Assembly (NCBI RefSeq): GCF_027257875.1
Contig: NZ_JAPVQY010000027.1
Span: 1 to 64,000 of the forward strand
DNA: 64,000 nt
Origin: Burkholderia sp. IMCC1007
Lineage (GTDB): Bacteria > Pseudomonadota > Gammaproteobacteria > Burkholderiales > Burkholderiaceae
Direction of reading: 5' to 3'
Each line of letters starts with the position of its first letter. Within the stretch, counting starts at the first letter, position 1. Below are positions 1 to 64,000 of the stretch, in pieces. Under the pieces are notes generated by a model. That model worked only from the letters and a program-made list of their open reading frames with translations. It was not told where the DNA came from and searched no databases. The translations under genes were made by a program, and so were the position numbers.

Positions 1-91
1 GGCCGCGCCGGCACGGCGAGCGCACGCGCCGCGGGCCGACGCGGCGGGCCTGCCCGGCGATCCCGTGCCGCCGGCCGGCGAAGCCCGCTAG
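1..91 (+). CDS. 3' end of an unidentified gene (partial)
   Basis: A frame open from the window edge ends at a TAG at 89-91. The readable tail is about 29 residues, rich in Ala, Pro and Arg, and finishes with PPAGEAR. It carries no recognisable motif, so the product cannot be named. A gene on the plus strand upstream of the lipopolysaccharide glycosyltransferase would fit the context, but in such G+C-rich DNA an open frame of this length can also occur by chance. Confidence 0.25.
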   Translation, partial: AAPARRAHAPRADAAGLPGDPVPPAGEAR

Positions 92-172
92 CAACGTGCC
101 GCTGCCGCGCCGGCCGCCGCAAAATCCTGTACATTGCGAGCCTTGTCCAGCCAGCTAGACGGAACGATTGCC

Positions 173-1351
173 GTGGCCCTGTTTTCTTCCGCCCGCCCGC
201 CCAGAACCATCCTCGTCGCCGCCCCGCGCCGTATCGGCGACGTGCTGCTGACGACGCCGCTCGTGCGTTCGCTGAAGGCGCGCTGGCCCGACGCGCAGAT
301 CGACATGCTGGTATTCCGCGGCACCGAAGGCGTGCTGGAGCACAACCCGGACGTGCGGCGCGTGATCGTCGTCGCGCAGCGCGCGGGGTTCGGCGAGCGG
401 CTGCGCGATGCGATGTCGATGTGGCGCCGCTACGATCTCGCGTGCGCGGCGCTGAGCTCCGACCGTCCGCGCTTCTACAGCTGGTTTGCCGGTCGCAAGC
501 GCGTCGGCCTCGTCGATCCGAATCGCGTCACGTGGCTTACGCGGATGATGCTCGACGGAATCGCGATCAATCACCACGAATCCGCGCATACGGTCGTCAG
601 CACGCTGGCGCTCGCGCCCGTGATCGGCATCGAACCGGTGTCGGAGGTCGTCGCGCCGGGCATCGGCAACGATCCCGCGCGACGCGCGCGCTTCGACGCG
701 TGGCTCGCGGAATCGCCGGCGATCCGCGACGGCAAGCCGCTCGTCGTGCTGCACCCGTATCCGATGTTCCGCTACAAGCAATGGCGGCTCGAAGGCTGGG
801 TCGAGATGATCGAATGGTTGCGCGCGCAAGGGTTTGCGATCGCGTTGTCGGGCGGCCCGGCCGATCGCGAGCGCGAGTACGCGGAGCAGGTCGCGACGAT
901 GGCGGGCGGCGACGTGCTGAACCTGGTCGGCCGCCTCACGTTCGGCGAAAGCGCGGAGCTCGTGCGGCGCGCGAAGCTGTTCATCGGGCCCGATACGGGC
1001 GCGACGCACGTCGCGGCCGCAACCGGCACCGACACGATCGCGCTGTTCGGTCCGTCCGATCCGGTGCGCTGGGGGCCGTGGCCGCAGCACTGGCCGGCGA
1101 CCGAGAACCCGTGGGCGCTGCGCGGCTCCGGGCGGCATGGCAACGTGTGGCTGCTGCAGGGCGAGGGCGACTGCGTGCCGTGCCGGCACGAGGGCTGCGA
1201 GCGTCATGTCGAGAGCCGCAGCGACTGCCTCGTCAATCTCGGTACGCAGCGCGTGAAGGCCGCGGCCGCCGAGATGCTCGGGCTGAATCCGCCGGGCGCG
1301 GCCGCCACGGTCGTCGACACGTCGCGGCTGCATCGCGCGCGGCCGGACTGA
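173..1351 (+). CDS. Glycosyltransferase family 9, heptosyltransferase-like
   Basis: Likely transfers heptose or a related sugar from a nucleotide-activated donor onto the lipopolysaccharide inner core at the cytoplasmic face of the inner membrane. The N-terminal ILVAAPRRIGDVLLTTPLVR and the C-terminal GPDTGATHVAAATG (about residue 272) followed by ALFGPSDP are the signatures of the WaaC/WaaF/WaaQ family; 392 residues is slightly long for it. The family 9 assignment is firm, but WaaQ (heptosyltransferase III) versus a relative is not decided. I chose the GTG at 173, with a weak GGAA 8 bases upstream; a TTG at 134 in the same frame would add 13 residues. It converges on the O-antigen ligase-like gene, 43 bases away. 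Confidence 0.8.
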   Translation: MALFSSARPPRTILVAAPRRIGDVLLTTPLVRSLKARWPDAQIDMLVFRGTEGVLEHNPDVRRVIVVAQRAGFGERLRDAMSMWRRYDLACAALSSDRPRFYSWFAGRKRVGLVDPNRVTWLTRMMLDGIAINHHESAHTVVSTLALAPVIGIEPVSEVVAPGIGNDPARRARFDAWLAESPAIRDGKPLVVLHPYPMFRYKQWRLEGWVEMIEWLRAQGFAIALSGGPADREREYAEQVATMAGGDVLNLVGRLTFGESAELVRRAKLFIGPDTGATHVAAATGTDTIALFGPSDPVRWGPWPQHWPATENPWALRGSGRHGNVWLLQGEGDCVPCRHEGCERHVESRSDCLVNLGTQRVKAAAAEMLGLNPPGAAATVVDTSRLHRARPD

Positions 1352-1394
1352 CCGCGCCCGCGCGTCGCATCGTCTTGCGCGGACGCGTGACGCG

Positions 1395-2675
1395 TTACGC
1401 GCTGCGCCGGATCGCCGACGTCTCGCGCGGCAGCGCTTCGCCGCGCTCGCCGCAGCCGAGCAGGATGCCGGTGAGCAGCACCAGCAGATGTCCTTCCGCG
1501 AAATCGAGCAGCAGCGAATTCGCGAGACTGCCGATCGCGAAGATCGCGAGCCAGCCGAGCAGCAAATGCCGGGAGCGCGGATCGAGCGCGCGGCTGCCGC
1601 GCGCGATCTGCACGATCAGGTTCACGAACAGCACGAGGCCGAGCGCGCCGAGCTGCACGGCCATCAGCAAGTACTCGTTATGCGGATTCGACGTGAGCTG
1701 GCCTTCCGCCGCCGTCTTGCCTGCCGCGAGCTTCTGGAACTCGAACTCGAGGCCGCCCGCGCCATAGCCGAACACCGGGCGCGCGCGATACAGCTCGAGC
1801 CCCTTCTTGTACCACTCGAGACGCAGCCCGGTCGACGTGGCCGCATCGCTCTGCCGATACTGCTGCACTTCGGAGACGACCTTCACGAGCCGGCCGTCGT
1901 GCACCGTGCACGCGGCCGCGACGAGCGCGACGCCGGCCAGCACCAGCGCGCCGGCGGCGAGCCCTGCGCGCAGCGCGGACTGGCGGCGCAGCAGCAGCAC
2001 GAAACGCACGGCGACGACGAGGATCAGCAGCAGCGCGATGACCTGCCCGGTGCGCCCCTGCAGCATCACGAACACGTTGACCAGCGACCACGCGGCGACG
2101 CCGGCATACGCGGCACGCGCGCGCACGGTGCTGGCCGACAGCGCGAGGTCGGCTGCCTGGTAGAACAGCAGCGCGCCGAACATGCCGGCCGCGATGTGGT
2201 TCTTGAACACCCACGCGCGTGACAACGGCAGCTCGGTCGAATGCGCGGGCCCGATCGCGGTCAGCCCGAGATAGTTGGTGGTCGACAGCAGCAGGATCAC
2301 GCACAGCGTGCCGAACCACGCGCGCCGCACGATCGGCGCCCAGTTCGAATGGCGGAACGCGAGGACGGCAAACGGCACCAGCAGCAGCTTGTCGTACTTG
2401 GCGACCCAGTTCCATGCCTTCGGGGGCGGTGCGACCGTGTACGCGACGCTCGCGGCCAGCGCCGCGAGGATCAGCAGCGCCGCGAGCGACACCGGTTCGG
2501 TGACGAACGTGCGCAGGTTGCGCCAGAATTCGGGGGAAATCACCAGCGCGGCCGCGAACAGCGCGCAGAACACGTTGGTCAGCGCGGTCGAGACGGGCAC
2601 CATGCAGAGCGCGATGACGGCGAAGGTGCGGGCCGCAGTGAGGCGCCGCGTGGCGTGAGACGAAAACGAAAGCAT
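1395..2675 (-). CDS. O-antigen ligase family membrane protein (WaaL-like)
   Basis: A 426-residue polytopic membrane protein with about 10-12 hydrophobic segments and one large hydrophilic loop near the C-terminus. The loop contains NPHNEYLL (about residue 329), the His-containing motif typical of the O-antigen ligase/polymerase superfamily. Known members join undecaprenyl-linked O-antigen to lipid A-core on the periplasmic side. Its place inside a core-glycosyltransferase cluster favours a ligase over a polymerase (Wzy), but sequence alone does not settle this. The start at 2675 opens straight into the first membrane segment; an ATG at 2705 would add 10 residues. Neither start has a strong ribosome binding site. 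Confidence 0.78.
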   Translation of the reverse strand: MLSFSSHATRRLTAARTFAVIALCMVPVSTALTNVFCALFAAALVISPEFWRNLRTFVTEPVSLAALLILAALAASVAYTVAPPPKAWNWVAKYDKLLLVPFAVLAFRHSNWAPIVRRAWFGTLCVILLLSTTNYLGLTAIGPAHSTELPLSRAWVFKNHIAAGMFGALLFYQAADLALSASTVRARAAYAGVAAWSLVNVFVMLQGRTGQVIALLLILVVAVRFVLLLRRQSALRAGLAAGALVLAGVALVAAACTVHDGRLVKVVSEVQQYRQSDAATSTGLRLEWYKKGLELYRARPVFGYGAGGLEFEFQKLAAGKTAAEGQLTSNPHNEYLLMAVQLGALGLVLFVNLIVQIARGSRALDPRSRHLLLGWLAIFAIGSLANSLLLDFAEGHLLVLLTGILLGCGERGEALPRETSAIRRSA

Positions 2676-2806
2676 CGGGACCTGTCGAATGGACGAATGC
2701 GGCATGCGGGCACCGTGCCGCGCGCCGCGCGCCCCGGCGGCACCCGGAGCGAAGCGCGCAGTATACGCGAAGCAGCGTGCGTTTCCGTGTCGTTTCCGGG
2801 GCCCGA

Positions 2807-3649
2807 TCAGCCGAATGCGCGCTTGATCCGCGAGCGCAGCAGCGCACGCTTGAGCGGCCCTTCGACGGCCGGTGTGTCGAGCGCGATGCGCGAGCCGGCC
2901 GGCTCGCCGCGGTGCAGGTAATAGCGGTCGAACGTGGCCTGCGTCATGCCCCATTTGTTGAGAAACTGGCGGCGGCCGTCGTTCTTGACGATCTTGCCCG
3001 TGCTCTTCTGCTGGAAGTGGTAGACGAGGCTGTCGCCGACGCCGAGGAAGATCCGGCAGCCGGCATCCCAGAATTTCATCGAGAAATCGTTGTCGCTGCT
3101 CATCCCGGGCGACAGCTCGCTGCTATAGCCGCCGATGCGGTTCCACCAGTCGCGATGCACGAGCGTCGGCGGCCAGGTCGAGCCGAGCCAGTCCGCGCGC
3201 GCAAGCTTCGGCGTGGCCGCGACGAGGCCCGCGGCGTCGAACTGTTCGGCGTCGCGGCCGAAATTGCTGACGACGACGCACGGGTTGCGCGTGTCGACCG
3301 GCTCGACCATCGTGCCGGACAGCATGAAGAGATCGGTCGGCATTTGCTCGATGCGCCGCACGAGCGCCGCGTCCCAGCCGGGGCAGCAGTACATGTCATC
3401 GTTCATGTAGACGACGTAGTCGCGCGTCGCGCGCGCGGCGGCCAGGTTCACCGCGTGACAGATGCCGATGTTGGCCGGCGACGCGGTGTGCTCGATGCCT
3501 TCGTGGCGCACCCAGTCGAGCGTGCCGTCCGAGCCGTCGTTCACGTGCACGATGATCTGGTGGTCGTATGCGGAATGGCGGCGCAGGCTGTCGACGACGA
3601 GCTTGAGGTACGGCAGGTTGTTCCAGGTCGGGATGATGATGGAGAACAT
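2807..3649 (-). CDS. Glycosyltransferase family 2 (lipopolysaccharide core type)
   Basis: A 280-residue GT-A enzyme. It begins FSIIIPTWNNLPYLK, has an HVNDGSDGT donor-binding loop (about residues 35-42) and YMNDDM (about 81-86) in place of the usual DXD metal motif. There is no membrane segment, so it should act in the cytoplasm. It follows the waaE-like gene on the same strand by about 130 bases and precedes the ligase-like gene, so a role in adding an outer-core sugar is likely. Donor and acceptor cannot be read from the sequence. The ORF is open far upstream of 3649, but the family homology starts exactly at this ATG. Confidence 0.82.
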   Translation of the reverse strand: MFSIIIPTWNNLPYLKLVVDSLRRHSAYDHQIIVHVNDGSDGTLDWVRHEGIEHTASPANIGICHAVNLAAARATRDYVVYMNDDMYCCPGWDAALVRRIEQMPTDLFMLSGTMVEPVDTRNPCVVVSNFGRDAEQFDAAGLVAATPKLARADWLGSTWPPTLVHRDWWNRIGGYSSELSPGMSSDNDFSMKFWDAGCRIFLGVGDSLVYHFQQKSTGKIVKNDGRRQFLNKWGMTQATFDRYYLHRGEPAGSRIALDTPAVEGPLKRALLRSRIKRAFG

Positions 3650-3783
3650 GGCGGTCGAATTCGGTGGTCGTCGTGGCGGCGGCGCGTGGCGCGCCGCCTC
3701 GGGCGGGCGCGGAGGGTGCGCGGGCAGCTCGGCATTGTAACGCCGGGCCGGGCGCATGCCGGCGGTGCGAGCGCGGCGCGCGC

Positions 3784-4536
3784 TCAGCGGGCCGGTTGGT
3801 GGCCGAGCTTCAGGAACCGGTAGTAGACGGTCTCCGCGTTGAACACGGCGATCATGAAGCCCGCGCGGCCGTCGAGAAACCCGCGCCGCAGCACGTAGGT
3901 CCGCACGAACGCCCACGCGCCGCGCGCGAGCGCCTTGCCGAAGCCGCCGCGCTGGCCGGCCGCGCGGCGCTGGCGCGCGCCGGCGGTCGAATACGCATCG
4001 AGCTTGCGCACGACCGTTTCGAAATCCTCGTACGAATAGTGCATCAGCTTGCCGGAGAGCCGCTGCGCGGGCGTGTCGAACACGAGGCGTTCGTGCACCA
4101 GATCGTCGGAGAAGCGGGCCGCGCCGCGCCGGAACAGGCGCGGGATCCAGTCCGGATACCAGCCGCTGTGGTGGATCCACTGGCCGCAGAAGCTCGACAG
4201 CCGGTCGATCGCGTAGACCTGCGCGGCCGGCGCGCGGATCGCGTCGCGGATCGATTGCGCGAGTTCCGGGCTGACCACCTCGTCGGTATCGAGCGACAGG
4301 ATCCAGTCGGTGTCGAGCGCGTCGAGCGCGCGATTCTTCTGCGGGCCGAAGCCCGGCCAGTCGCGTTCCACGATCACGCGGGCGCCGTGCGCGCGGGCGA
4401 TCGCGACGGTATCGTCGGTGCTGCCGCCGTCGATCACGACGACGTCGTCGGCGAAGGCCAGCGCATCGAGGCACTGCGCGAGCCGCGCGGCCGCATTGAG
4501 GGCGATGAGGGCGACGCCGAGAGTGGGTTCTGCCAT
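3784..4536 (-). CDS. waaE: Family 2 glycosyltransferase, WaaE/KdtX-like
   Basis: A 250-residue enzyme of the WaaE/KdtX/LgtF group, which in enterobacteria and relatives adds beta-1,4-glucose to the first heptose of the inner core. Visible are VVVIDGGSTDDT (about residues 32-43), the conserved W-P-G-F-G-P-Q-K-N-R block (60-69) and SLDTDE (81-86), the DXD site that holds the nucleotide sugar through a metal ion. The C-terminal third contains the FVRTYVLRRGFLDG block typical of this group. The open frame extends upstream to 4728, but similarity begins at the ATG at 4536. It is divergent from msbA; the shared 203-base gap holds the msbA promoter candidate. Confidence 0.82.
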   Translation of the reverse strand: MAEPTLGVALIALNAAARLAQCLDALAFADDVVVIDGGSTDDTVAIARAHGARVIVERDWPGFGPQKNRALDALDTDWILSLDTDEVVSPELAQSIRDAIRAPAAQVYAIDRLSSFCGQWIHHSGWYPDWIPRLFRRGAARFSDDLVHERLVFDTPAQRLSGKLMHYSYEDFETVVRKLDAYSTAGARQRRAAGQRGGFGKALARGAWAFVRTYVLRRGFLDGRAGFMIAVFNAETVYYRFLKLGHQPAR

Positions 4537-4644
4537 GAAAATCGTCGAAAAGGCGGAGAAAACGGTGAGCGGCAGTATACCCGCGCGCCGGCCGGCGGCC
4601 GCCGGCCGCTTCGGCGGCGGCCGTGCCGGCGCAGGCGGTACGGC

Positions 4645-4650
4645 TATAAT
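4645..4650 (+). promoter_or_regulatory. -10 element for msbA
   Basis: A perfect TATAAT hexamer lies about 90 bases upstream of the msbA start in the waaE-msbA gap. No good -35 hexamer is seen at 16-18 bases, so the call rests on the -10 box alone. A consensus hexamer is uncommon in DNA this rich in G+C. Confidence 0.4.
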
Positions 4651-4739
4651 GTTGGGCCTTTTTCGGCACCCGCCGGACGGGGGCGAACCCCCGGACACCC
4701 ATGCTCCGGGCGCCGCGTCGCGGCTCAAGAAGGATTGCC

Positions 4740-6521
4740 TTGGAAACCCAGAACACTCTTCGCAAACCGATGGACGGCACGAGTACGTCGCCCGTCACGG
4801 TCCTCAAGCGCCTGTGGCCGTACATCCGGCCGCTCATCGGCATCGTGGTGCTCGCCGTGATGACGATGGGCGTCGTCGCGGCCACGGAAGCCGGGATTCC
4901 GGCGCTGCTCAAGCCGCTGCTCGATCACGGGTTCGGCTCGCACGGCAGCGACCGCGCGAAATGGTTCGTGCCGATCGCGGTGATCGGCCTCGCGCTCGTG
5001 CGCGGCGTATCGCAGTACGCGTCGAATTACCTGCTCAACTACGTGTCGAACCGCATCCTGCTGCAGCTGCGGCTCGAGATGTTCCAGCGGATGCTCCACA
5101 CGGGCGCGTCGTTCTTCCAGCGCGAAACCGCGAGCACCGTGATCAACGCGATCGTGTTCGAGGTCAACCAGATCCTGTCGGTGCTGACCGGCGTGATGGT
5201 CACGCTCGTGCGCGACTCGCTGACGGTGGTGTTCCTGCTCGGCTACCTGTTCTACCTGAACTGGCGGCTCACGCTGATCGTCGCGGTGATCCTGCCGGGC
5301 ATCGGCTGGCTCGTCAGCAAGATCAACCGCCGGCTGCGCCGCCTGAACCGCGAGCACCAGACGCTGACCAACGAGCTGTCGTACATCGTCGAGGAGACGG
5401 TCGGCGGCTACAAGGTCGTCAAGGTGCACAACGGCGAAGCGTACGAGATGGACCGCTTCACGACGATGAGCAAGCGCCTGCGCGGCTACGCGATGCGCAT
5501 GACGATCTCGGGCGGGCTCGCGCAGCCGCTCACGCAGTTCCTCGCGTCGATCGCGCTCGCGGTCGTGATCACGATCGCGGTCGTGCAGTCGAGCAACGAC
5601 CAGACGACGGTCGGCGGCTTCGTCGCGTTCGTCACGTCGATGCTGCTGGTGATTTCTCCGCTCAAGCACCTGATCGACGTGAACCAGCCGCTGCAGCGCG
5701 GGATGACGGCCGCCGAGCTGATCTTCGGGCTCATCGACGAGCCGGCCGAGCCGCAGGGCGGCGGCCGCGCGTTGCCGCACGCGCGCGGCGAGATCGAGTT
5801 CCGCGACGTGACGTTCGATTACGGCGCGGCCGAGCGGCCGACGCTCGACCGCATTTCGTTCAAGGTCGCGCCCGGCGAGATGATCGCGCTCGCGGGGCCG
5901 TCCGGCAGCGGCAAGACGACGCTCGTGAACCTGCTGCCGCGCTTCTTCGACCCGACCGGCGGCGCGATCCTCGTCGACGGCGTGCCGGTGGCCGACTACG
6001 ACCTCCACGCGCTGCGCGGCCAGATGGCGATGGTCAGCCAGGACGTCGTGCTGTTCAACGACACGATCGCCGCGAACGTCGCGTACGGGCAGACGCCCGA
6101 CCGCGCGCGCGTGCAGGCCGCGCTCGAGGCCGCGAACCTCGCCGATGCGGTCGCCGCGATGCCCGACGGGCTCGACACGCTGGTCGGCGGCAATGGGATG
6201 CGCTTGTCGGGCGGCCAGCGGCAGCGGCTCGCGATTGCGCGTGCGATCTACAAGGACGCGCCGATCCTGATTCTCGACGAGGCAACCTCGGCGCTCGATT
6301 CGGAATCGGAGCGCCATGTGCAGGCGGCGCTCGAACGGTTGATGGAAGGCCGTACGACGCTCGTGATCGCGCACCGGCTGTCGACCATCGAGCGCGCGGA
6401 CCGGATCCTCGTGCTCGAGTCCGGCAAGATCGTCGAGGAGGGCAGCCACGACGAACTGCTGCGCCACGGCGGGCTGTACGCGCACCTGCACCGGATCCAG
6501 TACCAGCAGCAGGCCGCGTGA
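4740..6521 (+). CDS. msbA: Lipid A flippase, ABC transporter MsbA
   Basis: Half-size ABC exporter of 593 residues that moves lipid A-core across the inner membrane using ATP; it works as a homodimer. The N-terminal half has six membrane segments. The C-terminal ATPase has Walker [10 protein letters not shown] (about 386-394), signature LSGGQRQR (about 489-496), Walker [13 protein letters not shown] and an H-loop AHRLS. I chose a TTG at 4740 because AGGA lies 5 bases upstream and translation there gives the usual family length; the next ATG, at codon 11, would give a 583-residue product. Its neighbours make the core oligosaccharide that MsbA exports together with lipid A. Confidence 0.93.
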
Positions 6522-6604
6522 CGCCGGTGTGCGCGCGTGTGCTAGTCTTCATCGGGCAGGTGCAGTCGTTTCTGGTTCGACGTGACAACCCGGAGGGACG
6601 AACG

Positions 6605-6997
6605 ATGAAGAAGACGCACGCAATGATGCTGGCCGCACTGATCGCTGCGGGCTTCGCAGCGCCGGTCGCGCTGGCGCAGGATCACGGCAACGACGACAGG
6701 CACGACAATCACGGCGGCCGCGGCATGCACCGCGGCCATGGCCCGCAGCACATGTCGCACGGCGACGCGATGCATCGCGACGACGACGTCCCGCAGCGCT
6801 GGGCCGACCAGCCGCATCGCGACTGGCACCGGGGCGACCGGCTTCCCTACGAATTCCGCGATCGCCAGTACGTGGTCGACGACTGGCGCGGCTACCACCT
6901 AAGCCCGCCGCCGCGCGGCTATCACTGGGTCGGCGTCGGCGGCGACTACCTGCTCGTGCAGATCGGCTCGGGCGTCGTGTTGCGCGTCGGCCCGTAA
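6605..6997 (+). CDS. RcnB family periplasmic protein
   Basis: A 130-residue exported protein. It has a cleavable signal peptide (lysines at 2-3, hydrophobic core, AxA-type site ending at ALAQ), then a His/Asp/Gly-rich region with many HG and HR pairs (about 27-70), and a C-terminal block DWRGYHLSPPPRGYHWVGVG followed by a short hydrophobic end, which is the RcnB-type domain. E. coli RcnB affects nickel and cobalt homeostasis; the His-rich stretch fits metal binding, but function here is inferred. GGAGG at 6593-6597 supports the ATG. It stands alone after msbA. Confidence 0.8.
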   Translation: MKKTHAMMLAALIAAGFAAPVALAQDHGNDDRHDNHGGRGMHRGHGPQHMSHGDAMHRDDDVPQRWADQPHRDWHRGDRLPYEFRDRQYVVDDWRGYHLSPPPRGYHWVGVGGDYLLVQIGSGVVLRVGP

Positions 6998-7048
6998 CGC
7001 GTCGTTCGATCCTTCATCCGGCGGCCGGGCAGGTGCCCGGCCGTCGCG

Positions 7049-7615
7049 TCATTTGGCCGCCGTCCGGCGGACCCAGCGTCGCTCGATCCGCGACATCGCC
7101 CAGCACACGGCCAGCGCGCAGACGGTACCGAGCGCGACCTCGCCGAGCCGCATCAGCGGAATGTCCCAGAGCGGGCCGTTGCCCGGAAACAGCAGCACGA
7201 TCGTCGCGGTCACGCCGCCGAGTCGTGCCGCGCTGCCGACGTTCAGGCACCAGCAGCTGACGATCACGATCGCGACGGTGATTGCGTAGGCAACGAGGCG
7301 ATCGCCGCCGAGCGCCGCGCCGGCGAAGCCGAGCAAGCCGCCGACCATCGCGCCGATGAACTGGTCGCGCGACAGCGACATCGTGTCCGAGTAGTTGTGC
7401 TGCGTGACGGCGATCGCGGTGATGGCCGCCCATACGGCCTGCTCGGTGTGCAGCGCGCGGCCGATCGCATACGCGAGGCACGCGCCGCAGACGGCCTGCA
7501 CCGCCATCAGCGCGCCTTGCGCGAGCCGTTCGCTGAACGAGAGCCCCTTGAACAGATCGAAGATCGACTGCTGGATCTGCTGGCGCGCTTCGTTGAGGGT
7601 CCTGATCGTATCCAT
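7049..7615 (-). CDS. FUSC-like membrane protein
   Basis: A 188-residue protein with about five predicted membrane helices and a short cytoplasmic N-terminus. It matches the N-terminal membrane half of FUSC/aromatic acid exporter proteins: a helix with QAVCGACLAYAIGRAL, then HTEQAVWAAITAIAVTQHN and a Gly-rich GGLLGFAGAALGG. Full-size FUSC exporters are about 600-700 residues and have a second cytoplasmic part, which is absent here; short stand-alone forms are known. Substrate unknown. It is downstream of, and co-directional with, the MFS gene (38-base gap). Confidence 0.7.
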   Translation of the reverse strand: MDTIRTLNEARQQIQQSIFDLFKGLSFSERLAQGALMAVQAVCGACLAYAIGRALHTEQAVWAAITAIAVTQHNYSDTMSLSRDQFIGAMVGGLLGFAGAALGGDRLVAYAITVAIVIVSCWCLNVGSAARLGGVTATIVLLFPGNGPLWDIPLMRLGEVALGTVCALAVCWAMSRIERRWVRRTAAK

Positions 7616-7653
7616 CGTTCGTCGGTCGGGAAGCGGTTGTCGGTGCGACTGCG

Positions 7654-8922
7654 TCAGCGTGCCCGTTCGGGCGATGCGGCGGCCGGCTCGTCCGTGGGCG
7701 CGTCGCCGTTCTCGACGCGCGTTTCCGGCATCACGAGCCAGACCAGCAGCACCGCGAGCGCGCCGGCACCGGCGAGCCCGAAGAAGCTAGTCGCATTGCC
7801 GAAGTGATCGGCGACATAGCCGGCCACGGCCGTGCTGAGCGTCGCGCCGATCCCGGCCGCGAGCCCGAACAGCCCGATGCACAGGTTGTAGCGCCCCTTG
7901 CCGCCCGCGACGTCGGCCGCGATCAGCGGCAGCATCACGCCGAACACCGCCGCGCTGATGCCGTCGAGCATCTGCACCGGCACCAGCAGGTACGGGCTGC
8001 TCACGCCCGCGAACAGCAATGCGCGTACCGGCAGCGCCGAGAAGCCGAGCAGCAGGATCGGCCGGCGCCCCCAGCGTTGCGCGGAGCGGCCGACCCACGG
8101 CGACAGCATCGCGACGATCGCCTGCGGCACGATGATGCAGGCCGCGATCACGAGCTGCACGTTCTCGCCCATCCCGGCCGTCACTTCGCCGGCCGCGAGG
8201 TTGAGCATCGCCGCGTTCGACAGGTGGAACAGCACCACGCACGCCGCGAAGATCAGCATCCGGCGATCGCGCAGCAGTTCGAGCAGCGTTTCGCGTTGCT
8301 CGCCTTCGTCGCGATGGTCGTGATCGTCGGGCTTCGACTTGTGCGGGATCACTTCGTGCGTCGGCTGGATCATCGCGAGCGCGAACAGCGCCGGCAACGC
8401 GAGTACGGCAGTCAGCCAGAACACCGCGCGTGCGGAGAAATACTCGCCGGTGAGCCCCATCAGGCCCGCGGCGACCGCGCTGCCGATCGATGCCCAGCGC
8501 GCGTTGCGGCCGAGCCGGTCGCCGAGATCCGCGCGCCCGACCAGCGAGAACGAGATCGCGGCCATCGCCGGCACGAGCATGCAGCTCGCGAAGCCGTGGA
8601 ACACTTCGGCCGCGATCACCGGCACGATCGTCGGGCTTGACGCGAGCAGCACCGCGGACAGGATGATCGCCGCGATCGCCCACGCGGCCGCGGCTTTCTT
8701 GTTCTTCAGCGCATCGACGGCCGCGCCGCCGGGCACCTGGCTGACCATCGCGCTGATCGTGCCGATCGACAGCACCATGCCGATTTCGCCCTGCGTCCAT
8801 TTGTGCGATGCGAGGTAGGACGCAATGAACGGACCGAATCCGGTTTGAACGTTTGCGACGAAGAAGTTGAGCCAGTCGAGGGACCGCAGACTGCGAGCGG
8901 TGACGGAATGCTTGATCGTCAT
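7654..8922 (-). CDS. MFS transporter
   Basis: A 422-residue permease with about 12 membrane segments and a central His/Asp-rich cytoplasmic loop (KPDDHDHRDEGEQR). The N-terminal half contains GTISAMVSQVPGGAAVDALK, the loop 2-3 region of major facilitator proteins, and a GRSAQRWGRRP repeat in the second half. The substrate is not evident. The start codon overlaps the stop of the PRC-barrel lipoprotein gene by four bases (ATGA), so the two are very probably translated together. Confidence 0.8.
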   Translation of the reverse strand: MTIKHSVTARSLRSLDWLNFFVANVQTGFGPFIASYLASHKWTQGEIGMVLSIGTISAMVSQVPGGAAVDALKNKKAAAAWAIAAIILSAVLLASSPTIVPVIAAEVFHGFASCMLVPAMAAISFSLVGRADLGDRLGRNARWASIGSAVAAGLMGLTGEYFSARAVFWLTAVLALPALFALAMIQPTHEVIPHKSKPDDHDHRDEGEQRETLLELLRDRRMLIFAACVVLFHLSNAAMLNLAAGEVTAGMGENVQLVIAACIIVPQAIVAMLSPWVGRSAQRWGRRPILLLGFSALPVRALLFAGVSSPYLLVPVQMLDGISAAVFGVMLPLIAADVAGGKGRYNLCIGLFGLAAGIGATLSTAVAGYVADHFGNATSFFGLAGAGALAVLLVWLVMPETRVENGDAPTDEPAAASPERAR

Positions 8923-9878
8923 CGGGTCGTACTCGCAGAGGAAGCCGGTGCGGGGGCAACGGGCGGGAAGACCGCGACGATCGGCTTGTCGGCCGCGTAC
9001 GGCGGCGATGCCTTGATCTGTGCGTCGTTCAGGTCGAGCTGCGGATGCAGCGCCTTGTCGCGCGTGACGAAGCGCAACGCGCCCCAGCTAGCGGCGATCG
9101 AGCGGCGATCGGTATTGACGAGGCCGCCGAGATCGAGCACGACAGCCTGCGGCTGCGCGGCGCGATCGATCAGGACGTCGACGACGCGGCCGATCTTCGT
9201 GCCGTTCGGGCGCTCGACGTCGCTGTCGAGCAGCGGCAGTCGCGTCGCGGGCGACGCCGCGGCCGAACCCGACAGCGGCACGGCCTTGGGCCGCGCGGCC
9301 GGCGGCAGCTCGCCCGACGGCACGTCGAGCACGATCGGCTCCTGTTTGCCGCCCGGCGTGAAGCGGAACACATTCCACGGGAAGATGACCTTGCGGTCGC
9401 CGACGCCCATGAAACCCTGCAGGTTGACGATCATCTCGCGCGGCTTGCCGCTCGCGTCGGTCACCATGTCGACCGCGCGGCCGATCACCTTACCGTTGCG
9501 GCGCGCGACTTCGCTGTCGAGCAGCGCGTGGATCTGGGTGCGGTCGAGCGAGCGGGTCGCGACGAGCGGGGGCGGCGGCGGGGGCGCCGGCGTCGGCGAT
9601 TCGGGGCGCTGCACCGGCTTCGGGCGCGTGACCTCGCGGTGCGGCTTTTTCGGCGCCTCCGGCTCCTCCGGGTGCACGAGCGGCGGCACGGGCGGCATCG
9701 TGAGCGGCTCGCCGGCGGTTTCCTCGACGGGCTCGACGAGCGCCTCGCTGATCGGCGCGGGCGGATTCTGCGTCGGCAGCAGCCCGCAGCCGGACAGCAG
9801 CGCGGCGGCGAGAATCAGCAGGACCGTCGAAGACGGGGGCGACATGCGGGATGCGGGAAACGGAAGTCCGCCGCTCAT
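8919..9878 (-). CDS. PRC-barrel domain lipoprotein
   Basis: A 319-residue protein with a lipoprotein signal: a hydrophobic stretch ending LLSGC, with the acylated Cys at about residue 31. A Pro/Glu-rich linker of roughly 80 residues follows, then two similar modules. Each has the pattern SEVARRNGKVIGRAVDMV or SDVERPNGTKIGRVVDVL, the start of a PRC-barrel fold. The modules are joined by another Pro/Ala-rich linker. PRC barrels are usually cytoplasmic RNA- or photosystem-associated domains, so a tandem copy on a lipoprotein is somewhat unusual. I chose the ATG at 9878 because GGAG lies 9 bases upstream; a GTG at 9884 and an ATG at 9845 are alternatives. Confidence 0.72.
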   Translation of the reverse strand: MSGGLPFPASRMSPPSSTVLLILAAALLSGCGLLPTQNPPAPISEALVEPVEETAGEPLTMPPVPPLVHPEEPEAPKKPHREVTRPKPVQRPESPTPAPPPPPPLVATRSLDRTQIHALLDSEVARRNGKVIGRAVDMVTDASGKPREMIVNLQGFMGVGDRKVIFPWNVFRFTPGGKQEPIVLDVPSGELPPAARPKAVPLSGSAAASPATRLPLLDSDVERPNGTKIGRVVDVLIDRAAQPQAVVLDLGGLVNTDRRSIAASWGALRFVTRDKALHPQLDLNDAQIKASPPYAADKPIVAVFPPVAPAPASSASTTR

Positions 9879-10110
9879 TGACACTCACTCCATGGGTCGG
9901 TGGCGCGCACGAAAGCACGCGGCTGGCGATGGATGGCGGGTGCGGGCGGCGCACCACGCGAGGTGAGAGTTTAACGTGTCTTCCTTTCAGGACCCGATTT
10001 CTGCGGCTTTTTGCAGCAGCGTGCGGAGCGGGATGGTGGAGCGGGGCGCCGGTGGTGGAAGAAGGTGCGACCCGAAAGATGACGGGCAAGCGGGCCGCCG
10101 CGACGGCAGC

Positions 10111-10142
10111 GGCGCCCGACCGTCGACGACGGTACGGGCGCC
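10111..10142 (-). terminator. Hairpin downstream of the repeat-rich lipoprotein gene
   Basis: GGCGCCCG and CGGGCGCC flank an inner ACCGTCG/CGACGGT pair, giving a stem of about 15 base pairs with one bulged base. It lies 13 bases past the stop of the gene at 10156-11285. There is no T-run on either side, so it is only a terminator-like structure. Confidence 0.4.
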
Positions 10143-10155
10143 GCGCGCGGTGCCG

Positions 10156-11285
10156 TTACTTGGCCAGTGCGCCGAGCGCCGTCGTCACCGGCGCGAGCAA
10201 GCCGCCGCCCGTCTTCGACAGCGCGCCGGCGCCGCTGCCGCCCGTCAGGCCGCCTGCGGGCGTGCTGCCGGTGGCGTTCGTCACGGTGCCGACCGCCGAC
10301 GTCAGTGCGCCGATCGGATTGCTGCCGCCGGACGCGCCGCCGAGTGCCCCCGTCGACAGGAGCCCCGTCACCGGGGAGAGCGGGCTCGTCGCCGCGCCGC
10401 CGCCGAGCAGCGCCGTGCCCGCGGTTGCCACCGTGTTGCCGGTGGCCGTCACGACGTTGCCGACGCCGGTCGTGAGCGGATTGTTGCCCGTCTTCGCGAT
10501 CGTCGTGCCGGCGTTCGCGACGCCGTTGCCGACGGTCGTCACGAGGTTCGTGACCGGTACGCCGAGCGGCGTGCTTGCCGCGACCGTCTGCGTGAGCGAG
10601 CCGACCGTCGACGTGATCGGCGTGATCGCCGAGCTGGCAGCGCCCGTGACCTGGGCGACCGGGCCGCTCGACAGTTGCGTGCCGAGCGTCGCGCCGCCGC
10701 CGGCGATCGTGTTGCCGAGCGTGGTGACGGCGCCGCCGACCGGCGACGTAACGGGCGCGAGCGGCGCCAGCGCCGAACCGCTCGCGCCGAGGCTCGAGAC
10801 GACACCGCCCGTGGCGGCGACCGCGTCGCCGAGATGCGTGACCACGCCGCCCGTGCTCGCGACCGTCGTGCCGACCGGATTCGACGATGCACCCAGCTGG
10901 CCGAGACCCGAGCCGATGCCGGTGCCGAGCGTCGAGACCGCCGCGCCCGCATCCTGCACGACGGTGCCGAGCCCCTGCGTCGTCGCTGCGTTCGTGCCGG
11001 GCAGCGACTGGGCCGCGATCGTCGTGCCGACGCCCGAGACGGCGCCGCCCGCGGCCGTCACGATGTTGCTCGACGCGTCGGCCGTCTGGCCGACGTGCCG
11101 CCGGAACCGCTGCCGTTGCTGGTGCCGCCCGTCGACGCAGTCGTGTCGCCCGAGCCCGATCCGGAGCCGCCGGTGCCCTGGCTCAGCGTGCCGGAGCCGC
11201 CGCAGGCGGACAGCGACATCAGCGCCGCGGCGCCGGCCGCGATCATGATCGTTCGGAATCCTGCTTGATTGATGGGCGTGTTCAT
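10156..11285 (-). pseudogene. Repeat-rich (collagen-like) lipoprotein, frameshifted
   Basis: The first part (start ATG at 11285) encodes a lipoprotein signal peptide with the lipobox LSAC and a Gly/Ser-rich linker. Its frame runs into a stop at 11058. The second part, open from about 11100 to 10156 in another frame, encodes some 300 residues of degenerate repeats of the type GTTVAxTGGVVxxLG. Adding one base near 11094 (GGCACGTCGG to GGCACCGTCGG) joins SGSGGT directly to VGQTADASSNIV and gives a continuous protein of about 376 residues. Homologues in Burkholderia are annotated as collagen-like triple-helix repeat or hypothetical lipoproteins. Either the gene is broken in this strain or the sequence has a one-base error. 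Confidence 0.65.
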
Positions 11286-11692
11286 GTCGTCCTCGTCTCT
11301 GTTCTGGAAATGGTCAGGCGGCCTTCGTGCGCGCCGATGTGTCGTCGTCGCGGAAATGAAGCGTCGGGTGCATCGTTGTTGTCTCCCTGATCGACCTGTC
11401 GCCGTGTCGCGTTTTCGCCTGTATCGGAACCCGAATTGCGTGCAGGACGAGCGATTTGCATTCTTTCGTCTTGCTTGCGGATCGTGCCGTGATCAGCGGA
11501 TTCCTTGCGAGCAGAGTAGGCGTGTCGACGGAAGACGTCTTTTAATGATCGTTAAATTGAAGTAAGCGTCCGATTCACTGCCGAACTCGGGGTAATCACG
11601 GTCGACGCGATGCGAATCGTGTGGGCGGCGCGGCGCGGCGGGTGCTCGGGACGGGGCGGAACGGTGGGGGCGTGCAGGCGGGAGAGGGGCGC
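11286..11692. other. Gap upstream of the lipoprotein gene
   Basis: This stretch between the minus-strand lipoprotein gene and the yggL terminator has no convincing gene. Open frames here lack family motifs and sensible codon use. The part from about 11390 to 11580 is clearly richer in A/T than its surroundings and contains the near-palindrome TTTAATGATCGTTAAA at 11541-11556. It is most likely the promoter and 5' untranslated region of the lipoprotein gene. Confidence 0.4.
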
Positions 11693-11713
11693 GGCCCGCC
11701 ATCATGGCGGGCC
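11693..11713 (-). terminator. Terminator-like hairpin after yggL
   Basis: GGCCCGCC and GGCGGGCC form a perfect 8-bp stem around the loop ATCAT (the loop bases can extend the stem). It lies about 37 bases past the yggL stop in the direction of transcription. No U-run follows. Confidence 0.45.
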
Positions 11714-11749
11714 GGCGCGTACTGCTCGTGATACGCGGAAGCCGGGCGC

Positions 11750-12085
11750 TCAGGCCTCCGGATACCACGCGTCGGTGAATTCGCTGACCTGGACGTCGGT
11801 CAGCTCGGGGCGTGCGGCGAGCCATGCACGCACGCTCTCGCGGTCGGCGTCGGTCGTGGTGCCGCGCGGCGCGGCGGAGATCACGTACGCGCCGATCCCT
11901 TCGTCCGCGGACGCGACGGTGAGCAGACCGTTCGCTTCGACGAAATCGATGAACGAATCGATCAGCTGGCCGCGCTCGAGGTCGGACAGCTCGTTGCGGT
12001 ATTGCGCGGTCGCGTTGAACGCGAGTTCCTGGAATTCGGCGATGTGGAGTTTCTTGCGCTGGCGGCGGTTATGGCGTTGGCTCAT
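11750..12085 (-). CDS. yggL: YggL family 50S ribosome-binding protein
   Basis: A 111-residue protein of the YggL/DUF469 family. The basic N-terminus SQRHNRRQRKKLHIAEFQEL is the family hallmark and is followed by a small alpha/beta domain with DFVEANGL and GAYVIS. E. coli YggL binds the 50S ribosomal subunit; a role in subunit maturation or hibernation is proposed. Nothing is missing compared with the family length. It is monocistronic, with a hairpin downstream. Confidence 0.85.
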   Translation of the reverse strand: MSQRHNRRQRKKLHIAEFQELAFNATAQYRNELSDLERGQLIDSFIDFVEANGLLTVASADEGIGAYVISAAPRGTTTDADRESVRAWLAARPELTDVQVSEFTDAWYPEA

Positions 12086-12355
12086 GGTGTGTGGTGAATG
12101 AACAAGAGGTGAGAAAGGATAGCGCGGCGGATGGCGCGGGCACCCTGTCGACGTGCGGCATGGGCGAGGCTGGAGGTGGAAGAGGGCGTATCGCGGGACC
12201 GTTCCCGAAACTGTTCTTGAACAATTGCGCGATGCGCTCTTCGCCGTGCGGCCTGGTCAAGCGGCCTATTGCGCGCTTGACCGAATGATACAGGGATGGC
12301 GAGCGCGTTCGGCTTTGCTAAGGTCTGCGGTCATGCGAACCACCACGAGGGCCGT

Positions 12356-12503
12356 ATGTCGGACAATCGCTATTCGTACGAGGGGCGTGAGGATCTCACG
12401 CCGCGGGATCTGTTTTTCTGGGTTGCAGTCGGCGAGATCCATGCCCGCTTCGGGTTCGATGATCTCGTGGGCCGTCGCTAAACCAGAAGACAGGGTGTTC
12501 TGA
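12356..12503 (+). pseudogene. STM2901-like protein, internally deleted remnant
   Basis: A readable 41-residue frame (12356-12481, good GAGGG ribosome binding site) encodes MSDNRYSYEG, DLTPRDLFFWVAVGEIHARF and a stop after DDLVGRR. This matches my recollection of the N-terminus of the STM2901 family, normally about 130-150 residues. In another frame, VAKPEDRVF followed by TGA (12501-12503) resembles the family C-terminus. The simplest reading is an internal deletion that removed about 90 codons and shifted the frame. The family assignment is from memory and needs a profile search. STM2901 genes usually sit next to DUF1493 genes, as here. Confidence 0.5.
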
Positions 12504-12505
12504 TC

Positions 12506-12886
12506 GTGCCGACCGATATGTGGGAAAAGCTGGCCTGATTCACGCGTGAAGAGCTGGGTCGACCGTTATTCGGCGGTCAGCTGAGGATCGAACCATTGTC
12601 GCGCCTCGAAGAGGATCTGGGCGTGACGGGAGTCGACGCAGTCGAGTTCATCGACAAATGGGCAGAAACGTTCGGCGTGCATGCCGCTGAATTCCCCTAC
12701 GACCGCTACTTCGGTCCTGAGGGCCAAGACATGGTGACGACGTTTCTCGCGCTGTTTTCGGAGCGTTACCGTAAGCCGCCGCGCGTACCGCTTACGCTCG
12801 GCATGCTGGAAGAAGCGATGCGTCTCGGCCGATGGGATACCGACGCAATCGAGCGCTTCGCACGGAAAGCAACGCGCGACGAATAG
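12506..12886 (+). pseudogene. DUF1493 family gene with in-frame stop
   Basis: From a GTG at 12506 the frame reads MPTDMWEKLA, hits TGA at 12536-12538, and continues FTREELGRPLFGGQLRIEPL before the intact remainder (12596-12886). The remainder has SRLEEDLGVTGVDAVEFIDK and PLTLGMLEEAMRLGRW, typical of DUF1493, a small family with an acyl-carrier-protein-like LxxDLG..G.D..E pattern. Coding character clearly extends across the TGA, so the gene is probably inactivated. Translation from the TTG at 12596 would give 96 residues without a ribosome binding site. Function of the family is unknown. Confidence 0.6.
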
Positions 12887-12965
12887 CCGTTCGGCGATGC
12901 ATGCGGGTTGCGCGAAAGCCGTGCCGCACCGGGCAGGAATCGCGCAACCGCACAAGGACGCACCG

Positions 12966-14435
<1,470 letters not shown>

Positions 14436-14443
14436 GGTGCGAT

Positions 14444-15091
14444 TCAGAAGGCGACGCGCGCGGTGCGCAGCAACGCGGCAGTCTCAAAAAGGGGCAGACC
14501 CATGATACCCGAATGGGACCCGTCGATTCGCTCGATGAATTCGGCCGCGCGCCCCTGGATCGCGTACGCGCCCGCCTTGCCGAACGGCTCGCGGGTTTCG
14601 ACGTAACGCTCGAATGCGTCGCGCGGCGCGGCGGCGAAGCGGACCGACGAGCGCGACAGCGCGGGCGGCAGCAGTTCTCCGTCGGCGCCGATCACGGCGA
14701 CGGCGGTCAGCACTTCGTGGTCGCGACCGGCGAGCCGGGTCAGCATCGCGAGCGCGTCGTCGGCGTCGGCCGGCTTGCCGAGGATCGCGCCGTCGATCGT
14801 CACGGTGGTGTCCGCCACCAGCACGGGCGCGGCGGGCTTGCCGCTCACGACGAGACGCGCGCGCGCGGCTTCCGCCTTCGCGACGGTCACGCGCTGCACG
14901 TACGCAGCGGCGGCTTCACCGGGCAGTTCGGCTTCGAGCGCTTCGGCGTCTTCGTCGGGGCGCGGCAGCAGCAATTCGAAGCGCACGCCGATCTGCTGCA
15001 GCAGCTCCTGGCGGCGCGGGCTTTGCGAAGCGAGGTAAAGCGTCTGGAAAAGCGGGGTCGGAAAAAGCTGGGAGGGCGTGCTGGACGGCAT
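14444..15091 (-). CDS. Maf family nucleotide pyrophosphatase
   Basis: A 215-residue Maf/YhdE-type enzyme that hydrolyses non-canonical or pyrimidine nucleoside triphosphates to monophosphates. The N-terminal [18 protein letters not shown] motif (about residues 18-35), the Ala-Lys-Ala block after [15 protein letters not shown] and [11 protein letters not shown] are the family signatures. The DTT(V) start of that central motif is typical of dTTP/UTP-preferring members. It sits directly upstream of rng, as often in beta-proteobacteria. Confidence 0.88.
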
Positions 15092-15142
15092 GGTGTCGTT
15101 ATCTCGTTGAGCGCGCGCGGCGCGCGTCCCGAGGACGACGCG

Positions 15143-15613
15143 TCATGCGCGGTGATAAGGGTGATTCTGCGTGATGCTCCACGCCCGGTAAAGCTGTTCG
15201 GCGAGCAGCACGCGCACCATCCCGTGCGGCAGCGTCATGCTCGAGATGCGCAGCAGCACGTCGGCGCGCGCCTTCAGCTCCGGATCGAGCCCGTCGGCGC
15301 CGCCAATCACGAACGCGACGTCGCGGCCGTCCTGCTGCCAGCCGGGCAGCGCCTGCGCGAGCTGCATCGTGGTCCAGTCGCGGCCGCGCTCGTCGAGCGC
15401 GACGATGCGCGCGCCCTTCGGCAGCGCAGCCTCGATCTTCTGCCGCTCGGCGGCCATCACGCTTTCCGCGCTACGGCCGCCCGAACGCAGCTCGGGCTTG
15501 ATCTCGCGCAGCTCGATGCGCAGCTCGGGCGGCATCCGCTTCGTGTATTCGTCGAAGCCGGATGCGATCCAGCCGGGCATCTTGTGGCCGACCGCGAGGA
15601 TGAAAAGCTTCAT
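15143..15613 (-). CDS. rlmH: 23S rRNA (pseudouridine1915-N3)-methyltransferase RlmH
   Basis: A 156-residue SPOUT methyltransferase that methylates pseudouridine 1915 in helix 69 of 23S rRNA on assembled ribosomes, using S-adenosylmethionine. Visible are the N-terminal [15 protein letters not shown], the SAM-binding FVIGGADGL, and the C-terminal knot [14 protein letters not shown]. Length is exactly normal. It lies 17 bases behind rsfS, the usual neighbour. Confidence 0.95.
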
Positions 15614-15630
15614 CTGGACGTCACGACGCG

Positions 15631-16080
15631 TCAGCGGCGGCGGGCCGCCGTCTTGCGCGCCGGGCGTGCGGGCGCGGCTTCCTCGTCGTCGTCTTCTTCG
15701 TCGCTGGCCGTCGCGAAGCCGTTCGGGGCCTTGCCGCCGCCGAGCTTCATCCGCACGGGCTTGTCGCCCCAGATTTCCTCGAGGTTGTAGTACTGGCGCA
15801 GCGCCGGCTGCAGGATGTGCACGACTGCGTCGCCGCAGTCGACCAGCACCCATTCGCCGGTGTCTTCGCCCTCGGAGCTGACGATGTCGCCGCCGGCTTC
15901 CTTGACCTTGTCGCGCACGCTCGACGCGAGCGCCTTGGTCTGGCGGTTCGACGTGCCGGACGCGACGATCACGCGGTCGAACAGTTCGGTCAGGTGGCTG
16001 GTGTTGAACACCTTGATGTCTTGCGCCTTGATGTCTTCGAGAGCGTCGACGATCACGCGCTGCAGTTTGCGGATATCCAT
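15631..16080 (-). CDS. rsfS: Ribosome silencing factor RsfS
   Basis: A 149-residue Iojap-family protein that binds L14 on the 50S subunit and blocks subunit joining when nutrients are scarce. The core is complete: [15 protein letters not shown], then [18 protein letters not shown] and [17 protein letters not shown]-terminal tail of about 35 residues, acidic (DEEDDDEE) and then basic ([11 protein letters not shown]), extends past the E. coli protein and is common in Burkholderia. The start ATG is 4 bases after the nadD stop. Confidence 0.93.
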
Positions 16081-16084
16081 GGAA

Positions 16085-16798
16085 TCAGGAATGGTAGAGA
16101 CGATGTTGAAGAATATAGGCCCAGACGGCGGCCGGCACATGCTCGGCCGACGCATCGGGCATTTGCGCATGACGCGCGATGCATTCGCGCAGGTGCGCAC
16201 GGATGTCGGTTGCGGCGATATCGAACGCCAGCGTCCTGTCGATCAGCAGATGGCCGCTCGGCGTGGCTTGCAGCACGTCGGCGCCGGCCTGCCGCCGCGC
16301 GATTTCTAGTGCGACGTCGGGCGGTGCCGCGTCGAGCTCGAAGCCCGGGCGCGTCGCCGCGCAGATGTGCGCGTAGTCGAACAGCTTGCGCCAGTCGCGC
16401 CACGTGTCGAGGCGTACCAGCTGGTCCGCGCCGATCAGCAGCGACAGCGACGCGTCGGGGCCGACGCGCTCGCGCCAGCGCGCGAGCGTCTCGACCGTAT
16501 AGGTCGGGCCCGCGTGCTCGATCTCGTCGGTCGCGACGGTGACCGTCACGCCCGGCAGGGTCAGCGCGCCGGCCGCGGCGCGCGTCATCGCGAGCCGATG
16601 CTCGGCGGCCGACACGTCGCGCTTCTGGTACGGCTGGCCGGCGGGCAGCAGCGCGAGCTCGGTCAGGCCGAGCACGCTGGCGAAACGGCGCGCGAGCGCG
16701 AGGTGGCCGTCGTGGATCGGGTCGAACGTGCCGCCCAGCAGGCCGATGCGATGTGACAGCGGGCGCGGCAGCGGGGCGGAGCGGGCGGTAGTGTCCAG
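16085..16798 (-). CDS. nadD: Nicotinate-nucleotide adenylyltransferase NadD (CTG start)
   Basis: Makes nicotinate adenine dinucleotide from nicotinate mononucleotide and ATP in NAD synthesis. The substrate-binding [13 protein letters not shown] (about residues 19-31) and the C-terminal AATDIRAHL are present. The only ATG/GTG/TTG downstream of a stop in this frame is a GTG at 16675, which would remove the whole [11 protein letters not shown] motif. Upstream of the motif the first usable codon is a CTG at 16798, giving (M)[12 protein letters not shown] and 237 residues. AGGA lies 9 bases before it. CTG initiation is therefore inferred. Confidence 0.85.
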
Positions 16799-16839
16799 AA
16801 AAACGTGTCCTGTTCGTGAGACGGCGGTGCGCGGTGGGC

Positions 16840-17760
16840 TCAGACCCAGTCGCGCGGCACGAGGAAGTCGGTCAGGCGCGCTTCCGGCGAGCCGGCCTCG
16901 GGCTGCCAGTTGTAGCGCCAGTTCGCGACCGGCGGCATCGACATCAGGATCGACTCGGTCCGGCCGCCACTTTGCAGGCCGAATAGCGTGCCGCGGTCGA
17001 ATACCAGGTTGAATTCGACGTAGCGGCCGCGCCGGTACGCCTGGAAGTCGCGTTCGCGCTCGCCGTACGGCAGCGCGACACGGCGCTCGACGATCGGCAG
17101 GTACGCGTTCAGGAACGCGTCGCCGACGCTTTGCATCATCTCAAACGAGCGTTCGAAACCGGGCTCGGAGAAATCGTCGAAGAAGATCCCGCCGATGCCG
17201 CGCGTCTCGTTGCGGTGCTTCAGGAAGAAATACTCGTCGCACCACGTCTTGAAACGCGGGTACAGCTCGGCGCCGAACGGATCGAGCGCATCTTTGCAGG
17301 TCTGGTGGAAATGCCGCGCGTCTTCCTCGAACGGATAAACCGGTGTCAGATCCATCCCGCCGCCGAACCAGAAGATCGGCGCTTCACCCGGCTTCGTCGC
17401 GATCAGCATCCGCACGTTCATGTGCACCGTCGGGCAGTACGGATTGCGCGGGTGCAGCACGAGCGACACGCCGAGCGCCTCGAAGCCGCGGCCCGCGAGC
17501 TGCGGGCGTGCCGCGCTCGCCGACGGCGGCAGCGCGTCGCCCGCGACGTCGGAAAAACCGATCCCCGCACGCTCGAATACACGGCCGCCTTCGAGAATCC
17601 GCGTGCAGCCGCCGCCGCGCAGGCGCTCTTCGGGCCCGCGCTGCCACGCGTCGGTCGCGAGCGGCGTGCCGTCGAGCGCGCCGAGCGCGTCGGCGATGCG
17701 TGTCTGCAGGCCCTGGAGGTACGTGCGCACGCGTGCCACGTCGTAGGTCGAATCGGTCAT
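16840..17760 (-). CDS. hemF: Oxygen-dependent coproporphyrinogen III oxidase HemF
   Basis: A 306-residue enzyme that oxidatively decarboxylates coproporphyrinogen III to protoporphyrinogen IX in haem synthesis, in the cytoplasm as a homodimer. Motifs seen are [37 protein letters not shown] and [16 protein letters not shown], with the conserved His residues. Length and ends are normal. It ends 41 bases before the nadD start. Confidence 0.95.
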
Positions 17761-17888
17761 GTCTGGACTGGGTGCCCCCGCGCGAAGCGGGGGCCGTAAA
17801 AAAGGCGTCTGCCGGCATTCTATCGAACCCGGCAGAGGAGGCCGCCGCCCGTGCGGGCAGGGCGGCGGTCAGGGCAGCGATCGGGGCT

Positions 17889-19169
17889 TCAGGTGCTCTT
17901 GCGGTTCAGTGCACGAAAGCCGATGTCGCGGCGGTACTGCATCCCTTCGAAGTTGATCTGGTTGATCGTGTCGTACGCATGCTGCTGCGCTTCGCGCACC
18001 GAATCGGCGAGGCCGACCACGCACAGCACGCGGCCGCCCGACGTGACGAGCTTGTCGCCTTCGGCGAGCGTCGTGCCAGCATGGAACGTCACCGCCTGTT
18101 CGGTCTCGGCCGGGATCCCGTTGATGCGGTCGCCCTTGCGCGGCGCGTCCGGATAGCCGTGTGCGGCCAGCACGACGCCGAGCGCGGTGCGGCGGTCCCA
18201 GTCGAGCTCGACGGTGTCGAGCGTGCCCGCGATCGCCTGCTCGACGACCTTCGAGAAATCGCTCTTCAGGCGCGCCATGATCGGCTGCGTTTCCGGGTCG
18301 CCCATCCGGCAGTTGAATTCCAGCGTGCGCGGATTGCCTTCCTTGTCGATCATCAGGCCCGCATACAGGAAGCCCGTGAAGCGGATGCCGTCCTTCTCCA
18401 TCCCGCGCACCGTCGGCATGATGATTTCGCGCATCACGCGTGCGTGCATCTGCGGCGTGACGATCGGCGCGGGCGAGTACGCGCCCATGCCGCCCGTGTT
18501 CGGGCCGCGATCCTCGTCGAGCAGGCGCTTGTGGTCCTGGCTCGAAGCCAGTGCCAGCGCATGCTTGCCGTCGACCATCACGATGAAGCTCGCTTCCTCG
18601 CCGTCGAGGAACTCCTCGATCACGACCCGCGCGCCGGCGTCGCCGAGCTTGTTGCCCGACAGCATCATGTCGACCGCGGCATGCGCTTCTTCCAGCGTCA
18701 TCGCGACGACGACGCCCTTGCCGGCCGCGAGGCCGTCGGCCTTCACGACGATCGGCGCGCCCTTCGCGTCGATGTACGCGTGGGCGGCCGCCGCATCGGA
18801 GAAGGTTTCGTAGTCGGCCGTCGGAATGTTGTGGCGCTTCATGAACGCCTTCGCGAAATCCTTCGAGCTTTCGAGCTGCGCGGCTTCGCGGGTCGGGCCG
18901 AACACCTTCAGGCCGCGTGCGCGGAACAGGTTGACGATGCCGGCCGCGAGCGGCGCTTCCGGCCCGACGAGGGTGAACGCGACGCCTTCGCTTTCCGCGA
19001 AATCGGCGAGCGCGTCGAGCGACGTGATGTCGACGTTCTTCAGACGCGCGTCCTGCGCCGTGCCGCCATTGCCCGGCGCGACGTAGATCATCTGGACGCG
19101 CGGCGACTGCGCGAGCTTCCACGCCAGCGCATGTTCGCGGCCGCCGGAACCGACGACGAGTAGTTTCAT
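17889..19169 (-). CDS. purD: Phosphoribosylamine-glycine ligase PurD
   Basis: A 426-residue ATP-grasp ligase that joins glycine to 5-phosphoribosylamine in purine synthesis. The N-terminal VGSGGREHALAWKL is the family start; VKADGLAAGKGVVVA and the DEDRGPNTGGMGAYSP block belong to the ATP-grasp fold; FNCRMGDPETQ carries metal ligands. It is full length. It lies between yebC and hemF on the minus strand, with gaps of about 105 and 128 bases that contain short G+C-rich inverted repeats but no U-run terminator. Confidence 0.95.
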   Translation of the reverse strand: MKLLVVGSGGREHALAWKLAQSPRVQMIYVAPGNGGTAQDARLKNVDITSLDALADFAESEGVAFTLVGPEAPLAAGIVNLFRARGLKVFGPTREAAQLESSKDFAKAFMKRHNIPTADYETFSDAAAAHAYIDAKGAPIVVKADGLAAGKGVVVAMTLEEAHAAVDMMLSGNKLGDAGARVVIEEFLDGEEASFIVMVDGKHALALASSQDHKRLLDEDRGPNTGGMGAYSPAPIVTPQMHARVMREIIMPTVRGMEKDGIRFTGFLYAGLMIDKEGNPRTLEFNCRMGDPETQPIMARLKSDFSKVVEQAIAGTLDTVELDWDRRTALGVVLAAHGYPDAPRKGDRINGIPAETEQAVTFHAGTTLAEGDKLVTSGGRVLCVVGLADSVREAQQHAYDTINQINFEGMQYRRDIGFRALNRKST

Positions 19170-19274
19170 GGGATTCCCCGCAGACTAGAAAACAGGGCGG
19201 CCGGCACGCTCAGGCGCGCCGGCCGCGAAATCGGGCGGGCCGCCGTCGCAACGCTGCGTACGGCGGCCGGCATC

Positions 19275-20003
19275 TCATTCCTCGACGATGACGGCGTTCG
19301 TATACACCTCCTGCACGTCGTCGAGGTTCTCGAGCGCGTCCAGGAGCTTCTGCATCTTCGCCGCATCGTCGCCGGTGAATTCGACTTCGTTCTGCGGCTT
19401 CATCGTCACTTCGGCGAGCTCGGCCTTGAAGCCCGCGGCTTCGAGCGCGTCCTTCACCGCCGAGAATGCCTGCCAGTCGCACAGCACTTCGATCGAGCCG
19501 TCGTCGTTGGTGCTGACGTCGTCCGCGCCGGCTTCGAGCGCGGCTTCCATCAGCGCGTCTTCCGACGTGCCGGGCGCGAACAGGAACTGGCCGACGTGAT
19601 CGAACATGAACGCGACCGAACCGTCGGTGCCCATGTTGCCGCCGAACTTCGAGAACGCGTGGCGGACTTCCGCGACCGTGCGCGTGCGGTTGTCCGTCAG
19701 CGTGTCGACGATGATCGCCGCGCCGCTGATGCCGTAGCCTTCGTAACGGATTTCCTCGTAGTTCGCGCCGTCGGCGCCGCCGACGCCGCGATCGATCGCG
19801 CGCTTGACGTTGTCCTTCGGCATGTTGGCGTCGGCTGCCTTGTCGACTGCCAGGCGCAGGCGCGGGTTCGAGCTCGCGTCGCCGCCACCGAGGCGCGCCG
19901 CGACCTGGATTTCCTTGATCAGACGAGTCCAGATCTTGCCGCGCTTCGCGTCAGCTGCTGCCTTCTTGTGCTTGATGTTGGCCCATTTCGAATGACCAGC
20001 CAT
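19275..20003 (-). CDS. yebC: YebC/PmpR family protein
   Basis: A 242-residue cytoplasmic protein starting [20 protein letters not shown], the invariant N-terminus of the family. Three domains are expected, and the central [13 protein letters not shown]-type segment is present as [14 protein letters not shown]. YebC-type proteins were described as transcriptional regulators (PmpR) and more recently as ribosome-associated factors that help translate difficult proline-rich stretches. Which role applies here is not shown. The ORF is open upstream to 20048 but homology begins at 20003. Confidence 0.93.
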
Positions 20004-20222
20004 ACCTTTCTCCGTGCCCGGGCGCGCTTGCGCGGGCGATTGTGCCAATGTGTCGTTGAATCGGCGGCCGTGTTGGCGGGCGTGATGCCGCGGGGCCGCG
20101 CGTGTCGAGTGGAACGAGATTTTATCACGCGGCGACCGTCGTTTCGGGGCCGCCGCGCATGGCCGAACGGCCAGGCGGCCGTCGTGGCGTGCCGGGCCCG
20201 CGAGGCCCGGCCGTGCGGTGCG

Positions 20223-20873
20223 TCAGTTCTTGGTGCCGAACAGGCGGTCGCCCGCGTCGCCCAGGCCCGGCACGATGTACGCGTGCACGTTCAGGTGCGA
20301 GTCGAGCGACGCGACGAACAGTTTCACGTCCGGGTGCGCGTCCTGGAACACCTGCACGCCTTCGGGCGCGGCGACCAGCGCGACGAACATGATGTTCGCG
20401 GCCGGCACGTTGCGGCGCTTGAGCACGTCGACCGCGTGCACGGCCGAATAGCCGGTCGCGACCATCGGGTCGCACAGGATGAAGATGCGATCCTCGAGAT
20501 CGGGCAGCCGCACCAGGTATTCGACCGGGCGGTGGTCGTCGGCGCGGTAGACGCCGATGTGGCCGACGCGCGCGGACGGCACCAGGTCGAGCAGGCCGTC
20601 CGACATCCCGATGCCCGCGCGCAGCACGGGCACGATCGCGAGCTTCTTGCCCGCGATCACCGGCGCGTCCACCGCGACCAGCGGGGTTTCGACCCGTTTG
20701 GTCGTGATCGGCAGGTTGCGGGTGATCTCGTAGCCCATCAGCAGCGTGATCTCGCGCAGCAGCTCGCGGAACGTGCGCGTCGACGTGTCCTTGTCGCGCA
20801 TGTGCGTGAGCTTGTGCTGGATCAGCGGATGATCGGTGATGAAGAGATTCGGGAAACGGCTGTCCTGTTTCAT
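20223..20873 (-). CDS. upp: Uracil phosphoribosyltransferase
   Basis: A 216-residue salvage enzyme converting uracil and PRPP to UMP. Visible are the flexible loop region [19 protein letters not shown], the PRPP-binding [13 protein letters not shown] and a C-terminal [14 protein letters not shown] for uracil binding. Length matches the family. It is divergent from the SDR gene at 21083 and separated from yebC by about 220 bases. Confidence 0.95.
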
Positions 20874-21082
20874 GACGGGGTGCCTTGGCGGCGAAAGGGG
20901 ATCGGGGAGCGGCGGCGGGCGCGGGGCCGGCTGGCGCTGATGGCCGCAATTTTACCAAGGCGCGTCACGCGATCCGGATAATATCGACGTCTCACGACAA
21001 TCCGCGCGCCGCGCATGTCCGTTGCTGCCCGTTCGGCGGCAACGGGGCCGCGCCGGCGCGCGTCGCCATAAAGGAATCGACG

Positions 21083-21862
21083 ATGGATCTCGGCATCGAA
21101 GGAAAGACCGCGCTCGTGTGCGCGGCGAGCAAGGGGCTCGGGCGCGGCTGCGCGGAAGCGCTGGCCGCCGAGGGTGTGAACCTCGTGATCGTCGCGCGCA
21201 CGCGCGACACGCTGGAGGAAACCGCCGAGGAGATTCGCGCCGCGTCGAACGTGTCGGTCACCGCGGTCGCGTGCGACATCACGAAACCGGACGGGCGGGC
21301 GGCCGCGCTCGCCGCGTGCCCGCAGCCCGACATTCTCGTGACGAATGCCGGCGGCCCGCCGCCCGGCGACTTCCGCGATTTCTCGCACGACGACTGGATC
21401 CGCGCGCTCGAGTCGAACATGCTGACGCCGATCGAGCTGATCCGCGCGACCATCGACGGGATGATCGGCCGCGGCTTCGGCCGGATCGTCAACATCACGA
21501 GTTCGGCCGTGAAGGCGCCGATCGACGTGCTCGCGCTGTCCAACGGCGCGCGTTCGGGGCTGACCGGCTTTGTCGCCGGGCTGTCGCGCAAGGTGGCCGG
21601 CCAGGGCGTGACGATCAACAACCTGCTGCCGGGGCTGTTCGACACCGACCGGATCGCGACGACGCTCGCCGCGTCGGCGAAAGCGCAGGGCGTGACCGTC
21701 GACGAGATGCGCGCGCGGCGCGCGAAGGAGATTCCGGCCGGGCGTCTCGGCACGCGCGCCGAATTCGGCGCGGCGTGCGCGTTCCTCTGCAGCGTGCATG
21801 CCGGCTACATCACCGGGCAGAACTGGCTGCTCGACGGCGGCGCGTATCCGGGCACGTTCTGA
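21083..21862 (+). CDS. SDR family oxidoreductase
   Basis: A 259-residue short-chain dehydrogenase/reductase. The cofactor motif is [10 protein letters not shown] (residues about 13-22, TGxxxGxG type with the first Gly replaced), NAG appears in VTNAGG, and the catalytic Ser lies in ITSSAVKAP. The usual YxxxK is replaced by a LSNGARSG segment, as in a subgroup of 3-oxoacyl-ACP reductase-like proteins, so the catalytic tyrosine may be missing. AAGGA precedes the ATG. The substrate is unknown. mgsA follows after 58 bases and may be co-transcribed. Confidence 0.78.
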
Positions 21863-21920
21863 CGGGCGCTCCCGCCCTATTCACCCCCACGACAACAATC
21901 GAAACACGAAGGAACCGGAG

Positions 21921-22313
21921 ATGAGCAAACCCCGCATCGCATTGATTGCGCACGACGCGAAGAAGGACGAGATCGTCGCACTCGCGGGCCAGTACCGCAC
22001 GACGCTCGCGCAGTGCCGGCTGGTGGCGACCGGCACGACCGGCGGGCGCATCGCCGCCGCGCACGGGCTCGAGGTCGAGCGCAAGCTGTCGGGGCCGCTT
22101 GGCGGCGACCTGCAGATCGGTGCGGAGCTGGCCGACGGCCGCGTCGACATCGTCGTGTTCCTGCGCGACCCGATGACCGCGCAGCCGCACGATCCGGACA
22201 TCACCGCGCTGGTGCGTGCATGCGACGTGCACGACGTGCCGGTGGCGACCAACGTCGCGACCGCGCGGATGCTGCTCGACGATCTGGCGCGGAACATGCA
22301 GGACGTTTGCTAG
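21921..22313 (+). CDS. mgsA: Methylglyoxal synthase
   Basis: A 130-residue enzyme that converts dihydroxyacetone phosphate to methylglyoxal and phosphate, a bypass used under phosphate limitation or sugar-phosphate excess. Visible are [13 protein letters not shown], phosphate-binding TGTTGG, the catalytic Asp in [11 protein letters not shown] and [14 protein letters not shown]. Length is normal. GGAG lies just upstream of the ATG. It is followed by the low-coding islet. Confidence 0.93.
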
Positions 22314-22615
22314 CAAGCAGGTGAAGAACGCCCCGCTTCAACGGTCGAGGTGTTGATTAAGTGTGTTTCGTGTGCGATCGGCCACGGAGTTTCGGACGGG
22401 GCGCGCCGGGTGCTGCGCTGTCGAGTCAGGCGGTCGGTGCGCTGCCACGCAACGGCCCGGGGGCCGTTGCTTCAGCGCGCCGCTCCTGGCGGCACCGCTG
22501 CTTGGCGTGATGGCCGGCACGCAATCGAGCACGGCGAGCGCGCGTGCGCGTTCGGCGAACCGTCGGCTGGCCAGCTACACCGTCGACCAACGCGCGTGCG
22601 CGCGCGAGGTCTTGA
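22314..22615. other. Gap after mgsA, no gene recognised
   Basis: About 300 bases with no convincing gene. Open frames on both strands lack motifs. The only structured element is the hairpin at 22449-22470. Sequence texture becomes more A/T-rich towards the next gene, which suggests an insertion boundary rather than ancestral intergenic DNA. Confidence 0.35.
22449..22470 (+). terminator. Hairpin, possible mgsA terminator
   Basis: GCAACGGCCC and GGGCCGTTGC are perfect inverted arms around a two-base centre, followed by TTC. It is some 135 bases past the mgsA stop, and no long U-run follows. Confidence 0.35.
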
Positions 22616-23047
22616 TCACGGTGAATTGCTTGTTCCGGCGAACGATAGAAGGGATTCAATTCCTTGTAGCAGTTCAGACAAGAAGGACTGATCCAGCCCA
22701 CAATGCCCTTTAATGTATGCTCCATCGGGTGGTCTTGGCTGAAAACGCCAGTCGCCTATGATCGTGCCTCGATCAAGTGTTTCCAATATCAGTTCAAACC
22801 CCGGCTCAACGCCTGCCAACTCCGCTCGTTGACCGGATTGAAGCTGCGTTTGCATGGATTGAATCTGTTGCCGGAATTGTCGCAACTCGTCGGGCATAAC
22901 ACGCCATTGCCCTTCCGCCTGAATACCCGGTACCGTCAATTGGATTCGTACGTCGATCCATTCAAGATACGGGCCTCCCGGTTCCTCGCGTCGCGCAGCA
23001 ACGGGCTCCATTCGAAGTCGAAAGTCATCTGTGTCAATGATTAGCAT
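22616..23047 (-). CDS. Putative WapI-like immunity protein
   Basis: A 143-residue cytoplasmic protein without signal or membrane segment. The layout is an N-terminal beta-rich part with EWIDVRIQLTVPGIQAEGQW, a helix DELRQFRQQIQSMQTQL, and an end containing GLDQSFLSELLQGIESLL. This arrangement (W-x-x-V strand, L-x-x-F helix, final D/L-Q-x-x-L helix) resembles WapI/DUF6228-type immunity proteins, but the match is by pattern and weak. Codon use and base composition are clearly less G+C-rich than neighbouring genes, a sign of transfer. No cognate toxin is adjacent. Other starts at 23056 and 23083 are possible; none has a good ribosome binding site. Confidence 0.5.
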   Translation of the reverse strand: MLIIDTDDFRLRMEPVAARREEPGGPYLEWIDVRIQLTVPGIQAEGQWRVMPDELRQFRQQIQSMQTQLQSGQRAELAGVEPGFELILETLDRGTIIGDWRFQPRPPDGAYIKGHCGLDQSFLSELLQGIESLLSFAGTSNSP

Positions 23048-23314
23048 GTGCGCCATGTGGGAGCGATGGGGCAACCACAGCAAAAGCTGTATCGGTCATG
23101 CGTAGCGGAGAGAGTGAGAGAGACTTTCCAGCGTCCGTGCCGGAATAAGCAAGAGTATTCATAGGGTAGCGAAGCAACACCTGTCATGAACAAATGTGCG
23201 AACACTGATGCAAATTGTCGCTTCAATGTCAAAACGCCGCTTTCCGAAACGTTACGATCGGTTTACCACTCAACCCGCTAGTTCAGGTGAGGGGCTATGG
23301 TGTTTCCGGGACCG

Positions 23315-23669
23315 CTAACGGCAGGGGTATTTTTGTCGCAAGACACCGGTGACCAAGACTGCGGCACTTGCCTTCAGCGCGTCTCTTCGCTGTTTCCGGA
23401 GATCGCCGAGCACGTCCGAATCGATTTCCCCCGGTTTGACACGACCGCTGTCGCACCAGTCCTTCCCTTCCGTCGCATCGACGACGCCGGCCAGATACCC
23501 GGCCATTGCGTGGCGCTCGGCGTCGGCGTACGGACCGTTGTCGGAACGGCTCATGCCGTCGAGCAAACGGGCGCCGTCGACACGCGGTACCGGATCTGCG
23601 ATTGCACTACCGATACTTGCCGATAACGACGCGATAACAAAACATGTTCCGAAAAAGAGGGCGGTTCAT
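23315..23669 (-). pseudogene. Rap1a/Tai family immunity gene, frameshifted
   Basis: The C-terminal 83 residues contain GYLAGVVDATEGKDWC, SGRVKPGEIDSDVLGDLR and end VLRQKYPCR, typical of Rap1a/Tai periplasmic immunity proteins that neutralise type VI secretion amidase or related effectors. Upstream in the same frame is a signal peptide-like stretch ending SIGSAIAD, followed by PVPRVDGARLLDG, but this frame has no start codon. An ATG at 23669 (reading MNR) is off by exactly one base. The family's conserved Cys after LLDG or LLQG is replaced by Met here. Both changes point to a decayed gene. Confidence 0.6.
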
Positions 23670-24194
23670 TGCTTGTACTTGGCGAATTGGGCAACGGGCA
23701 AAATAGCACGGTCGTCGTCTCACAAATGAGTACGGCGAGAGCCGGAATTGCTGGGGCGATCGGCGTCGATGGTCCCCGACGGCGCCGAGTGTGCCGACGT
23801 GGCACGGGAGATCCCTTGCGCAACGGGCGCAACGCCAAAACTCGCGGGGCGGCCCCGTTCGGTCATCGCGGACCGGAACGGAACGCCGCACAACCGGAAG
23901 GCCAGGATTCGAACGTGGCGAAGTGTGACGGACGTCGTTGATTGCGCGAACGACATGACCAAGCGCGGGGCGATTCGCCCGACACCGTGCCGTCCCGCGG
24001 CTTGCACGCCGGTGCCATCCATTTCCCGCGAAAACCCTATCAATGTGAAGGGATTGCGACGACGCGCTGCGTGACCGCGCACGACGCGCGAGAATCGTCT
24101 GCTACGACCCGTGTTCACACGCATCGCTGTAGCGGCAATGTCGATGCATTCGCCGAACCGGATTTCCAGAATCCAGACAGAAGAGGAGCAAACA
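23670..24194. other. Gap before the quinone oxidoreductase, no gene recognised
   Basis: About 525 bases without a supportable gene. Open frames on both strands have no motif and poor codon character. A T-arm-like fragment (23902-23918) is present but no tRNA. The last part, about 24100-24190, should hold the promoter of the oxidoreductase gene; GAGGAG at 24183-24188 is its ribosome binding site. Confidence 0.4.
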
Positions 24195-25169
24195 ATGCCG
24201 AAAGCAATCCGATACGACCAGCCGGGCGGCCCGGACGTGATGAAGTGGGTCGATGTCGAGGTCGGCGAGCCGAAGGCGGGCGAAGTCCGCATCCGGCAGC
24301 ACGCGGTCGGGCTCAACTACATCGACGTGTATTTCCGCACGGGCCTCTATCCGCAACAACTGCCCGGCGGCCTCGGGATGGAAGCGGCGGGCGAGGTGAC
24401 GGCCGTCGGCGAAGGCGTGACCGCGGTGAAGGCGGGCGATCGCGTCGCATACGTCGGGCAGCCGCCGGGCGCCTACGCGCAGGAGCGCGTAATGCCGGCC
24501 GAGCGGCTCGTGAAGCTGCCGGACGGGATCAGCTACGACGACGCGGCATCGGTGATGCTGCAGGGCCTGACCGCGCATTACCTGCTGCGCCGCACGTACC
24601 CGGTGAAGGCCGGCGACACGATCCTGATCCACGCGGCGGCCGGCGGCGTCGGCCTGCTCGTGTGCCAGTGGGCGAAGGCGCTCGGCGCGACCGTGATCGG
24701 GACGGTCGGCTCGGACGAGAAGGCCGAACTCGCGAAGGCGCACGGCTGCGATTATCCGATCGTTTATACGCGCGAGAACTTCACGCAGCGCGTGAAGGAG
24801 ATCACGAACGGCGCGGGCGTGCCGGTCGTCTACGATTCGATCGGCAAGGACACCTACATCGGCTCGCTCGACTGCCTCGCGCCGCTAGGCTACTTCGTGA
24901 GCTTCGGCAATGCGTCCGGTCCGCTGCCGGCGATCGACTCGAAGGAATTCTCGTCGCGCGGCTCGCTGTTCTTCACGCGCCCGACGCTGTTCTCGTACAT
25001 CGCGAAGCGCGCCGATCTCGAATCGGCTGCCGCCGAGCTGTTCGACGTGATCCTGTCGGGCAAGGTGAAGACGAGCATCAACCAGCGTTATCCGCTCGCC
25101 GAAGTCGGCCGCGCGCACGCCGACCTCGAATCGCGCAAGACGACCGGCTCGACTATCCTCGTTCCCTGA
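24195..25169 (+). CDS. Quinone oxidoreductase, NADPH-dependent (Qor-type)
   Basis: A 324-residue zinc-independent medium-chain reductase. The N-terminal MPKAIRYDQPGGPDVMKWV is typical of Qor. The nucleotide-binding motif HAAAGGVGLLVCQWAKALGA (about 146-165) has the AxxGxxG pattern of NADPH users. There are no cysteine zinc ligands. Such enzymes reduce quinones or enals by one- or two-electron steps. A GAGGAG ribosome binding site supports the ATG. The gene is monocistronic and lies just before the kdp control region. Confidence 0.9.
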   Translation: MPKAIRYDQPGGPDVMKWVDVEVGEPKAGEVRIRQHAVGLNYIDVYFRTGLYPQQLPGGLGMEAAGEVTAVGEGVTAVKAGDRVAYVGQPPGAYAQERVMPAERLVKLPDGISYDDAASVMLQGLTAHYLLRRTYPVKAGDTILIHAAAGGVGLLVCQWAKALGATVIGTVGSDEKAELAKAHGCDYPIVYTRENFTQRVKEITNGAGVPVVYDSIGKDTYIGSLDCLAPLGYFVSFGNASGPLPAIDSKEFSSRGSLFFTRPTLFSYIAKRADLESAAAELFDVILSGKVKTSINQRYPLAEVGRAHADLESRKTTGSTILVP

Positions 25170-25293
25170 CGCCTCTCATCGTGCCGGCGCCCCGCCGGCA
25201 CATCGCGGGCAGCACCGGCGTGCTGCCCGTCCTGTCTGCTGTCCCGCCCGACACCCCGCCCCACGTCCCGCCCGCTGTCCCCCGCTTCCCGCG

Positions 25294-25318
25294 TTTACAC
25301 GTTTTTTATACCCGCCCG
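25294..25318 (+). promoter_or_regulatory. KdpE-type operator upstream of kdp
   Basis: TTTACAC (25294-25300) and TTTATAC (25305-25311) form a direct repeat with an 11-bp period, joined by T-rich DNA and followed by CCGCCCG. The E. coli KdpE site has the same two heptamers (TTTATAC then TTTACAC) at the same spacing, followed by a C/G-rich segment; that comparison is from memory. TTGACC at 25326-25331, a -35-like hexamer, begins 8 bases downstream, with CATAAG at 25351-25356 as a poor -10. The site lies about 80-100 bases before the first micro-gene. Confidence 0.6.
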
Positions 25319-25394
25319 AGCACCTTTGACCCGTCCTTTACGCGCGTTCCCATAAGGTTCTAGTCGTCCGATTTCGACGACGGAGAACACAAAA

Positions 25395-25502
25395 ATGGAT
25401 GGGGTTTTTGTCGGCGCACTGGTGGTCTTCACCGCGCTGATCCTCGGTTTGCTTGCCGGTTGCGAGAAGCTTTCGCAATACGGCCGCGGGGGGCGCGCAT
25501 GA
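25395..25502 (+). CDS. Small membrane protein ahead of kdpF
   Basis: A 35-residue peptide: one hydrophobic helix (VFVGALVVFTALILGLLAG) followed by CEKLSQYGRGGRA. Its stop overlaps the kdpF start as ATGA, and kdpF in turn overlaps kdpA in the same way, so it belongs to the operon and should be translationally coupled. Similar micro-proteins with a helix and a following C-(E/D)-(K/R)-L motif occur before kdpF in other bacteria and are often left unannotated. The role is unknown; stabilising the Kdp complex is a guess from position. Confidence 0.65.
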   Translation: MDGVFVGALVVFTALILGLLAGCEKLSQYGRGGRA

Positions 25503-25591
25503 CCTGGATGCTTTGGCTGGCGGGTGCCTCGACGGCCCTGCTGTTCGCGTATCTCGTCTTTGCGCTGCTGCGCGCGGAGGACATCGAATGA
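25499..25591 (+). CDS. kdpF: Potassium-transporting ATPase subunit KdpF
   Basis: A 30-residue single-helix membrane peptide, MTWMLWLAGASTALLFAYLV followed by FALLRAEDIE. KdpF stabilises the KdpABC complex in the membrane. The length, the single helix and the acidic end just before kdpA match the family. Start and stop overlap both neighbours by four bases (ATGA). Confidence 0.85.
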   Translation: MTWMLWLAGASTALLFAYLVFALLRAEDIE

Positions 25592-27393
25592 ACGCGAACA
25601 ACCTGTTGCAGACGCTGCTGTTCATCGTCGTGCTGCTCGCGGCCGCCGTGCCGGTCGCGCGCTACCTGACCGCGGTGATGGACGGCAGCTCGCGCGTCGT
25701 GCGCGTGTTCGGGCCGCTCGAACGCGCGCTGTACCGCGTCGCCGGCGTCGATGCCGGCACCGAGATGAACTGGAAGCAGTACACGATCGCGACGATCGCG
25801 TTCAACGCGCTCGGCGTGCTGTTCCTGTACGGGCTGCTGCGCCTGCAGGGCTTCCTGCCCGGCAACCCGCAGCAGTTCGGCGCGATGACGCCAGATGGCG
25901 CGTTCAACACGGCCGTCAGCTTCGTCGCCAACACGAACTGGCAGGACTACACGCCCGAGCAGACGGTCAGCTACCTGACGCAGATGCTCGGCCTGACCGT
26001 GCAGAACTTCCTGTCGGCGGCGACCGGCATCGTCGTCGTGATCGCGCTGATCCGCGGCTTCGCGCGCCATACAGCACAGACGATCGGCAACTTCTGGGTC
26101 GACCTCACGCGCGTGACGATGTATGTGCTCGTGCCGATGTCGGTGGTGATCGCCGCGCTGCTGATGAGCCAGGGCGTGCTGCAGAACATGAAGGCGTACC
26201 AGGACGTGCCGGTGCTGCAGACGAGCACCTACGCGGCGCCGAAGCTCGACGCGCAGGGCAACCCGGTGAAGGACGACAAGGGCAACGCGGTCACGGTGCC
26301 GACGCCGCTCACGAAGCAGACGCTCGCGATGGGGCCGGTCGCATCGCAGGAAGCGATCAAGATGCTCGGCACCAACGGTGGCGGCTTCTTCAACGCGAAC
26401 TCCGCGCACCCGTACGAGAACCCGACGCCGTTCGCGAACTTCATCGAGATCTTCGCGATCCTGATCATCCCGGCCGCGCTGTGCCTCGTGTTCGGCCGCA
26501 TGATCGGCGATCGCCGGCAGGGCATCGCGGTGCTCGCGGCGATGACGGTCGCGTTTGCGGTCGCGACCGTCATCGAGGTGAACGCCGAGCAGGGCGGCAA
26601 CCCGACGCTCGCCGCGCTGCACGTCGACCAGTCGGCCGGCGCGCTGCAGCCGGGCGGCAACATGGAAGGCAAGGAAACGCGCTTCGGGATCGCACAGACC
26701 GGCATCTTCACGGTCGCGACCACAGCCGCGTCGTGCGGCGCGGTCGACGCGATGCACGATTCGCTGACGCCGATCGGCGGCCTCGTGCCGATGCTGCTGA
26801 TGCAACTGGGCGAAGTGGTCTTCGGCGGCGTCGGCTCCGGTCTCTACGGGATGCTCGTGTTCGCGCTGCTCGCGGTGTTCGTCGCCGGCCTGATGATCGG
26901 CCGCACGCCCGAATACGTCGGCAAGAAGATCGAGTCGTACGAGATGAAGATGGTGTCGATCGTCGTGCTGCTCACGCCGCTGCTCGTGCTGGTCGGTACG
27001 TCGATCGCGGTGCTGGCGGACGCGGGCAAGGCCGGCATCGCGAACCCGGGCCCGCACGGTTTCTCGGAAATCCTCTATGCGTTCAGCTCGGCCGCGAACA
27101 ACAACGGCAGCGCGTTCGCGGGCCTGACGGTCGGCACGCCGTTCTACAACTGGATGACCGCGATCGCGATGTGGTTCGGCCGCTTCGGCACGATCGTGCC
27201 GGTGCTGGCGATCGCAGGCTCGCTCGCCGCGAAGAAGCGCATCGCGGTGACGAGCGGCACGCTGCCGACCCACGGCCCGCTGTTCGTCGTGCTGCTGCTC
27301 GGCACCGTGCTGCTGGTGGGCGCGCTGACCTACGTGCCGGCGCTCGCGCTCGGCCCGGGCGTCGAGCACCTGATGATGTGGCTGGGCGCGTGA
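25588..27393 (+). CDS. kdpA: Potassium-transporting ATPase subunit KdpA
   Basis: A 601-residue channel-like subunit that selects and carries potassium across the inner membrane. It has about ten membrane segments and four pore-loop motifs; MLGTNGGGFFNANSAHPYEN and TTAASCGAVDAMHDS are two of the selectivity-filter regions, and FSSAANNNGSAF a third. The start ATG overlaps the kdpF stop. Length is slightly above the E. coli protein owing to a periplasmic insert (about 210-240, KLDAQGNPVKDDKGNAV). Confidence 0.96.
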   Translation: MNANNLLQTLLFIVVLLAAAVPVARYLTAVMDGSSRVVRVFGPLERALYRVAGVDAGTEMNWKQYTIATIAFNALGVLFLYGLLRLQGFLPGNPQQFGAMTPDGAFNTAVSFVANTNWQDYTPEQTVSYLTQMLGLTVQNFLSAATGIVVVIALIRGFARHTAQTIGNFWVDLTRVTMYVLVPMSVVIAALLMSQGVLQNMKAYQDVPVLQTSTYAAPKLDAQGNPVKDDKGNAVTVPTPLTKQTLAMGPVASQEAIKMLGTNGGGFFNANSAHPYENPTPFANFIEIFAILIIPAALCLVFGRMIGDRRQGIAVLAAMTVAFAVATVIEVNAEQGGNPTLAALHVDQSAGALQPGGNMEGKETRFGIAQTGIFTVATTAASCGAVDAMHDSLTPIGGLVPMLLMQLGEVVFGGVGSGLYGMLVFALLAVFVAGLMIGRTPEYVGKKIESYEMKMVSIVVLLTPLLVLVGTSIAVLADAGKAGIANPGPHGFSEILYAFSSAANNNGSAFAGLTVGTPFYNWMTAIAMWFGRFGTIVPVLAIAGSLAAKKRIAVTSGTLPTHGPLFVVLLLGTVLLVGALTYVPALALGPGVEHLMMWLGA

Positions 27394-27447
27394 TGCGCGC
27401 CCGCATCGCGACACACTGAAAAGACTGAAGAGCTTGAAGAGATCGCA

Positions 27448-29532
27448 ATGACTCAACATTCCGCAACACGGTCCATGTTCGATCCGGCGCTGCTGCGCCC
27501 GGCGATCGTGGATTCGTTCAAGAAACTCACGCCGCGCACGCAGTTCCGCAACCCGGTGATGTTCTGCGTGTACGTGGGCAGCATCCTGACCACGATCCTG
27601 TGGATCGCGGCGCTCTCCGGCCAGGCCGAGGCGCCAGCGGGCTTCATCCTCGCGATCGCGCTGTGGCTGTGGTTCACGGTGCTGTTCGCGAACTTCGCCG
27701 AAGCGCTCGCCGAAGGGCGCTCGAAGGCGCAGGCCGCATCGCTGCGCAGCGCGAAGAAGGATGTGATGGCGAAGAAGCTCAACGAGCCGCATCCGAAGTC
27801 GCCGATCCGCATCACGACCGCGTCCGACCTGCGCAAGGGCGACGTCGTGCTGGTCGAGACCGGCGACGTGATCCCGGCCGACGGCGAGGTCGTCGACGGC
27901 GTCGCGTCGGTCGACGAATCGGCGATCACCGGCGAATCCGCGCCGGTGATCCGCGAATCGGGCGGCGACTTCTCGTCGGTGACGGGCGGCACGCGCGTGC
28001 TGTCGGACTGGATCGTCGTGAAGGTCACCGCGAACCCCGGCGAGGCGTTCCTCGACCGGATGATCGCGATGGTCGAAGGCGCGAAGCGCAAGAAGACGCC
28101 GAACGAGGTCGCGCTGACGATCCTGCTCGTCGCGCTGACGATCGTGATGCTGCTCGCGACCGCGACGCTGCTGCCGTTCTCGATGTTCTCGGTCGAAGCG
28201 ATGAAGGCCGGCCACGTGGTGACGATCACCGCGCTCGTCGCGCTGCTCGTGTGCCTGATCCCGACGACGATCGGCGGCTTGCTGTCCGCGATCGGCGTGG
28301 CCGGGATGAGCCGGATGATGCAGGCGAACGTGATCGCGACGTCGGGTCGCGCGGTCGAAGCGGCCGGCGACGTCGACGTGCTGCTGCTCGACAAGACCGG
28401 CACGATCACGCTCGGCAACCGCCAGGCATCGACGTTCGTGCCGGCGCCGGGCGTGACCGAGGAAGCGCTGGCCGATGCCGCGCAACTGTCGTCGCTCGCC
28501 GACGAAACGCCGGAAGGGCGCAGCATCGTCGTGCTCGCGAAGGAACGCTTCAACATCCGCCAGCGCGACATGGCGCAACTGCATGCGACGTTCCTCGGCT
28601 TTTCCGCGCAGACGCGGATGAGCGGCGTCGATCTGCCGGGCCGCGAGATCCGCAAGGGCGCGGCCGACGCGATCCGCCGCTACGTCGAAACCCACGGCAG
28701 CCGCTTTCCGGAAGAAGTGCGCCGCGCGGTGGACGACGTCGCGCGCCGCGGCAGCACGCCGCTCGTCGTGGCCGACCTGCAGGACGGCGCGGCGCGCGTG
28801 CTCGGCGTGATCGAGCTGAAGGACATCGTGAAGGGCGGCATCAAGGAACGCTTTGCTGAGTTGCGCAAGATGGGCATCAAGACCGTGATGGTGACGGGCG
28901 ACAACCGGCTGACGGCCGCGGCGATCGCGGCGGAAGCGGGCGTCGACGATTTCCTCGCGGAAGCGACGCCGGAAACCAAGCTCGCGACGATCCGCGAGCA
29001 CCAGGCGGCGGGGCGCCTCGTCGCGATGACGGGCGACGGCACCAACGATGCGCCGGCGCTCGCCCAGGCCGACGTGGCAGTGGCGATGAACACCGGCACG
29101 CAGGCGGCGAAGGAAGCCGGCAACATGGTCGACCTCGACTCGAACCCGACGAAGCTGATCGAGATCGTCGAGATCGGCAAGCAGATGCTGATGACGCGCG
29201 GGTCGCTCACGACGTTCTCGATCGCGAACGACATCGCGAAGTACTTCGCGATCATCCCGGCTGCGTTCGTGACGACCTATCCGCAACTGCGCGTGCTCGA
29301 CATCATGCATCTGACGTCGCCGGCGTCCGCGATCCTGTCCGCGGTGATCTTCAACGCGCTGATCATCGTCGCGCTGATTCCGCTCGCGCTGAAGGGCGTC
29401 ACGTACCGGCCGCTCGGCGCGGCGTCGCTGCTGCGCCGCAACCTGCTGGTGTACGGCCTCGGCGGCGTGCTGCTGCCGTTCCCGTTCATCAAGCTGATCG
29501 ACATGACGCTCGCCGCGCTCGGCTGGGCCTGA
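27448..29532 (+). CDS. kdpB: Potassium-transporting ATPase subunit KdpB
   Basis: A 694-residue P-type ATPase subunit that powers potassium uptake through KdpA. The phosphorylated Asp is in DKTGT (about residue 315), the actuator TGES is in [10 protein letters not shown], and the hinge is [17 protein letters not shown]. The N-terminal membrane segments and the SerVal-rich C-terminal segments are complete. It follows kdpA after 54 bases. Confidence 0.97.
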
Positions 29533-29559
29533 TGCGCCGCCTTTGAAGGAAGATCCATC

Positions 29560-30141
29560 ATGAAAACGTTGATTCGCCCGCTCGTCGTGATCTTTGTCGT
29601 GCTGACGGCCGTGACAGGGCTCGCCTACCCGGCCGTGATGACCGTGTTTGGGCAGGCCGTGTTTCCGTCGCAGGCCAACGGCAGCCTGATCGAGCAGAAC
29701 GGCAAGGTCGTCGGCTCCGCGCTGATCGGCCAGTCGTTCGATGCGCCGAAGTATTTCTGGGGCCGGCTGTCGGCCACCACGCCGATGCCGTACAACGCGG
29801 GCGGCTCGGGCGGCTCGAACCTCGGCCCGCTGAACCCGTCCCTTACCGACCAGGTGAAGGGCCGCATCGCCGCGCTGCGCGACGCGGGCACCGACATGTC
29901 GAAGCCGGTGCCGGTCGACCTCGTGACGGCGTCCGCCAGCGGTCTCGATCCGGAGATCACGCCGGCCGCCGCCGCGTACCAGGTCGAGCGCGTCGCGAAG
30001 GCGCGCAACCTGACGCCGGACGCGGTCGCGCAGCTCGTCGCCGCGAACACGACGGGCCGCCAGTTCGGCGTGCTCGGCGAGCCGCGCGTGAACGTGCTGA
30101 AGCTGAACCTCGCGCTCGACGCGGCGCAGGCCGCGCACTGA
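29560..30141 (+). CDS. kdpC: Potassium-transporting ATPase subunit KdpC
   Basis: A 193-residue subunit with one N-terminal membrane helix ([20 protein letters not shown]) and a periplasmic domain containing [18 protein letters not shown] and [14 protein letters not shown]. KdpC may act as a chaperone-like catalytic helper that raises the ATP affinity of KdpB. AAGGAAGA precedes the start. It is 27 bases after kdpB. Confidence 0.95.
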
Positions 30142-30304
30142 GCACACGGCAACCGGCATGCGCGCGGTGTGCGGCCGGCTGCCGGCCGGCTGCGCGCCGG
30201 CCCCGATTTCCCCGACGGCGCATGCGCCGTCTTTGCCTTTTGCCGCGATTTGGAACAACAATGCCCGTACTCGCGCGCCATCCGGCGCATGGTTTTCCCG
30301 ACGC

Positions 30305-33154
30305 ATGAACCGCCCCGATCCCGACCAACTCCTCGACAAGCTGCAGCGCGATGAAGAAAAGCAGCGGCGCGGCCAGCTCAAGATCTTCTTCGGCGCGTCG
30401 GCCGGCGTCGGCAAGACCTACGCGATGCTGCAGGCCGCGCGCCAGCGCGTGCAGGAAGGCGTCGACGTCGTCGTCGGCATCGTCGAGACCCACGGCCGTG
30501 CCGAGACCGCCGCGCTGCTCGACGGCCTCGACGTGCTGCCGCCTGCCCGCATCGAGTATCGCGGCCGCACGCTCGCCGAATTCGATCTCGACGGCGCGCT
30601 CGCGCGTGCGCCGCAACTGATCCTCGTCGACGAACTCGCGCATTCGAACGTGCAGGGCGCGCGGCACCTGAAGCGCTGGCAGGACGTCTACGAGCTGCTC
30701 GACGCGGGCATCGACGTGTACACGACCGTCAACGTCCAGCATCTCGAAAGCCTGAACGACGTGGTCGGCGCGATCACCGGCATCCGCGTGTGGGAGACCG
30801 TGCCCGATCGCGTGTTCGACGCGGCCGACGAGGTCACGCTCGTCGACCTGCCGGCCGAGGAATTGCTCGAGCGGATGCGCGACGGCAAGGTCTATCTCGC
30901 GCAGCAGGCCGAGCGGGCGGTGCGCAACTTCTTCCGCAAGGGCAACCTGATCGCGCTGCGCGAGCTGGCGCTGCGGCGCACGGCCGACCGCGTCGACGCG
31001 CAGATGCGCGAGTACCGGGCCGACCGCTCGATCCAGCGTATCTGGCAGGCGCGCGAGCGGCTGCTCGTGTGCGTCGGCCCGGGCCCCGAAGCGCCGACGC
31101 TCGTGCGCGCGGCCGCACGGCTCGCCGCGAGCGTGAAGGCCGACTGGATCGCCGTGTATGTCGAGACGCCGCGGCTGCAGCGGCTGCCCGACGCGCAGCG
31201 GCAACGCACGCTCGATGCGCTGAAGCTCGCGGCCGAGCTCGGCGCGGAGACGGCCACGCTTGCCGGCGACGATGCGGTCGCCGCGCTGATCGGTTATGCG
31301 AAGGTGCGCAACGTGTCGAAGGTCGTCGCGGGCGGCTCGCCGAAGGTCGGGCTCGCGCGCCGCTTCGCGCGGCCGTTCGGCGAGAAGCTGGCCGAGCGTG
31401 CCGGCGACGTCGACCTGATGCTGATCCGCGCGTCGGCGAGCGACGACGCGCGCGCCGCGCCGCTCGACCCGCGCGTGCGCGACTGGCGCAACGCGTTCGC
31501 GCAGTTCGCCACGCACCGTTCGCCGCCGCGCCACTACGCGTACGCGGCCGCGATCTGCGCGGCGATCACCGTCATCGCGAGCGTCGTGTCCGAGCGGCTC
31601 GACCTCACGAACCTCGTGATGCTGTACCTGCTCGGCGTCGTGTTCTCGGCCGTGCGGCTCGGGCGCGGCCCGGGCGTGCTGCAGTCGTTCCTGTCGGTCG
31701 CCGCGTTCGACTTCTTCTTCGTGCCGCCGCGCATGTCGTTCTCGGTCAGCGACACGCAATACCTGCTGACCTTCTTCGGGATGCTGCTGACGTCGCTCGT
31801 GATCAGCCACCTGACGTCGACGCTCACGCGCCAGGCCAGCGTCGCGCAGCACCGCGAGCGCCGCACCGGCGCGATCTATGCGATGGCGCGCGAACTGGGC
31901 GCCGCGCTGACGACCGAGCAGATCGTCGAGATCGGCAGCCGCCACGTCGGCGAGGTGTTCCGCGCGCGCGTGGCGATCCTGCTGCCCGACAGCGCGGACC
32001 AGGTGCGGCAGAAGATCGAGGATCCCGACGCGGCCGTCACGCTGACGGGCGCGGACCTCGACAGCGACGTCGGCCAGTGGGTGTACGACCAGCAGAAGCC
32101 GGCCGGCCGCGGCACCGACACGCTGCCCGCGACCGCCGCGCTGTATCTGCCGCTGAAGGCGCCGATGCGTACGCGCGGCGTGCTCGCGGTGGCGTCGCGC
32201 GAGCCGCGCGAACTCGAGGTGCCCGAGCAGCAGCGAATGCTCGACGCGTTCGCCGCGCAGATCGCGCTCGCGCTGGAGCGCGTGCACTACGTCGAGATCG
32301 CGCGCGATGCGCTCGTCAACATGGAGTCCGAACGGCTGCGCAACTCGCTGCTGTCGGCGATCTCGCACGACCTGCGCACGCCGCTCACGACGATCGTCGG
32401 CTTCTCGTCGATGCTCGCGAACGGGCGCGCGGCGGCGGCGCCCGCGCACGTCGACGCCGCCGCGGCCGAGCGCGGCGCGCAGCGCGAAGGCGAGCTCGTC
32501 GATGCGATCCACGACGAGGCACTGCGCATGACCGGCATCGTCACGAACCTGCTCGACATGGCGCGGCTGCAGGCCGGCAGCCTGCAGCTCAAGCGCCAGT
32601 GGTCGCTGCTCGAGGAAACCGTCGGCGCGGCGCTCGCCGCATGCAAGCGCGTGCTCGCGCACCATCCCGCGCGCGTGTCGCTGCCGGCCGACCTGCCGCT
32701 GTTGCGGATGGACGCGGTGCTGATGGAGCGGCTCTTCACGAACCTGTTCGAGAACGCGGCGAAGTACACGCCGCCCGGCGCGCCGCTCGACATCGGCGCG
32801 GAGCGCGTGACCGACGACGGGCAACCGTTCGTGCGCGTGCACGTCGACGATCACGGCCCGGGCCTGCCGGCCGGGATGGAGACACGGATCTTCGACAAGT
32901 TCACGCGCGGCGAGAAGGAATCGGCGACGCCGGGCATCGGGCTCGGCCTCGCGATCTGCCGCGCGATCGTCGAGGCCCACGGCGGTAAAATCGGCGCACT
33001 CAACCGCACGGGGCCCGACGGCCGCGTGACGGGGGCGCGTTTCTGGTTCACGCTGCCGGTCGATACGCCGCCTGCCGTGCCCGCCGTACCCGAAGACGAT
33101 ATCGAAGCGCCCGCCGCATCGTCCCCATCCGAGCCCTTGCCAGACCATGAGTGA
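30305..33154 (+). CDS. kdpD: Sensor histidine kinase KdpD
   Basis: A 949-residue membrane kinase that senses low potassium or its ionic consequences and controls KdpE. In order: an N-terminal KdpD domain with Walker A GASAGVGKTYAM (about 29) and DELAHSN; a universal stress protein-like domain (about 250-370); four membrane helices (about 410-500); a GAF-like domain; the H-box AISHDLRTPLTTIVGF (about 686); and an ATPase with NLFENAAKYTPPG and GIGLGLAICR. An Ala/Glu-rich insert follows the H-box. The stop overlaps kdpE by eight bases. The gap from kdpC is 163 bases, so a second promoter is possible. Confidence 0.95.
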   Translation: MNRPDPDQLLDKLQRDEEKQRRGQLKIFFGASAGVGKTYAMLQAARQRVQEGVDVVVGIVETHGRAETAALLDGLDVLPPARIEYRGRTLAEFDLDGALARAPQLILVDELAHSNVQGARHLKRWQDVYELLDAGIDVYTTVNVQHLESLNDVVGAITGIRVWETVPDRVFDAADEVTLVDLPAEELLERMRDGKVYLAQQAERAVRNFFRKGNLIALRELALRRTADRVDAQMREYRADRSIQRIWQARERLLVCVGPGPEAPTLVRAAARLAASVKADWIAVYVETPRLQRLPDAQRQRTLDALKLAAELGAETATLAGDDAVAALIGYAKVRNVSKVVAGGSPKVGLARRFARPFGEKLAERAGDVDLMLIRASASDDARAAPLDPRVRDWRNAFAQFATHRSPPRHYAYAAAICAAITVIASVVSERLDLTNLVMLYLLGVVFSAVRLGRGPGVLQSFLSVAAFDFFFVPPRMSFSVSDTQYLLTFFGMLLTSLVISHLTSTLTRQASVAQHRERRTGAIYAMARELGAALTTEQIVEIGSRHVGEVFRARVAILLPDSADQVRQKIEDPDAAVTLTGADLDSDVGQWVYDQQKPAGRGTDTLPATAALYLPLKAPMRTRGVLAVASREPRELEVPEQQRMLDAFAAQIALALERVHYVEIARDALVNMESERLRNSLLSAISHDLRTPLTTIVGFSSMLANGRAAAAPAHVDAAAAERGAQREGELVDAIHDEALRMTGIVTNLLDMARLQAGSLQLKRQWSLLEETVGAALAACKRVLAHHPARVSLPADLPLLRMDAVLMERLFTNLFENAAKYTPPGAPLDIGAERVTDDGQPFVRVHVDDHGPGLPAGMETRIFDKFTRGEKESATPGIGLGLAICRAIVEAHGGKIGALNRTGPDGRVTGARFWFTLPVDTPPAVPAVPEDDIEAPAASSPSEPLPDHE

Positions 33155-33845
33155 ACCGAGCCTGACCGTCGTCCTGATCGAGGACGAAAAACAGATCCGC
33201 CGCTTCGTGCGCGCCGCGCTCGAAGAGGAGGACATCGCCGTATTCGAGGCGGAGACGGGCAAGCAGGGGCTGATCGACGCGGCGACGCGCAAGCCCGACC
33301 TGGTGATCGTCGATCTCGGCCTGCCCGACACCGACGGCCTCGACGTGATCCGCGAGCTGCGCGGCTGGTCCGAGGTGCCCGTGATCGTGCTGTCGGCGCG
33401 CACGCAGGAAGAGGAGAAGGTGGCCGCGCTCGACGCGGGGGCCGACGACTACCTGACCAAGCCGTTCGGCGTGTCCGAGTTGCGTGCACGGATGCGCGCG
33501 CAACTGCGCCGGCGCAACCAGGGCGGCGCGAGCGAGTCGCCGAAGGTGAGTTTCGGCACCGTGACCGTCGATCTCGCGCTGCGCCAGGTGTGGCGCGACG
33601 GCGAGATCGTGCACCTGACGCCGCTCGAATACCGGCTGCTCGCGACGCTCGTGCGGCACGCCGGGCGCGTGCTCACGCACCGCCAGTTGCTGCGCGACGT
33701 GTGGGGGCCGTCGCACGTCGAAAGCCATCACTATCTGCGCATCTACATGGCGCATCTGCGCCAGAAACTCGAACGCGATCCCGCACAGCCCGAGCACATC
33801 GTGACCGAGACGGGCGTCGGCTACCGGCTCGTCGGCGCTGCATGA
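33147..33845 (+). CDS. kdpE: Response regulator KdpE
   Basis: A 232-residue OmpR-family regulator. The receiver domain has the acidic pair E12-D13, the phosphoacceptor Asp at about residue 56 (IVDLGLPDTDG) and the switch Lys in DYLTKPFG. The winged-helix domain has LTPLEYRLLATLVRHAGRV and HYLRIYMAHLRQKLE. When phosphorylated by KdpD it should activate the kdpFABC promoter, for which a fitting operator lies at 25294-25318. The start overlaps kdpD. Confidence 0.96.
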   Translation: MSEPSLTVVLIEDEKQIRRFVRAALEEEDIAVFEAETGKQGLIDAATRKPDLVIVDLGLPDTDGLDVIRELRGWSEVPVIVLSARTQEEEKVAALDAGADDYLTKPFGVSELRARMRAQLRRRNQGGASESPKVSFGTVTVDLALRQVWRDGEIVHLTPLEYRLLATLVRHAGRVLTHRQLLRDVWGPSHVESHHYLRIYMAHLRQKLERDPAQPEHIVTETGVGYRLVGAA

Positions 33846-33985
33846 CGTTTGCGGCCGAAATGCAAGTACGCTCGGTGTCGAAGTTGCATCGGCGCGACAT
33901 TGACCGCGCGCGAGCCGGCCGCGCACACCGGTCGCGGATTCCCCGCTATGCTGACCGTTCCGAGAACGACATCGAGGAGCGTGCA

Positions 33986-34270
33986 ATGTCCGTCCGTCTG
34001 GTCGTCATCTGTGCGCTGGCGCTCGCCGCGCCCGGCGCGTTCGCGCAGCCGCTTCCACCCGGCCAGCAGCCTTCGTCGTCGCAGGCCGCGCTCCCCAATC
34101 CGGCATCGCTCAACTGCGAGAAACTCGGCGGTCGCCACGTGGTCCGCAGCCTGCCGAGCGGGCAGGCCGGGATGTGCGCGTTCAAGGACGGCCGCGTATG
34201 CGACGAATGGGCGCTGTATCGCGACGACCGCTGCGTCGGCGGCAATGCAGCCAAGCGCGTGTCGAACTGA
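33986..34270 (+). CDS. DUF333 family exported protein
   Basis: A 94-residue protein with a signal peptide (AxA site in GAFAQ) and a short mature part containing NPASLNCEKLGG and MCAFKDGRVCDEWALYRDDR. This is the DUF333 (putative haemolysin) pattern: NPAS..C...GG, then C and CDEWAL. Three cysteines could form disulfides in the periplasm. GAGGAG precedes the ATG. Function unknown; the haemolysin label of the family is poorly supported. Octamer repeats begin immediately at its stop codon. Confidence 0.8.
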   Translation: MSVRLVVICALALAAPGAFAQPLPPGQQPSSSQAALPNPASLNCEKLGGRHVVRSLPSGQAGMCAFKDGRVCDEWALYRDDRCVGGNAAKRVSN

Positions 34271-34318
34271 ACGGTTGAACGGTTGAACGGCCGAACGGCC
34301 GAACGTCCGAATAGCCGG
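34271..34318. repeat. Degenerate octamer tandem repeat
   Basis: Five to six consecutive octamers start at the base after the DUF333 stop: ACGGTTGA twice, ACGGCCGA twice, ACGTCCGA once and a decayed ATAGCCGG. The array is 48 bases long. The DNA repeats are too short for CRISPR and encode nothing evident. Confidence 0.75.
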
Positions 34319-34420
34319 ACAGCCCGCCCCGGCAGGCAGATCGATGCCTGCCGGGCCCTGCCGCGCCCGGATTCTCCATGCGATGCGGGCCGGCAGCCTC
34401 CGGCGTCCCCGTAAGCATTT

Positions 34421-34429
34421 TGTTATACT
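34421..34429 (+). promoter_or_regulatory. Extended -10 promoter for the riboswitch-gdx transcript
   Basis: TGTTATACT contains the TGn extension and a -10 hexamer TATACT. Transcription would begin at about 34436, right at the first riboswitch stem. No clear -35 is visible. Confidence 0.6.
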
Positions 34430-34437
34430 CGGCGCCG

Positions 34438-34481
34438 CCCGGGGACGACCCCGGGTCATTCGCTTCAACGGGGACGGCCCC
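34438..34481 (+). ncRNA. Guanidine-II (mini-ykkC) riboswitch
   Basis: Two hairpins, each closed by a four-base ACGR loop: CCCGGGG-ACGA-CCCCGGG (34438-34455) and GGGG-ACGG-CCCC (34470-34481), separated by 14 bases. A GGAG ribosome binding site follows at 34491-34494, then the gdx start at 34504. Two C/G-rich stems with ACGR loops just before a ribosome binding site define the mini-ykkC class, which binds two guanidinium ions and frees the ribosome binding site. The downstream gene is the expected target. Confidence 0.88.
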
Positions 34482-34503
34482 ATCCGATCCGGAGTACGTC
34501 GAG

Positions 34504-34824
34504 ATGGCGTGGGTATTGTTGTTGATCGCCGGTTTGCTGGAAGTGGCCTGGGCGGCCGGCATGAAATCGTCCGAGGGTTTCACGCGGCTCGGACCGTCGG
34601 TGTTTACGATCGTGACGGCGCTGGCCAGCTTCGGCCTGCTCGCGGTCGCGATGCGCCAGTTGCCGCTCGGCACGGCGTATGCGGTGTGGACGGGCATCGG
34701 CGCGGTCGGCGCGTTCGTGTTCGGCATCGTGATGATGGGCGAGGCGCTGACCGTCGCGCGCGTCGCGAGCGCAGCGCTGATCGTGCTCGGGCTGATCGGT
34801 CTGAAGCTGTCGTCGGCCGCCTGA
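34504..34824 (+). CDS. gdx: Guanidinium exporter Gdx (SugE family SMR)
   Basis: A 106-residue small multidrug resistance protein with four helices that works as a dual-topology dimer. The membrane-embedded Glu is in [13 protein letters not shown] (E13); [16 protein letters not shown] is the family's helix 3 block. Members of this subgroup export guanidinium in exchange for protons. The riboswitch upstream independently supports guanidinium as substrate and separates it from broad-range EmrE-type pumps. Confidence 0.92.
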
Positions 34825-35045
34825 GGGCGGCATGCCGCGCGCGTTCGCGCCGGGTCGCCCGGCCGTGACGCACTGCGGAATTGCGCCGGCCATCCTGATA
34901 GCCTGTCTATAATGGAACGCATTCGGGCCTGAATGCCGTTGCGCCTTTTCCGGCGGGCGGCGCCGGTCGCCACGCGCCACGCGGCTGGTCATGCGATCCG
35001 ATCCGATCAATCGGCAAAGCGCACGGAAAGTGCAAGGAGAGGGCC

Positions 35046-35663
35046 ATGATCGAAGCCATTTCGCTTGGCGCGGGGCTCGCATGGGCGAGCGGGCTACGCC
35101 TTTACCTGACGGTACTGATCGCCGGCCTGCTCGCGCGTGCCGGCTGGCTCCATCTGCCCGATACGCTCGCCGTCCTCACGTCGCCATGGGTCATCGGCGC
35201 CGCAGCCGTGCTCGCCATCACCGAATTCCTCGCCGACAAGATTCCCGCGTTCGATTCGCTGTGGGACGCCGTGCACACGTTCATCCGCATTCCGGCCGGC
35301 GCGGTGCTGGCCGCCGGTGCGCTCGGCCATACTGACCCGGCCGTGCTCGCGATCGCCGGGCTGGCCGGCGGTTCGCTCGCCGGTGCCGCGCACATCACGA
35401 AGGCCGGCACGCGCGCACTGATCAACCTGTCTCCCGAACCGGTGTCGAACTGGATCGCCTCGTCGACCGAGGACGGTCTCGTGTTCGGCGGCCTCGCGCT
35501 CGCGTTTTTCGTCCCGCTGGTGTTCCTCGTGCTGCTCGCCGCGTTCATCGTCGCGTCGGTGTGGGCGCTGCCGCGTCTGTGGCGCGGCGTGTCGGGCGGG
35601 TTCCGCGGGATGGCGAACCATATGGTGTCGCGGCTCAATTCGATCGGGGGCAAGCGCGATTGA
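35046..35663 (+). CDS. DUF4126 membrane protein
   Basis: A 205-residue protein with about five hydrophobic segments. The N-terminal GAGLAWASGLRLYLTVLIAG and the FLADKIPAFDSLWDAVHTFI segment are typical of DUF4126. AAGGAG precedes the ATG. Its stop overlaps the next gene's start as TTGA, so the permease that follows is likely translated with it. No function is known for the family. Confidence 0.82.
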   Translation: MIEAISLGAGLAWASGLRLYLTVLIAGLLARAGWLHLPDTLAVLTSPWVIGAAAVLAITEFLADKIPAFDSLWDAVHTFIRIPAGAVLAAGALGHTDPAVLAIAGLAGGSLAGAAHITKAGTRALINLSPEPVSNWIASSTEDGLVFGGLALAFFVPLVFLVLLAAFIVASVWALPRLWRGVSGGFRGMANHMVSRLNSIGGKRD

Positions 35664-38272
35664 AGGCGCAGTCGTCCGTCGACCGGCAGCATGCTGACCC
35701 GTCCCCCACCAGCGCGCGCGGCCACGCGGGCCGCTTCGGCTGGCACGACCTGATCCGCCAGGCCGCGCGGATGACCGCGCGCGACTGGCGCGCCGGCGAG
35801 CTGACGCTGCTCGTGCTGGCGCTGGTGCTCGCGGTCGCGGCGCTGACGAGCGTCGGCTTTCTCGCCGACCGGCTGCGTCAGGGGCTCGAGCGCGACGCGC
35901 GCCAGATGCTCGGCGCCGACTTCGTCGTGCGTGCCGATCGTCCCGTCGATCCGTCGTTCGATCGCGAGGCGCATGCACTCGGGCTGCGTACCGCGACGAC
36001 CGCGATTTTCCCGAGCATGATCGCGGCGGCCGGTGGGCAGGCGAGCGATGCCGCGCCCACCCGCCTCGCGGCCGTGAAGGCCGTGTCGCCCGGGTATCCG
36101 CTGCGCGGTGCGGTCGAGATCGTGCCCGCCGGCGCCGCCGCCGCGCACAAGGCGACCGCGATTCCGGCGCCCGGCACCGTGTGGGCCGATCCCGCGCTGC
36201 TCGACGCGCTGCATCTGCGAGCGGGCGACACCGTGCGCGTCGGGCTGCGCACGTTCACGGTCGCGGCAGCGATTTCCCGCGAGCTCGATCGCGGTTTCTC
36301 GTTCGTCAATTTCTCGCCGCGGCTGATGATGCGCGCGGACGAACTCGCGGCGACCGGGCTCGTCGGCTATGGCAGCCGCGTCACGTACCGGCTGCTCGTC
36401 GCCGGCGACCCGCAGGCCGTTGCGCGCTTCGACGCGTATGCGCGCGGGCGCGTCGACGGCGGCAAGCTGCGCGGCGTCGGGCTCGAATCGCTGCAGGAGG
36501 GGCAGCCGCAGGTGCGGCAGACGCTCGATCGCGCGCGCCATTTCCTGACGCTCGTTGCGCTGCTGACCGCGCTGCTCGCGGCGGTCGCGATCGCGATGGC
36601 CGCGCAGCGCTACATGCGGCGCCATCTCGACGGCTGCGCGACGATGCGCTGCCTCGGCGTGAGCCGCCGCACGCTCGGCGCGCTGTTCGCACTCGAATTC
36701 GCCGGCATCGGTGTCGTCTCGGGCGTCGCCGGCGCGCTGCTCGGCTACGGCGGCCACTGGGCGCTGCTGGCCGCGCTCGGCAGCCTGATCGAGGTCGTGC
36801 TGCCGGCGCCGACGCTGTGGCCCGCGCTCATCGGCATCGGCGCCGCGCTCGTGCTGCTGCTCGGCTTCGCGCTGCCGCCGCTCGCGCCGCTCACGCGCGT
36901 GCCGCCGGTGCGCGTGCTGCGGCGCGACTGGGGCGACGCGTCGCGCACCGCGTGGGCCGCGTATGCGCTCGGCGTCGTGCTGTTCGCCGGGCTGCTGATC
37001 GTCGCCGCGGGCAACCTGAAGCTCGGGCTGATCGTCGCGGGCGGGTTCGCCGGCGCGCTGGTCGGTTTCGCGCTGATCGCCCGGCTCGTGCTGTACGTGG
37101 CGGCGCGTGCGGTGCGCAACGCGCGCGTGGCCGCGGGCATCGGCTGGCGCTATGCGCTCGCGTCGCTGCACCGGCGCGGCACGGCGAGCGCGCTGCAGAT
37201 TACCGCGCTCGCGCTGGGCCTGATGTGCCTGCTGCTGATCGCGATTACCCGCAACGACCTCATCGCCGGATGGCGGGAGTCGACGCCGCCCGACGCGCCG
37301 AATCAATTCCTGATCGACATCCAGCCCGAGCAGCGCGACGACGTCGCGGCGTGGCTGGTCGCGCACGGCGTGCGCGATGCGGTGCCTGCGCCGATGGTGC
37401 GCGGCCGGCTCGTCGCGATCAACGGCAAGCCCGTGAATCCGGATGCGTATCCGTCCGACGAAGCGCGCCGGCTCGTCGACCGCGAATTCAACCTGTCGTA
37501 CACGACCGAGCTGCCGTCCGACAATCGGATCGTCGCCGGCGACTGGTTCGGCGCGTCGGCCACGCCGCAGATCTCGATCGAGGCGGGGCTCGCGAACACG
37601 CTGAAGGTGAAGCCGGGCGACGTGCTGCGCTTCGACGTGACCGGGCTGACGGTCGATGCGCCGATCACCAGCGTGCGCAAGCTCGACTGGGGCACGTTCC
37701 GCGTCAACTTCTTCGTGCTGATGCCGCCGCCCGTGCTGAAGGATTTTCCGGCCGTCTACCTGACGAGCTTCCATCTGCCGGCCGAGCGCGCGGCGCTGCT
37801 CGACCCGCTGATCGCGCGCTACCCGAACCTGACCGCGATCGACGTCGCGCCGATCCTCGCGCAACTGCAGCGGATGATGCTGCAGGTGGTGGGCGCCGTG
37901 CAGTTCCTGTTCGCGTTCACGCTCGCAGCCGGCGTGCTCGTGCTGTACACGGCGCTTGCCGGCTCGCGCGACGAGCGCGTGCGCGAGGCCGCGCTGCTGC
38001 GCGCGCTCGGTGCGTCGCGCGCGCAGGTCAACGCGGTGCAGCGTGCGGAGTTCATCGTCGTCGGCACGCTGGCTGGCGCGCTGGCGTCGGCGGGCGCTAT
38101 CGCGGTCGGCTGGGTGCTCGCGTCGCGCGTGTTCGATTTCCGGCTCGCGGTCGATCCGTGGCTCGTGCCGGCCGGGATCGCGGCCGGCGTCGCATGCGCC
38201 GCTGCGGCCGGCTGGCTGAGCCTGCATAATGTGTTGCGGCGCCCCGCGCTGCAGTCGCTGCGCGACGCCTGA
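35660..38272 (+). CDS. FtsX-like ABC transporter permease (YbbP type)
   Basis: An 870-residue membrane protein of the MacB/FtsX superfamily with the double arrangement of YbbP: helix 1 (about 50-70, ELTLLVLALVLAVAALTSVG), a large periplasmic domain, a block of helices around residues 295-500, a second periplasmic domain and a final FtsX module containing GALLRALGASRAQV-type sequence (AALLRALGASRAQVNAVQRA). Known YbbAP systems handle lipids or small molecules at the envelope; the partner ATPase is not adjacent here. I chose a TTG at 35660 overlapping the previous stop; an ATG at 35771 would cut into the conserved N-terminus. Confidence 0.82.
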   Translation: MKAQSSVDRQHADPSPTSARGHAGRFGWHDLIRQAARMTARDWRAGELTLLVLALVLAVAALTSVGFLADRLRQGLERDARQMLGADFVVRADRPVDPSFDREAHALGLRTATTAIFPSMIAAAGGQASDAAPTRLAAVKAVSPGYPLRGAVEIVPAGAAAAHKATAIPAPGTVWADPALLDALHLRAGDTVRVGLRTFTVAAAISRELDRGFSFVNFSPRLMMRADELAATGLVGYGSRVTYRLLVAGDPQAVARFDAYARGRVDGGKLRGVGLESLQEGQPQVRQTLDRARHFLTLVALLTALLAAVAIAMAAQRYMRRHLDGCATMRCLGVSRRTLGALFALEFAGIGVVSGVAGALLGYGGHWALLAALGSLIEVVLPAPTLWPALIGIGAALVLLLGFALPPLAPLTRVPPVRVLRRDWGDASRTAWAAYALGVVLFAGLLIVAAGNLKLGLIVAGGFAGALVGFALIARLVLYVAARAVRNARVAAGIGWRYALASLHRRGTASALQITALALGLMCLLLIAITRNDLIAGWRESTPPDAPNQFLIDIQPEQRDDVAAWLVAHGVRDAVPAPMVRGRLVAINGKPVNPDAYPSDEARRLVDREFNLSYTTELPSDNRIVAGDWFGASATPQISIEAGLANTLKVKPGDVLRFDVTGLTVDAPITSVRKLDWGTFRVNFFVLMPPPVLKDFPAVYLTSFHLPAERAALLDPLIARYPNLTAIDVAPILAQLQRMMLQVVGAVQFLFAFTLAAGVLVLYTALAGSRDERVREAALLRALGASRAQVNAVQRAEFIVVGTLAGALASAGAIAVGWVLASRVFDFRLAVDPWLVPAGIAAGVACAAAAGWLSLHNVLRRPALQSLRDA

Positions 38273-38314
38273 GCGTTGCCGGCGGCCCCGACCATCCCGT
38301 TTCCGATTATCCGT

Positions 38315-38725
38315 ATGACCGATGTGAATGATGATGCGCCGTCGCAGCCGACGGCGTTCGAGCTCGTGGGCGGCGAAGCCCGCGTGCGCGAAATGGTGGA
38401 CCGCTTCTACGACCTGATGGACCTCGAGCCCGAGTTCGCGGAGATTCGCGCGCTGCATCCGGCGTCGCTCGACGGCTCGCGCGACAAGCTGTTCTGGTTC
38501 CTGTGCGGCTGGCTCGGCGGCCCCGACCACTACATCGACCGCTTCGGCCATCCGCGGCTGCGCGCCCGGCACCTGCCGTTTCCGATCGCGTCGGTCGAGC
38601 GCGACCAGTGGCTGCGCTGCATGGCGTGGGCGATGGACGACATCGGGTTGCCCGAGCCGCTGCGCGAGCGGCTCATGCATTCGTTTTACGACACGGCCGA
38701 CTGGATGCGCAACCGGCCCGGTTGA
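38315..38725 (+). CDS. Group II truncated haemoglobin
   Basis: A 136-residue globin of the trHbO group. The proximal haem-binding His is H86 in RLRARHLPFP; the preceding GPDHYIDRFGHP and WLRCMAWAMDDIG are typical of group II. Such proteins bind oxygen or nitric oxide and are linked to oxygen supply or detoxification. It is a single gene, 43 bases after the permease gene, and may share its transcript. Confidence 0.92.
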   Translation: MTDVNDDAPSQPTAFELVGGEARVREMVDRFYDLMDLEPEFAEIRALHPASLDGSRDKLFWFLCGWLGGPDHYIDRFGHPRLRARHLPFPIASVERDQWLRCMAWAMDDIGLPEPLRERLMHSFYDTADWMRNRPG

Positions 38726-38828
38726 TCGACCGGTACGCTGCTGTCCGGGCGCTGGACGATCTGCGTCTGGGCGCCTGTGCGGTGTGACGCGACACTGATC
38801 GTTTCCCCATCGATACGAGGCTCGCCCG

Positions 38829-39560
38829 ATGACGACCCACGCACTGTTTCGCGAAGACGCCTACCTCACGCAATGCGACGCCGTCGTCGCGGCCATCGAC
38901 GATGACGGCATCCGGCTCGACCGCACCGTGTTCTATCCGCTCGGCGGCGGGCAGGCCGGCGACAGCGGCACGCTGACGCTGTCCGACGGCAGCACGATCG
39001 CGATCGCCGACACGCGCAAGGCGAAGTTCGACGGCGCGACGCCCGACGATGCCGTGCACGTGCCCGCGGCGGGGCAGGACGCGCGCCTGGCGGCGCTCGC
39101 GCCCGGCGCGCGCGTGGTCGCGGACATCGACTGGCTGCGCCGCTACCGGCACATGCGATTGCACACGGCCGCACACCTGATGTGCGCGGTGCTGCCGTAC
39201 CCGGTCGACGGCTGCAGCGTGACGGCCGACTACGTGCGGCTCGATTTCGCGACGTCCGACGCGATCGACCGGCAGGACGTCGAACGCCGGCTCGCGGCGC
39301 TGGTCCGCGGCGCGCATCCGGTCACGATCGAATGGATCACCGATGCGGAGATGGCCGAGCGGCCCGAACTGGTGCGCACGATGAGCGTGAAGCCGCCGAC
39401 GGGGCTGGGCCGCGTGCGGCTGCTGCGCATCGCCGGCGTCGACCTGCAGCCGTGCGGCGGCACGCATGTGCGCAATACGTCGGAAATCGGCGAGCTGCGG
39501 GTCGCCAAAGTGGAAAAGAAGAGCGCGCGCACACGGCGCCTCGTACTGGAGTTTGCATGA
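38829..39560 (+). CDS. Alanyl-tRNA editing protein AlaX
   Basis: A 243-residue free-standing editing protein that hydrolyses mischarged Ser- or Gly-tRNA(Ala). It has the N-terminal beta-rich domain (FYPLGGGQAGDSGTL) and the zinc-binding motifs HTAAH (about 112-116) and CGGTH (about 209-213), corresponding to HxxxH and CxxxH of AlaRS editing domains. The size matches AlaX-M (type II). Its stop overlaps the start of the DUF924 gene (ATGA). Confidence 0.9.
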   Translation: MTTHALFREDAYLTQCDAVVAAIDDDGIRLDRTVFYPLGGGQAGDSGTLTLSDGSTIAIADTRKAKFDGATPDDAVHVPAAGQDARLAALAPGARVVADIDWLRRYRHMRLHTAAHLMCAVLPYPVDGCSVTADYVRLDFATSDAIDRQDVERRLAALVRGAHPVTIEWITDAEMAERPELVRTMSVKPPTGLGRVRLLRIAGVDLQPCGGTHVRNTSEIGELRVAKVEKKSARTRRLVLEFA

Positions 39561-40249
39561 CGATCGACAACCCGACGGGTCGCGCGGCGGCGCTCGATCC
39601 GCAAGCACGCGAGATTCTCGATTTCTGGTTCGGTGCGCCGGATTCGGCCGAGTTCGGGCGGGCGCGCAAGGTATGGTTCAACGGCGGCGCGGCGTTCGAC
39701 GACGTGCTGCGCACGCGCTACGGCGCATTGCTCGACGCCGCATGCGACGGTGCCTGCGACCGCTGGGCCGACTCGCCGTCGGGCGCACTCGCGCTGATCG
39801 TGGTTCTCGACCAGTTTTCCCGCAACATTCATCGCGGCACGCCGCGCGCGTTCGCTGCCGACCCGAAGGCGCTGGCGCTTGCTCGCCGCGTCGTCGCAGC
39901 CGGCTGGGACGCGCTATTGCCGAGCGGCCATCACCGCGCGTTCGCGTATCTGCCGTTCGAACATGACGAATCGCCCGAGAGCCAGCGCGAGGCCGTGCGC
40001 TTATGTGCGGGCATTCGTGATGAAGCGGGGTGCGAAAGCTATCACGACTTCGCATTGCGGCACGCGGCCGTGGTCGCGCGCTTCGGGCGCGCTTTCCGCA
40101 CCGGAACGCGATTCTCGGCCGTGCGTCGACCGACGAGGAAACGGCATTTCTGCGCGAGCCGGGTTCGTCGTTCTGACGAGTGGGGGCAGCGGCGGGGCGG
40201 GCATGAAGCCGCGTTCGCGCGGCCGATGCGGGCCTTCTGCCGAAAATGA
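39557..40249 (+). CDS. DUF924 family protein with frameshifted C-terminus
   Basis: The first 178 residues are normal DUF924: ILDFWFGAPDSAEF, WFNGGAAFDDVL, LIVVLDQFSRNIHRGTPRAF and AYLPFEHDESPESQ. At 40088-40095 the sequence GGGCGCGCTTTCC carries two extra bases (GC) relative to a reading of GGGCGCTTTCC. The other frame then continues as FPHRNAILGRASTDEE and ends TAFLREPGSSF at a stop at 40174-40176, the expected family ending. As it stands the frame runs on to 40249 with 52 unrelated residues. The ancestral gene was 205 codons (39557-40176). Function of the family is unknown; the frame shift may or may not inactivate it. Confidence 0.72.
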   Translation: MTIDNPTGRAAALDPQAREILDFWFGAPDSAEFGRARKVWFNGGAAFDDVLRTRYGALLDAACDGACDRWADSPSGALALIVVLDQFSRNIHRGTPRAFAADPKALALARRVVAAGWDALLPSGHHRAFAYLPFEHDESPESQREAVRLCAGIRDEAGCESYHDFALRHAAVVARFGRAFRTGTRFSAVRRPTRKRHFCASRVRRSDEWGQRRGGHEAAFARPMRAFCRK

Positions 40250-40250
40250 C

Positions 40251-40273
40251 GACGGCGCCCCGGGGGCGCCGTC
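40251..40273 (-). terminator. Terminator hairpin after the family 39 glycosyltransferase gene
   Basis: GACGGCGCCCC and GGGGCGCCGTC form a perfect 11-bp stem around a single central base (the loop opens in practice). On the minus strand it is followed by GTCATTTTCGG. It starts 5 bases after the stop at 40279 and could also stop the plus-strand transcript from the DUF924 gene. Confidence 0.6.
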
Positions 40274-40278
40274 TCGCG

Positions 40279-42201
40279 TTACGGTTTCACGTGCTCTTCG
40301 GGCGTGCGCACGTATACGCGCAGCAGTTCCTCGTTGTCGCCGGGCCGCGCGCCAGTCCAGAACAGTTTCCATTCGCTGCCGGGTGCGGGATCGACTGCCC
40401 GCACACCCTGGACGATCATCCACGTGCAGCGCGTCGCCTTCGCGTCGTCGATCGGCGTGTGCTGGATGCCCGAGAAGTAGTACAGCATCGGCGCCTCCGA
40501 CTCGCCGAGCCCGTGCAAGCTGGCCATGCAGTCGCCGTCGTTCCATTCGAGCGCGAGATGCGCGTTCAGGTCTTCGAACACCGAGCGGTAGCTCTTCGCG
40601 ACGTCGAGCCACGGCAGCAGCAGCGTGTACACGAGCCCCCACGCGACCAGCGCGCCCGCGCCCCACGACAGCGCGCCGCGCCACCGGCCGGTCGTGCGCA
40701 GCTTCGGCAGCAGCCACAGCCAGCCCACGGTCAGCACGAGCGCGCCGATCACGAAGCCGGGCACGATCGGCATCGTCCAGTCGAGCGGCAGCCAGCGGCC
40801 GAGCGGCGCGAGATCCGCGTGCGATGCGCCCGGATCGGCCATGACCGCCCAGATCACCCACGCGAGTGCGACGACGGTGCCGAACAGCAGGCGGCTCAGG
40901 TAGTCCCACGCGAGATGCAGGCCGCGCGGCAGCCGCTCGATCGCCTGTGCGGCGACCAGCGCGAGCGGTGCGAAGAACGGCAGGATGTAGAGTTGGCGCG
41001 AGGTCGCGGACACTTGCAGCACCGCGAGGCCGATGCCGGTGAACAGCACGGGCAGGGCGATGCGCGGCGTGCGCCAGTCGCGCCAGGCGCCGCGCGCCAG
41101 TGCCGCGATCGCGAGCGGCGCGACCGGGAAACCGACCAGCAGGAACGCACGCAGGATGAAGAACGGCTTGTCGTTTTCCGCGCCGAGCTCCGGCACGGAG
41201 AAGCCGAAGAAGCGACCGACGTTGTTGTCCCAGAACCACGTCATGAACAGCGTCTCGGAGCGCAGGAACAGTGCGGTCGGCCAGATGAGTGCGAACGGCG
41301 CGAACACGAGCGCGGCGACGCCGAGCGAGCGCGCGAACGCGCGGGTGCGGCAGGCCGGGTAGAGCATGAGCGCGCCCGCGAGCGTGGCCGCGAACACGAG
41401 CGGCACGAACAGGCCTTTCGTCATCAGCGCGATGCCGACGCCGGCGCCGAAGATCGGCGCGGCCCAACTGTCCGACGGCCGCACCGGCAGCCCGTGCCGC
41501 ATGTGCTGCGCGCGCGTGACGTGCTGCTTCACGAGTTCGAGCATGCCGCAGAAACCCATCGCGGTGCCGGCGAACAGCGCGACGTCCGTCATCATGTCGT
41601 GCACGTGCTTGATCACGACGAGCGTGCCTGCGCTCAGCACGACGGGGCCGATCACGCGCAGATCGAGCCAGCTGTCCGCGCGGCTTGCGCTGCGTGCCGC
41701 GCGCGCGATGAAACCGAACCCGAGCGCGGCGAACAGCGCGCTCGCGAGCCGTGCCGCGTCGTGCAGCGGCATCACGCGCTGCAGCAGCCACGCGAGGCTC
41801 GTCGCGACCCACGCGTAGAGCGGCGGCTTTTCCATGAACGGCAGGCCGGCATTGGTTGGTACGACGAAATCGCCGGTCTCGAGCATGTGCTGGATGATGC
41901 CGAACGTATAGGTCTCGTCCTGTTTCCACGGATCGTGGCCGAGCACGCCCGGCAGCGTGTACGCGCAGACCAGCGCGGCGACCAGCAGCCACGCCTGCCA
42001 GCCGAGCCGGGCGACGCGCTCACGTGCCGCGTGGGTTGCGCCGACGCCCGCGCCGGCCGCATCGAGCGTCGCGCCGAAGTCGGAATCGGGGGCTGATCGG
42101 GCATGATGGGCCGGAGCCGGCACGGACGTGCGTCGCCGGCCGGGCGCTGCGGAACCTGGCATGGAAAAGATCTCGGTCGGGTCAAGCCGGTCCGGCGACA
42201 T
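40279..42201 (-). CDS. Glycosyltransferase family 39 (ArnT-like) membrane protein
   Basis: A 640-residue protein with about 12 membrane segments and a C-terminal periplasmic domain. The first periplasmic loop has HDPWKQDETYTFGIIQHML, where the acidic pair (QDE) corresponds to the catalytic region of the PMT/ArnT group, followed by VPTNAGLPFMEKPPLYAW, the ExxYxxKPP-type motif. Such enzymes transfer sugars from polyprenyl phosphates to lipid A, proteins or other glycans. True ArnT (aminoarabinose) in Burkholderia is in the arn operon, so this is probably a paralogue with another acceptor. The start at 42201 is uncertain; 42162 is an alternative. Confidence 0.78.
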   Translation of the reverse strand: MSPDRLDPTEIFSMPGSAAPGRRRTSVPAPAHHARSAPDSDFGATLDAAGAGVGATHAARERVARLGWQAWLLVAALVCAYTLPGVLGHDPWKQDETYTFGIIQHMLETGDFVVPTNAGLPFMEKPPLYAWVATSLAWLLQRVMPLHDAARLASALFAALGFGFIARAARSASRADSWLDLRVIGPVVLSAGTLVVIKHVHDMMTDVALFAGTAMGFCGMLELVKQHVTRAQHMRHGLPVRPSDSWAAPIFGAGVGIALMTKGLFVPLVFAATLAGALMLYPACRTRAFARSLGVAALVFAPFALIWPTALFLRSETLFMTWFWDNNVGRFFGFSVPELGAENDKPFFILRAFLLVGFPVAPLAIAALARGAWRDWRTPRIALPVLFTGIGLAVLQVSATSRQLYILPFFAPLALVAAQAIERLPRGLHLAWDYLSRLLFGTVVALAWVIWAVMADPGASHADLAPLGRWLPLDWTMPIVPGFVIGALVLTVGWLWLLPKLRTTGRWRGALSWGAGALVAWGLVYTLLLPWLDVAKSYRSVFEDLNAHLALEWNDGDCMASLHGLGESEAPMLYYFSGIQHTPIDDAKATRCTWMIVQGVRAVDPAPGSEWKLFWTGARPGDNEELLRVYVRTPEEHVKP

Positions 42202-42388
42202 GGGCCGGCACCGATAAGGGGCGCGTCGAGGCGAATGACAGCCGGATGACGTGGCTGTTTGACTTGGCGCTAGTAGAGCACGGAATTGTTACTGACGTTT
42301 ACTGAAAATGTCACGATATTGTGGAGATTTGTGGTGTCGCGACGACGAATCGCTTGAGTAGGCGATTTTTTACCGCGCGGCGGCACGG

Positions 42389-43150
42389 CTAGCGGCCACC
42401 GCCGACGTCGAGCAGCGCGCCCGTGGTATAGGACGCCGCGTCGCTGAGTAGCCAGACGACGGCTTCGGCGATTTCCGGCGCCTCGCCCGCGCGGCCGAGC
42501 GGCGTCTGGGCGCCGAGGCGGGCTGCTCGGCCCGGCTGGCCGCCGCTCGCATGGATTTCGGTCTCGATCAGGCCGGGGCGCACCGCGTTGACGCGCACGC
42601 CGTGCGGGCCGAGTTCCTTCGCGAGGCCGATCGTCAGCGAGTCGACCGCGCCCTTCGAGCCGGCGTAGTCGACGTATTCGTTCGGCGAACCGAGCCGGGA
42701 CGCGATCGACGACACGTTGACGATCGCGCCGCCGCGGCCGCCGCGGTCGGTGGACAACCGGCGGGCGGCTTCGCGCGCGCACAGATACGCGCCGAGCACG
42801 TTGGTGTCGAACATCCGCCGCAGCCGGTCGACCGGCATGTCGGCGAGCGGCATCGACGGCGCGACGATACCCGCGTTGTTGACGAGTGCGTCGAGGCGCC
42901 CGAACGCTGCCGTCACGGTGTCGAACATCGCGATGACGTCGGCTTCGTTCGCGACGTCGCCGGCGACGATGCAGGCGCGGGCGCCCGCGTCGCGAACGGC
43001 CTGTGCGGTCAGTTCGGCCGCGGCGGCGTCGCGCGCATAGTTGATGCCGACGTCCCAGCCGCGCTCGGCGGCGAGCACGGCGGTCGCGCGGCCGATGCCG
43101 CGGCTTGCGCTGGTGATGAGGACGGCCTTGCGATCGGACGGTGCGGTCAT
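42389..43150 (-). CDS. SDR family oxidoreductase
   Basis: A 253-residue short-chain dehydrogenase. ITSASRGIGRATAVLAAERG holds the cofactor motif, LVNNAG the central motif, and the catalytic Ser, Tyr and Lys are in NVSSIASRLG and YVDYAGSKGAVD. The end GRAGEAPEIAEAVVWLLSD is typical of FabG-like or glucose dehydrogenase-like members. The sequence resembles the YgfF/glucose-1-dehydrogenase-like subgroup; the substrate is not evident. It lies 16 bases downstream of the LOG gene on the same strand. Confidence 0.85.
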   Translation of the reverse strand: MTAPSDRKAVLITSASRGIGRATAVLAAERGWDVGINYARDAAAAELTAQAVRDAGARACIVAGDVANEADVIAMFDTVTAAFGRLDALVNNAGIVAPSMPLADMPVDRLRRMFDTNVLGAYLCAREAARRLSTDRGGRGGAIVNVSSIASRLGSPNEYVDYAGSKGAVDSLTIGLAKELGPHGVRVNAVRPGLIETEIHASGGQPGRAARLGAQTPLGRAGEAPEIAEAVVWLLSDAASYTTGALLDVGGGR

Positions 43151-43166
43151 GGGCTGCCGGGGAGCG

Positions 43167-43748
43167 TTACTTGGCTGCGTCGGGCGCCCACTTGTCGAGG
43201 GCGGGCGGCTGATAGTGGCGCAGCCGGTCGATCAGCGCGACGGGTTCGGACGCCACGCACAGCGCGTCGAAATAGGTCGCGCGCATGAAGCCTTCGTCGA
43301 CCGTATGGCGCAGCAGCGCGATCAGCGGATCGTAGAAGCCATCGATGTTGTACAGCGCGACCGGCTTGCGGTGATAGCCGAGCTGCGCCCACGTATAGAC
43401 CTCGAACAGTTCCTCGAGCGTGCCGGCGCCGCCGGGCATCGCGACGAACGCATCCGACAGGTCGGCCATCATCTTCTTGCGGTGGTGCATGTCGGGCACG
43501 ACGTGCAGCTCGGACAGCCCCGTATGGCCGACTTCCTTGTCGACGAGCAGTTCGGGGATCACGCCCACGGCACGGCCGCCGGCCGCCATCACTTCATCGG
43601 CGATCACGCCCATCAGCCCGACGCGGCCGCCGCCGTACACGAGCGTGAGGCCCGCCTCGACGAGTGCGCGGCCGAACGCGCGCGCGGCGTCCGCATAGAC
43701 CGGCCGCACGCCGGATGACGAGCCGCAATAAACGCAGACGGCCTTCAT
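43167..43748 (-). CDS. LOG family protein (TIGR00730)
   Basis: A 193-residue Rossmann-like protein with the signature PGGAGTLEE (about residue 100) and GGGRVGLMG. Members named LONELY GUY cleave cytokinin riboside monophosphates to free cytokinin and ribose phosphate; many bacterial forms act as general nucleotide phosphoribohydrolases. The start overlaps the tetR stop by four bases (ATGA), which ties the two genes together. Confidence 0.9.
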   Translation of the reverse strand: MKAVCVYCGSSSGVRPVYADAARAFGRALVEAGLTLVYGGGRVGLMGVIADEVMAAGGRAVGVIPELLVDKEVGHTGLSELHVVPDMHHRKKMMADLSDAFVAMPGGAGTLEELFEVYTWAQLGYHRKPVALYNIDGFYDPLIALLRHTVDEGFMRATYFDALCVASEPVALIDRLRHYQPPALDKWAPDAAK

Positions 43749-44500
43749 TGTTTCGTGTCCTTCGTCGCGGATCGGGCCGCGACCGGGCTGCCCGCGGCGC
43801 GCGGCGAACCGTCGCGCGGCGGCAGGTAGTCGGTGAATTCGCGCTTGGGCAGCTTGCCGGACACGAGATCGTCGAACAGCTGCCGCGAGCGGCCGCGCAG
43901 GTAGGGCGCCATCACGGAGATCACGTGCATGCTCACCTGGTGCAGCTCTTCGCGGATCGCATCCTGGTCGTTGTATTTGCGCGGATGCATCACGTACTGA
44001 TACGACAGCCAGTACGTGGAGATCACCGCCATGTTGGTGGCGATGACTTCGATCTCGGCGGGCGTGGCGACCATTTCGGCGTCGGAGACGAGCAGCTCGC
44101 ACATGTCGTGCGCGAAGCGCACCTTGTGGCTGATGATCTGCTTGAAGTGCGTCTCGAGCGTGCGGTTGCGCGCGAGCAGGTCGTTGAGGTCGCGATACAG
44201 GAACCGGTAGGTCCACATGAAGTCGGCCATGTACTGCAGGTACGACCAGGTTTCGTCGATCGTCGGACGGTGATCTTCGGGAAAGCGCAGCCGCCGTTCG
44301 ATCTGCTGCTCGAACTGCGCGAAGATGCTGTTGATGATGTCGTCCTTGTTGCGGAAATGGTAGTACAGGTTGCCTGGACTGATTTCCATTTCCTCGGCGA
44401 TCGTCGTGGTCGTGACGTTCGGTTCGCCGATCTCGTTGAAGAGTTTCAACGACAACTCGAGAATCCGTTCGCGCGTGCGGCGGGGAGGTTTCGCTTCCAT
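43745..44500 (-). CDS. TetR/AcrR family regulator
   Basis: A 251-residue regulator. The N-terminal helix-turn-helix spans RERILELSLKLFNEIGEPNV and TIAEEMEISPGNLYYHFRNK (residues about 9-53). The C-terminal ligand domain is longer than usual and ends in a Pro/Arg-rich tail. It resembles the TetR group with a C-terminal DUF6-like effector domain (LLYRDLNDLLARN). It leads the cluster tetR-LOG-SDR and is likely autoregulated; a -10 element lies upstream. Confidence 0.88.
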   Translation of the reverse strand: MEAKPPRRTRERILELSLKLFNEIGEPNVTTTTIAEEMEISPGNLYYHFRNKDDIINSIFAQFEQQIERRLRFPEDHRPTIDETWSYLQYMADFMWTYRFLYRDLNDLLARNRTLETHFKQIISHKVRFAHDMCELLVSDAEMVATPAEIEVIATNMAVISTYWLSYQYVMHPRKYNDQDAIREELHQVSMHVISVMAPYLRGRSRQLFDDLVSGKLPKREFTDYLPPRDGSPRAAGSPVAARSATKDTKQ

Positions 44501-44595
44501 GTCGTCCGGCCCTGTGTATGCCGGACTGGCGGGCGCTGCAATCGATGCTGCGGGATTCGTCCGGCGCGGGTTGCTGTTCTAAGATCCAGCGGACG

Positions 44596-44601
44596 ATTAT
44601 A
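44596..44601 (-). promoter_or_regulatory. -10 element for the tetR gene
   Basis: Reading on the minus strand gives a perfect TATAAT about 95 bases before the tetR start. The -35 region is weak at all usual spacings. Confidence 0.4.
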
Positions 44602-44686
44602 AACCGCGGTTTCCGTGCATCGGGCGCATTTCGTCATTGCAATGCGTGCGGCCCATGGTGCGCCGCCGCATGCGGGCGGGCGGGCG

Positions 44687-45223
44687 CTAGAAGCCGAGCC
44701 AGTGCGCGACCGTCGGGCCGAGCACGAAGCCCCACGTCGTCACGCATGCGAACAGCGCGACCGTCACCGCCGCGCTGCCGAGATCCTTCGCGCGCTTCGA
44801 CAACTCGTGGCGCTCGAGCGAGATGCGGTCGATCGCGGCCTCGACGCTCGAGTTCAGCAGCTCGACGATCAGCACGAGCAGCACCGAGCCGATCAAGAGC
44901 GCGCGCGACGCGGCCGGGACCGGCGAGAACGCGCCGATCGGCAGCATCACCGCGGCGAGCGTCAGCTCCTGGCGAAACGCGCTCTCCTCGCGGATCGCGA
45001 CGCGAAAGCCGTTCAGCGAATGCTTGAGCGCGTACCACGCGCGGGTGATGCCGCGGTGGCGCTTGTACGGGTTCGGTGCGAGCGGCGCCAGACGATCGTC
45101 GGGGCCGAGCGGCTCGTGCGGATGCACGTCTGCATCGGCGTGCGGCTCTTCTTCGTCGAACGGACGATGCAGTTGCGCCGCGATGGCAGGGGGTGGGATC
45201 TTGTCGTTCAGGTCTCGTTTCAA
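44687..45223 (-). CDS. dgkA: Diacylglycerol kinase DgkA
   Basis: A 178-residue integral membrane kinase that phosphorylates diacylglycerol, a by-product of membrane glycan synthesis, to phosphatidate. The catalytic region ELLNSSVEAAIDR and RAKDLGSAAVTVAL are typical. It has three membrane helices and an unusual hydrophilic N-terminal extension of about 60 residues with many His, Glu and Asp (DEEEPHADADVHPHE). I chose a TTG at 45223 that overlaps the preceding stop (TTGA) and has AAGGTG 8 bases upstream; no ATG lies before the kinase core. Confidence 0.85.
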   Translation of the reverse strand: MKRDLNDKIPPPAIAAQLHRPFDEEEPHADADVHPHEPLGPDDRLAPLAPNPYKRHRGITRAWYALKHSLNGFRVAIREESAFRQELTLAAVMLPIGAFSPVPAASRALLIGSVLLVLIVELLNSSVEAAIDRISLERHELSKRAKDLGSAAVTVALFACVTTWGFVLGPTVAHWLGF

Positions 45224-46254
45224 ACGGCGGCACCTTCGGTGGGCGAGTACGCAGTCTTCGGCAGCGGCTTCAGATGCGACGCGAACTGCTCGGACGCCGC
45301 GCGCCACGAGAAGCGTTCCGCCCATGCGCGCGCGGCTTCGCGTTCGATCTTCAGCGCCTCGAGGCAGGCTTCCTGCAGGTCCTCGTGCATCGCGCCGGCG
45401 GCGCCGCCGCCGAGCACGTCGATCGGGCCCGTCACGGGGTATGCGGCAACCGGCGTGCCGCATGCGAGGGCCTCCAGCAGCACGAGGCCGAACGTGTCGG
45501 TGCGACTCGGAAACACGAACACGTCGGCCGCAGCATACACCTTGGCGAGTTCGGCTTGCGACAGCACGCCGAGATAGTTTGCTTCCGGGTAGCGCGACTT
45601 CAGTTCCGCGAGCGCGGGGCCTTCGCCCGCAACCCATTTCGAGCCGGGCAGGTCCAGCCGCAGGAACGCCTCGACGTTCTTCTCGATCGCGACGCGGCCG
45701 ACGTACAGGAAGATCGGCCGCGCGGTATTGAGCACCTTCGACTCCATCGGCCGGAAGATGTCGAGGTCGACGCCGCGCGTCCACAGCACGACGTTCGTGA
45801 AGCCGAATTTCTCGAGGTCCTGCTTCACGACCGGGGTCGGCGCCATCACCGCGAGCGACGGCCCGTGGAACCAGTGCAGGAACTTGTAGGTCGCCGACAG
45901 CGGGATCCCGAAGCGCGCCTGCACGTATTCCGGAAAGCGCGTGTGGTAGGCGGTCGTGTACGGCAGCTTGCGGGCGCGCGCATAGCGCCGCGCGGCGAGG
46001 CCGAGCGGGCCTTCGGTCGCGATGTGCAGCGCGTCCGGCCCGAACGCGTCGATCCGCGCGCGCAGCTTGCGGTACGGCAGGATCGACAGGCGGATCTCCG
46101 GATAGGTCGGGCAGGGCAGCGTGCGGAATTCCAGCGGCGTCAGCATTTCGACCCGGTGGCCGAGCGCGGTGAGTTCGTGGGTCGTGCTCTTCAGCGTGCG
46201 CACGACGCCGTTGACCTGCGGTTCCCACGCGTCGGTGACGATCATGATCTTCAT
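45220..46254 (-). CDS. Glycosyltransferase family 4 (alpha-mannosyltransferase-like)
   Basis: A 344-residue GT-B enzyme. The N-terminal MIVTDAWEPQVNGVVRTLKS and acceptor loop THELTALGHRV are typical of the MgtA/PimB-like mannosyltransferases that glycosylate diacylglycerol or phosphatidylinositol. The C-terminal half has FLYVGRVAIEKNVEAFL and the nucleotide-binding FPSRTDTFGLVLLEALACG with the E-x7-E motif. Between a phosphoesterase and DgkA, a role in making a membrane glycolipid is plausible but inferred. A second ATG at 46245 is possible. Confidence 0.85.
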   Translation of the reverse strand: MKIMIVTDAWEPQVNGVVRTLKSTTHELTALGHRVEMLTPLEFRTLPCPTYPEIRLSILPYRKLRARIDAFGPDALHIATEGPLGLAARRYARARKLPYTTAYHTRFPEYVQARFGIPLSATYKFLHWFHGPSLAVMAPTPVVKQDLEKFGFTNVVLWTRGVDLDIFRPMESKVLNTARPIFLYVGRVAIEKNVEAFLRLDLPGSKWVAGEGPALAELKSRYPEANYLGVLSQAELAKVYAAADVFVFPSRTDTFGLVLLEALACGTPVAAYPVTGPIDVLGGGAAGAMHEDLQEACLEALKIEREAARAWAERFSWRAASEQFASHLKPLPKTAYSPTEGAAV

Positions 46255-46284
46255 CGCGGCATGTGTCCTGTAAGTGGGGTTGTG

Positions 46285-47223
46285 TCAGGCGGTGGCCTTG
46301 GCTTTGCGCGACGGCGCCGCGGTCGGCGCGGTGTGCATCGCCGTCCAGTAGACGATCTTCAGCTCGCCTTCCATCGTTTCGACGAGCGCGGACAGGCTTT
46401 CGACCCAGTCGCCGTCGTTGCAGTACAGCACGCCGTCGATGTCGCGGATCTCCGCCTTGTGGATGTGTCCGCACACGACGCCGTCGCAGCCGCGGCGGCG
46501 CGCTTCGTCGGTCATCACGGTCTCGAACTGCGAGATGAAGTTGACCGCGTTCTTCACCTGGTGCTTCAGGTACTGCGACAGCGACCAGTACTGGAAGCCC
46601 AGGCGGCTGCGGATCCGGTTGAACCAGCGGTTCAGCACGAGGATCAGCGTATAGAGCGTGTCGCCGAGGTACGCGAGCCATTTGGCATGCTGGATCACGC
46701 CGTCGAACAGGTCGCCGTGCACGATCCACAAACGTTTGCCGGCGAGCGTCGTGTGAAATGCCTCGCCGCGCACCTGGATGTCGCCGAACGCGAGGTCGCA
46801 GAACTGGCGCGCGCCTTCGTCGTGATTGCCGGGGATGTAGACGACCTGGGTGCCCTTGCGCGCCTTGCGCAGGATCTTCTGCACGACGTCGTTGTGCGCC
46901 TGCGGCCAGTACCAGCCCTTCTTCAGTTGCCAGCCGTCGATGATGTCGCCCACCAGGTACAGGTATTCCGAATCGTTGTGGCGCAGGAAATCGAGCAGGT
47001 ACGGCGCCTGGCACCCGCTCGAGCCGAGATGGATATCGGACAGCCAGATGGTGCGGTAGCGATGAGTGGACGCGTCGGGATCGTCGTGCCGCGCGGCATG
47101 CGCGGCAGGCGGCTCATCCGACGACAGCACGTCGGTTGCGGCCGATCCGGACAGGAAGGCGGTAGCGGCGCGGGCGCCGAGCGGTTGACGGAACAGGGAG
47201 GTCGCGGACGTTTTCTGGCCCAT
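46285..47223 (-). CDS. LpxH-like metallophosphoesterase
   Basis: A 312-residue calcineurin-type phosphoesterase. It has the full metal-binding set: WLSDIHLGSS, VGDIIDGW, YIPGNHDEG, VHGDLFDGV and CGHIHKAE. Among such enzymes the closest known group is UDP-2,3-diacylglucosamine hydrolase (LpxH/LpxH2), which removes UMP in lipid A synthesis. About 60 hydrophilic N-terminal residues precede the domain. Burkholderia usually carries a separate lpxH elsewhere, so this may be a paralogue acting on another nucleotide lipid. It is 30 bases upstream of the mannosyltransferase gene. Confidence 0.85.
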   Translation of the reverse strand: MGQKTSATSLFRQPLGARAATAFLSGSAATDVLSSDEPPAAHAARHDDPDASTHRYRTIWLSDIHLGSSGCQAPYLLDFLRHNDSEYLYLVGDIIDGWQLKKGWYWPQAHNDVVQKILRKARKGTQVVYIPGNHDEGARQFCDLAFGDIQVRGEAFHTTLAGKRLWIVHGDLFDGVIQHAKWLAYLGDTLYTLILVLNRWFNRIRSRLGFQYWSLSQYLKHQVKNAVNFISQFETVMTDEARRRGCDGVVCGHIHKAEIRDIDGVLYCNDGDWVESLSALVETMEGELKIVYWTAMHTAPTAAPSRKAKATA

Positions 47224-47268
47224 GCATGACTCGCGCCGGTTGAGAGTACACGCATTGCGCCATGCGGC

Positions 47269-47292
47269 CGTGACTGTGCCGTGACAGTCACG
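47269..47292. promoter_or_regulatory. Inverted repeat upstream of the LpxH-like gene
   Basis: CGTGACTG (47269-47276) and CAGTCACG (47285-47292) are perfect 8-bp inverted arms with an 8-base spacer, 46-70 bases upstream of the start at 47223. No U-run follows, so an operator is more likely than a terminator. The regulator is not identified. Confidence 0.5.
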
Positions 47293-47489
47293 AGACGTTC
47301 TTATTACCGCCGTAGCGGCGTGTTTAGCAGTGAATGCTGCGAGGTTGCGTAAGCTGCCGAACCGACGGGTTTTTCGTCGGCGGGCAAGGCGTGGTGGCAC
47401 GGCCGTGCAGGCGTTTTGGCGAGGTTTTTGTCTGATAAAAACGGGCGGGCGGCGGCGCGGCCCGCGCGACGCGTCGGCGCGTGAGCAGC

Positions 47490-47999
47490 TCAGCGCGGAA
47501 TGGCGACGATGCGCGTACGGGCGATACGGTCGTGCGGGAACTGGCGATCGCCGTGCAGCCGGGCCGCAGCGGCCCACGCCGCGATCCAGATGCCGGTGAG
47601 CGCGAGCGTGACCGGCACCGACAGGCCGAGCAGTGGATGCAGCGCGAGCGGCGGCAGGAACCACAGCCAGCCGAGCGCATAGCGGACGAGCGCGTGCACG
47701 GCATTCAGCGGCCGGCCGCTCGACGATTCGAGCCGCAGCCGCCACGTCTTCATCGGCAGCGTCTGGCCGCCGTGGGTCCAGAACCAGACGAAATACGCGC
47801 CGACGACGAGCGCGATCCAGGCGGCGAGCAGGTTGTGATGCACGAGGCCGTTGCGCTGCTGCGTCGCGAGACTGAACGCGAGCCCCGCGAAGAACACGAC
47901 GCCGAACAGCAGCACGGCCTCGTACAGCAGCGCCGCGAGGCGCCGCCGCACGGACGGCGTGGCGATGGCGATGGACTGGGGCGCGGGGGCGTTCGCCAC
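47490..47999 (-). CDS. RDD family membrane protein
   Basis: A 169-residue protein with about three to four membrane segments. The RDD signature is partly seen: RRRLAALLYEAVLLFG (the usual RxxxxxxD replaced by R/E) and WFWTHGGQTLPMKTWRLRL. Such small RDD proteins may transport compatible solutes or ions; function is unproven. The start is GTG with only a weak upstream AGGGG. It follows DUF3106 after 6 bases and belongs to the sigma factor cluster. Confidence 0.82.
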   Translation of the reverse strand: MANAPAPQSIAIATPSVRRRLAALLYEAVLLFGVVFFAGLAFSLATQQRNGLVHHNLLAAWIALVVGAYFVWFWTHGGQTLPMKTWRLRLESSSGRPLNAVHALVRYALGWLWFLPPLALHPLLGLSVPVTLALTGIWIAAWAAAARLHGDRQFPHDRIARTRIVAIPR

Positions 48000-48005
48000 G
48001 GCCGC

Positions 48006-48767
48006 TCAGGACCCCTTGAAGAGCGACGGCGCGTCGGCGGGCGACACGGGCGTGACGGCAGCCGGCGCCGGGGCAGTCCCCGACGTGGACGACGCGGCGA
48101 CCGGCGACGCGCCGGCGCCGGCCGACGCGGGTACGGACGCCGGTGCAGGATTGCCGGCCGGATGCTCGTGCGCATTGACGAGGCGGCGCACGTCGCGGTC
48201 GGCGACGGTGGGCGGCGCACTGACGACGCTCGGCCGGCGGCGGCGCTCGGCCGCCGCGAGGCGTTCCTTCTGTTCTTCGGGCAACTGCTGGTAGGCCTTC
48301 CACGCGCGCTCGCGCGCCTGCGCGGACAGCTCCTTCGCGCTCTGGTAGTTCTCGCGCGCGACGCGGCGCTGCTCGGGCGTCATCCGCACCCACTCGGACA
48401 TCCGATCCTGCAGGCGCTTTTGTGCATCAGGCGTCAATTTCGCGAAACGCGATGCGATCTTCAGCCATTTTCGCTTGCGTGCGTCGCTGAAGCCGTCCCA
48501 TTGATCGGCGAACGGCGCGAGCGCCTCGTGCTGCGCGGGCGTCAGGCGCGCCCACGACAGCGGGCCGTTGGCGGCCGGCAGCGGCAGCGGCAGCGGCGGG
48601 AGTTCGGTGGTCAGCCCGGCGGCGGCCGAGGTCGGCGCGGGCGCGCTGCTGGCCGCGGAGGAGACCGTCGCGGGGGGCGGGTTGAATCGCGAATAGGTGG
48701 CGACGTAGCAAACGGCGATCGCGATCACGCATCCGAAAAATACGGCCAGGCCGCGCTTCTGACTCAC
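48006..48767 (-). CDS. DUF3106 family protein
   Basis: A 253-residue protein with one N-terminal membrane helix (GLAVFFGCVIAIAVCYVATY), then a Pro/Ala-rich linker and a periplasmic domain with repeating short helices: LTPAQHEALAPFADQW, LTPDAQKRLQDRMSEWVRMTP and LPEEQKERLAAAE. That L-(T/P)-x-x-Q/E-x-x-x-L pattern is DUF3106. A low-complexity Ala/Pro/Ser tail ends it. The start is GTG, preceded by AGGGG. Function unknown; a periplasmic scaffold or stress-related role is a guess. Confidence 0.82.
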   Translation of the reverse strand: MSQKRGLAVFFGCVIAIAVCYVATYSRFNPPPATVSSAASSAPAPTSAAAGLTTELPPLPLPLPAANGPLSWARLTPAQHEALAPFADQWDGFSDARKRKWLKIASRFAKLTPDAQKRLQDRMSEWVRMTPEQRRVARENYQSAKELSAQARERAWKAYQQLPEEQKERLAAAERRRRPSVVSAPPTVADRDVRRLVNAHEHPAGNPAPASVPASAGAGASPVAASSTSGTAPAPAAVTPVSPADAPSLFKGS

Positions 48768-48793
48768 CCGTGCGATCCCCTCGTTATTGTCTG

Positions 48794-49231
48794 TTAGCGT
48801 GTGTGCGAAAGATACGCGTTGAACCCGTGATCGAGATACGCGTTCAGCGGCAGGTTGTCGCTGAGCATCGCCGCGTCGATGTCGGCGAGTTCCGCGGTCC
48901 GCTGCATGTCTTCCCAGTACGCGATGCCGACGAGCCCCGCGAGCAGCAGCGCGAGCGGCCATGCGCGCAGCAGGCGGCGCGCGAACGACGCGTGCGGGCG
49001 GCCGGCCTGCGGGCCGCTCGCGGGTGTCGTGCCGTATGCGCCGGCCGCGCCGGCGAAGGCGGGCACGAACACCGGCGCGGTCGCGGCTTCGGGTTTCTTG
49101 CGCGCGAGCGCGGCCCGGCGCGCGACGGCCAGGCGGTCGGTGGTCGCGGCAGGCAGCGCCGCGGCACGTTCGTCCAGCGCGCGGCGGACCTTCAGCGCGA
49201 ATTCATGTTCTCGATTTACGGGAGAGCTCAT
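48794..49231 (-). CDS. DUF3619 family protein, candidate anti-sigma factor
   Basis: A 145-residue protein. The N-terminal cytoplasmic part (SPVNREHEFALKVRRALDE) is followed by an Ala-rich linker, one membrane helix (about 90-110, AWPLALLLAGLVGIAYWED) and a short periplasmic tail with AELADIDAAMLSDNLPLNAY. This one-helix topology and a four-base ATGA overlap with the sigma factor gene are those of many anti-sigma factors. That role is an inference; the family itself is annotated only as DUF3619. Confidence 0.82.
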   Translation of the reverse strand: MSSPVNREHEFALKVRRALDERAAALPAATTDRLAVARRAALARKKPEAATAPVFVPAFAGAAGAYGTTPASGPQAGRPHASFARRLLRAWPLALLLAGLVGIAYWEDMQRTAELADIDAAMLSDNLPLNAYLDHGFNAYLSHTR

Positions 49232-49791
49232 AGCGTGATTCCTTTGGCCTTGAGCGCTTGCGCCAGGGTGTGGGTAGCTCGCGAGCAGTGCGTCTTGACG
49301 CTGCCTTCGGAGCACCCCATTGCGGCGGCAGTCTCGGCGACATCCATATCTTCCCAATAACGCATCAGGAACGCTTCCCGTTGACGTGCCGGAAGTTTCT
49401 GGATTTCTTCGTCGATCAGGGCCAGAACCTGCTCGCGTTCGAGGCGGTGCTCGCTGCTCTCGACGCCTATATTGTCGTCCGCCGATTCGAGCGTTTCCAG
49501 TGGATCGAAGTCGTCGTCGTCGGTGTTGTTCAGCGACGAGAAGAGCGTGACCCAGGTATTGCGGACCTTCTGCCGGCGGAACCAGTCGTGAATCGCGTTC
49601 TGCAGGATCCGCTGGAACAGCAGCGGCAGCTCGGCCGCCGGCCGGTCGCCGTATTTCTCCGCCAGCTTGATCATCGCGTCCTGGACGATGTCGAGCGACG
49701 CGTCGTCGTCACGCACGGCGTATGCAGCCTGCTTGAACGCGCGCCTTTCGACGCCCGCCAGAAAGTCGGCGAGTTCCTTGTCTGATGCCAT
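49228..49791 (-). CDS. Sigma-70 family RNA polymerase sigma factor (ECF type)
   Basis: A 187-residue sigma factor. Region 2 contains DDASLDIVQDAMIKLAEK and the promoter-melting FQRILQNAIHDWFRRQKV; a long acidic linker (TDDDDFDPLETLESADD) separates it from region 4, LPARQREAFLMRYWEDMD and a helix-turn-helix AMGCSEGSVKTHCSRA. Regulons of this subgroup in Burkholderia are not known to me. It leads an operon with DUF3619, DUF3106 and RDD genes, which is conserved in beta-proteobacteria. The ATG at 49791 is where homology begins. Confidence 0.92.
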   Translation of the reverse strand: MASDKELADFLAGVERRAFKQAAYAVRDDDASLDIVQDAMIKLAEKYGDRPAAELPLLFQRILQNAIHDWFRRQKVRNTWVTLFSSLNNTDDDDFDPLETLESADDNIGVESSEHRLEREQVLALIDEEIQKLPARQREAFLMRYWEDMDVAETAAAMGCSEGSVKTHCSRATHTLAQALKAKGITL

Positions 49792-49971
49792 TCCGTAAAG
49801 GTATGCGCTGCGGACCGCGGCGGCGTGTGAAAGGTCGAAAAATTTCGTAAAACCCGCGGATGCTAACAAATTTTCGCGTGACTTGGCACCGGTTGCAGCG
49901 CGCCACGTTGCGCGCGAGCCGCGTCCGCGGGCCGCCGGGCGGGGCGCATGATGCGCTGCGGGATATTTTGC

Positions 49972-50000
49972 TTGACGACCCAATCATGACCCGCTATCGT
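49972..50000 (+). promoter_or_regulatory. Sigma-70 promoter of ilvIHC
   Basis: TTGACG (49972-49977) and TATCGT (49995-50000) are separated by 17 bases. Transcription would begin near 50007, leaving a leader of about 140 bases before ilvI. The leader contains no Leu/Val/Ile-rich peptide and no clear attenuator. The rest of the 354-base gap to the sigma factor gene shows nothing else. Confidence 0.6.
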
Positions 50001-50145
50001 CAGCGATTCGCAACATGAAGTGATGGTCTCATTTGAGGCTGGCCCAAGAAGCCCGCCCTTCAACTGGACGCGCCGCTTGAACCCGAGCCACAAGCCCGGC
50101 AGAGAGCACCCGATCAATTTTTTGCCGAAAATTCGAAAGGTCAAA

Positions 50146-51909
50146 ATGAACATGCCCAGCGCGGAATTCTCCACGTCGGAACCCCTTTCCCCTCCCGATA
50201 GCGACTCCATTGGCGGCACCGTGCTCATGAAGGCACTCGCCGACGAGAACGTCGAATTCATCTGGGGCTACCCCGGCGGCTCGGTACTCTACATCTACGA
50301 CGAGCTTTACAAGCAGGACAAGATTCAGCACGTGCTGGTGCGCCACGAACAGGCGGCCGTGCACGCAGCCGATGCGTATGCGCGCTCCACCGGCAACGTC
50401 GGCGTCTGTCTCGTGACGTCCGGCCCCGGTGTCACCAATGCGGTGACCGGCATCGCAACGGCCTACATGGATTCGATCCCGATGGTCGTGATCAGCGGCC
50501 AGGTGCCGACTGCCGCGATCGGCCAGGACGCTTTCCAGGAATGCGACACCGTCGGCATCACGCGTCCGTGCGTGAAGCACAACTTCCTCGTGAAGGACGT
50601 GCGCGACCTCGCGGAAACCGTCAAGAAAGCGTTCTACATCGCCCGTACCGGCCGTCCCGGCCCGGTGCTGATCGACATCCCGAAGGACGTCTCCAAGACG
50701 CCGTGCCAGTACGAGCCCGTCAAGAGCGTGTCGCTGCGTTCGTACAACCCGGTCACGAAGGGGCATTCGGGCCAGATCCGCAAGGCCGTGTCGCTGCTGC
50801 TGTCGGCGAAGCGTCCGTACATCTACACGGGCGGCGGCATCATCCTCGCCGATGCGGCGCGCGAACTGAACCAGTTCGCCGACCTGCTCGGCTACCCGGT
50901 CACGAACACGCTGATGGGCCTCGGCGGCTATCGCGCGTCGGACAAGAAATTCCTCGGCATGCTCGGCATGCACGGCACCTACGAAGCGAACATGGCGATG
51001 CAGCACTGCGACGTGCTGATCGCGATCGGCGCCCGCTTCGACGACCGCGTGATCGGCGACCCGGCGCACTTCGCGTCGCGCCCGCGCAAGATCATCCACA
51101 TCGACATCGACCCGTCGTCGATCTCGAAGCGCGTGAAGGTCGACATCCCGATCGTCGGCGACGTGAAGGAAGTGCTGAAGGAGCTGATCGAGCAGCTGCA
51201 GACGGCCGAGCATGGCCCCGACACCGAGGCGCTCGCGCAATGGTGGAAGGACATCGAAGGCTGGCGCGCGAAGGACTGCCTGAAATACGACCGCGAAAGC
51301 GAGATCATCAAGCCGCAATACGTGGTCGAGAAGGCGTGGGAGCTGACGGACGGCAACGCGTTCGTGTGCTCGGACGTCGGCCAGCACCAGATGTGGGCGG
51401 CGCAGTTCTACCGTTTCAACAAGCCGCGTCGCTGGATCAACTCCGGTGGCCTCGGCACGATGGGCTTCGGCCTGCCGGCAGCGATGGGCGTCAAGATGGC
51501 GCACCCGGACGACGACGTGCTGTGCATCACGGGCGAAGGCTCGATCCAGATGTGCATCCAGGAACTGTCGACCTGCCTGCAGTACGACACGCCCGTGAAG
51601 ATCATTTCGCTGAACAACCGCTACCTCGGCATGGTCCGCCAGTGGCAGCAGATCGAATACAGCAAGCGCTATTCGCATTCGTACATGGATGCGCTGCCTG
51701 ACTTCGTGAAGCTCGCCGAAGCGTACGGCCACGTCGGCATGCGGATCGAAAAGACTTCCGATGTGGAGCCGGCGCTGAAGGAAGCGCTGCGCTTGAAGGA
51801 CCGCACCGTGTTTCTCGACTTCCAGACCGATCCGACCGAAAACGTCTGGCCGATGGTACAGGCCGGCAAGGGCATCACCGAGATGCTGCTCGGATCGGAA
51901 GATCTGTAA
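50146..51909 (+). CDS. ilvI: Acetolactate synthase large subunit
   Basis: A 587-residue thiamine diphosphate enzyme catalysing the first common step of valine, leucine and isoleucine synthesis. The catalytic Glu is E68 in RHEQAAVHAADAYAR; the FAD-binding middle domain and the C-terminal cofactor motif ITGEGSIQM to SLNN are intact. The N-terminus before IGGTVLMKAL has about 20 extra residues. AAGG precedes the ATG. It is followed by ilvH and ilvC, the usual operon. Confidence 0.95.
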   Translation: MNMPSAEFSTSEPLSPPDSDSIGGTVLMKALADENVEFIWGYPGGSVLYIYDELYKQDKIQHVLVRHEQAAVHAADAYARSTGNVGVCLVTSGPGVTNAVTGIATAYMDSIPMVVISGQVPTAAIGQDAFQECDTVGITRPCVKHNFLVKDVRDLAETVKKAFYIARTGRPGPVLIDIPKDVSKTPCQYEPVKSVSLRSYNPVTKGHSGQIRKAVSLLLSAKRPYIYTGGGIILADAARELNQFADLLGYPVTNTLMGLGGYRASDKKFLGMLGMHGTYEANMAMQHCDVLIAIGARFDDRVIGDPAHFASRPRKIIHIDIDPSSISKRVKVDIPIVGDVKEVLKELIEQLQTAEHGPDTEALAQWWKDIEGWRAKDCLKYDRESEIIKPQYVVEKAWELTDGNAFVCSDVGQHQMWAAQFYRFNKPRRWINSGGLGTMGFGLPAAMGVKMAHPDDDVLCITGEGSIQMCIQELSTCLQYDTPVKIISLNNRYLGMVRQWQQIEYSKRYSHSYMDALPDFVKLAEAYGHVGMRIEKTSDVEPALKEALRLKDRTVFLDFQTDPTENVWPMVQAGKGITEMLLGSEDL

Positions 51910-52020
51910 CGGCGCGACGCGCGCGCAGGCCCGCAGCGGCCGCCTTCACGAAGGGCGGTGCGGCACCGGGCGGCGCGCGGCGCGAGTGAATCGACACGGC
52001 ACATTCTGGAAGAAGCGAAC

Positions 52021-52512
52021 ATGAGACACATCATTTCCGTCCTGCTGGAGAACGAACCGGGCGCGCTGTCGCGCGTGGTCGGCCTGTTTTCCGCACGCGG
52101 CTACAACATCGAAACCTTGACGGTGGCGCCGACCGAAGACCAATCGCTGTCGCGGCTCACCATCGTTTCCATTGGCTCGGACGACGTGATCGAACAGATC
52201 ACGAAGCATCTGAACCGCCTGATCGAGGTGGTGAAAGTGGTGGACCTGACCGACGGTGCACACATCGAACGCGAGCTGATGCTGATCAAGGTACGTGCAG
52301 TGGGCAAGGAGCGCGAAGAAATGAAGCGGATGTCGGATATTTTCCGCGGCCGCATCATCGACGTGACTGAAAAGACCTACACGATCGAATTGACGGGCGC
52401 GAGCGACAAGCTCGACGCATTCATCCAGGGGCTGGACGCGAGCGCGATCCTAGAGACCGTGCGTACCGGCAGCTCCGGCATCGGACGCGGCGAGCGCATC
52501 CTGAAGGTGTGA
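52021..52512 (+). CDS. ilvH: Acetolactate synthase regulatory subunit
   Basis: A 163-residue small subunit that activates the catalytic subunit and confers valine feedback inhibition. The N-terminal ACT domain RHIISVLLENEPGALSRVVG and FSARGYNIETL bind valine; a C-terminal domain ends TGSSGIGRGERIL. It begins 112 bases after ilvI, further than in many species, with AAGAAGCGAAC as ribosome binding site. Confidence 0.95.
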   Translation: MRHIISVLLENEPGALSRVVGLFSARGYNIETLTVAPTEDQSLSRLTIVSIGSDDVIEQITKHLNRLIEVVKVVDLTDGAHIERELMLIKVRAVGKEREEMKRMSDIFRGRIIDVTEKTYTIELTGASDKLDAFIQGLDASAILETVRTGSSGIGRGERILKV

Positions 52513-52589
52513 TGCCGAAGAGGCACGCCGGGTGCGCCGTCATGTCCCGGCCCGCAGTACCCAATCCGAACGAATTGTTGAATTTTTGA

Positions 52590-53624
<1,035 letters not shown>

Positions 53625-53680
53625 GCACCGATAGCAGCAAAACGTGCTGTTCCGGCCCTTCGAGTGGAGGGTCGGTATCA

Positions 53681-53719
53681 AAAAGCCGCCCGAAGGCAGC
53701 AGTGCCCCGGGCGGCTTTT
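53681..53719 (+). terminator. Rho-independent terminator of ilvIHC
   Basis: AAAAGCCGCCCG and CGGGCGGCTTTT are perfect 12-bp arms around a 15-base loop. The U-run is part of the stem, so it can also act on the minus strand. Confidence 0.88.
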
Positions 53720-53727
53720 GCTATGCT
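53719..53727 (+). promoter_or_regulatory. Extended -10 promoter of psd-pssA
   Basis: TGCTATGCT (TGn plus TATGCT) begins on the last base of the ilvC terminator, placing the transcription start at about 53734, 30 bases before psd. No separate -35 box is evident. Confidence 0.45.
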
Positions 53728-53763
53728 ACGGGCTTTGCAATTCACCGAACACCGAACGAATCC

Positions 53764-54408
53764 ATGAACTATCCTCATCCGATCATCGCGCGCGAAGGCT
53801 GGCCGTTCATCGCGATCGCAGCCGTCCTCGCGTTGTTGATCCACGCCGTCGGGGGCTTCGGCTTCGCGTGGCCGTTCTGGCTGCTGCTCGTCTTCGTCGT
53901 CCAGTTCTTCCGCGATCCGCAGCGCCCGATCCCGGCGCAGCCGAACGCCGTGCTGTGCCCGGCGGACGGCCGCATCGTCGCGGTCGAGACCACACAGGAC
54001 CCGTACGCGAACCGCGAAGCGCTGAAGATCAGCGTGTTCATGAATGTCTTCAATGTCCATTCGCAGCGTTCGCCGGTCGATGGCGCGATCTCCAAGGTCG
54101 AATACTTCCCCGGCGCGTTCCTGAATGCGGCGATCGACAAGGCGTCGACCGAGAACGAGCGCAATGCGGTCGTGATCCAGACGGCGAGCGGCAAGACCGT
54201 CACGTCCGTGCAGATCGCCGGCCTGATCGCCCGCCGGATCCTCTGCTACGTGCGCGCGGGCGAGCCGCTGTCGCGCGGTCAGCGCTACGGTTTCATCCGC
54301 TTCGGTTCGCGCGTCGACGTGTACCTGCCGCTCGGCAGCCGCGCAAAGGTGTCGATCGGCGAGAAGGTCTACGCGTCGTCGACGATCCTCGCCGAGCTCG
54401 AACAGTAA
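53764..54408 (+). CDS. psd: Phosphatidylserine decarboxylase
   Basis: A 214-residue proenzyme that decarboxylates phosphatidylserine to phosphatidylethanolamine. The cleavage motif is GS in [11 protein letters not shown] (about 181-182), where the Ser becomes the pyruvoyl group. The short form (Psd-II type, archaeal-like) has one N-terminal membrane region ([20 protein letters not shown]) and [15 protein letters not shown]. It is paired with pssA, 15 bases downstream. Confidence 0.95.
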
Positions 54409-54423
54409 GCGGCGGGACGCACG

Positions 54424-55296
54424 ATGGCCGCATTCAAACCGCGCCGGCCGCGTAACGGCGCCAACCAGACCCCGCGCCCGTTCCGCCGCAACAAGGTGAT
54501 GGCGTCCGATTCGGTGCCCACCGAAAGCCGCCGTGCCGCGCGCCAGCGGTTCCTGAAGACGCGCGGCATCTACCTGCTGCCGAACGCATTCACGACCGCT
54601 GCGCTGTTCTGCGGCTTCTTCGCGGTCGTGCAGGCGATGAACGTGCGTTTCGAGATCGCCGCCATTGCGATCTTCGTCGCGATGGTGCTCGACGGGATGG
54701 ACGGGCGCGTCGCGCGAATGACCCATACGCAAAGCGCATTCGGCGAGCAGTTCGACAGCCTGTCGGACATGGTGTCGTTCGGCGTCGCACCCGCGCTCGT
54801 GATGTACGAGTGGGTGCTGAAGGATCTCGGCCGCTGGGGCTGGCTCGCCGCATTCGTCTATTGCTCGGGCGCCGCGTTGCGCCTCGCGCGCTTCAACACG
54901 AACATCGGCAGCGTCGACAAGCGCTTCTTCCAGGGGCTGCCGAGCCCGGCCGCCGCCGCGCTGATCGCCGGCTTCGTCTGGCTCGCGACCGACAACCGCG
55001 TGCCGATGAAGCTCGGCTGGCTGCCGTGGGTCGCGTTCGCACTGACGATCTACGCGGGCGTAACGATGGTGTCGAACGCGCCGTTCTACAGCGGCAAGGC
55101 GCTCGACGTGCGGCACCGCGTGCCGTTCGCGGCGATCCTGCTGGTCGTCGTCGCGTTCGTGCTCGTGTCGTCGGATCCGCCGTTGATGCTGTTCTGCCTG
55201 TTCGTGCTGTACGGGCTGTCCGGCTACGTGTTCTGGGCCTACATGGCCGTGCGCGGGCGCGCGAATCCCGCGCGATCGTCGCAGCGCGAGCACTGA
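54424..55296 (+). CDS. pssA: CDP-diacylglycerol-serine O-phosphatidyltransferase
   Basis: A 290-residue membrane enzyme making phosphatidylserine from CDP-diacylglycerol and serine. The CDP-alcohol motif is complete: DGMDGRVARM to FGEQFDSLSD (about residues 90-115, matching DGx2ARx8Gx3Dx3D). It has eight membrane segments and an extra basic N-terminus of about 40 residues (KPRRPRNGANQTPRPFRRNK). The next in-frame ATG, at 54502, would remove part of it. It acts directly before Psd in the same pathway. Confidence 0.95.
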   Translation: MAAFKPRRPRNGANQTPRPFRRNKVMASDSVPTESRRAARQRFLKTRGIYLLPNAFTTAALFCGFFAVVQAMNVRFEIAAIAIFVAMVLDGMDGRVARMTHTQSAFGEQFDSLSDMVSFGVAPALVMYEWVLKDLGRWGWLAAFVYCSGAALRLARFNTNIGSVDKRFFQGLPSPAAAALIAGFVWLATDNRVPMKLGWLPWVAFALTIYAGVTMVSNAPFYSGKALDVRHRVPFAAILLVVVAFVLVSSDPPLMLFCLFVLYGLSGYVFWAYMAVRGRANPARSSQREH

Positions 55297-55313
55297 CGCG
55301 CAACTTGCTCCGC

Positions 55314-55346
55314 AACGGCGGCCCCCGGTTTCGAGGCCGCCGTTTT
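55314..55346 (+). terminator. Terminator after psd-pssA
   Basis: AACGGCGGCC (55314-55323) and GGCCGCCGTT (55335-55344) form a perfect 10-bp stem with an 11-base loop, followed by TTC. It lies 17 bases past the pssA stop. Confidence 0.82.
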
Positions 55347-55397
55347 CATTTGCCCCTTTTTCGGATCGAGCAGCCAGGCATCCCGGGTGCCGTCCGA

Positions 55398-55426
55398 TTG
55401 CGCACCCAGCGGAATGCCGCTATAGT
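55398..55426 (+). promoter_or_regulatory. Promoter of the leu leader transcript
   Basis: TTGCGC (55398-55403) and TATAGT (55421-55426) are spaced by 17 bases. Transcription should start at about 55433, so the leader peptide ATG at 55434 lies at or next to the first base of the RNA. Confidence 0.55.
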
Positions 55427-55433
55427 CGTCGGC

Positions 55434-55514
55434 ATGACTGCATTTCCCCGCCTTTCCCTCCTTCTAGCCGGTGCGCCGCTACGCGCGCTAGCTTTGGCGC
55501 GCCTGCCGCGCTGA
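55434..55514 (+). CDS. leuL: leuA leader peptide (Leu-rich)
   Basis: A 26-residue peptide, MTAFPRLSLLLAGAPLRALA then LARLPR, with eight leucines. Their codons include CTT twice, CTA three times and TTG once; such codons are rare in the surrounding genes, which use CTG and CTC. Rare control codons in a short peptide 100 bases before leuA are the hallmark of ribosome-mediated attenuation by leucyl-tRNA supply. There is no ribosome binding site, because the predicted transcript starts right at the ATG. Downstream hairpins CGCCA/TGGCG (55556-55569) and GCGCGC-tagctttg-GCGCGC are present, but no classical U-run terminator. Confidence 0.72.
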   Translation: MTAFPRLSLLLAGAPLRALALARLPR

Positions 55515-55616
55515 CCATTCTCGCCCTCCGTCAAGCCTCGTCTGTTGTTGAGCGTCGCCAGCGGTGGCGCGATCTCATTACGTTTGACTTCCATATAAAG
55601 CCCCCTGGAGCTCCCC

Positions 55617-57161
55617 ATGACAGACAAGCTGATCATTTTCGATACGACGTTGCGTGACGGCGAACAATCGCCCGGCGCGTCGATGACGAAGGAAGAGAAA
55701 ATCCGCATCGCGAAGCACCTCGAGCGGATGAAGGTCGACGTGATCGAGGCCGGCTTCGCGGCCAGCTCGAACGGCGACTTCGACGCGATCCACACGATCG
55801 CCGGTCTCGTGAAGGACAGCACGATCTGCTCGCTGGCGCGCGCCAACGACAAGGACATCCAGCGTGCGGCGGACGCATTGAAGCCGGCCAACAGCGCGCG
55901 GATCCACACGTTCATCGCGACGTCGCCGCTGCACATGGAGAAGAAGCTGCGGATGACGCCGGACCAGGTGTTCGAGCAGGCGCGTCTCGCGGTGCGCTTC
56001 GCGCGCAAGTTCACCGACAACGTCGAATTCTCGCCGGAAGACGGCAGCCGCTCGGATCTCGACTTCCTGTGCCGCGTGCTGGAAGCGGTGATCGCCGAAG
56101 GCGCGACGACGATCAACATCGCCGACACGGTCGGCTACGGCGTGCCGGAACTCTACGGCAACCTCGTGAAGACGCTGCGCGAGCGCATCCCGAATTCGGA
56201 CAAGGCGATCTTCTCGGTGCACTGCCACAACGACCTCGGGATGGCGGTCGCGAACTCGCTCGCCGGCGTGAAGATCGGCGGCGCCCGGCAGGTCGAGTGC
56301 ACGATCAACGGTCTCGGCGAGCGCGCGGGCAACACGTCGCTCGAGGAAATCGTGATGGCCGTGAAGACGCGCAAGGACTACTTCGGGCTCGACGTCGGCA
56401 TCGACACCACGCAGATCGTGCCGACGTCGAAGCTCGTGTCGCAGATCACCGGGTTCGTCGTGCAGCCGAACAAGGCCGTGGTCGGCGCGAACGCGTTCGC
56501 GCACGCGTCGGGCATTCACCAGGACGGCGTGCTGAAGGCGCGCGACACCTACGAGATCATGCGCGCGGAAGACGTGGGCTGGACCGCGAACAAGATCGTG
56601 CTCGGCAAGCTGTCGGGCCGCAACGCGTTCAAGCAGCGCCTGCAGGAGCTCGGCGTGTCGCTCGACAGCGAAGCCGAATTGAATGCCGCGTTCATGCGCT
56701 TCAAGGATCTGGCCGACCGCAAGGCCGAGATCTTCGACGAAGACATCATCGCGATCGTGTCCGAGGAATCGGCGCTCGCGCACGAGCAGGAGCACTTCAA
56801 GTTCGTGTCGCTGTCGCAGCGTTCGGAGACGGGCGAGCAGCCGCAGGCGAAAATCGTGTTCGCGGTCGAAGGCAAGGAAGTGACCGGTGAAGCGCGCGGC
56901 AACGGCCCGGTCGACGCGACGTTCAATGCGATCGAAGGCGAAGTCGGCAGCGGGTCCGAACTGCTGCTGTACTCGGTGAACGCGATCACGACCGGCACGC
57001 AGGCGCAGGGCGAAGTGACCGTCCGGCTGTCGAAGAGCGGGCGGATCGTCAACGGCGTCGGCACCGATCCGGATATCGTCGCCGCATCCGCGAAGGCGTA
57101 CATTTCCGCGCTGAACAAGCTGCACTCGAAGGACGACAAGGTCAACCCGCAGCGCTCGTAA
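55617..57161 (+). CDS. leuA: 2-isopropylmalate synthase
   Basis: A 514-residue enzyme condensing acetyl-CoA with 2-ketoisovalerate, the first committed step of leucine synthesis. The catalytic barrel starts [15 protein letters not shown] (residues 9-23); [14 protein letters not shown] gives metal ligands; the C-terminal regulatory domain ([18 protein letters not shown]) mediates leucine feedback inhibition. Length is that of the long bacterial form. TGGAG precedes the ATG. Expression is probably set by the leader at 55434-55514. Confidence 0.97.
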
Positions 57162-57185
57162 GCGCCGCGCGTCAAGCAGCCCCGA

Positions 57186-57224
57186 AACGCCCCGTGCGGC
57201 CCTGCGCCGCCCGGGGCGTTTTTT
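57186..57224 (+). terminator. Rho-independent terminator of leuA
   Basis: AACGCCCCG and CGGGGCGTT form a 9-bp stem with a G+C-rich loop of 17 bases, followed by TTTT. It also lies just after the stop of the minus-strand transporter gene. Confidence 0.85.
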
Positions 57225-57234
57225 CATTGGCCGC

Positions 57235-58785
57235 TCATTCCGCGGCCGGCGCGCGGAACAGCCAGCGACGCGCCGCCGCGCGTGGCGCCGGATTGCGCCG
57301 GCGGAACTCGACCGCGATCCCGCGCCGCGGCGCATCGGCGACGAATGCATCGAGCAGTTCGAGCACGTCGTGATCGATGTAGTCGGCGCGCGTCGCGTCG
57401 ATGATCACCGCCGCCCGGTCCGGAATGTGCCGCAGGTGGTGCTTGACCTGCACCTTGCCGATGAACGACACGTCCTTGCGGAACGACAGCAGGAAGTGGT
57501 CGTCGTGCTGCGCGAGTGTGACGGGGCTCTTCAGGTTGGCAACGGCGACCGCGAGCACGCTGCACGCAAGGCCCAGCGCGATGCCGAACAGCAGGTCGAC
57601 GGCGAGCACGCCGACGATCGTCGCGGCGAACGGCACGAACGCGGCCGGCCCCTGTTGCATCACCGAGCGGAACAGCGCCGGTTTCGCGAGTTTCAGGCCG
57701 GTGTGGATCAGGATCGCGGCCAGGCTCGCGAGCGGGATCAGGTTGATCAGGCCGGTGAGCGCGAACACGCTCGCGAGCAGCAGGATGCCGTGCACGATCG
57801 CGGACATCCGGCTTTGCGCGCCGGCGTTGACGTTGGCCGAACTGCGCACGATCACCGACGTGATCGGCAGGCCGCCGACGGCGCCCGCGACGAGGTTGCC
57901 GACCCCCTGTGCCTTCAGCTCCCGATCGGGTTGCGTCGGCCGCCGCTTCGGATCGATCTGCTCGACCGCTTCGAGGCACAGCAGCGTCTCGAGGCTCGCG
58001 ACGACCGCAAGCGTGATCGCAACGCGCCATACGTCGGGGTTGACCAGTTGCGCGAGGTTCGGGCCGAGCTCCGCATGCTTGAGCGATGCCGCGAGCGCCG
58101 CGAACGAGTCGAATTCGGGCAGCGTGACGCGATGCGCGGCGCCCGGTGCAGCTGCCGGTGCGATCACGCCGAGCACGAGCGTCGCGCCGATGCCGAGCAC
58201 GACGACCGCGAGCGGCGCGGGTACCGAACGTACCCACGCGAAGCGCTTGAGTGCCGGCATGTCCCACGCGATCAGCAGCGCCAGCGACACCAGCGCGATG
58301 GCCGTGGCGGCCCATGCGGTCGGCAGCGCCGGCCAGTTCGCAAACGATTGCGAGGCCTGGCCGCCAATGCCGAAGGCGAATGGGATCTGCTTGACGATCA
58401 GCAGCAGGCCGATCGCGGCGAGCATGCCCTTGATGACGGGCGACGGCACGTACGCGGCGAAGCGGCCGGCGCGCAGCATGCCGAAGCCGAACTGCAGCAC
58501 GCCGGACAGCAGCACCGCGAGCAGGAATGCGGAGAAGCTGCCGAGTTGCGCGATCCCTTCGACGACGATCACGACGAGGCCGGCCGCCGGCCCGCTCACG
58601 GACAGCGACGAGCCGCTCAGCAGCGCGACGACGATGCCGCCGACGATGCCGGATACCAGCCCGGCAAACGGCTCGACGCCGGATGCATTGGCGATGCCTA
58701 GGCATAGCGGCAGCGCGACGAGGAAAACGACGATGCCGGCGACGATGTCGCGCGGCAGGGTGGACAGGCGCTCGTTCAGTTTCAT
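57235..58785 (-). CDS. SulP family anion transporter (bicarbonate-type)
   Basis: A 516-residue SLC26/SulP transporter. The membrane part has 10-14 helices, with ALPLCLGIANASGVEPFAGL and GSSLSVSGPAAGLVVIV near the N-terminus and GLINLIPLASLAAILIHTGL. A C-terminal STAS domain starts at about residue 430 (FIGKVQVKHHLRHIPDRAAV). The neighbour is a beta-carbonic anhydrase, and this pairing in bacteria suggests bicarbonate transport (BicA-like), but sulfate cannot be excluded. It starts 39 bases after the carbonic anhydrase stop. Confidence 0.85.
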   Translation of the reverse strand: MKLNERLSTLPRDIVAGIVVFLVALPLCLGIANASGVEPFAGLVSGIVGGIVVALLSGSSLSVSGPAAGLVVIVVEGIAQLGSFSAFLLAVLLSGVLQFGFGMLRAGRFAAYVPSPVIKGMLAAIGLLLIVKQIPFAFGIGGQASQSFANWPALPTAWAATAIALVSLALLIAWDMPALKRFAWVRSVPAPLAVVVLGIGATLVLGVIAPAAAPGAAHRVTLPEFDSFAALAASLKHAELGPNLAQLVNPDVWRVAITLAVVASLETLLCLEAVEQIDPKRRPTQPDRELKAQGVGNLVAGAVGGLPITSVIVRSSANVNAGAQSRMSAIVHGILLLASVFALTGLINLIPLASLAAILIHTGLKLAKPALFRSVMQQGPAAFVPFAATIVGVLAVDLLFGIALGLACSVLAVAVANLKSPVTLAQHDDHFLLSFRKDVSFIGKVQVKHHLRHIPDRAAVIIDATRADYIDHDVLELLDAFVADAPRRGIAVEFRRRNPAPRAAARRWLFRAPAAE

Positions 58786-58824
58786 GGTTGGGGCGATTTC
58801 ATGGGCGTTGGGGTAGGGCGCGGG

Positions 58825-59472
58825 TCAGCCGAATGCGACGGCCGCGGCGGCGTGCTCGGGGTCGGCCGCGGCTGCGGCGGGTGGCGCCGTATAGCCGGAA
58901 TCGAGCTCCGTCAGGCGGCCGTCGGCGACGGAGAAGATCCAGCCGTGTACGAGGGGCGGCCGCGGTCGGCCCTGCACGATCGGCGACGCGCGCAGCAGTT
59001 TCACTTGTTCGAGCACGTTCAACTCCGCGAGGCGGTCGGCCGCGGCCGCGTCGTCGAGTTCGCCCAGCGTGTCGCGATGGCGCCGTGCCAGCGCGCACAG
59101 CGGTGCGATGCGGCGCGCGACGTGCGGCAGGTCGGTCGGCGGCGGCAGCAGCGATGCGCGTACGCCGCCGCAACCGTAGTGGCCGCACACGATGACGTGA
59201 TCGACCTCGAGCACGCGCACCGCGTACTCGAGCACGCTCGCCGCGTTGTCGTCGTCGGGATGGAACAGGTTCGCGATGTTGCGATGGACGAACAGTTCAC
59301 CCGGCGCGCAGTGCGTGATGGTTTCGGCCGGCACGCGGCTGTCGGCGCAGCCGATCCACAGCACGCGCGGATTCTGGCCGCGCGCGAGCGCGTCGAAGAA
59401 GCCGGGCGTGTGTTCGCGTGTCTCGCGGGCCCAGGCGATGTTGGCGACCAGCATGCTCTTGGGGCGGTTCAT
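58825..59472 (-). CDS. can: Beta-class carbonic anhydrase
   Basis: A 215-residue zinc enzyme interconverting CO2 and bicarbonate in the cytoplasm. Zinc ligands are C42 in IGCADSRV, H98 and C101 in CGHYGCGGV; D44 and R46 form the catalytic dyad. The sequence is full length. It leads the can-SulP transcript, and together they could supply and hold bicarbonate. Two palindromes lie in the upstream gap. Confidence 0.93.
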   Translation of the reverse strand: MNRPKSMLVANIAWARETREHTPGFFDALARGQNPRVLWIGCADSRVPAETITHCAPGELFVHRNIANLFHPDDDNAASVLEYAVRVLEVDHVIVCGHYGCGGVRASLLPPPTDLPHVARRIAPLCALARRHRDTLGELDDAAAADRLAELNVLEQVKLLRASPIVQGRPRPPLVHGWIFSVADGRLTELDSGYTAPPAAAAADPEHAAAAVAFG

Positions 59473-59778
59473 GAGGACTCCTTTTAAATAAGGACGGACA
59501 ACGATCGCTCGAAATGGCGTCGTCGAATACTTTCTGAATTGAAAGGTTTATTCCGCCCGATATTAGGGGTATGCCCTAGCGCCCGGTGCCACTGATACAA
59601 ATTGTTTCAACTGGGAATATCGAGGTGCAGCGCATGCACCAATGCGACGCATGACATGCATCGCGCATGCCGGTTACCCGTCCGGTAAGGGATTCCGCGC
59701 GACAGCGTCGTGACGGGCACGGATCGGAACGAATTGCCGCCCGCTTTCCGGATCAGCCGAATAGGGCGGCAAAAACGA
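59473..59778. other. Control region upstream of the carbonic anhydrase
   Basis: No gene is seen in the 370 bases between the carbonic anhydrase start and the next gene. The proximal part is more A/T-rich and holds TAGGG-gtatg-CCCTA (59564-59578) and the longer palindrome at 59593-59609. The distal end holds the terminator at 59779-59814. Confidence 0.5.
59593..59609. promoter_or_regulatory. Near-perfect 17-bp palindrome, candidate operator
   Basis: TGATACAAATTGTTTCA pairs with its reverse complement at all positions except 4, 14 and the centre. It lies about 120 bases upstream of the carbonic anhydrase start. The regulator is not identified. Confidence 0.5.
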
Positions 59779-59814
59779 AATGGCCATTCACGCGCTTATT
59801 CGTGAATGGCCATT
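59779..59814 (-). terminator. Terminator of the lipoprotein gene
   Basis: AATGGCCATTCACG and CGTGAATGGCCATT are perfect 14-bp arms around an 8-base loop. On the minus strand TCGTTTTTGCC follows, which fits a terminator 30 bases past the lipoprotein stop. Confidence 0.8.
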
Positions 59815-59843
59815 GAGAAATTGCGCGGAAATCGCGCAATCGG

Positions 59844-60356
59844 TCAGAACAGGTTCCGGCGGTCGGGGTCGTGCAGCGGGTCCGGCGTCTTCTGCGTGGT
59901 GCGCAGGATCCCCTGCGGATCGAAGTAGAAGCTGTACATCATGTACCAGACGTTGTCTTCCAGATACCGGTAGGTCCACACCTCGCGCTTCATCAGCGGG
60001 AAGTAGGACGTCTCGACCGGCCGGCCGAAATTGACCAGCACGTCGGTCTTCGTCCACGTGCCGATCTCCGCGCGATAGAACTCGCTCGGCTGCAGCACCT
60101 GGCGCACGTTGACGATCCTGTGCGCTGCATCGACATCGGCCGCGATGGTGATCTCGCCCATTGGCTGGGTCGGCCACATCAGGCGCTTGCCGCCGCCGGG
60201 CAGATCGTAGATCTCGCGCGGCGGGCCCATGCGCGCGACGATCGCCGACTCGTCCTGGCCGGCCTGGTATTGCTGCCACGGTTGTGCGCAACCGGCGAGC
60301 AGCGCCGCCGCACTGGCGACCAGCACCGGCAGGCGCACGGGAATGCGAATGCGCAT
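59844..60356 (-). CDS. Lipoprotein with BamE/SmpA-like repeats
   Basis: A 170-residue lipoprotein: signal peptide with lipobox LLAGC and acylated Cys at about 23. Two similar segments follow, DESAIVARMGPPREIYDLPG and TKTDVLVNFGRPVETSYFPL, each with the G-x-P turn of the BamE/SmpA/OmlA fold. It ends with YYFDPQG-like YFDPQGILRTTQ. It probably sits on the inner face of the outer membrane, with unknown partner. A strong GGAGG is 5 bases before the ATG; the longer frame to 60416 is not needed. Confidence 0.78.
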   Translation of the reverse strand: MRIRIPVRLPVLVASAAALLAGCAQPWQQYQAGQDESAIVARMGPPREIYDLPGGGKRLMWPTQPMGEITIAADVDAAHRIVNVRQVLQPSEFYRAEIGTWTKTDVLVNFGRPVETSYFPLMKREVWTYRYLEDNVWYMMYSFYFDPQGILRTTQKTPDPLHDPDRRNLF

Positions 60357-60546
60357 GGGATCCTCCAGAACTCTCTGACTGTTCAGTTGTATCACGGACG
60401 GCGCACGGCAGCGCATCGCGCCGAAAAAATCGGTGCGGATCGCAGCCGGCGGGTCGCGTATGTGTCGTGTGTCGCCATGCTTGCGGGCGGCGGGGCCGGC
60501 GGCCTATGATCCGCGCTTCTCGAACGAATCGAAGGGCAGGTAGCCG

Positions 60547-61806
60547 ATGCAGCTGTGGAAGCGATGCGCGCTCGCGTTGAGCGCGGGGTGGATGCTGGCG
60601 TCGTCCGCGTACGCGGCAGGCGAGCCGGTGCGGATCGCGCTCATCGAGGGCATGTCCGGCCCGTTCGCGAACGCGGGCGCGGCCGTCGAGCGCAACCTGC
60701 GCTTCGGCGTCGAACAGGTCAACGCGGCGGGCGGCGTGAAGCTGCGCGACGGCGCGCATCCGCTGGAGCTGGTCGTGCTCGACAGCAAGGGCAGCCCGGA
60801 AGAGGCGCTCGTGCAATTGCGCATCGCCGCGGACCGGCACATCGGATTCGTCGCGCAGGGCAACAGTTCGGCGGTCGCGGCGGCGCTCGTCGCGGCGCTC
60901 GACAAGCTGAACGCGCGCAATCCCGACAGTCGGATGCTGTTCCTCAACTATTCGGCCGACGACCCGGCGCTGACCGGCGCGCATTGCAGCTTCTGGCATT
61001 TCCGTTTCGACGCGCACGCGGGGATGCGGATGGCCGCGCTGGCCGACGTGATGGCGCGCGATCGTACCTTGCACAAGGTCTATCTGCTGAACCAGGACTA
61101 CAGCTTCGGCCACGACGTCAGCGCGCTGGCGCGGCAGGCGCTGGCCGAGCGGCGCCCCGACGTGGCGATCGCCGGCGACGAATTCCATCCGATCGGCCGG
61201 ATCAAGGATTTCTCGCCGTATATCGCGAAGATCCGCGCGAGCGGCGCGGACGCGGTCGTGACCGGCAACTGGGGCAACGATCTCACGCTGCTCGTGAAGG
61301 CGGCGCGCGAGCAGGGGCTCAACGCGAAGTTCTATACGTTCTACGGCAACAGCCTCGGCGCGCCGGCGGCGCTGGGCGACGCGGGCGTCGGGCGGGTCGT
61401 CGCCGTCGCGGACTGGCATCCGAATGCGGGCGGCGCGAAATCCGACGCGTTCTATCGTGCGTTCCGAACCCGTTTCCCGGCGCCGCAGGACGACTATCCG
61501 GTGCGCCGCATGAGCCTGATGGTCGAGATGCTCGCGGCCGCGATGAACCGGGCCGGCTCGGCCGACCCCGTCGCGGTGGCGCGCGCGCTGGAGGGGCTGT
61601 CGTTCGACGACGGTTTCCATGCGTCTACCCTGCGCGCGCAGGATCACCAGCTGTTCCAGCCCCTTTACGTGATGGAAATGGACAAGGTCGGCACGGCGGG
61701 CGTGCGTTTCGACAACGAGGGCTCGGGCTTTGGCTTCCGGACGGTTCTCGCGGTTCCGGCGCAGCGCACGCAGATGCCGTCGACCTGTTCGATGACGCGC
61801 CCGTGA
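60547..61806 (+). CDS. ABC transporter substrate-binding protein (branched-chain amino acid type)
   Basis: A 419-residue periplasmic binding protein. The signal peptide ends SSAYAAGE; the mature part starts VRIALIEGMSGPFANAGAAV, the typical LivJ/LivK family start. QGNSSAVAAALVAALD and VTGNWGNDLTLLVKAA line the ligand cleft. No membrane or ATPase genes are adjacent, so it may serve a transporter encoded elsewhere or act as a sensor. The ligand is unknown. It lies upstream of rpsO, which has its own promoter. Confidence 0.85.
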   Translation: MQLWKRCALALSAGWMLASSAYAAGEPVRIALIEGMSGPFANAGAAVERNLRFGVEQVNAAGGVKLRDGAHPLELVVLDSKGSPEEALVQLRIAADRHIGFVAQGNSSAVAAALVAALDKLNARNPDSRMLFLNYSADDPALTGAHCSFWHFRFDAHAGMRMAALADVMARDRTLHKVYLLNQDYSFGHDVSALARQALAERRPDVAIAGDEFHPIGRIKDFSPYIAKIRASGADAVVTGNWGNDLTLLVKAAREQGLNAKFYTFYGNSLGAPAALGDAGVGRVVAVADWHPNAGGAKSDAFYRAFRTRFPAPQDDYPVRRMSLMVEMLAAAMNRAGSADPVAVARALEGLSFDDGFHASTLRAQDHQLFQPLYVMEMDKVGTAGVRFDNEGSGFGFRTVLAVPAQRTQMPSTCSMTRP

Positions 61807-61834
61807 CAGGGACGGTAGGAACGCCGTGCAGTTG

Positions 61835-61843
61835 TGCTACAAT
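61835..61843 (+). promoter_or_regulatory. Extended -10 promoter of rpsO
   Basis: TGCTACAAT (TGn plus TACAAT) lies about 80 bases before rpsO. No good -35 is visible, which is acceptable for an extended -10 element. Confidence 0.55.
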
Positions 61844-61923
61844 GCCCGCCGGTTGTAAGTCACGGCACGGCCATTCTTCCGTGTCCGCCTGTTAGCTAGC
61901 AATTAGGAAACCAAGGAAATCAC

Positions 61924-62193
61924 ATGTCTGTTGCAGATATCAAGAAGTCGGAAGTCGTTGCTCAGTTCGCCCGCGGTACCAACGACACGGGTTCGCCCGA
62001 AGTCCAGGTCGCGCTGCTGACCGCACGTATCGTCGAACTGACGGGTCACTTCAAGACCCACGCGAAGGATCACCACAGCCGCCGCGGCCTGCTGCGCATG
62101 GTGAGCCGCCGCCGCAAGCTGCTCGACTACCTCAAGGGCAAGGATGCCGACCGTTACCGCGCATTGATCGAGAAGCTGGGTCTGCGTAAGTAA
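61924..62193 (+). CDS. rpsO: 30S ribosomal protein S15
   Basis: An 89-residue ribosomal protein that binds 16S rRNA helices 20-22 early in assembly. Contains [32 protein letters not shown] and RRKLLDYLK, all invariant. AAGGAAATCAC precedes the ATG. The 80-base leader may carry the S15 autoregulation site, which cannot be judged by eye. It is followed by a terminator-like hairpin and pnp. Confidence 0.98.
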
Positions 62194-62216
62194 TCGAGGC
62201 GATTGCCGCCAGCAAG

Positions 62217-62252
62217 ATGCCTGTGTCAGTCCGCTGATGCAGGCATTTTGTT
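62217..62252 (+). terminator. Terminator between rpsO and pnp
   Basis: ATGCCTGTGTCAG (62217-62229) and CTGATGCAGGCAT (62234-62246) form a 13-bp stem (one mismatch) with a TCCG loop, followed by TTTGTTTTTG. Some read-through to pnp is expected from the conserved gene order. Confidence 0.82.
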
Positions 62253-62346
62253 TTTGCGCGGTGCGTAGCGTCACGCGCACCGCAGGTCGTTCGGCACGTG
62301 GATGCCGGACTGCCGGAACGGCTGATGCCGGGGTCGGGATTTGTGT

Positions 62347-62385
62347 CATTCCAGCGCGCTGCTCGGCGAGCGACGCACTGGAATG
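62347..62385 (+). promoter_or_regulatory. Long hairpin in the pnp leader, possible RNase III site
   Basis: CATTCCAG (62347-62354) and CTGGAATG (62378-62385) enclose a G+C-rich inner segment with CGCT/AGCG arms. In E. coli a long stem in this position is cut by RNase III to start autoregulation of pnp. The same role here is an inference from position and shape. Confidence 0.45.
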
Positions 62386-62484
62386 GCATAAAAAACACAC
62401 CTTGCTCCGGGTGATTCAGTCGGGACGCCGCCGCGCGGGATGGCCCGGGCGGCGAATGAAATGAATGAATTCAAAGGAGCAACC

Positions 62485-64000
62485 ATGTCCATGTTCAACA
62501 AGGTCGTGAAGGAATTCCAGTGGGGCCAGCACAAGGTGCGCCTCGAAACCGGTGAAGTCGCCCGTCAGGCGAGCGGTGCCGTGATCGTCGACGTGGAAGA
62601 TACCGTCGTGCTGGCAACCGTCGTCGGCGCGAAGTCGGCGAAGCCGGGTCAGGATTTCTTCCCGCTGACCGTCGACTACCTCGAAAAGACCTACTCGGCC
62701 GGCAAGATCCCGGGCGGCTTCTTCCGTCGCGAAGGCCGTCCGTCGGAGCACGAGACGCTGACGTCGCGCCTGATCGACCGTCCGCTGCGCCCGCTGTTCC
62801 CGGAAGGCTTCTACAACGAAGTGCAGGTCGTGATCCACGTGCTGTCCGTGAACCCGGAAATCCCGGCGGACATCCCCGCGCTGATCGGCGCATCGGCTGC
62901 GCTCGCCGTGTCGGGCCTGCCGTTCAACGGTCCGGTCGGTGCCGCGCGCGTCGCATACATCAACAACGCATACGTGCTGAACCCGACGCGTGACCAGATC
63001 AAGGCATCGAGCCTCGACCTCGTCGTCGCCGGTACGGAGCGCGCGGTGCTGATGGTCGAATCGGAAGCCGACCAGCTGCCGGAAGACGTGATGCTGGGCG
63101 CCGTGGTGTTCGGCCACGAGCAGATGCAGATCGCGATCGACGCGATCCACGAACTGGTGCGCGAAGGCGGCAAGCCCGAGTGGGACTGGCAGCCGGCCCC
63201 GAAGAACGAAGCGCTGATCGCGCGCGTGACGGAACTGGCGCACGGCGACCTGCTCGCCGCTTACCAGCTGCGCGACAAGCAGGCACGTTCGACGAAGCTG
63301 AAGGAAGTCTACGCAGCGACCTCGGCGAAGCTCGAGGAAGACGCACTGGCGGCCGGCACGGTCGCGGCCGACAAGGCCACGGTCGGCAACATCCTGTTCG
63401 ACATCGAAGCGAAGATCGTCCGTTCGCAGATCCTGAACGGCGAGCCGCGCATCGACGGTCGCGACACGCGCACCGTGCGTCCGATCGAGATCCGCACGGG
63501 CGTGCTGCCGCGCACCCACGGTTCGGCGCTGTTCACGCGTGGCGAGACGCAGGCGCTGGTCGTCGCGACGCTCGGCACGAAGGGTGACGAGCAGATCATC
63601 GATGCGCTCGAAGGCGAATACCGCGAGCGCTTCATGCTCCACTACAACATGCCCCCGTTCGCGACCGGCGAAACGGGCCGCGTCGGCTCGCCGAAGCGCC
63701 GCGAAATCGGCCACGGCCGGCTGGCCAAGCGCGCGCTGGTCAAGTGCCTGCCGAGCGCCGACGAATTCGGCTACTCGATCCGCGTCGTGTCGGAAATCAC
63801 CGAGTCGAACGGTTCGTCGTCGATGGCATCGGTGTGCGGCGGCTGCCTCGCGCTGATGGACGCCGGCGTGCCGATGAAGGCACACGTCGCGGGCATCGCG
63901 ATGGGCCTGATCCTCGAAGGCAACAAGTTCGCGGTGCTGACCGACATCCTCGGCGACGAAGATCACCTCGGCGACATGGACTTCAAGGTGGCCGGCACGG
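62485..64000 (+). CDS. pnp: Polynucleotide phosphorylase (5' part)
   Basis: The first 505 codons of a protein of about 715 residues; the gene runs off the window. PNPase degrades RNA phosphorolytically from the 3' end and is part of the degradosome. The first RNase PH domain ([52 protein letters not shown]), the helical linker and most of the second RNase PH domain ([56 protein letters not shown]) are present. KH and S1 domains would follow. AAGGAG precedes the ATG. Confidence 0.97.

Follow-up and report, generated by a model that had tools for sequence, protein, structure and literature searches.

A predicted leaderless, leucine-rich leader upstream of leuA in Burkholderia and its relatives

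What does a short, leucine-rich open reading frame do immediately upstream of leuA, on a transcript that is predicted to begin at or next to its own start codon? We addressed this question in a 64,000-nt stretch of DNA from Burkholderia sp. IMCC1007 (contig NZ_JAPVQY010000027.1; hereafter the window), whose genome assembly measures 8.57 Mb, and in the upstream regions of leuA in the genus and across the family.

The leader frame and its conservation in Burkholderia

Upstream of leuA the window carries ilvH, ilvC and a pssA-type gene, and the closest named relatives of leuA itself are those of Burkholderia territorii (99%) and B. paludis (98%). Elsewhere in the window, a Guanidine-II riboswitch (RF01068, 50.5 bits) lies at 34437-34481 on the plus strand. 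The original prediction had singled out a 26-codon frame with eight Leu codons some 100 bases before leuA; this frame held at its coordinates (Table 1), translates as MTAFPRLSLLLAGAPLRALALARLPR followed by the stop, and is separated from the leuA ATG (55617) by 102 nt.

Table 1. Features of the leuA leader region, with positions in the window.
Feature	Position	Strand	Remarks
Predicted -35 element, TTGCGC	55398..55403	+	weak, 3/6 consensus matches
Predicted -10 element, TATAGT	55421..55426	+	7 nt 5' of leader ATG
Leader peptide frame	55434..55514	+	26 codons, 8 Leu; ATG 55434, stop TGA 55512-55514
Predicted hairpin P2	55495..55513	+	7 pairs, loop of 5; at 3' end of leader frame, into stop codon
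Conserved pyrimidine-rich segment A1	55521..55530	+	just 3' of stop; can form helix X with hairpin C 3' arm
Near-invariant hairpin C, GCGUCGCC-AGC-GGUGGCGC	55552..55570	+	no U-run after it
leuA Shine-Dalgarno (SD), GGAG	55607..55610	+	
leuA, 2-isopropylmalate synthase	55617..57161	+	NF002087.0, E 1e-277

The promoter that had been proposed with this frame, a TTG and a TATAGT box spaced by 17 nt, stood in part. The spacer between TTGCGC and TATAGT is 17 nt, the -10 box is kept across the 65 genus genomes (TATAGT in 56, TATATT in 9), and ATTGC in the -35 region is invariant (65/65), but a strict promoter scan reported no site at the leader because the -35 element matches only 3/6 of the consensus. 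When both strands of the whole 64 kb were scanned for TATA[ATG]T-N6/7-ATG, the leader was the single site. The predicted lack of a ribosome binding site was borne out, with an SD-like motif within 18 nt 5' of the leader ATG in 0/65 genus genomes and an SD-like motif before leuA in all 65. The leader thus combines the absence of an SD with a -10 box placed 6-8 nt before the ATG, as in a leaderless attenuator, and a small, cognate-codon-rich frame immediately ahead of a biosynthetic gene, as in a leu attenuator; the mRNA 5' end is predicted to be the leader ATG or to fall within a base or two of it.

The eight Leu codons of the leader are, in order, CTT, CTC, CTT, CTA, CTA, CTA, TTG and CTG, six of the eight being CTT, CTA or TTG. 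The claim that neighbouring genes avoid these three codons proved right for two of them: CTT and CTA are absent from leuA and pssA, but TTG occurs three times in leuA and twice in pssA. In a set of 37 open frames that the window contains (uncurated, at least 250 codons, GC3 >0.8), CTA, CTT and TTG made up 0.64%, 1.9% and 6.8% of Leu codons, which makes CTA and CTT rare codons and TTG no more than an uncommon one. CTA accounts for 40% of the Leu codons of genus leaders compared with 0.6% in these long frames, and for 33-73% of leader Leu codons per group, except in the mixed 'other' set (22%) and in group g11 (19%).

The stretch was present in all genomes searched of the genus sample (65 genomes, group g1), with a 7-nt spacing between -10 box and start, an ATG and a TGA in each of the 65. 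The frame measured 81 nt in 64 genomes and 87 nt in one, so the sole indel is a multiple of three, while the distance from its stop to leuA drifted over ten values (99-108 nt). The leader was found in 65/65 real genus upstream regions compared with 5/1300 shuffled ones. Minor-allele counts at codon positions 1, 2 and 3 were 57, 45 and 109, variation being highest at third positions. Synonymous changes made up 23/53 distinct leader variants (43%, compared with 35% expected), a modest excess; the 30 nonsynonymous variants are not rare against these 23, which counts against the attenuator reading. Two codon positions were nearly fixed and the remaining ones variable, a pattern consistent with rare control codons: among the 64 frames of 81 nt, codon 16 was CTA in all 64 and codon 10 CTT in 63, codon 11 was CTA in 56, and codon 21 was TTG in 36, CTA in 15 and TCG in 13. 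Some genus members lack certain Leu codons, one peptide being down to four Leu.

These features suggest the following mechanism. A ribosome would begin the 26-codon peptide at the leaderless mRNA end. With charged tRNA-Leu scarce, chiefly the CUA-reading isoacceptor, it would slow at the rare Leu codons and leuA would be turned on; with charged tRNA-Leu plentiful, it would reach the stop codon and leuA would be turned down.

Leaders and intrinsic terminators outside the genus

In a family survey, a strong leuA match was found in 140/160 genomes, genus members included. We took 120 upstream stretches from family members outside the genus, of which 119 were usable, and added 76 named loci (G067, G090, G201, G207 and the second leuA of G137 are absent from the family sample; rows left out were L001-L003, which duplicate or closely copy members of the genus set, L075 and L080, with no leuA motif found, and L241, with no ATG). 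A leader was scored when the ATG of an 8-60-codon frame containing three or more Leu codons lay 4-8 nt downstream of a -10 box. By this test, 196/260 upstream regions had a leader before leuA, as did 101/5200 dinucleotide shuffles and 1/260 reverse strands. A 44-codon frame in L149 was judged spurious and is not counted (197 with it). Leaders were distributed over 65/65 genus regions, 91/119 other family loci and 40/76 named loci, that is, 131/195 outside the genus (132/195 with L149). Although the test permitted spacings of 4-8 nt, the 196 leaders had 7 nt between -10 box and ATG in 142 cases, 6 nt in 53 and 8 nt in one. One further locus of g12 has a 9-nt spacing and so falls outside the test, and two others, L037 and L059, have Leu-containing frames with a GTG start 6 nt past a -10 box.

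The leader is widespread but patchy beyond the genus. By the same test it is missing from 28/119 family loci and 36/76 named loci, among them the loci of g16 (3), g17 (2), g18 (2) and g23 (1), 6/7 of g8, 8/15 of g11, 5/15 of g20 and 1/15 of g12. The genus names behind these labels were inferred, for g3, g11 and g12 through leaders that named loci share or resemble; the assignments of g24 to Ralstonia and of g20 to Paraburkholderia are guesses. The original prediction had named a lack of peptide conservation in relatives as grounds for refutation; the peptide is conserved in the genus and the genera closest to it, and in more distant loci a Leu-rich frame is kept at the same place but the peptide is different (for example MKTLAIALLLSSTGRRQ, MISRQVLIARTTLGGLLGHQVGTRAR and MLMNFSPLTGLLLLALSLKLGAGKA). 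In the genome studied here, the sequence examined around trpE and around hisG contained no -10-N6/8-ATG site, and leaderless leaders are therefore not shown to be general.

Many of these relatives have an intrinsic terminator after the leader, which was detected in 76/77 leader-bearing loci of Comamonadaceae-type, Cupriavidus-, Ralstonia- and Polynucleobacter-like lineages and g5. The counts were 28/28 in the Comamonadaceae-type set, 5/5 in named Polynucleobacter-type loci and 14/14 in g12, 13/13 in the Ralstonia-like g24, 14/15 in the Cupriavidus-like g3, 1/1 in g5 and 1/1 in Cupriavidus necator (L076). Since the Comamonadaceae-type set was picked from named loci already having a leader, its 28/28 says nothing about loci that have no leader. 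The longest run matching the terminator 5' arm lay 13-18 nt before the leader stop in 20/21 examples examined (43 nt in L209). Such a run, complementary to the terminator 5' arm, would be free with the ribosome at the Leu codons and covered with the ribosome at the stop. The median fraction of shuffles that gave an equally good antiterminator pairing was 0.00 in g12, where the real pairing is clearly better, 0.11 in the Comamonadaceae-type set and 0.10 in g24, where the advantage is moderate, and 0.41 in g3 and 0.82 in g5, where the pairing is not above shuffles. We read these terminator-bearing loci as putative classical attenuators, with an intrinsic terminator as the likely output in the four lineages and, probably, an opposing antiterminator segment where the leader frame ends.

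The common position, promoter spacing and codon choice lead us to infer that the Burkholderia leader is the same sensor as that of these relatives. The sensor half of the original prediction, ribosome-mediated attenuation through Leu codons read from a start at or near the 5' end, draws strong support from comparison: the reading frame, its spacing, its start and stop and its rare codons all persist in the genus, and in relatives a leader of this kind is followed by an intrinsic terminator. On these sequence grounds, the role of the leader as the leucine sensor of a ribosome-mediated leuA attenuator is well supported, and the leucine-rich frame would very probably allow cells to make more leucine once charged tRNA-Leu becomes limiting.

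Conserved RNA after the leader stop and the output in Burkholderia

In agreement with the original prediction, which saw no U-run terminator, an intrinsic terminator between leader and leuA was not found in the genus beyond weak matches in 3/65 genomes, and none that was convincing appeared in g20 (0/11), g25 (0/11) or g13 (0/3). In g10 (L161-L175) a weak terminator was scored in 7/15 loci; the finder yields false positives, and in the five seen with a stricter finder the "terminator" consisted of the hairpin at the leader's own end with ATTCTTC after it (in the RNA, hairpin P2 and AUUCUUC). Burkholderia and the nearest genera have in common a pyrimidine-rich segment after the stop and, instead of a U-run, the near-invariant hairpin C. 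The hairpin's core was present in 104/104 leader-bearing genomes of five genus groups and in 3/7 leader-lacking ones; its loop letters vary and its stem does so little, g10 excepted.

For P2, an alignment of 81 sequences had 99.3% of its cells paired; the share was 95.9% for helix X and 97.5% for hairpin C without its outer pair (76% for the outer pair), and slid versions of the three helices paired less (23-82%). A comparison of the leader across Burkholderia, as the original prediction had suggested, revealed two near-fixed Leu codons, but covariation of the alternative stems (P2, hairpin C and helix X) did not go beyond that of shuffles. In g8, the hairpins of L243 and L244 hold A-U or U-A where others hold G-U, and the remaining ones are broken or were not found.

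Seven Paraburkholderia-like loci are without a leader by our test (L146-L149, L151, L004 and L005). A TATAGT box is still present in L146, L148 and L149, and hairpin C is kept in L148, L004 and L005, which hints that it might have a role of its own. A C-rich run directly after the leader stop is present in four other loci, L010, L072, L073 and L078, which come from Noviherbaspirillum, one MAG labelled Bordetella and two further MAGs. Three of the four have no intrinsic terminator, and the match in L073 falls inside the leader; perhaps these loci use another terminator-free output.

A folding model in which the ribosome occupies the stop codon gave hairpin C a mean probability of 0.70 in g1, 0.84 in g20 and 0.99 in g13, but only 0.31 in g25 and 0.00 in g10, and with stalled ribosomes the hairpin hardly formed. 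This ribosome-position switch was rejected as evidence because dinucleotide-shuffled leaders suppressed hairpin C equally well.

How, then, might the Burkholderia leader act on leuA, if it acts through translation at all? That another leucine or amino-acid switch such as a T-box or riboswitch runs leuA, the frame being coincidental, is very improbable, since an Rfam search at the locus gave nothing at the gathering score and three weaker matches (E up to 1), none of them a T-box or riboswitch, and since so few shuffled upstream regions contain a leader-like frame. The region could also be only a promoter with a structured 5' UTR or a small RNA, and the frame an untranslated by-product: A1 and hairpin C, both outside the frame, vary no more than the frame itself does, and short transcripts derived from 5' UTRs are described as common in B. 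cenocepacia in the part of PMC5688073 available to us. We consider this improbable in view of the frame-preserving indel, the invariant ATG and TGA, the third-position bias and retained rare CTA codons, and the Leu-rich frames of different sequence that occupy the same place in other genera.

An alternative that keeps the sensor and places the output in translation, in which RNA after the leader stop would pair with the leuA start region and hide it, takes up the original suggestion that the leuA ribosome binding site might be masked. The leuA start (55617-55625) reads ATGACAGAC in 62/65 genus genomes and can pair with the post-stop segment; this pairing beat the dinucleotide-shuffle mean in 65/65 loci of g1, 15/15 of g10 and 11/11 of g25, and among 59 unique pairs none of 300 partner permutations gave a mean energy as good as that of the real partners. 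The complementarity is nevertheless unspecific: only 6/10 loci of g20 and 1/3 of g13 were above shuffles, leuA windows from +25 to +40 pair about as strongly as the start or more strongly, and of the four other genus groups, three have a leuA start that is an equal or better partner for the genus post-stop segment. Moreover, the predicted openness of SD and start stayed nearly constant across ribosome positions, and we regard translational masking as unlikely. For the other output that had been suggested, Rho, we found a mild excess of C over G after the stop (C-minus-G in the top 8-10% of windows) and nothing more. Since the relatives appear to control transcription, we nonetheless favour, as a plausible but tentative reading, premature termination free of a U-run for Burkholderia and the genera closest to it, in which Rho probably assists and A1 and hairpin C compete as partners. 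An output of an undescribed kind in these genera is somewhat unlikely. More broadly, and with caution, it is conceivable that a single leaderless leucine sensor, with a 5'-terminal AUG and CUA as the codon read, serves two outputs in Burkholderiales, namely a terminator or, in Burkholderia, Paraburkholderia and their kin, a module of A1 and hairpin C that replaces it.

Relation to known attenuators

Leaderless mRNAs have been reported in B. cenocepacia (PMC4603805) and C. metallidurans (PMC7563307), and leuA does not figure in the accessible portions of the main text of either paper. None of the leucine terms looked for occurs in the main text of the papers on B. thailandensis and B. pseudomallei, and leucine is not mentioned in PMC2965389. 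According to the portion available of a survey based on Rfam models, amino acid attenuators are found mostly in Gammaproteobacteria, where they perhaps originated, with very few transfers (PMC3766115). No description of a leader-peptide leu attenuator in Burkholderiales was among the literature matches listed; a prior mention is possible because PMC6123439, in the part accessible to us, cites putative leaders in various Gram-negative species from a 2004 survey (Vitreschak and others). Our comparison indicates that such an attenuator recurs patchily across Burkholderiales, and current Rfam models are blind to it in the four loci scanned, the Leu leader model RF00512 giving no match at the present locus or at L039, L076 and L067. 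Beyond the idea of attenuation itself, the analysis adds how widely the leader occurs in Burkholderiales, which relatives bear a terminator, and a conserved hairpin. A leaderless start would free the sensor from SD strength, and the terminator-bearing and terminator-free lineages form a natural experiment in which the output changes and the sensor is kept.

The leuL leader of E. coli and Salmonella, with which the present leader shares Leu control codons ahead of leuA, lies in an ordinary 5' UTR with an SD and ends in an intrinsic terminator. In mgtL and tnaC, translation of the leader decides Rho-dependent premature termination without a U-run; the termination proposed here would be of that type, but the signals differ. 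In Actinobacteria, the LEU element forms a conserved pseudoknot before leuA. The Leu control codons of the Enterobacteriaceae leader include CUA in Salmonella (PMC6123439 and PMC1183508, as far as accessible), where changing CUA to CUG lowered the sensitivity of the attenuator (available part of PMC1183508). Like the putative leuA leader proposed in Corynebacterium glutamicum in the accessible part of PMC4046766, which also cites formation of the ilvBNC leader peptide without a ribosome binding site, the Burkholderia leader is short, Leu-rich and placed before leuA. With Sinorhizobium meliloti trpL, whose leaderless mRNA starts with AUG and whose translation was shown by Ribo-seq (PMC10117765, available part), it has in common an attenuator leader peptide, the leaderless start being predicted here; trpL responds to tryptophan in an alphaproteobacterium, whereas the amino acid here is leucine.

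Leaderless leu leaders are already known in Streptomyces. In S. lividans, leuL1 is likewise a short Leu-rich leader before leuA, reported as leaderless and without a typical Rho-independent terminator in the part of PMC8079986 available to us; it belongs to a different phylum, and the likeness is one of description. leuL1 has 15 codons with four adjacent Leu, whereas the Burkholderia leader has 26 codons and mostly rare Leu codons at several places. Hairpin C sets the present leader apart from those of Streptomyces and Corynebacterium, as among the loci examined it belongs to the Burkholderia group only.
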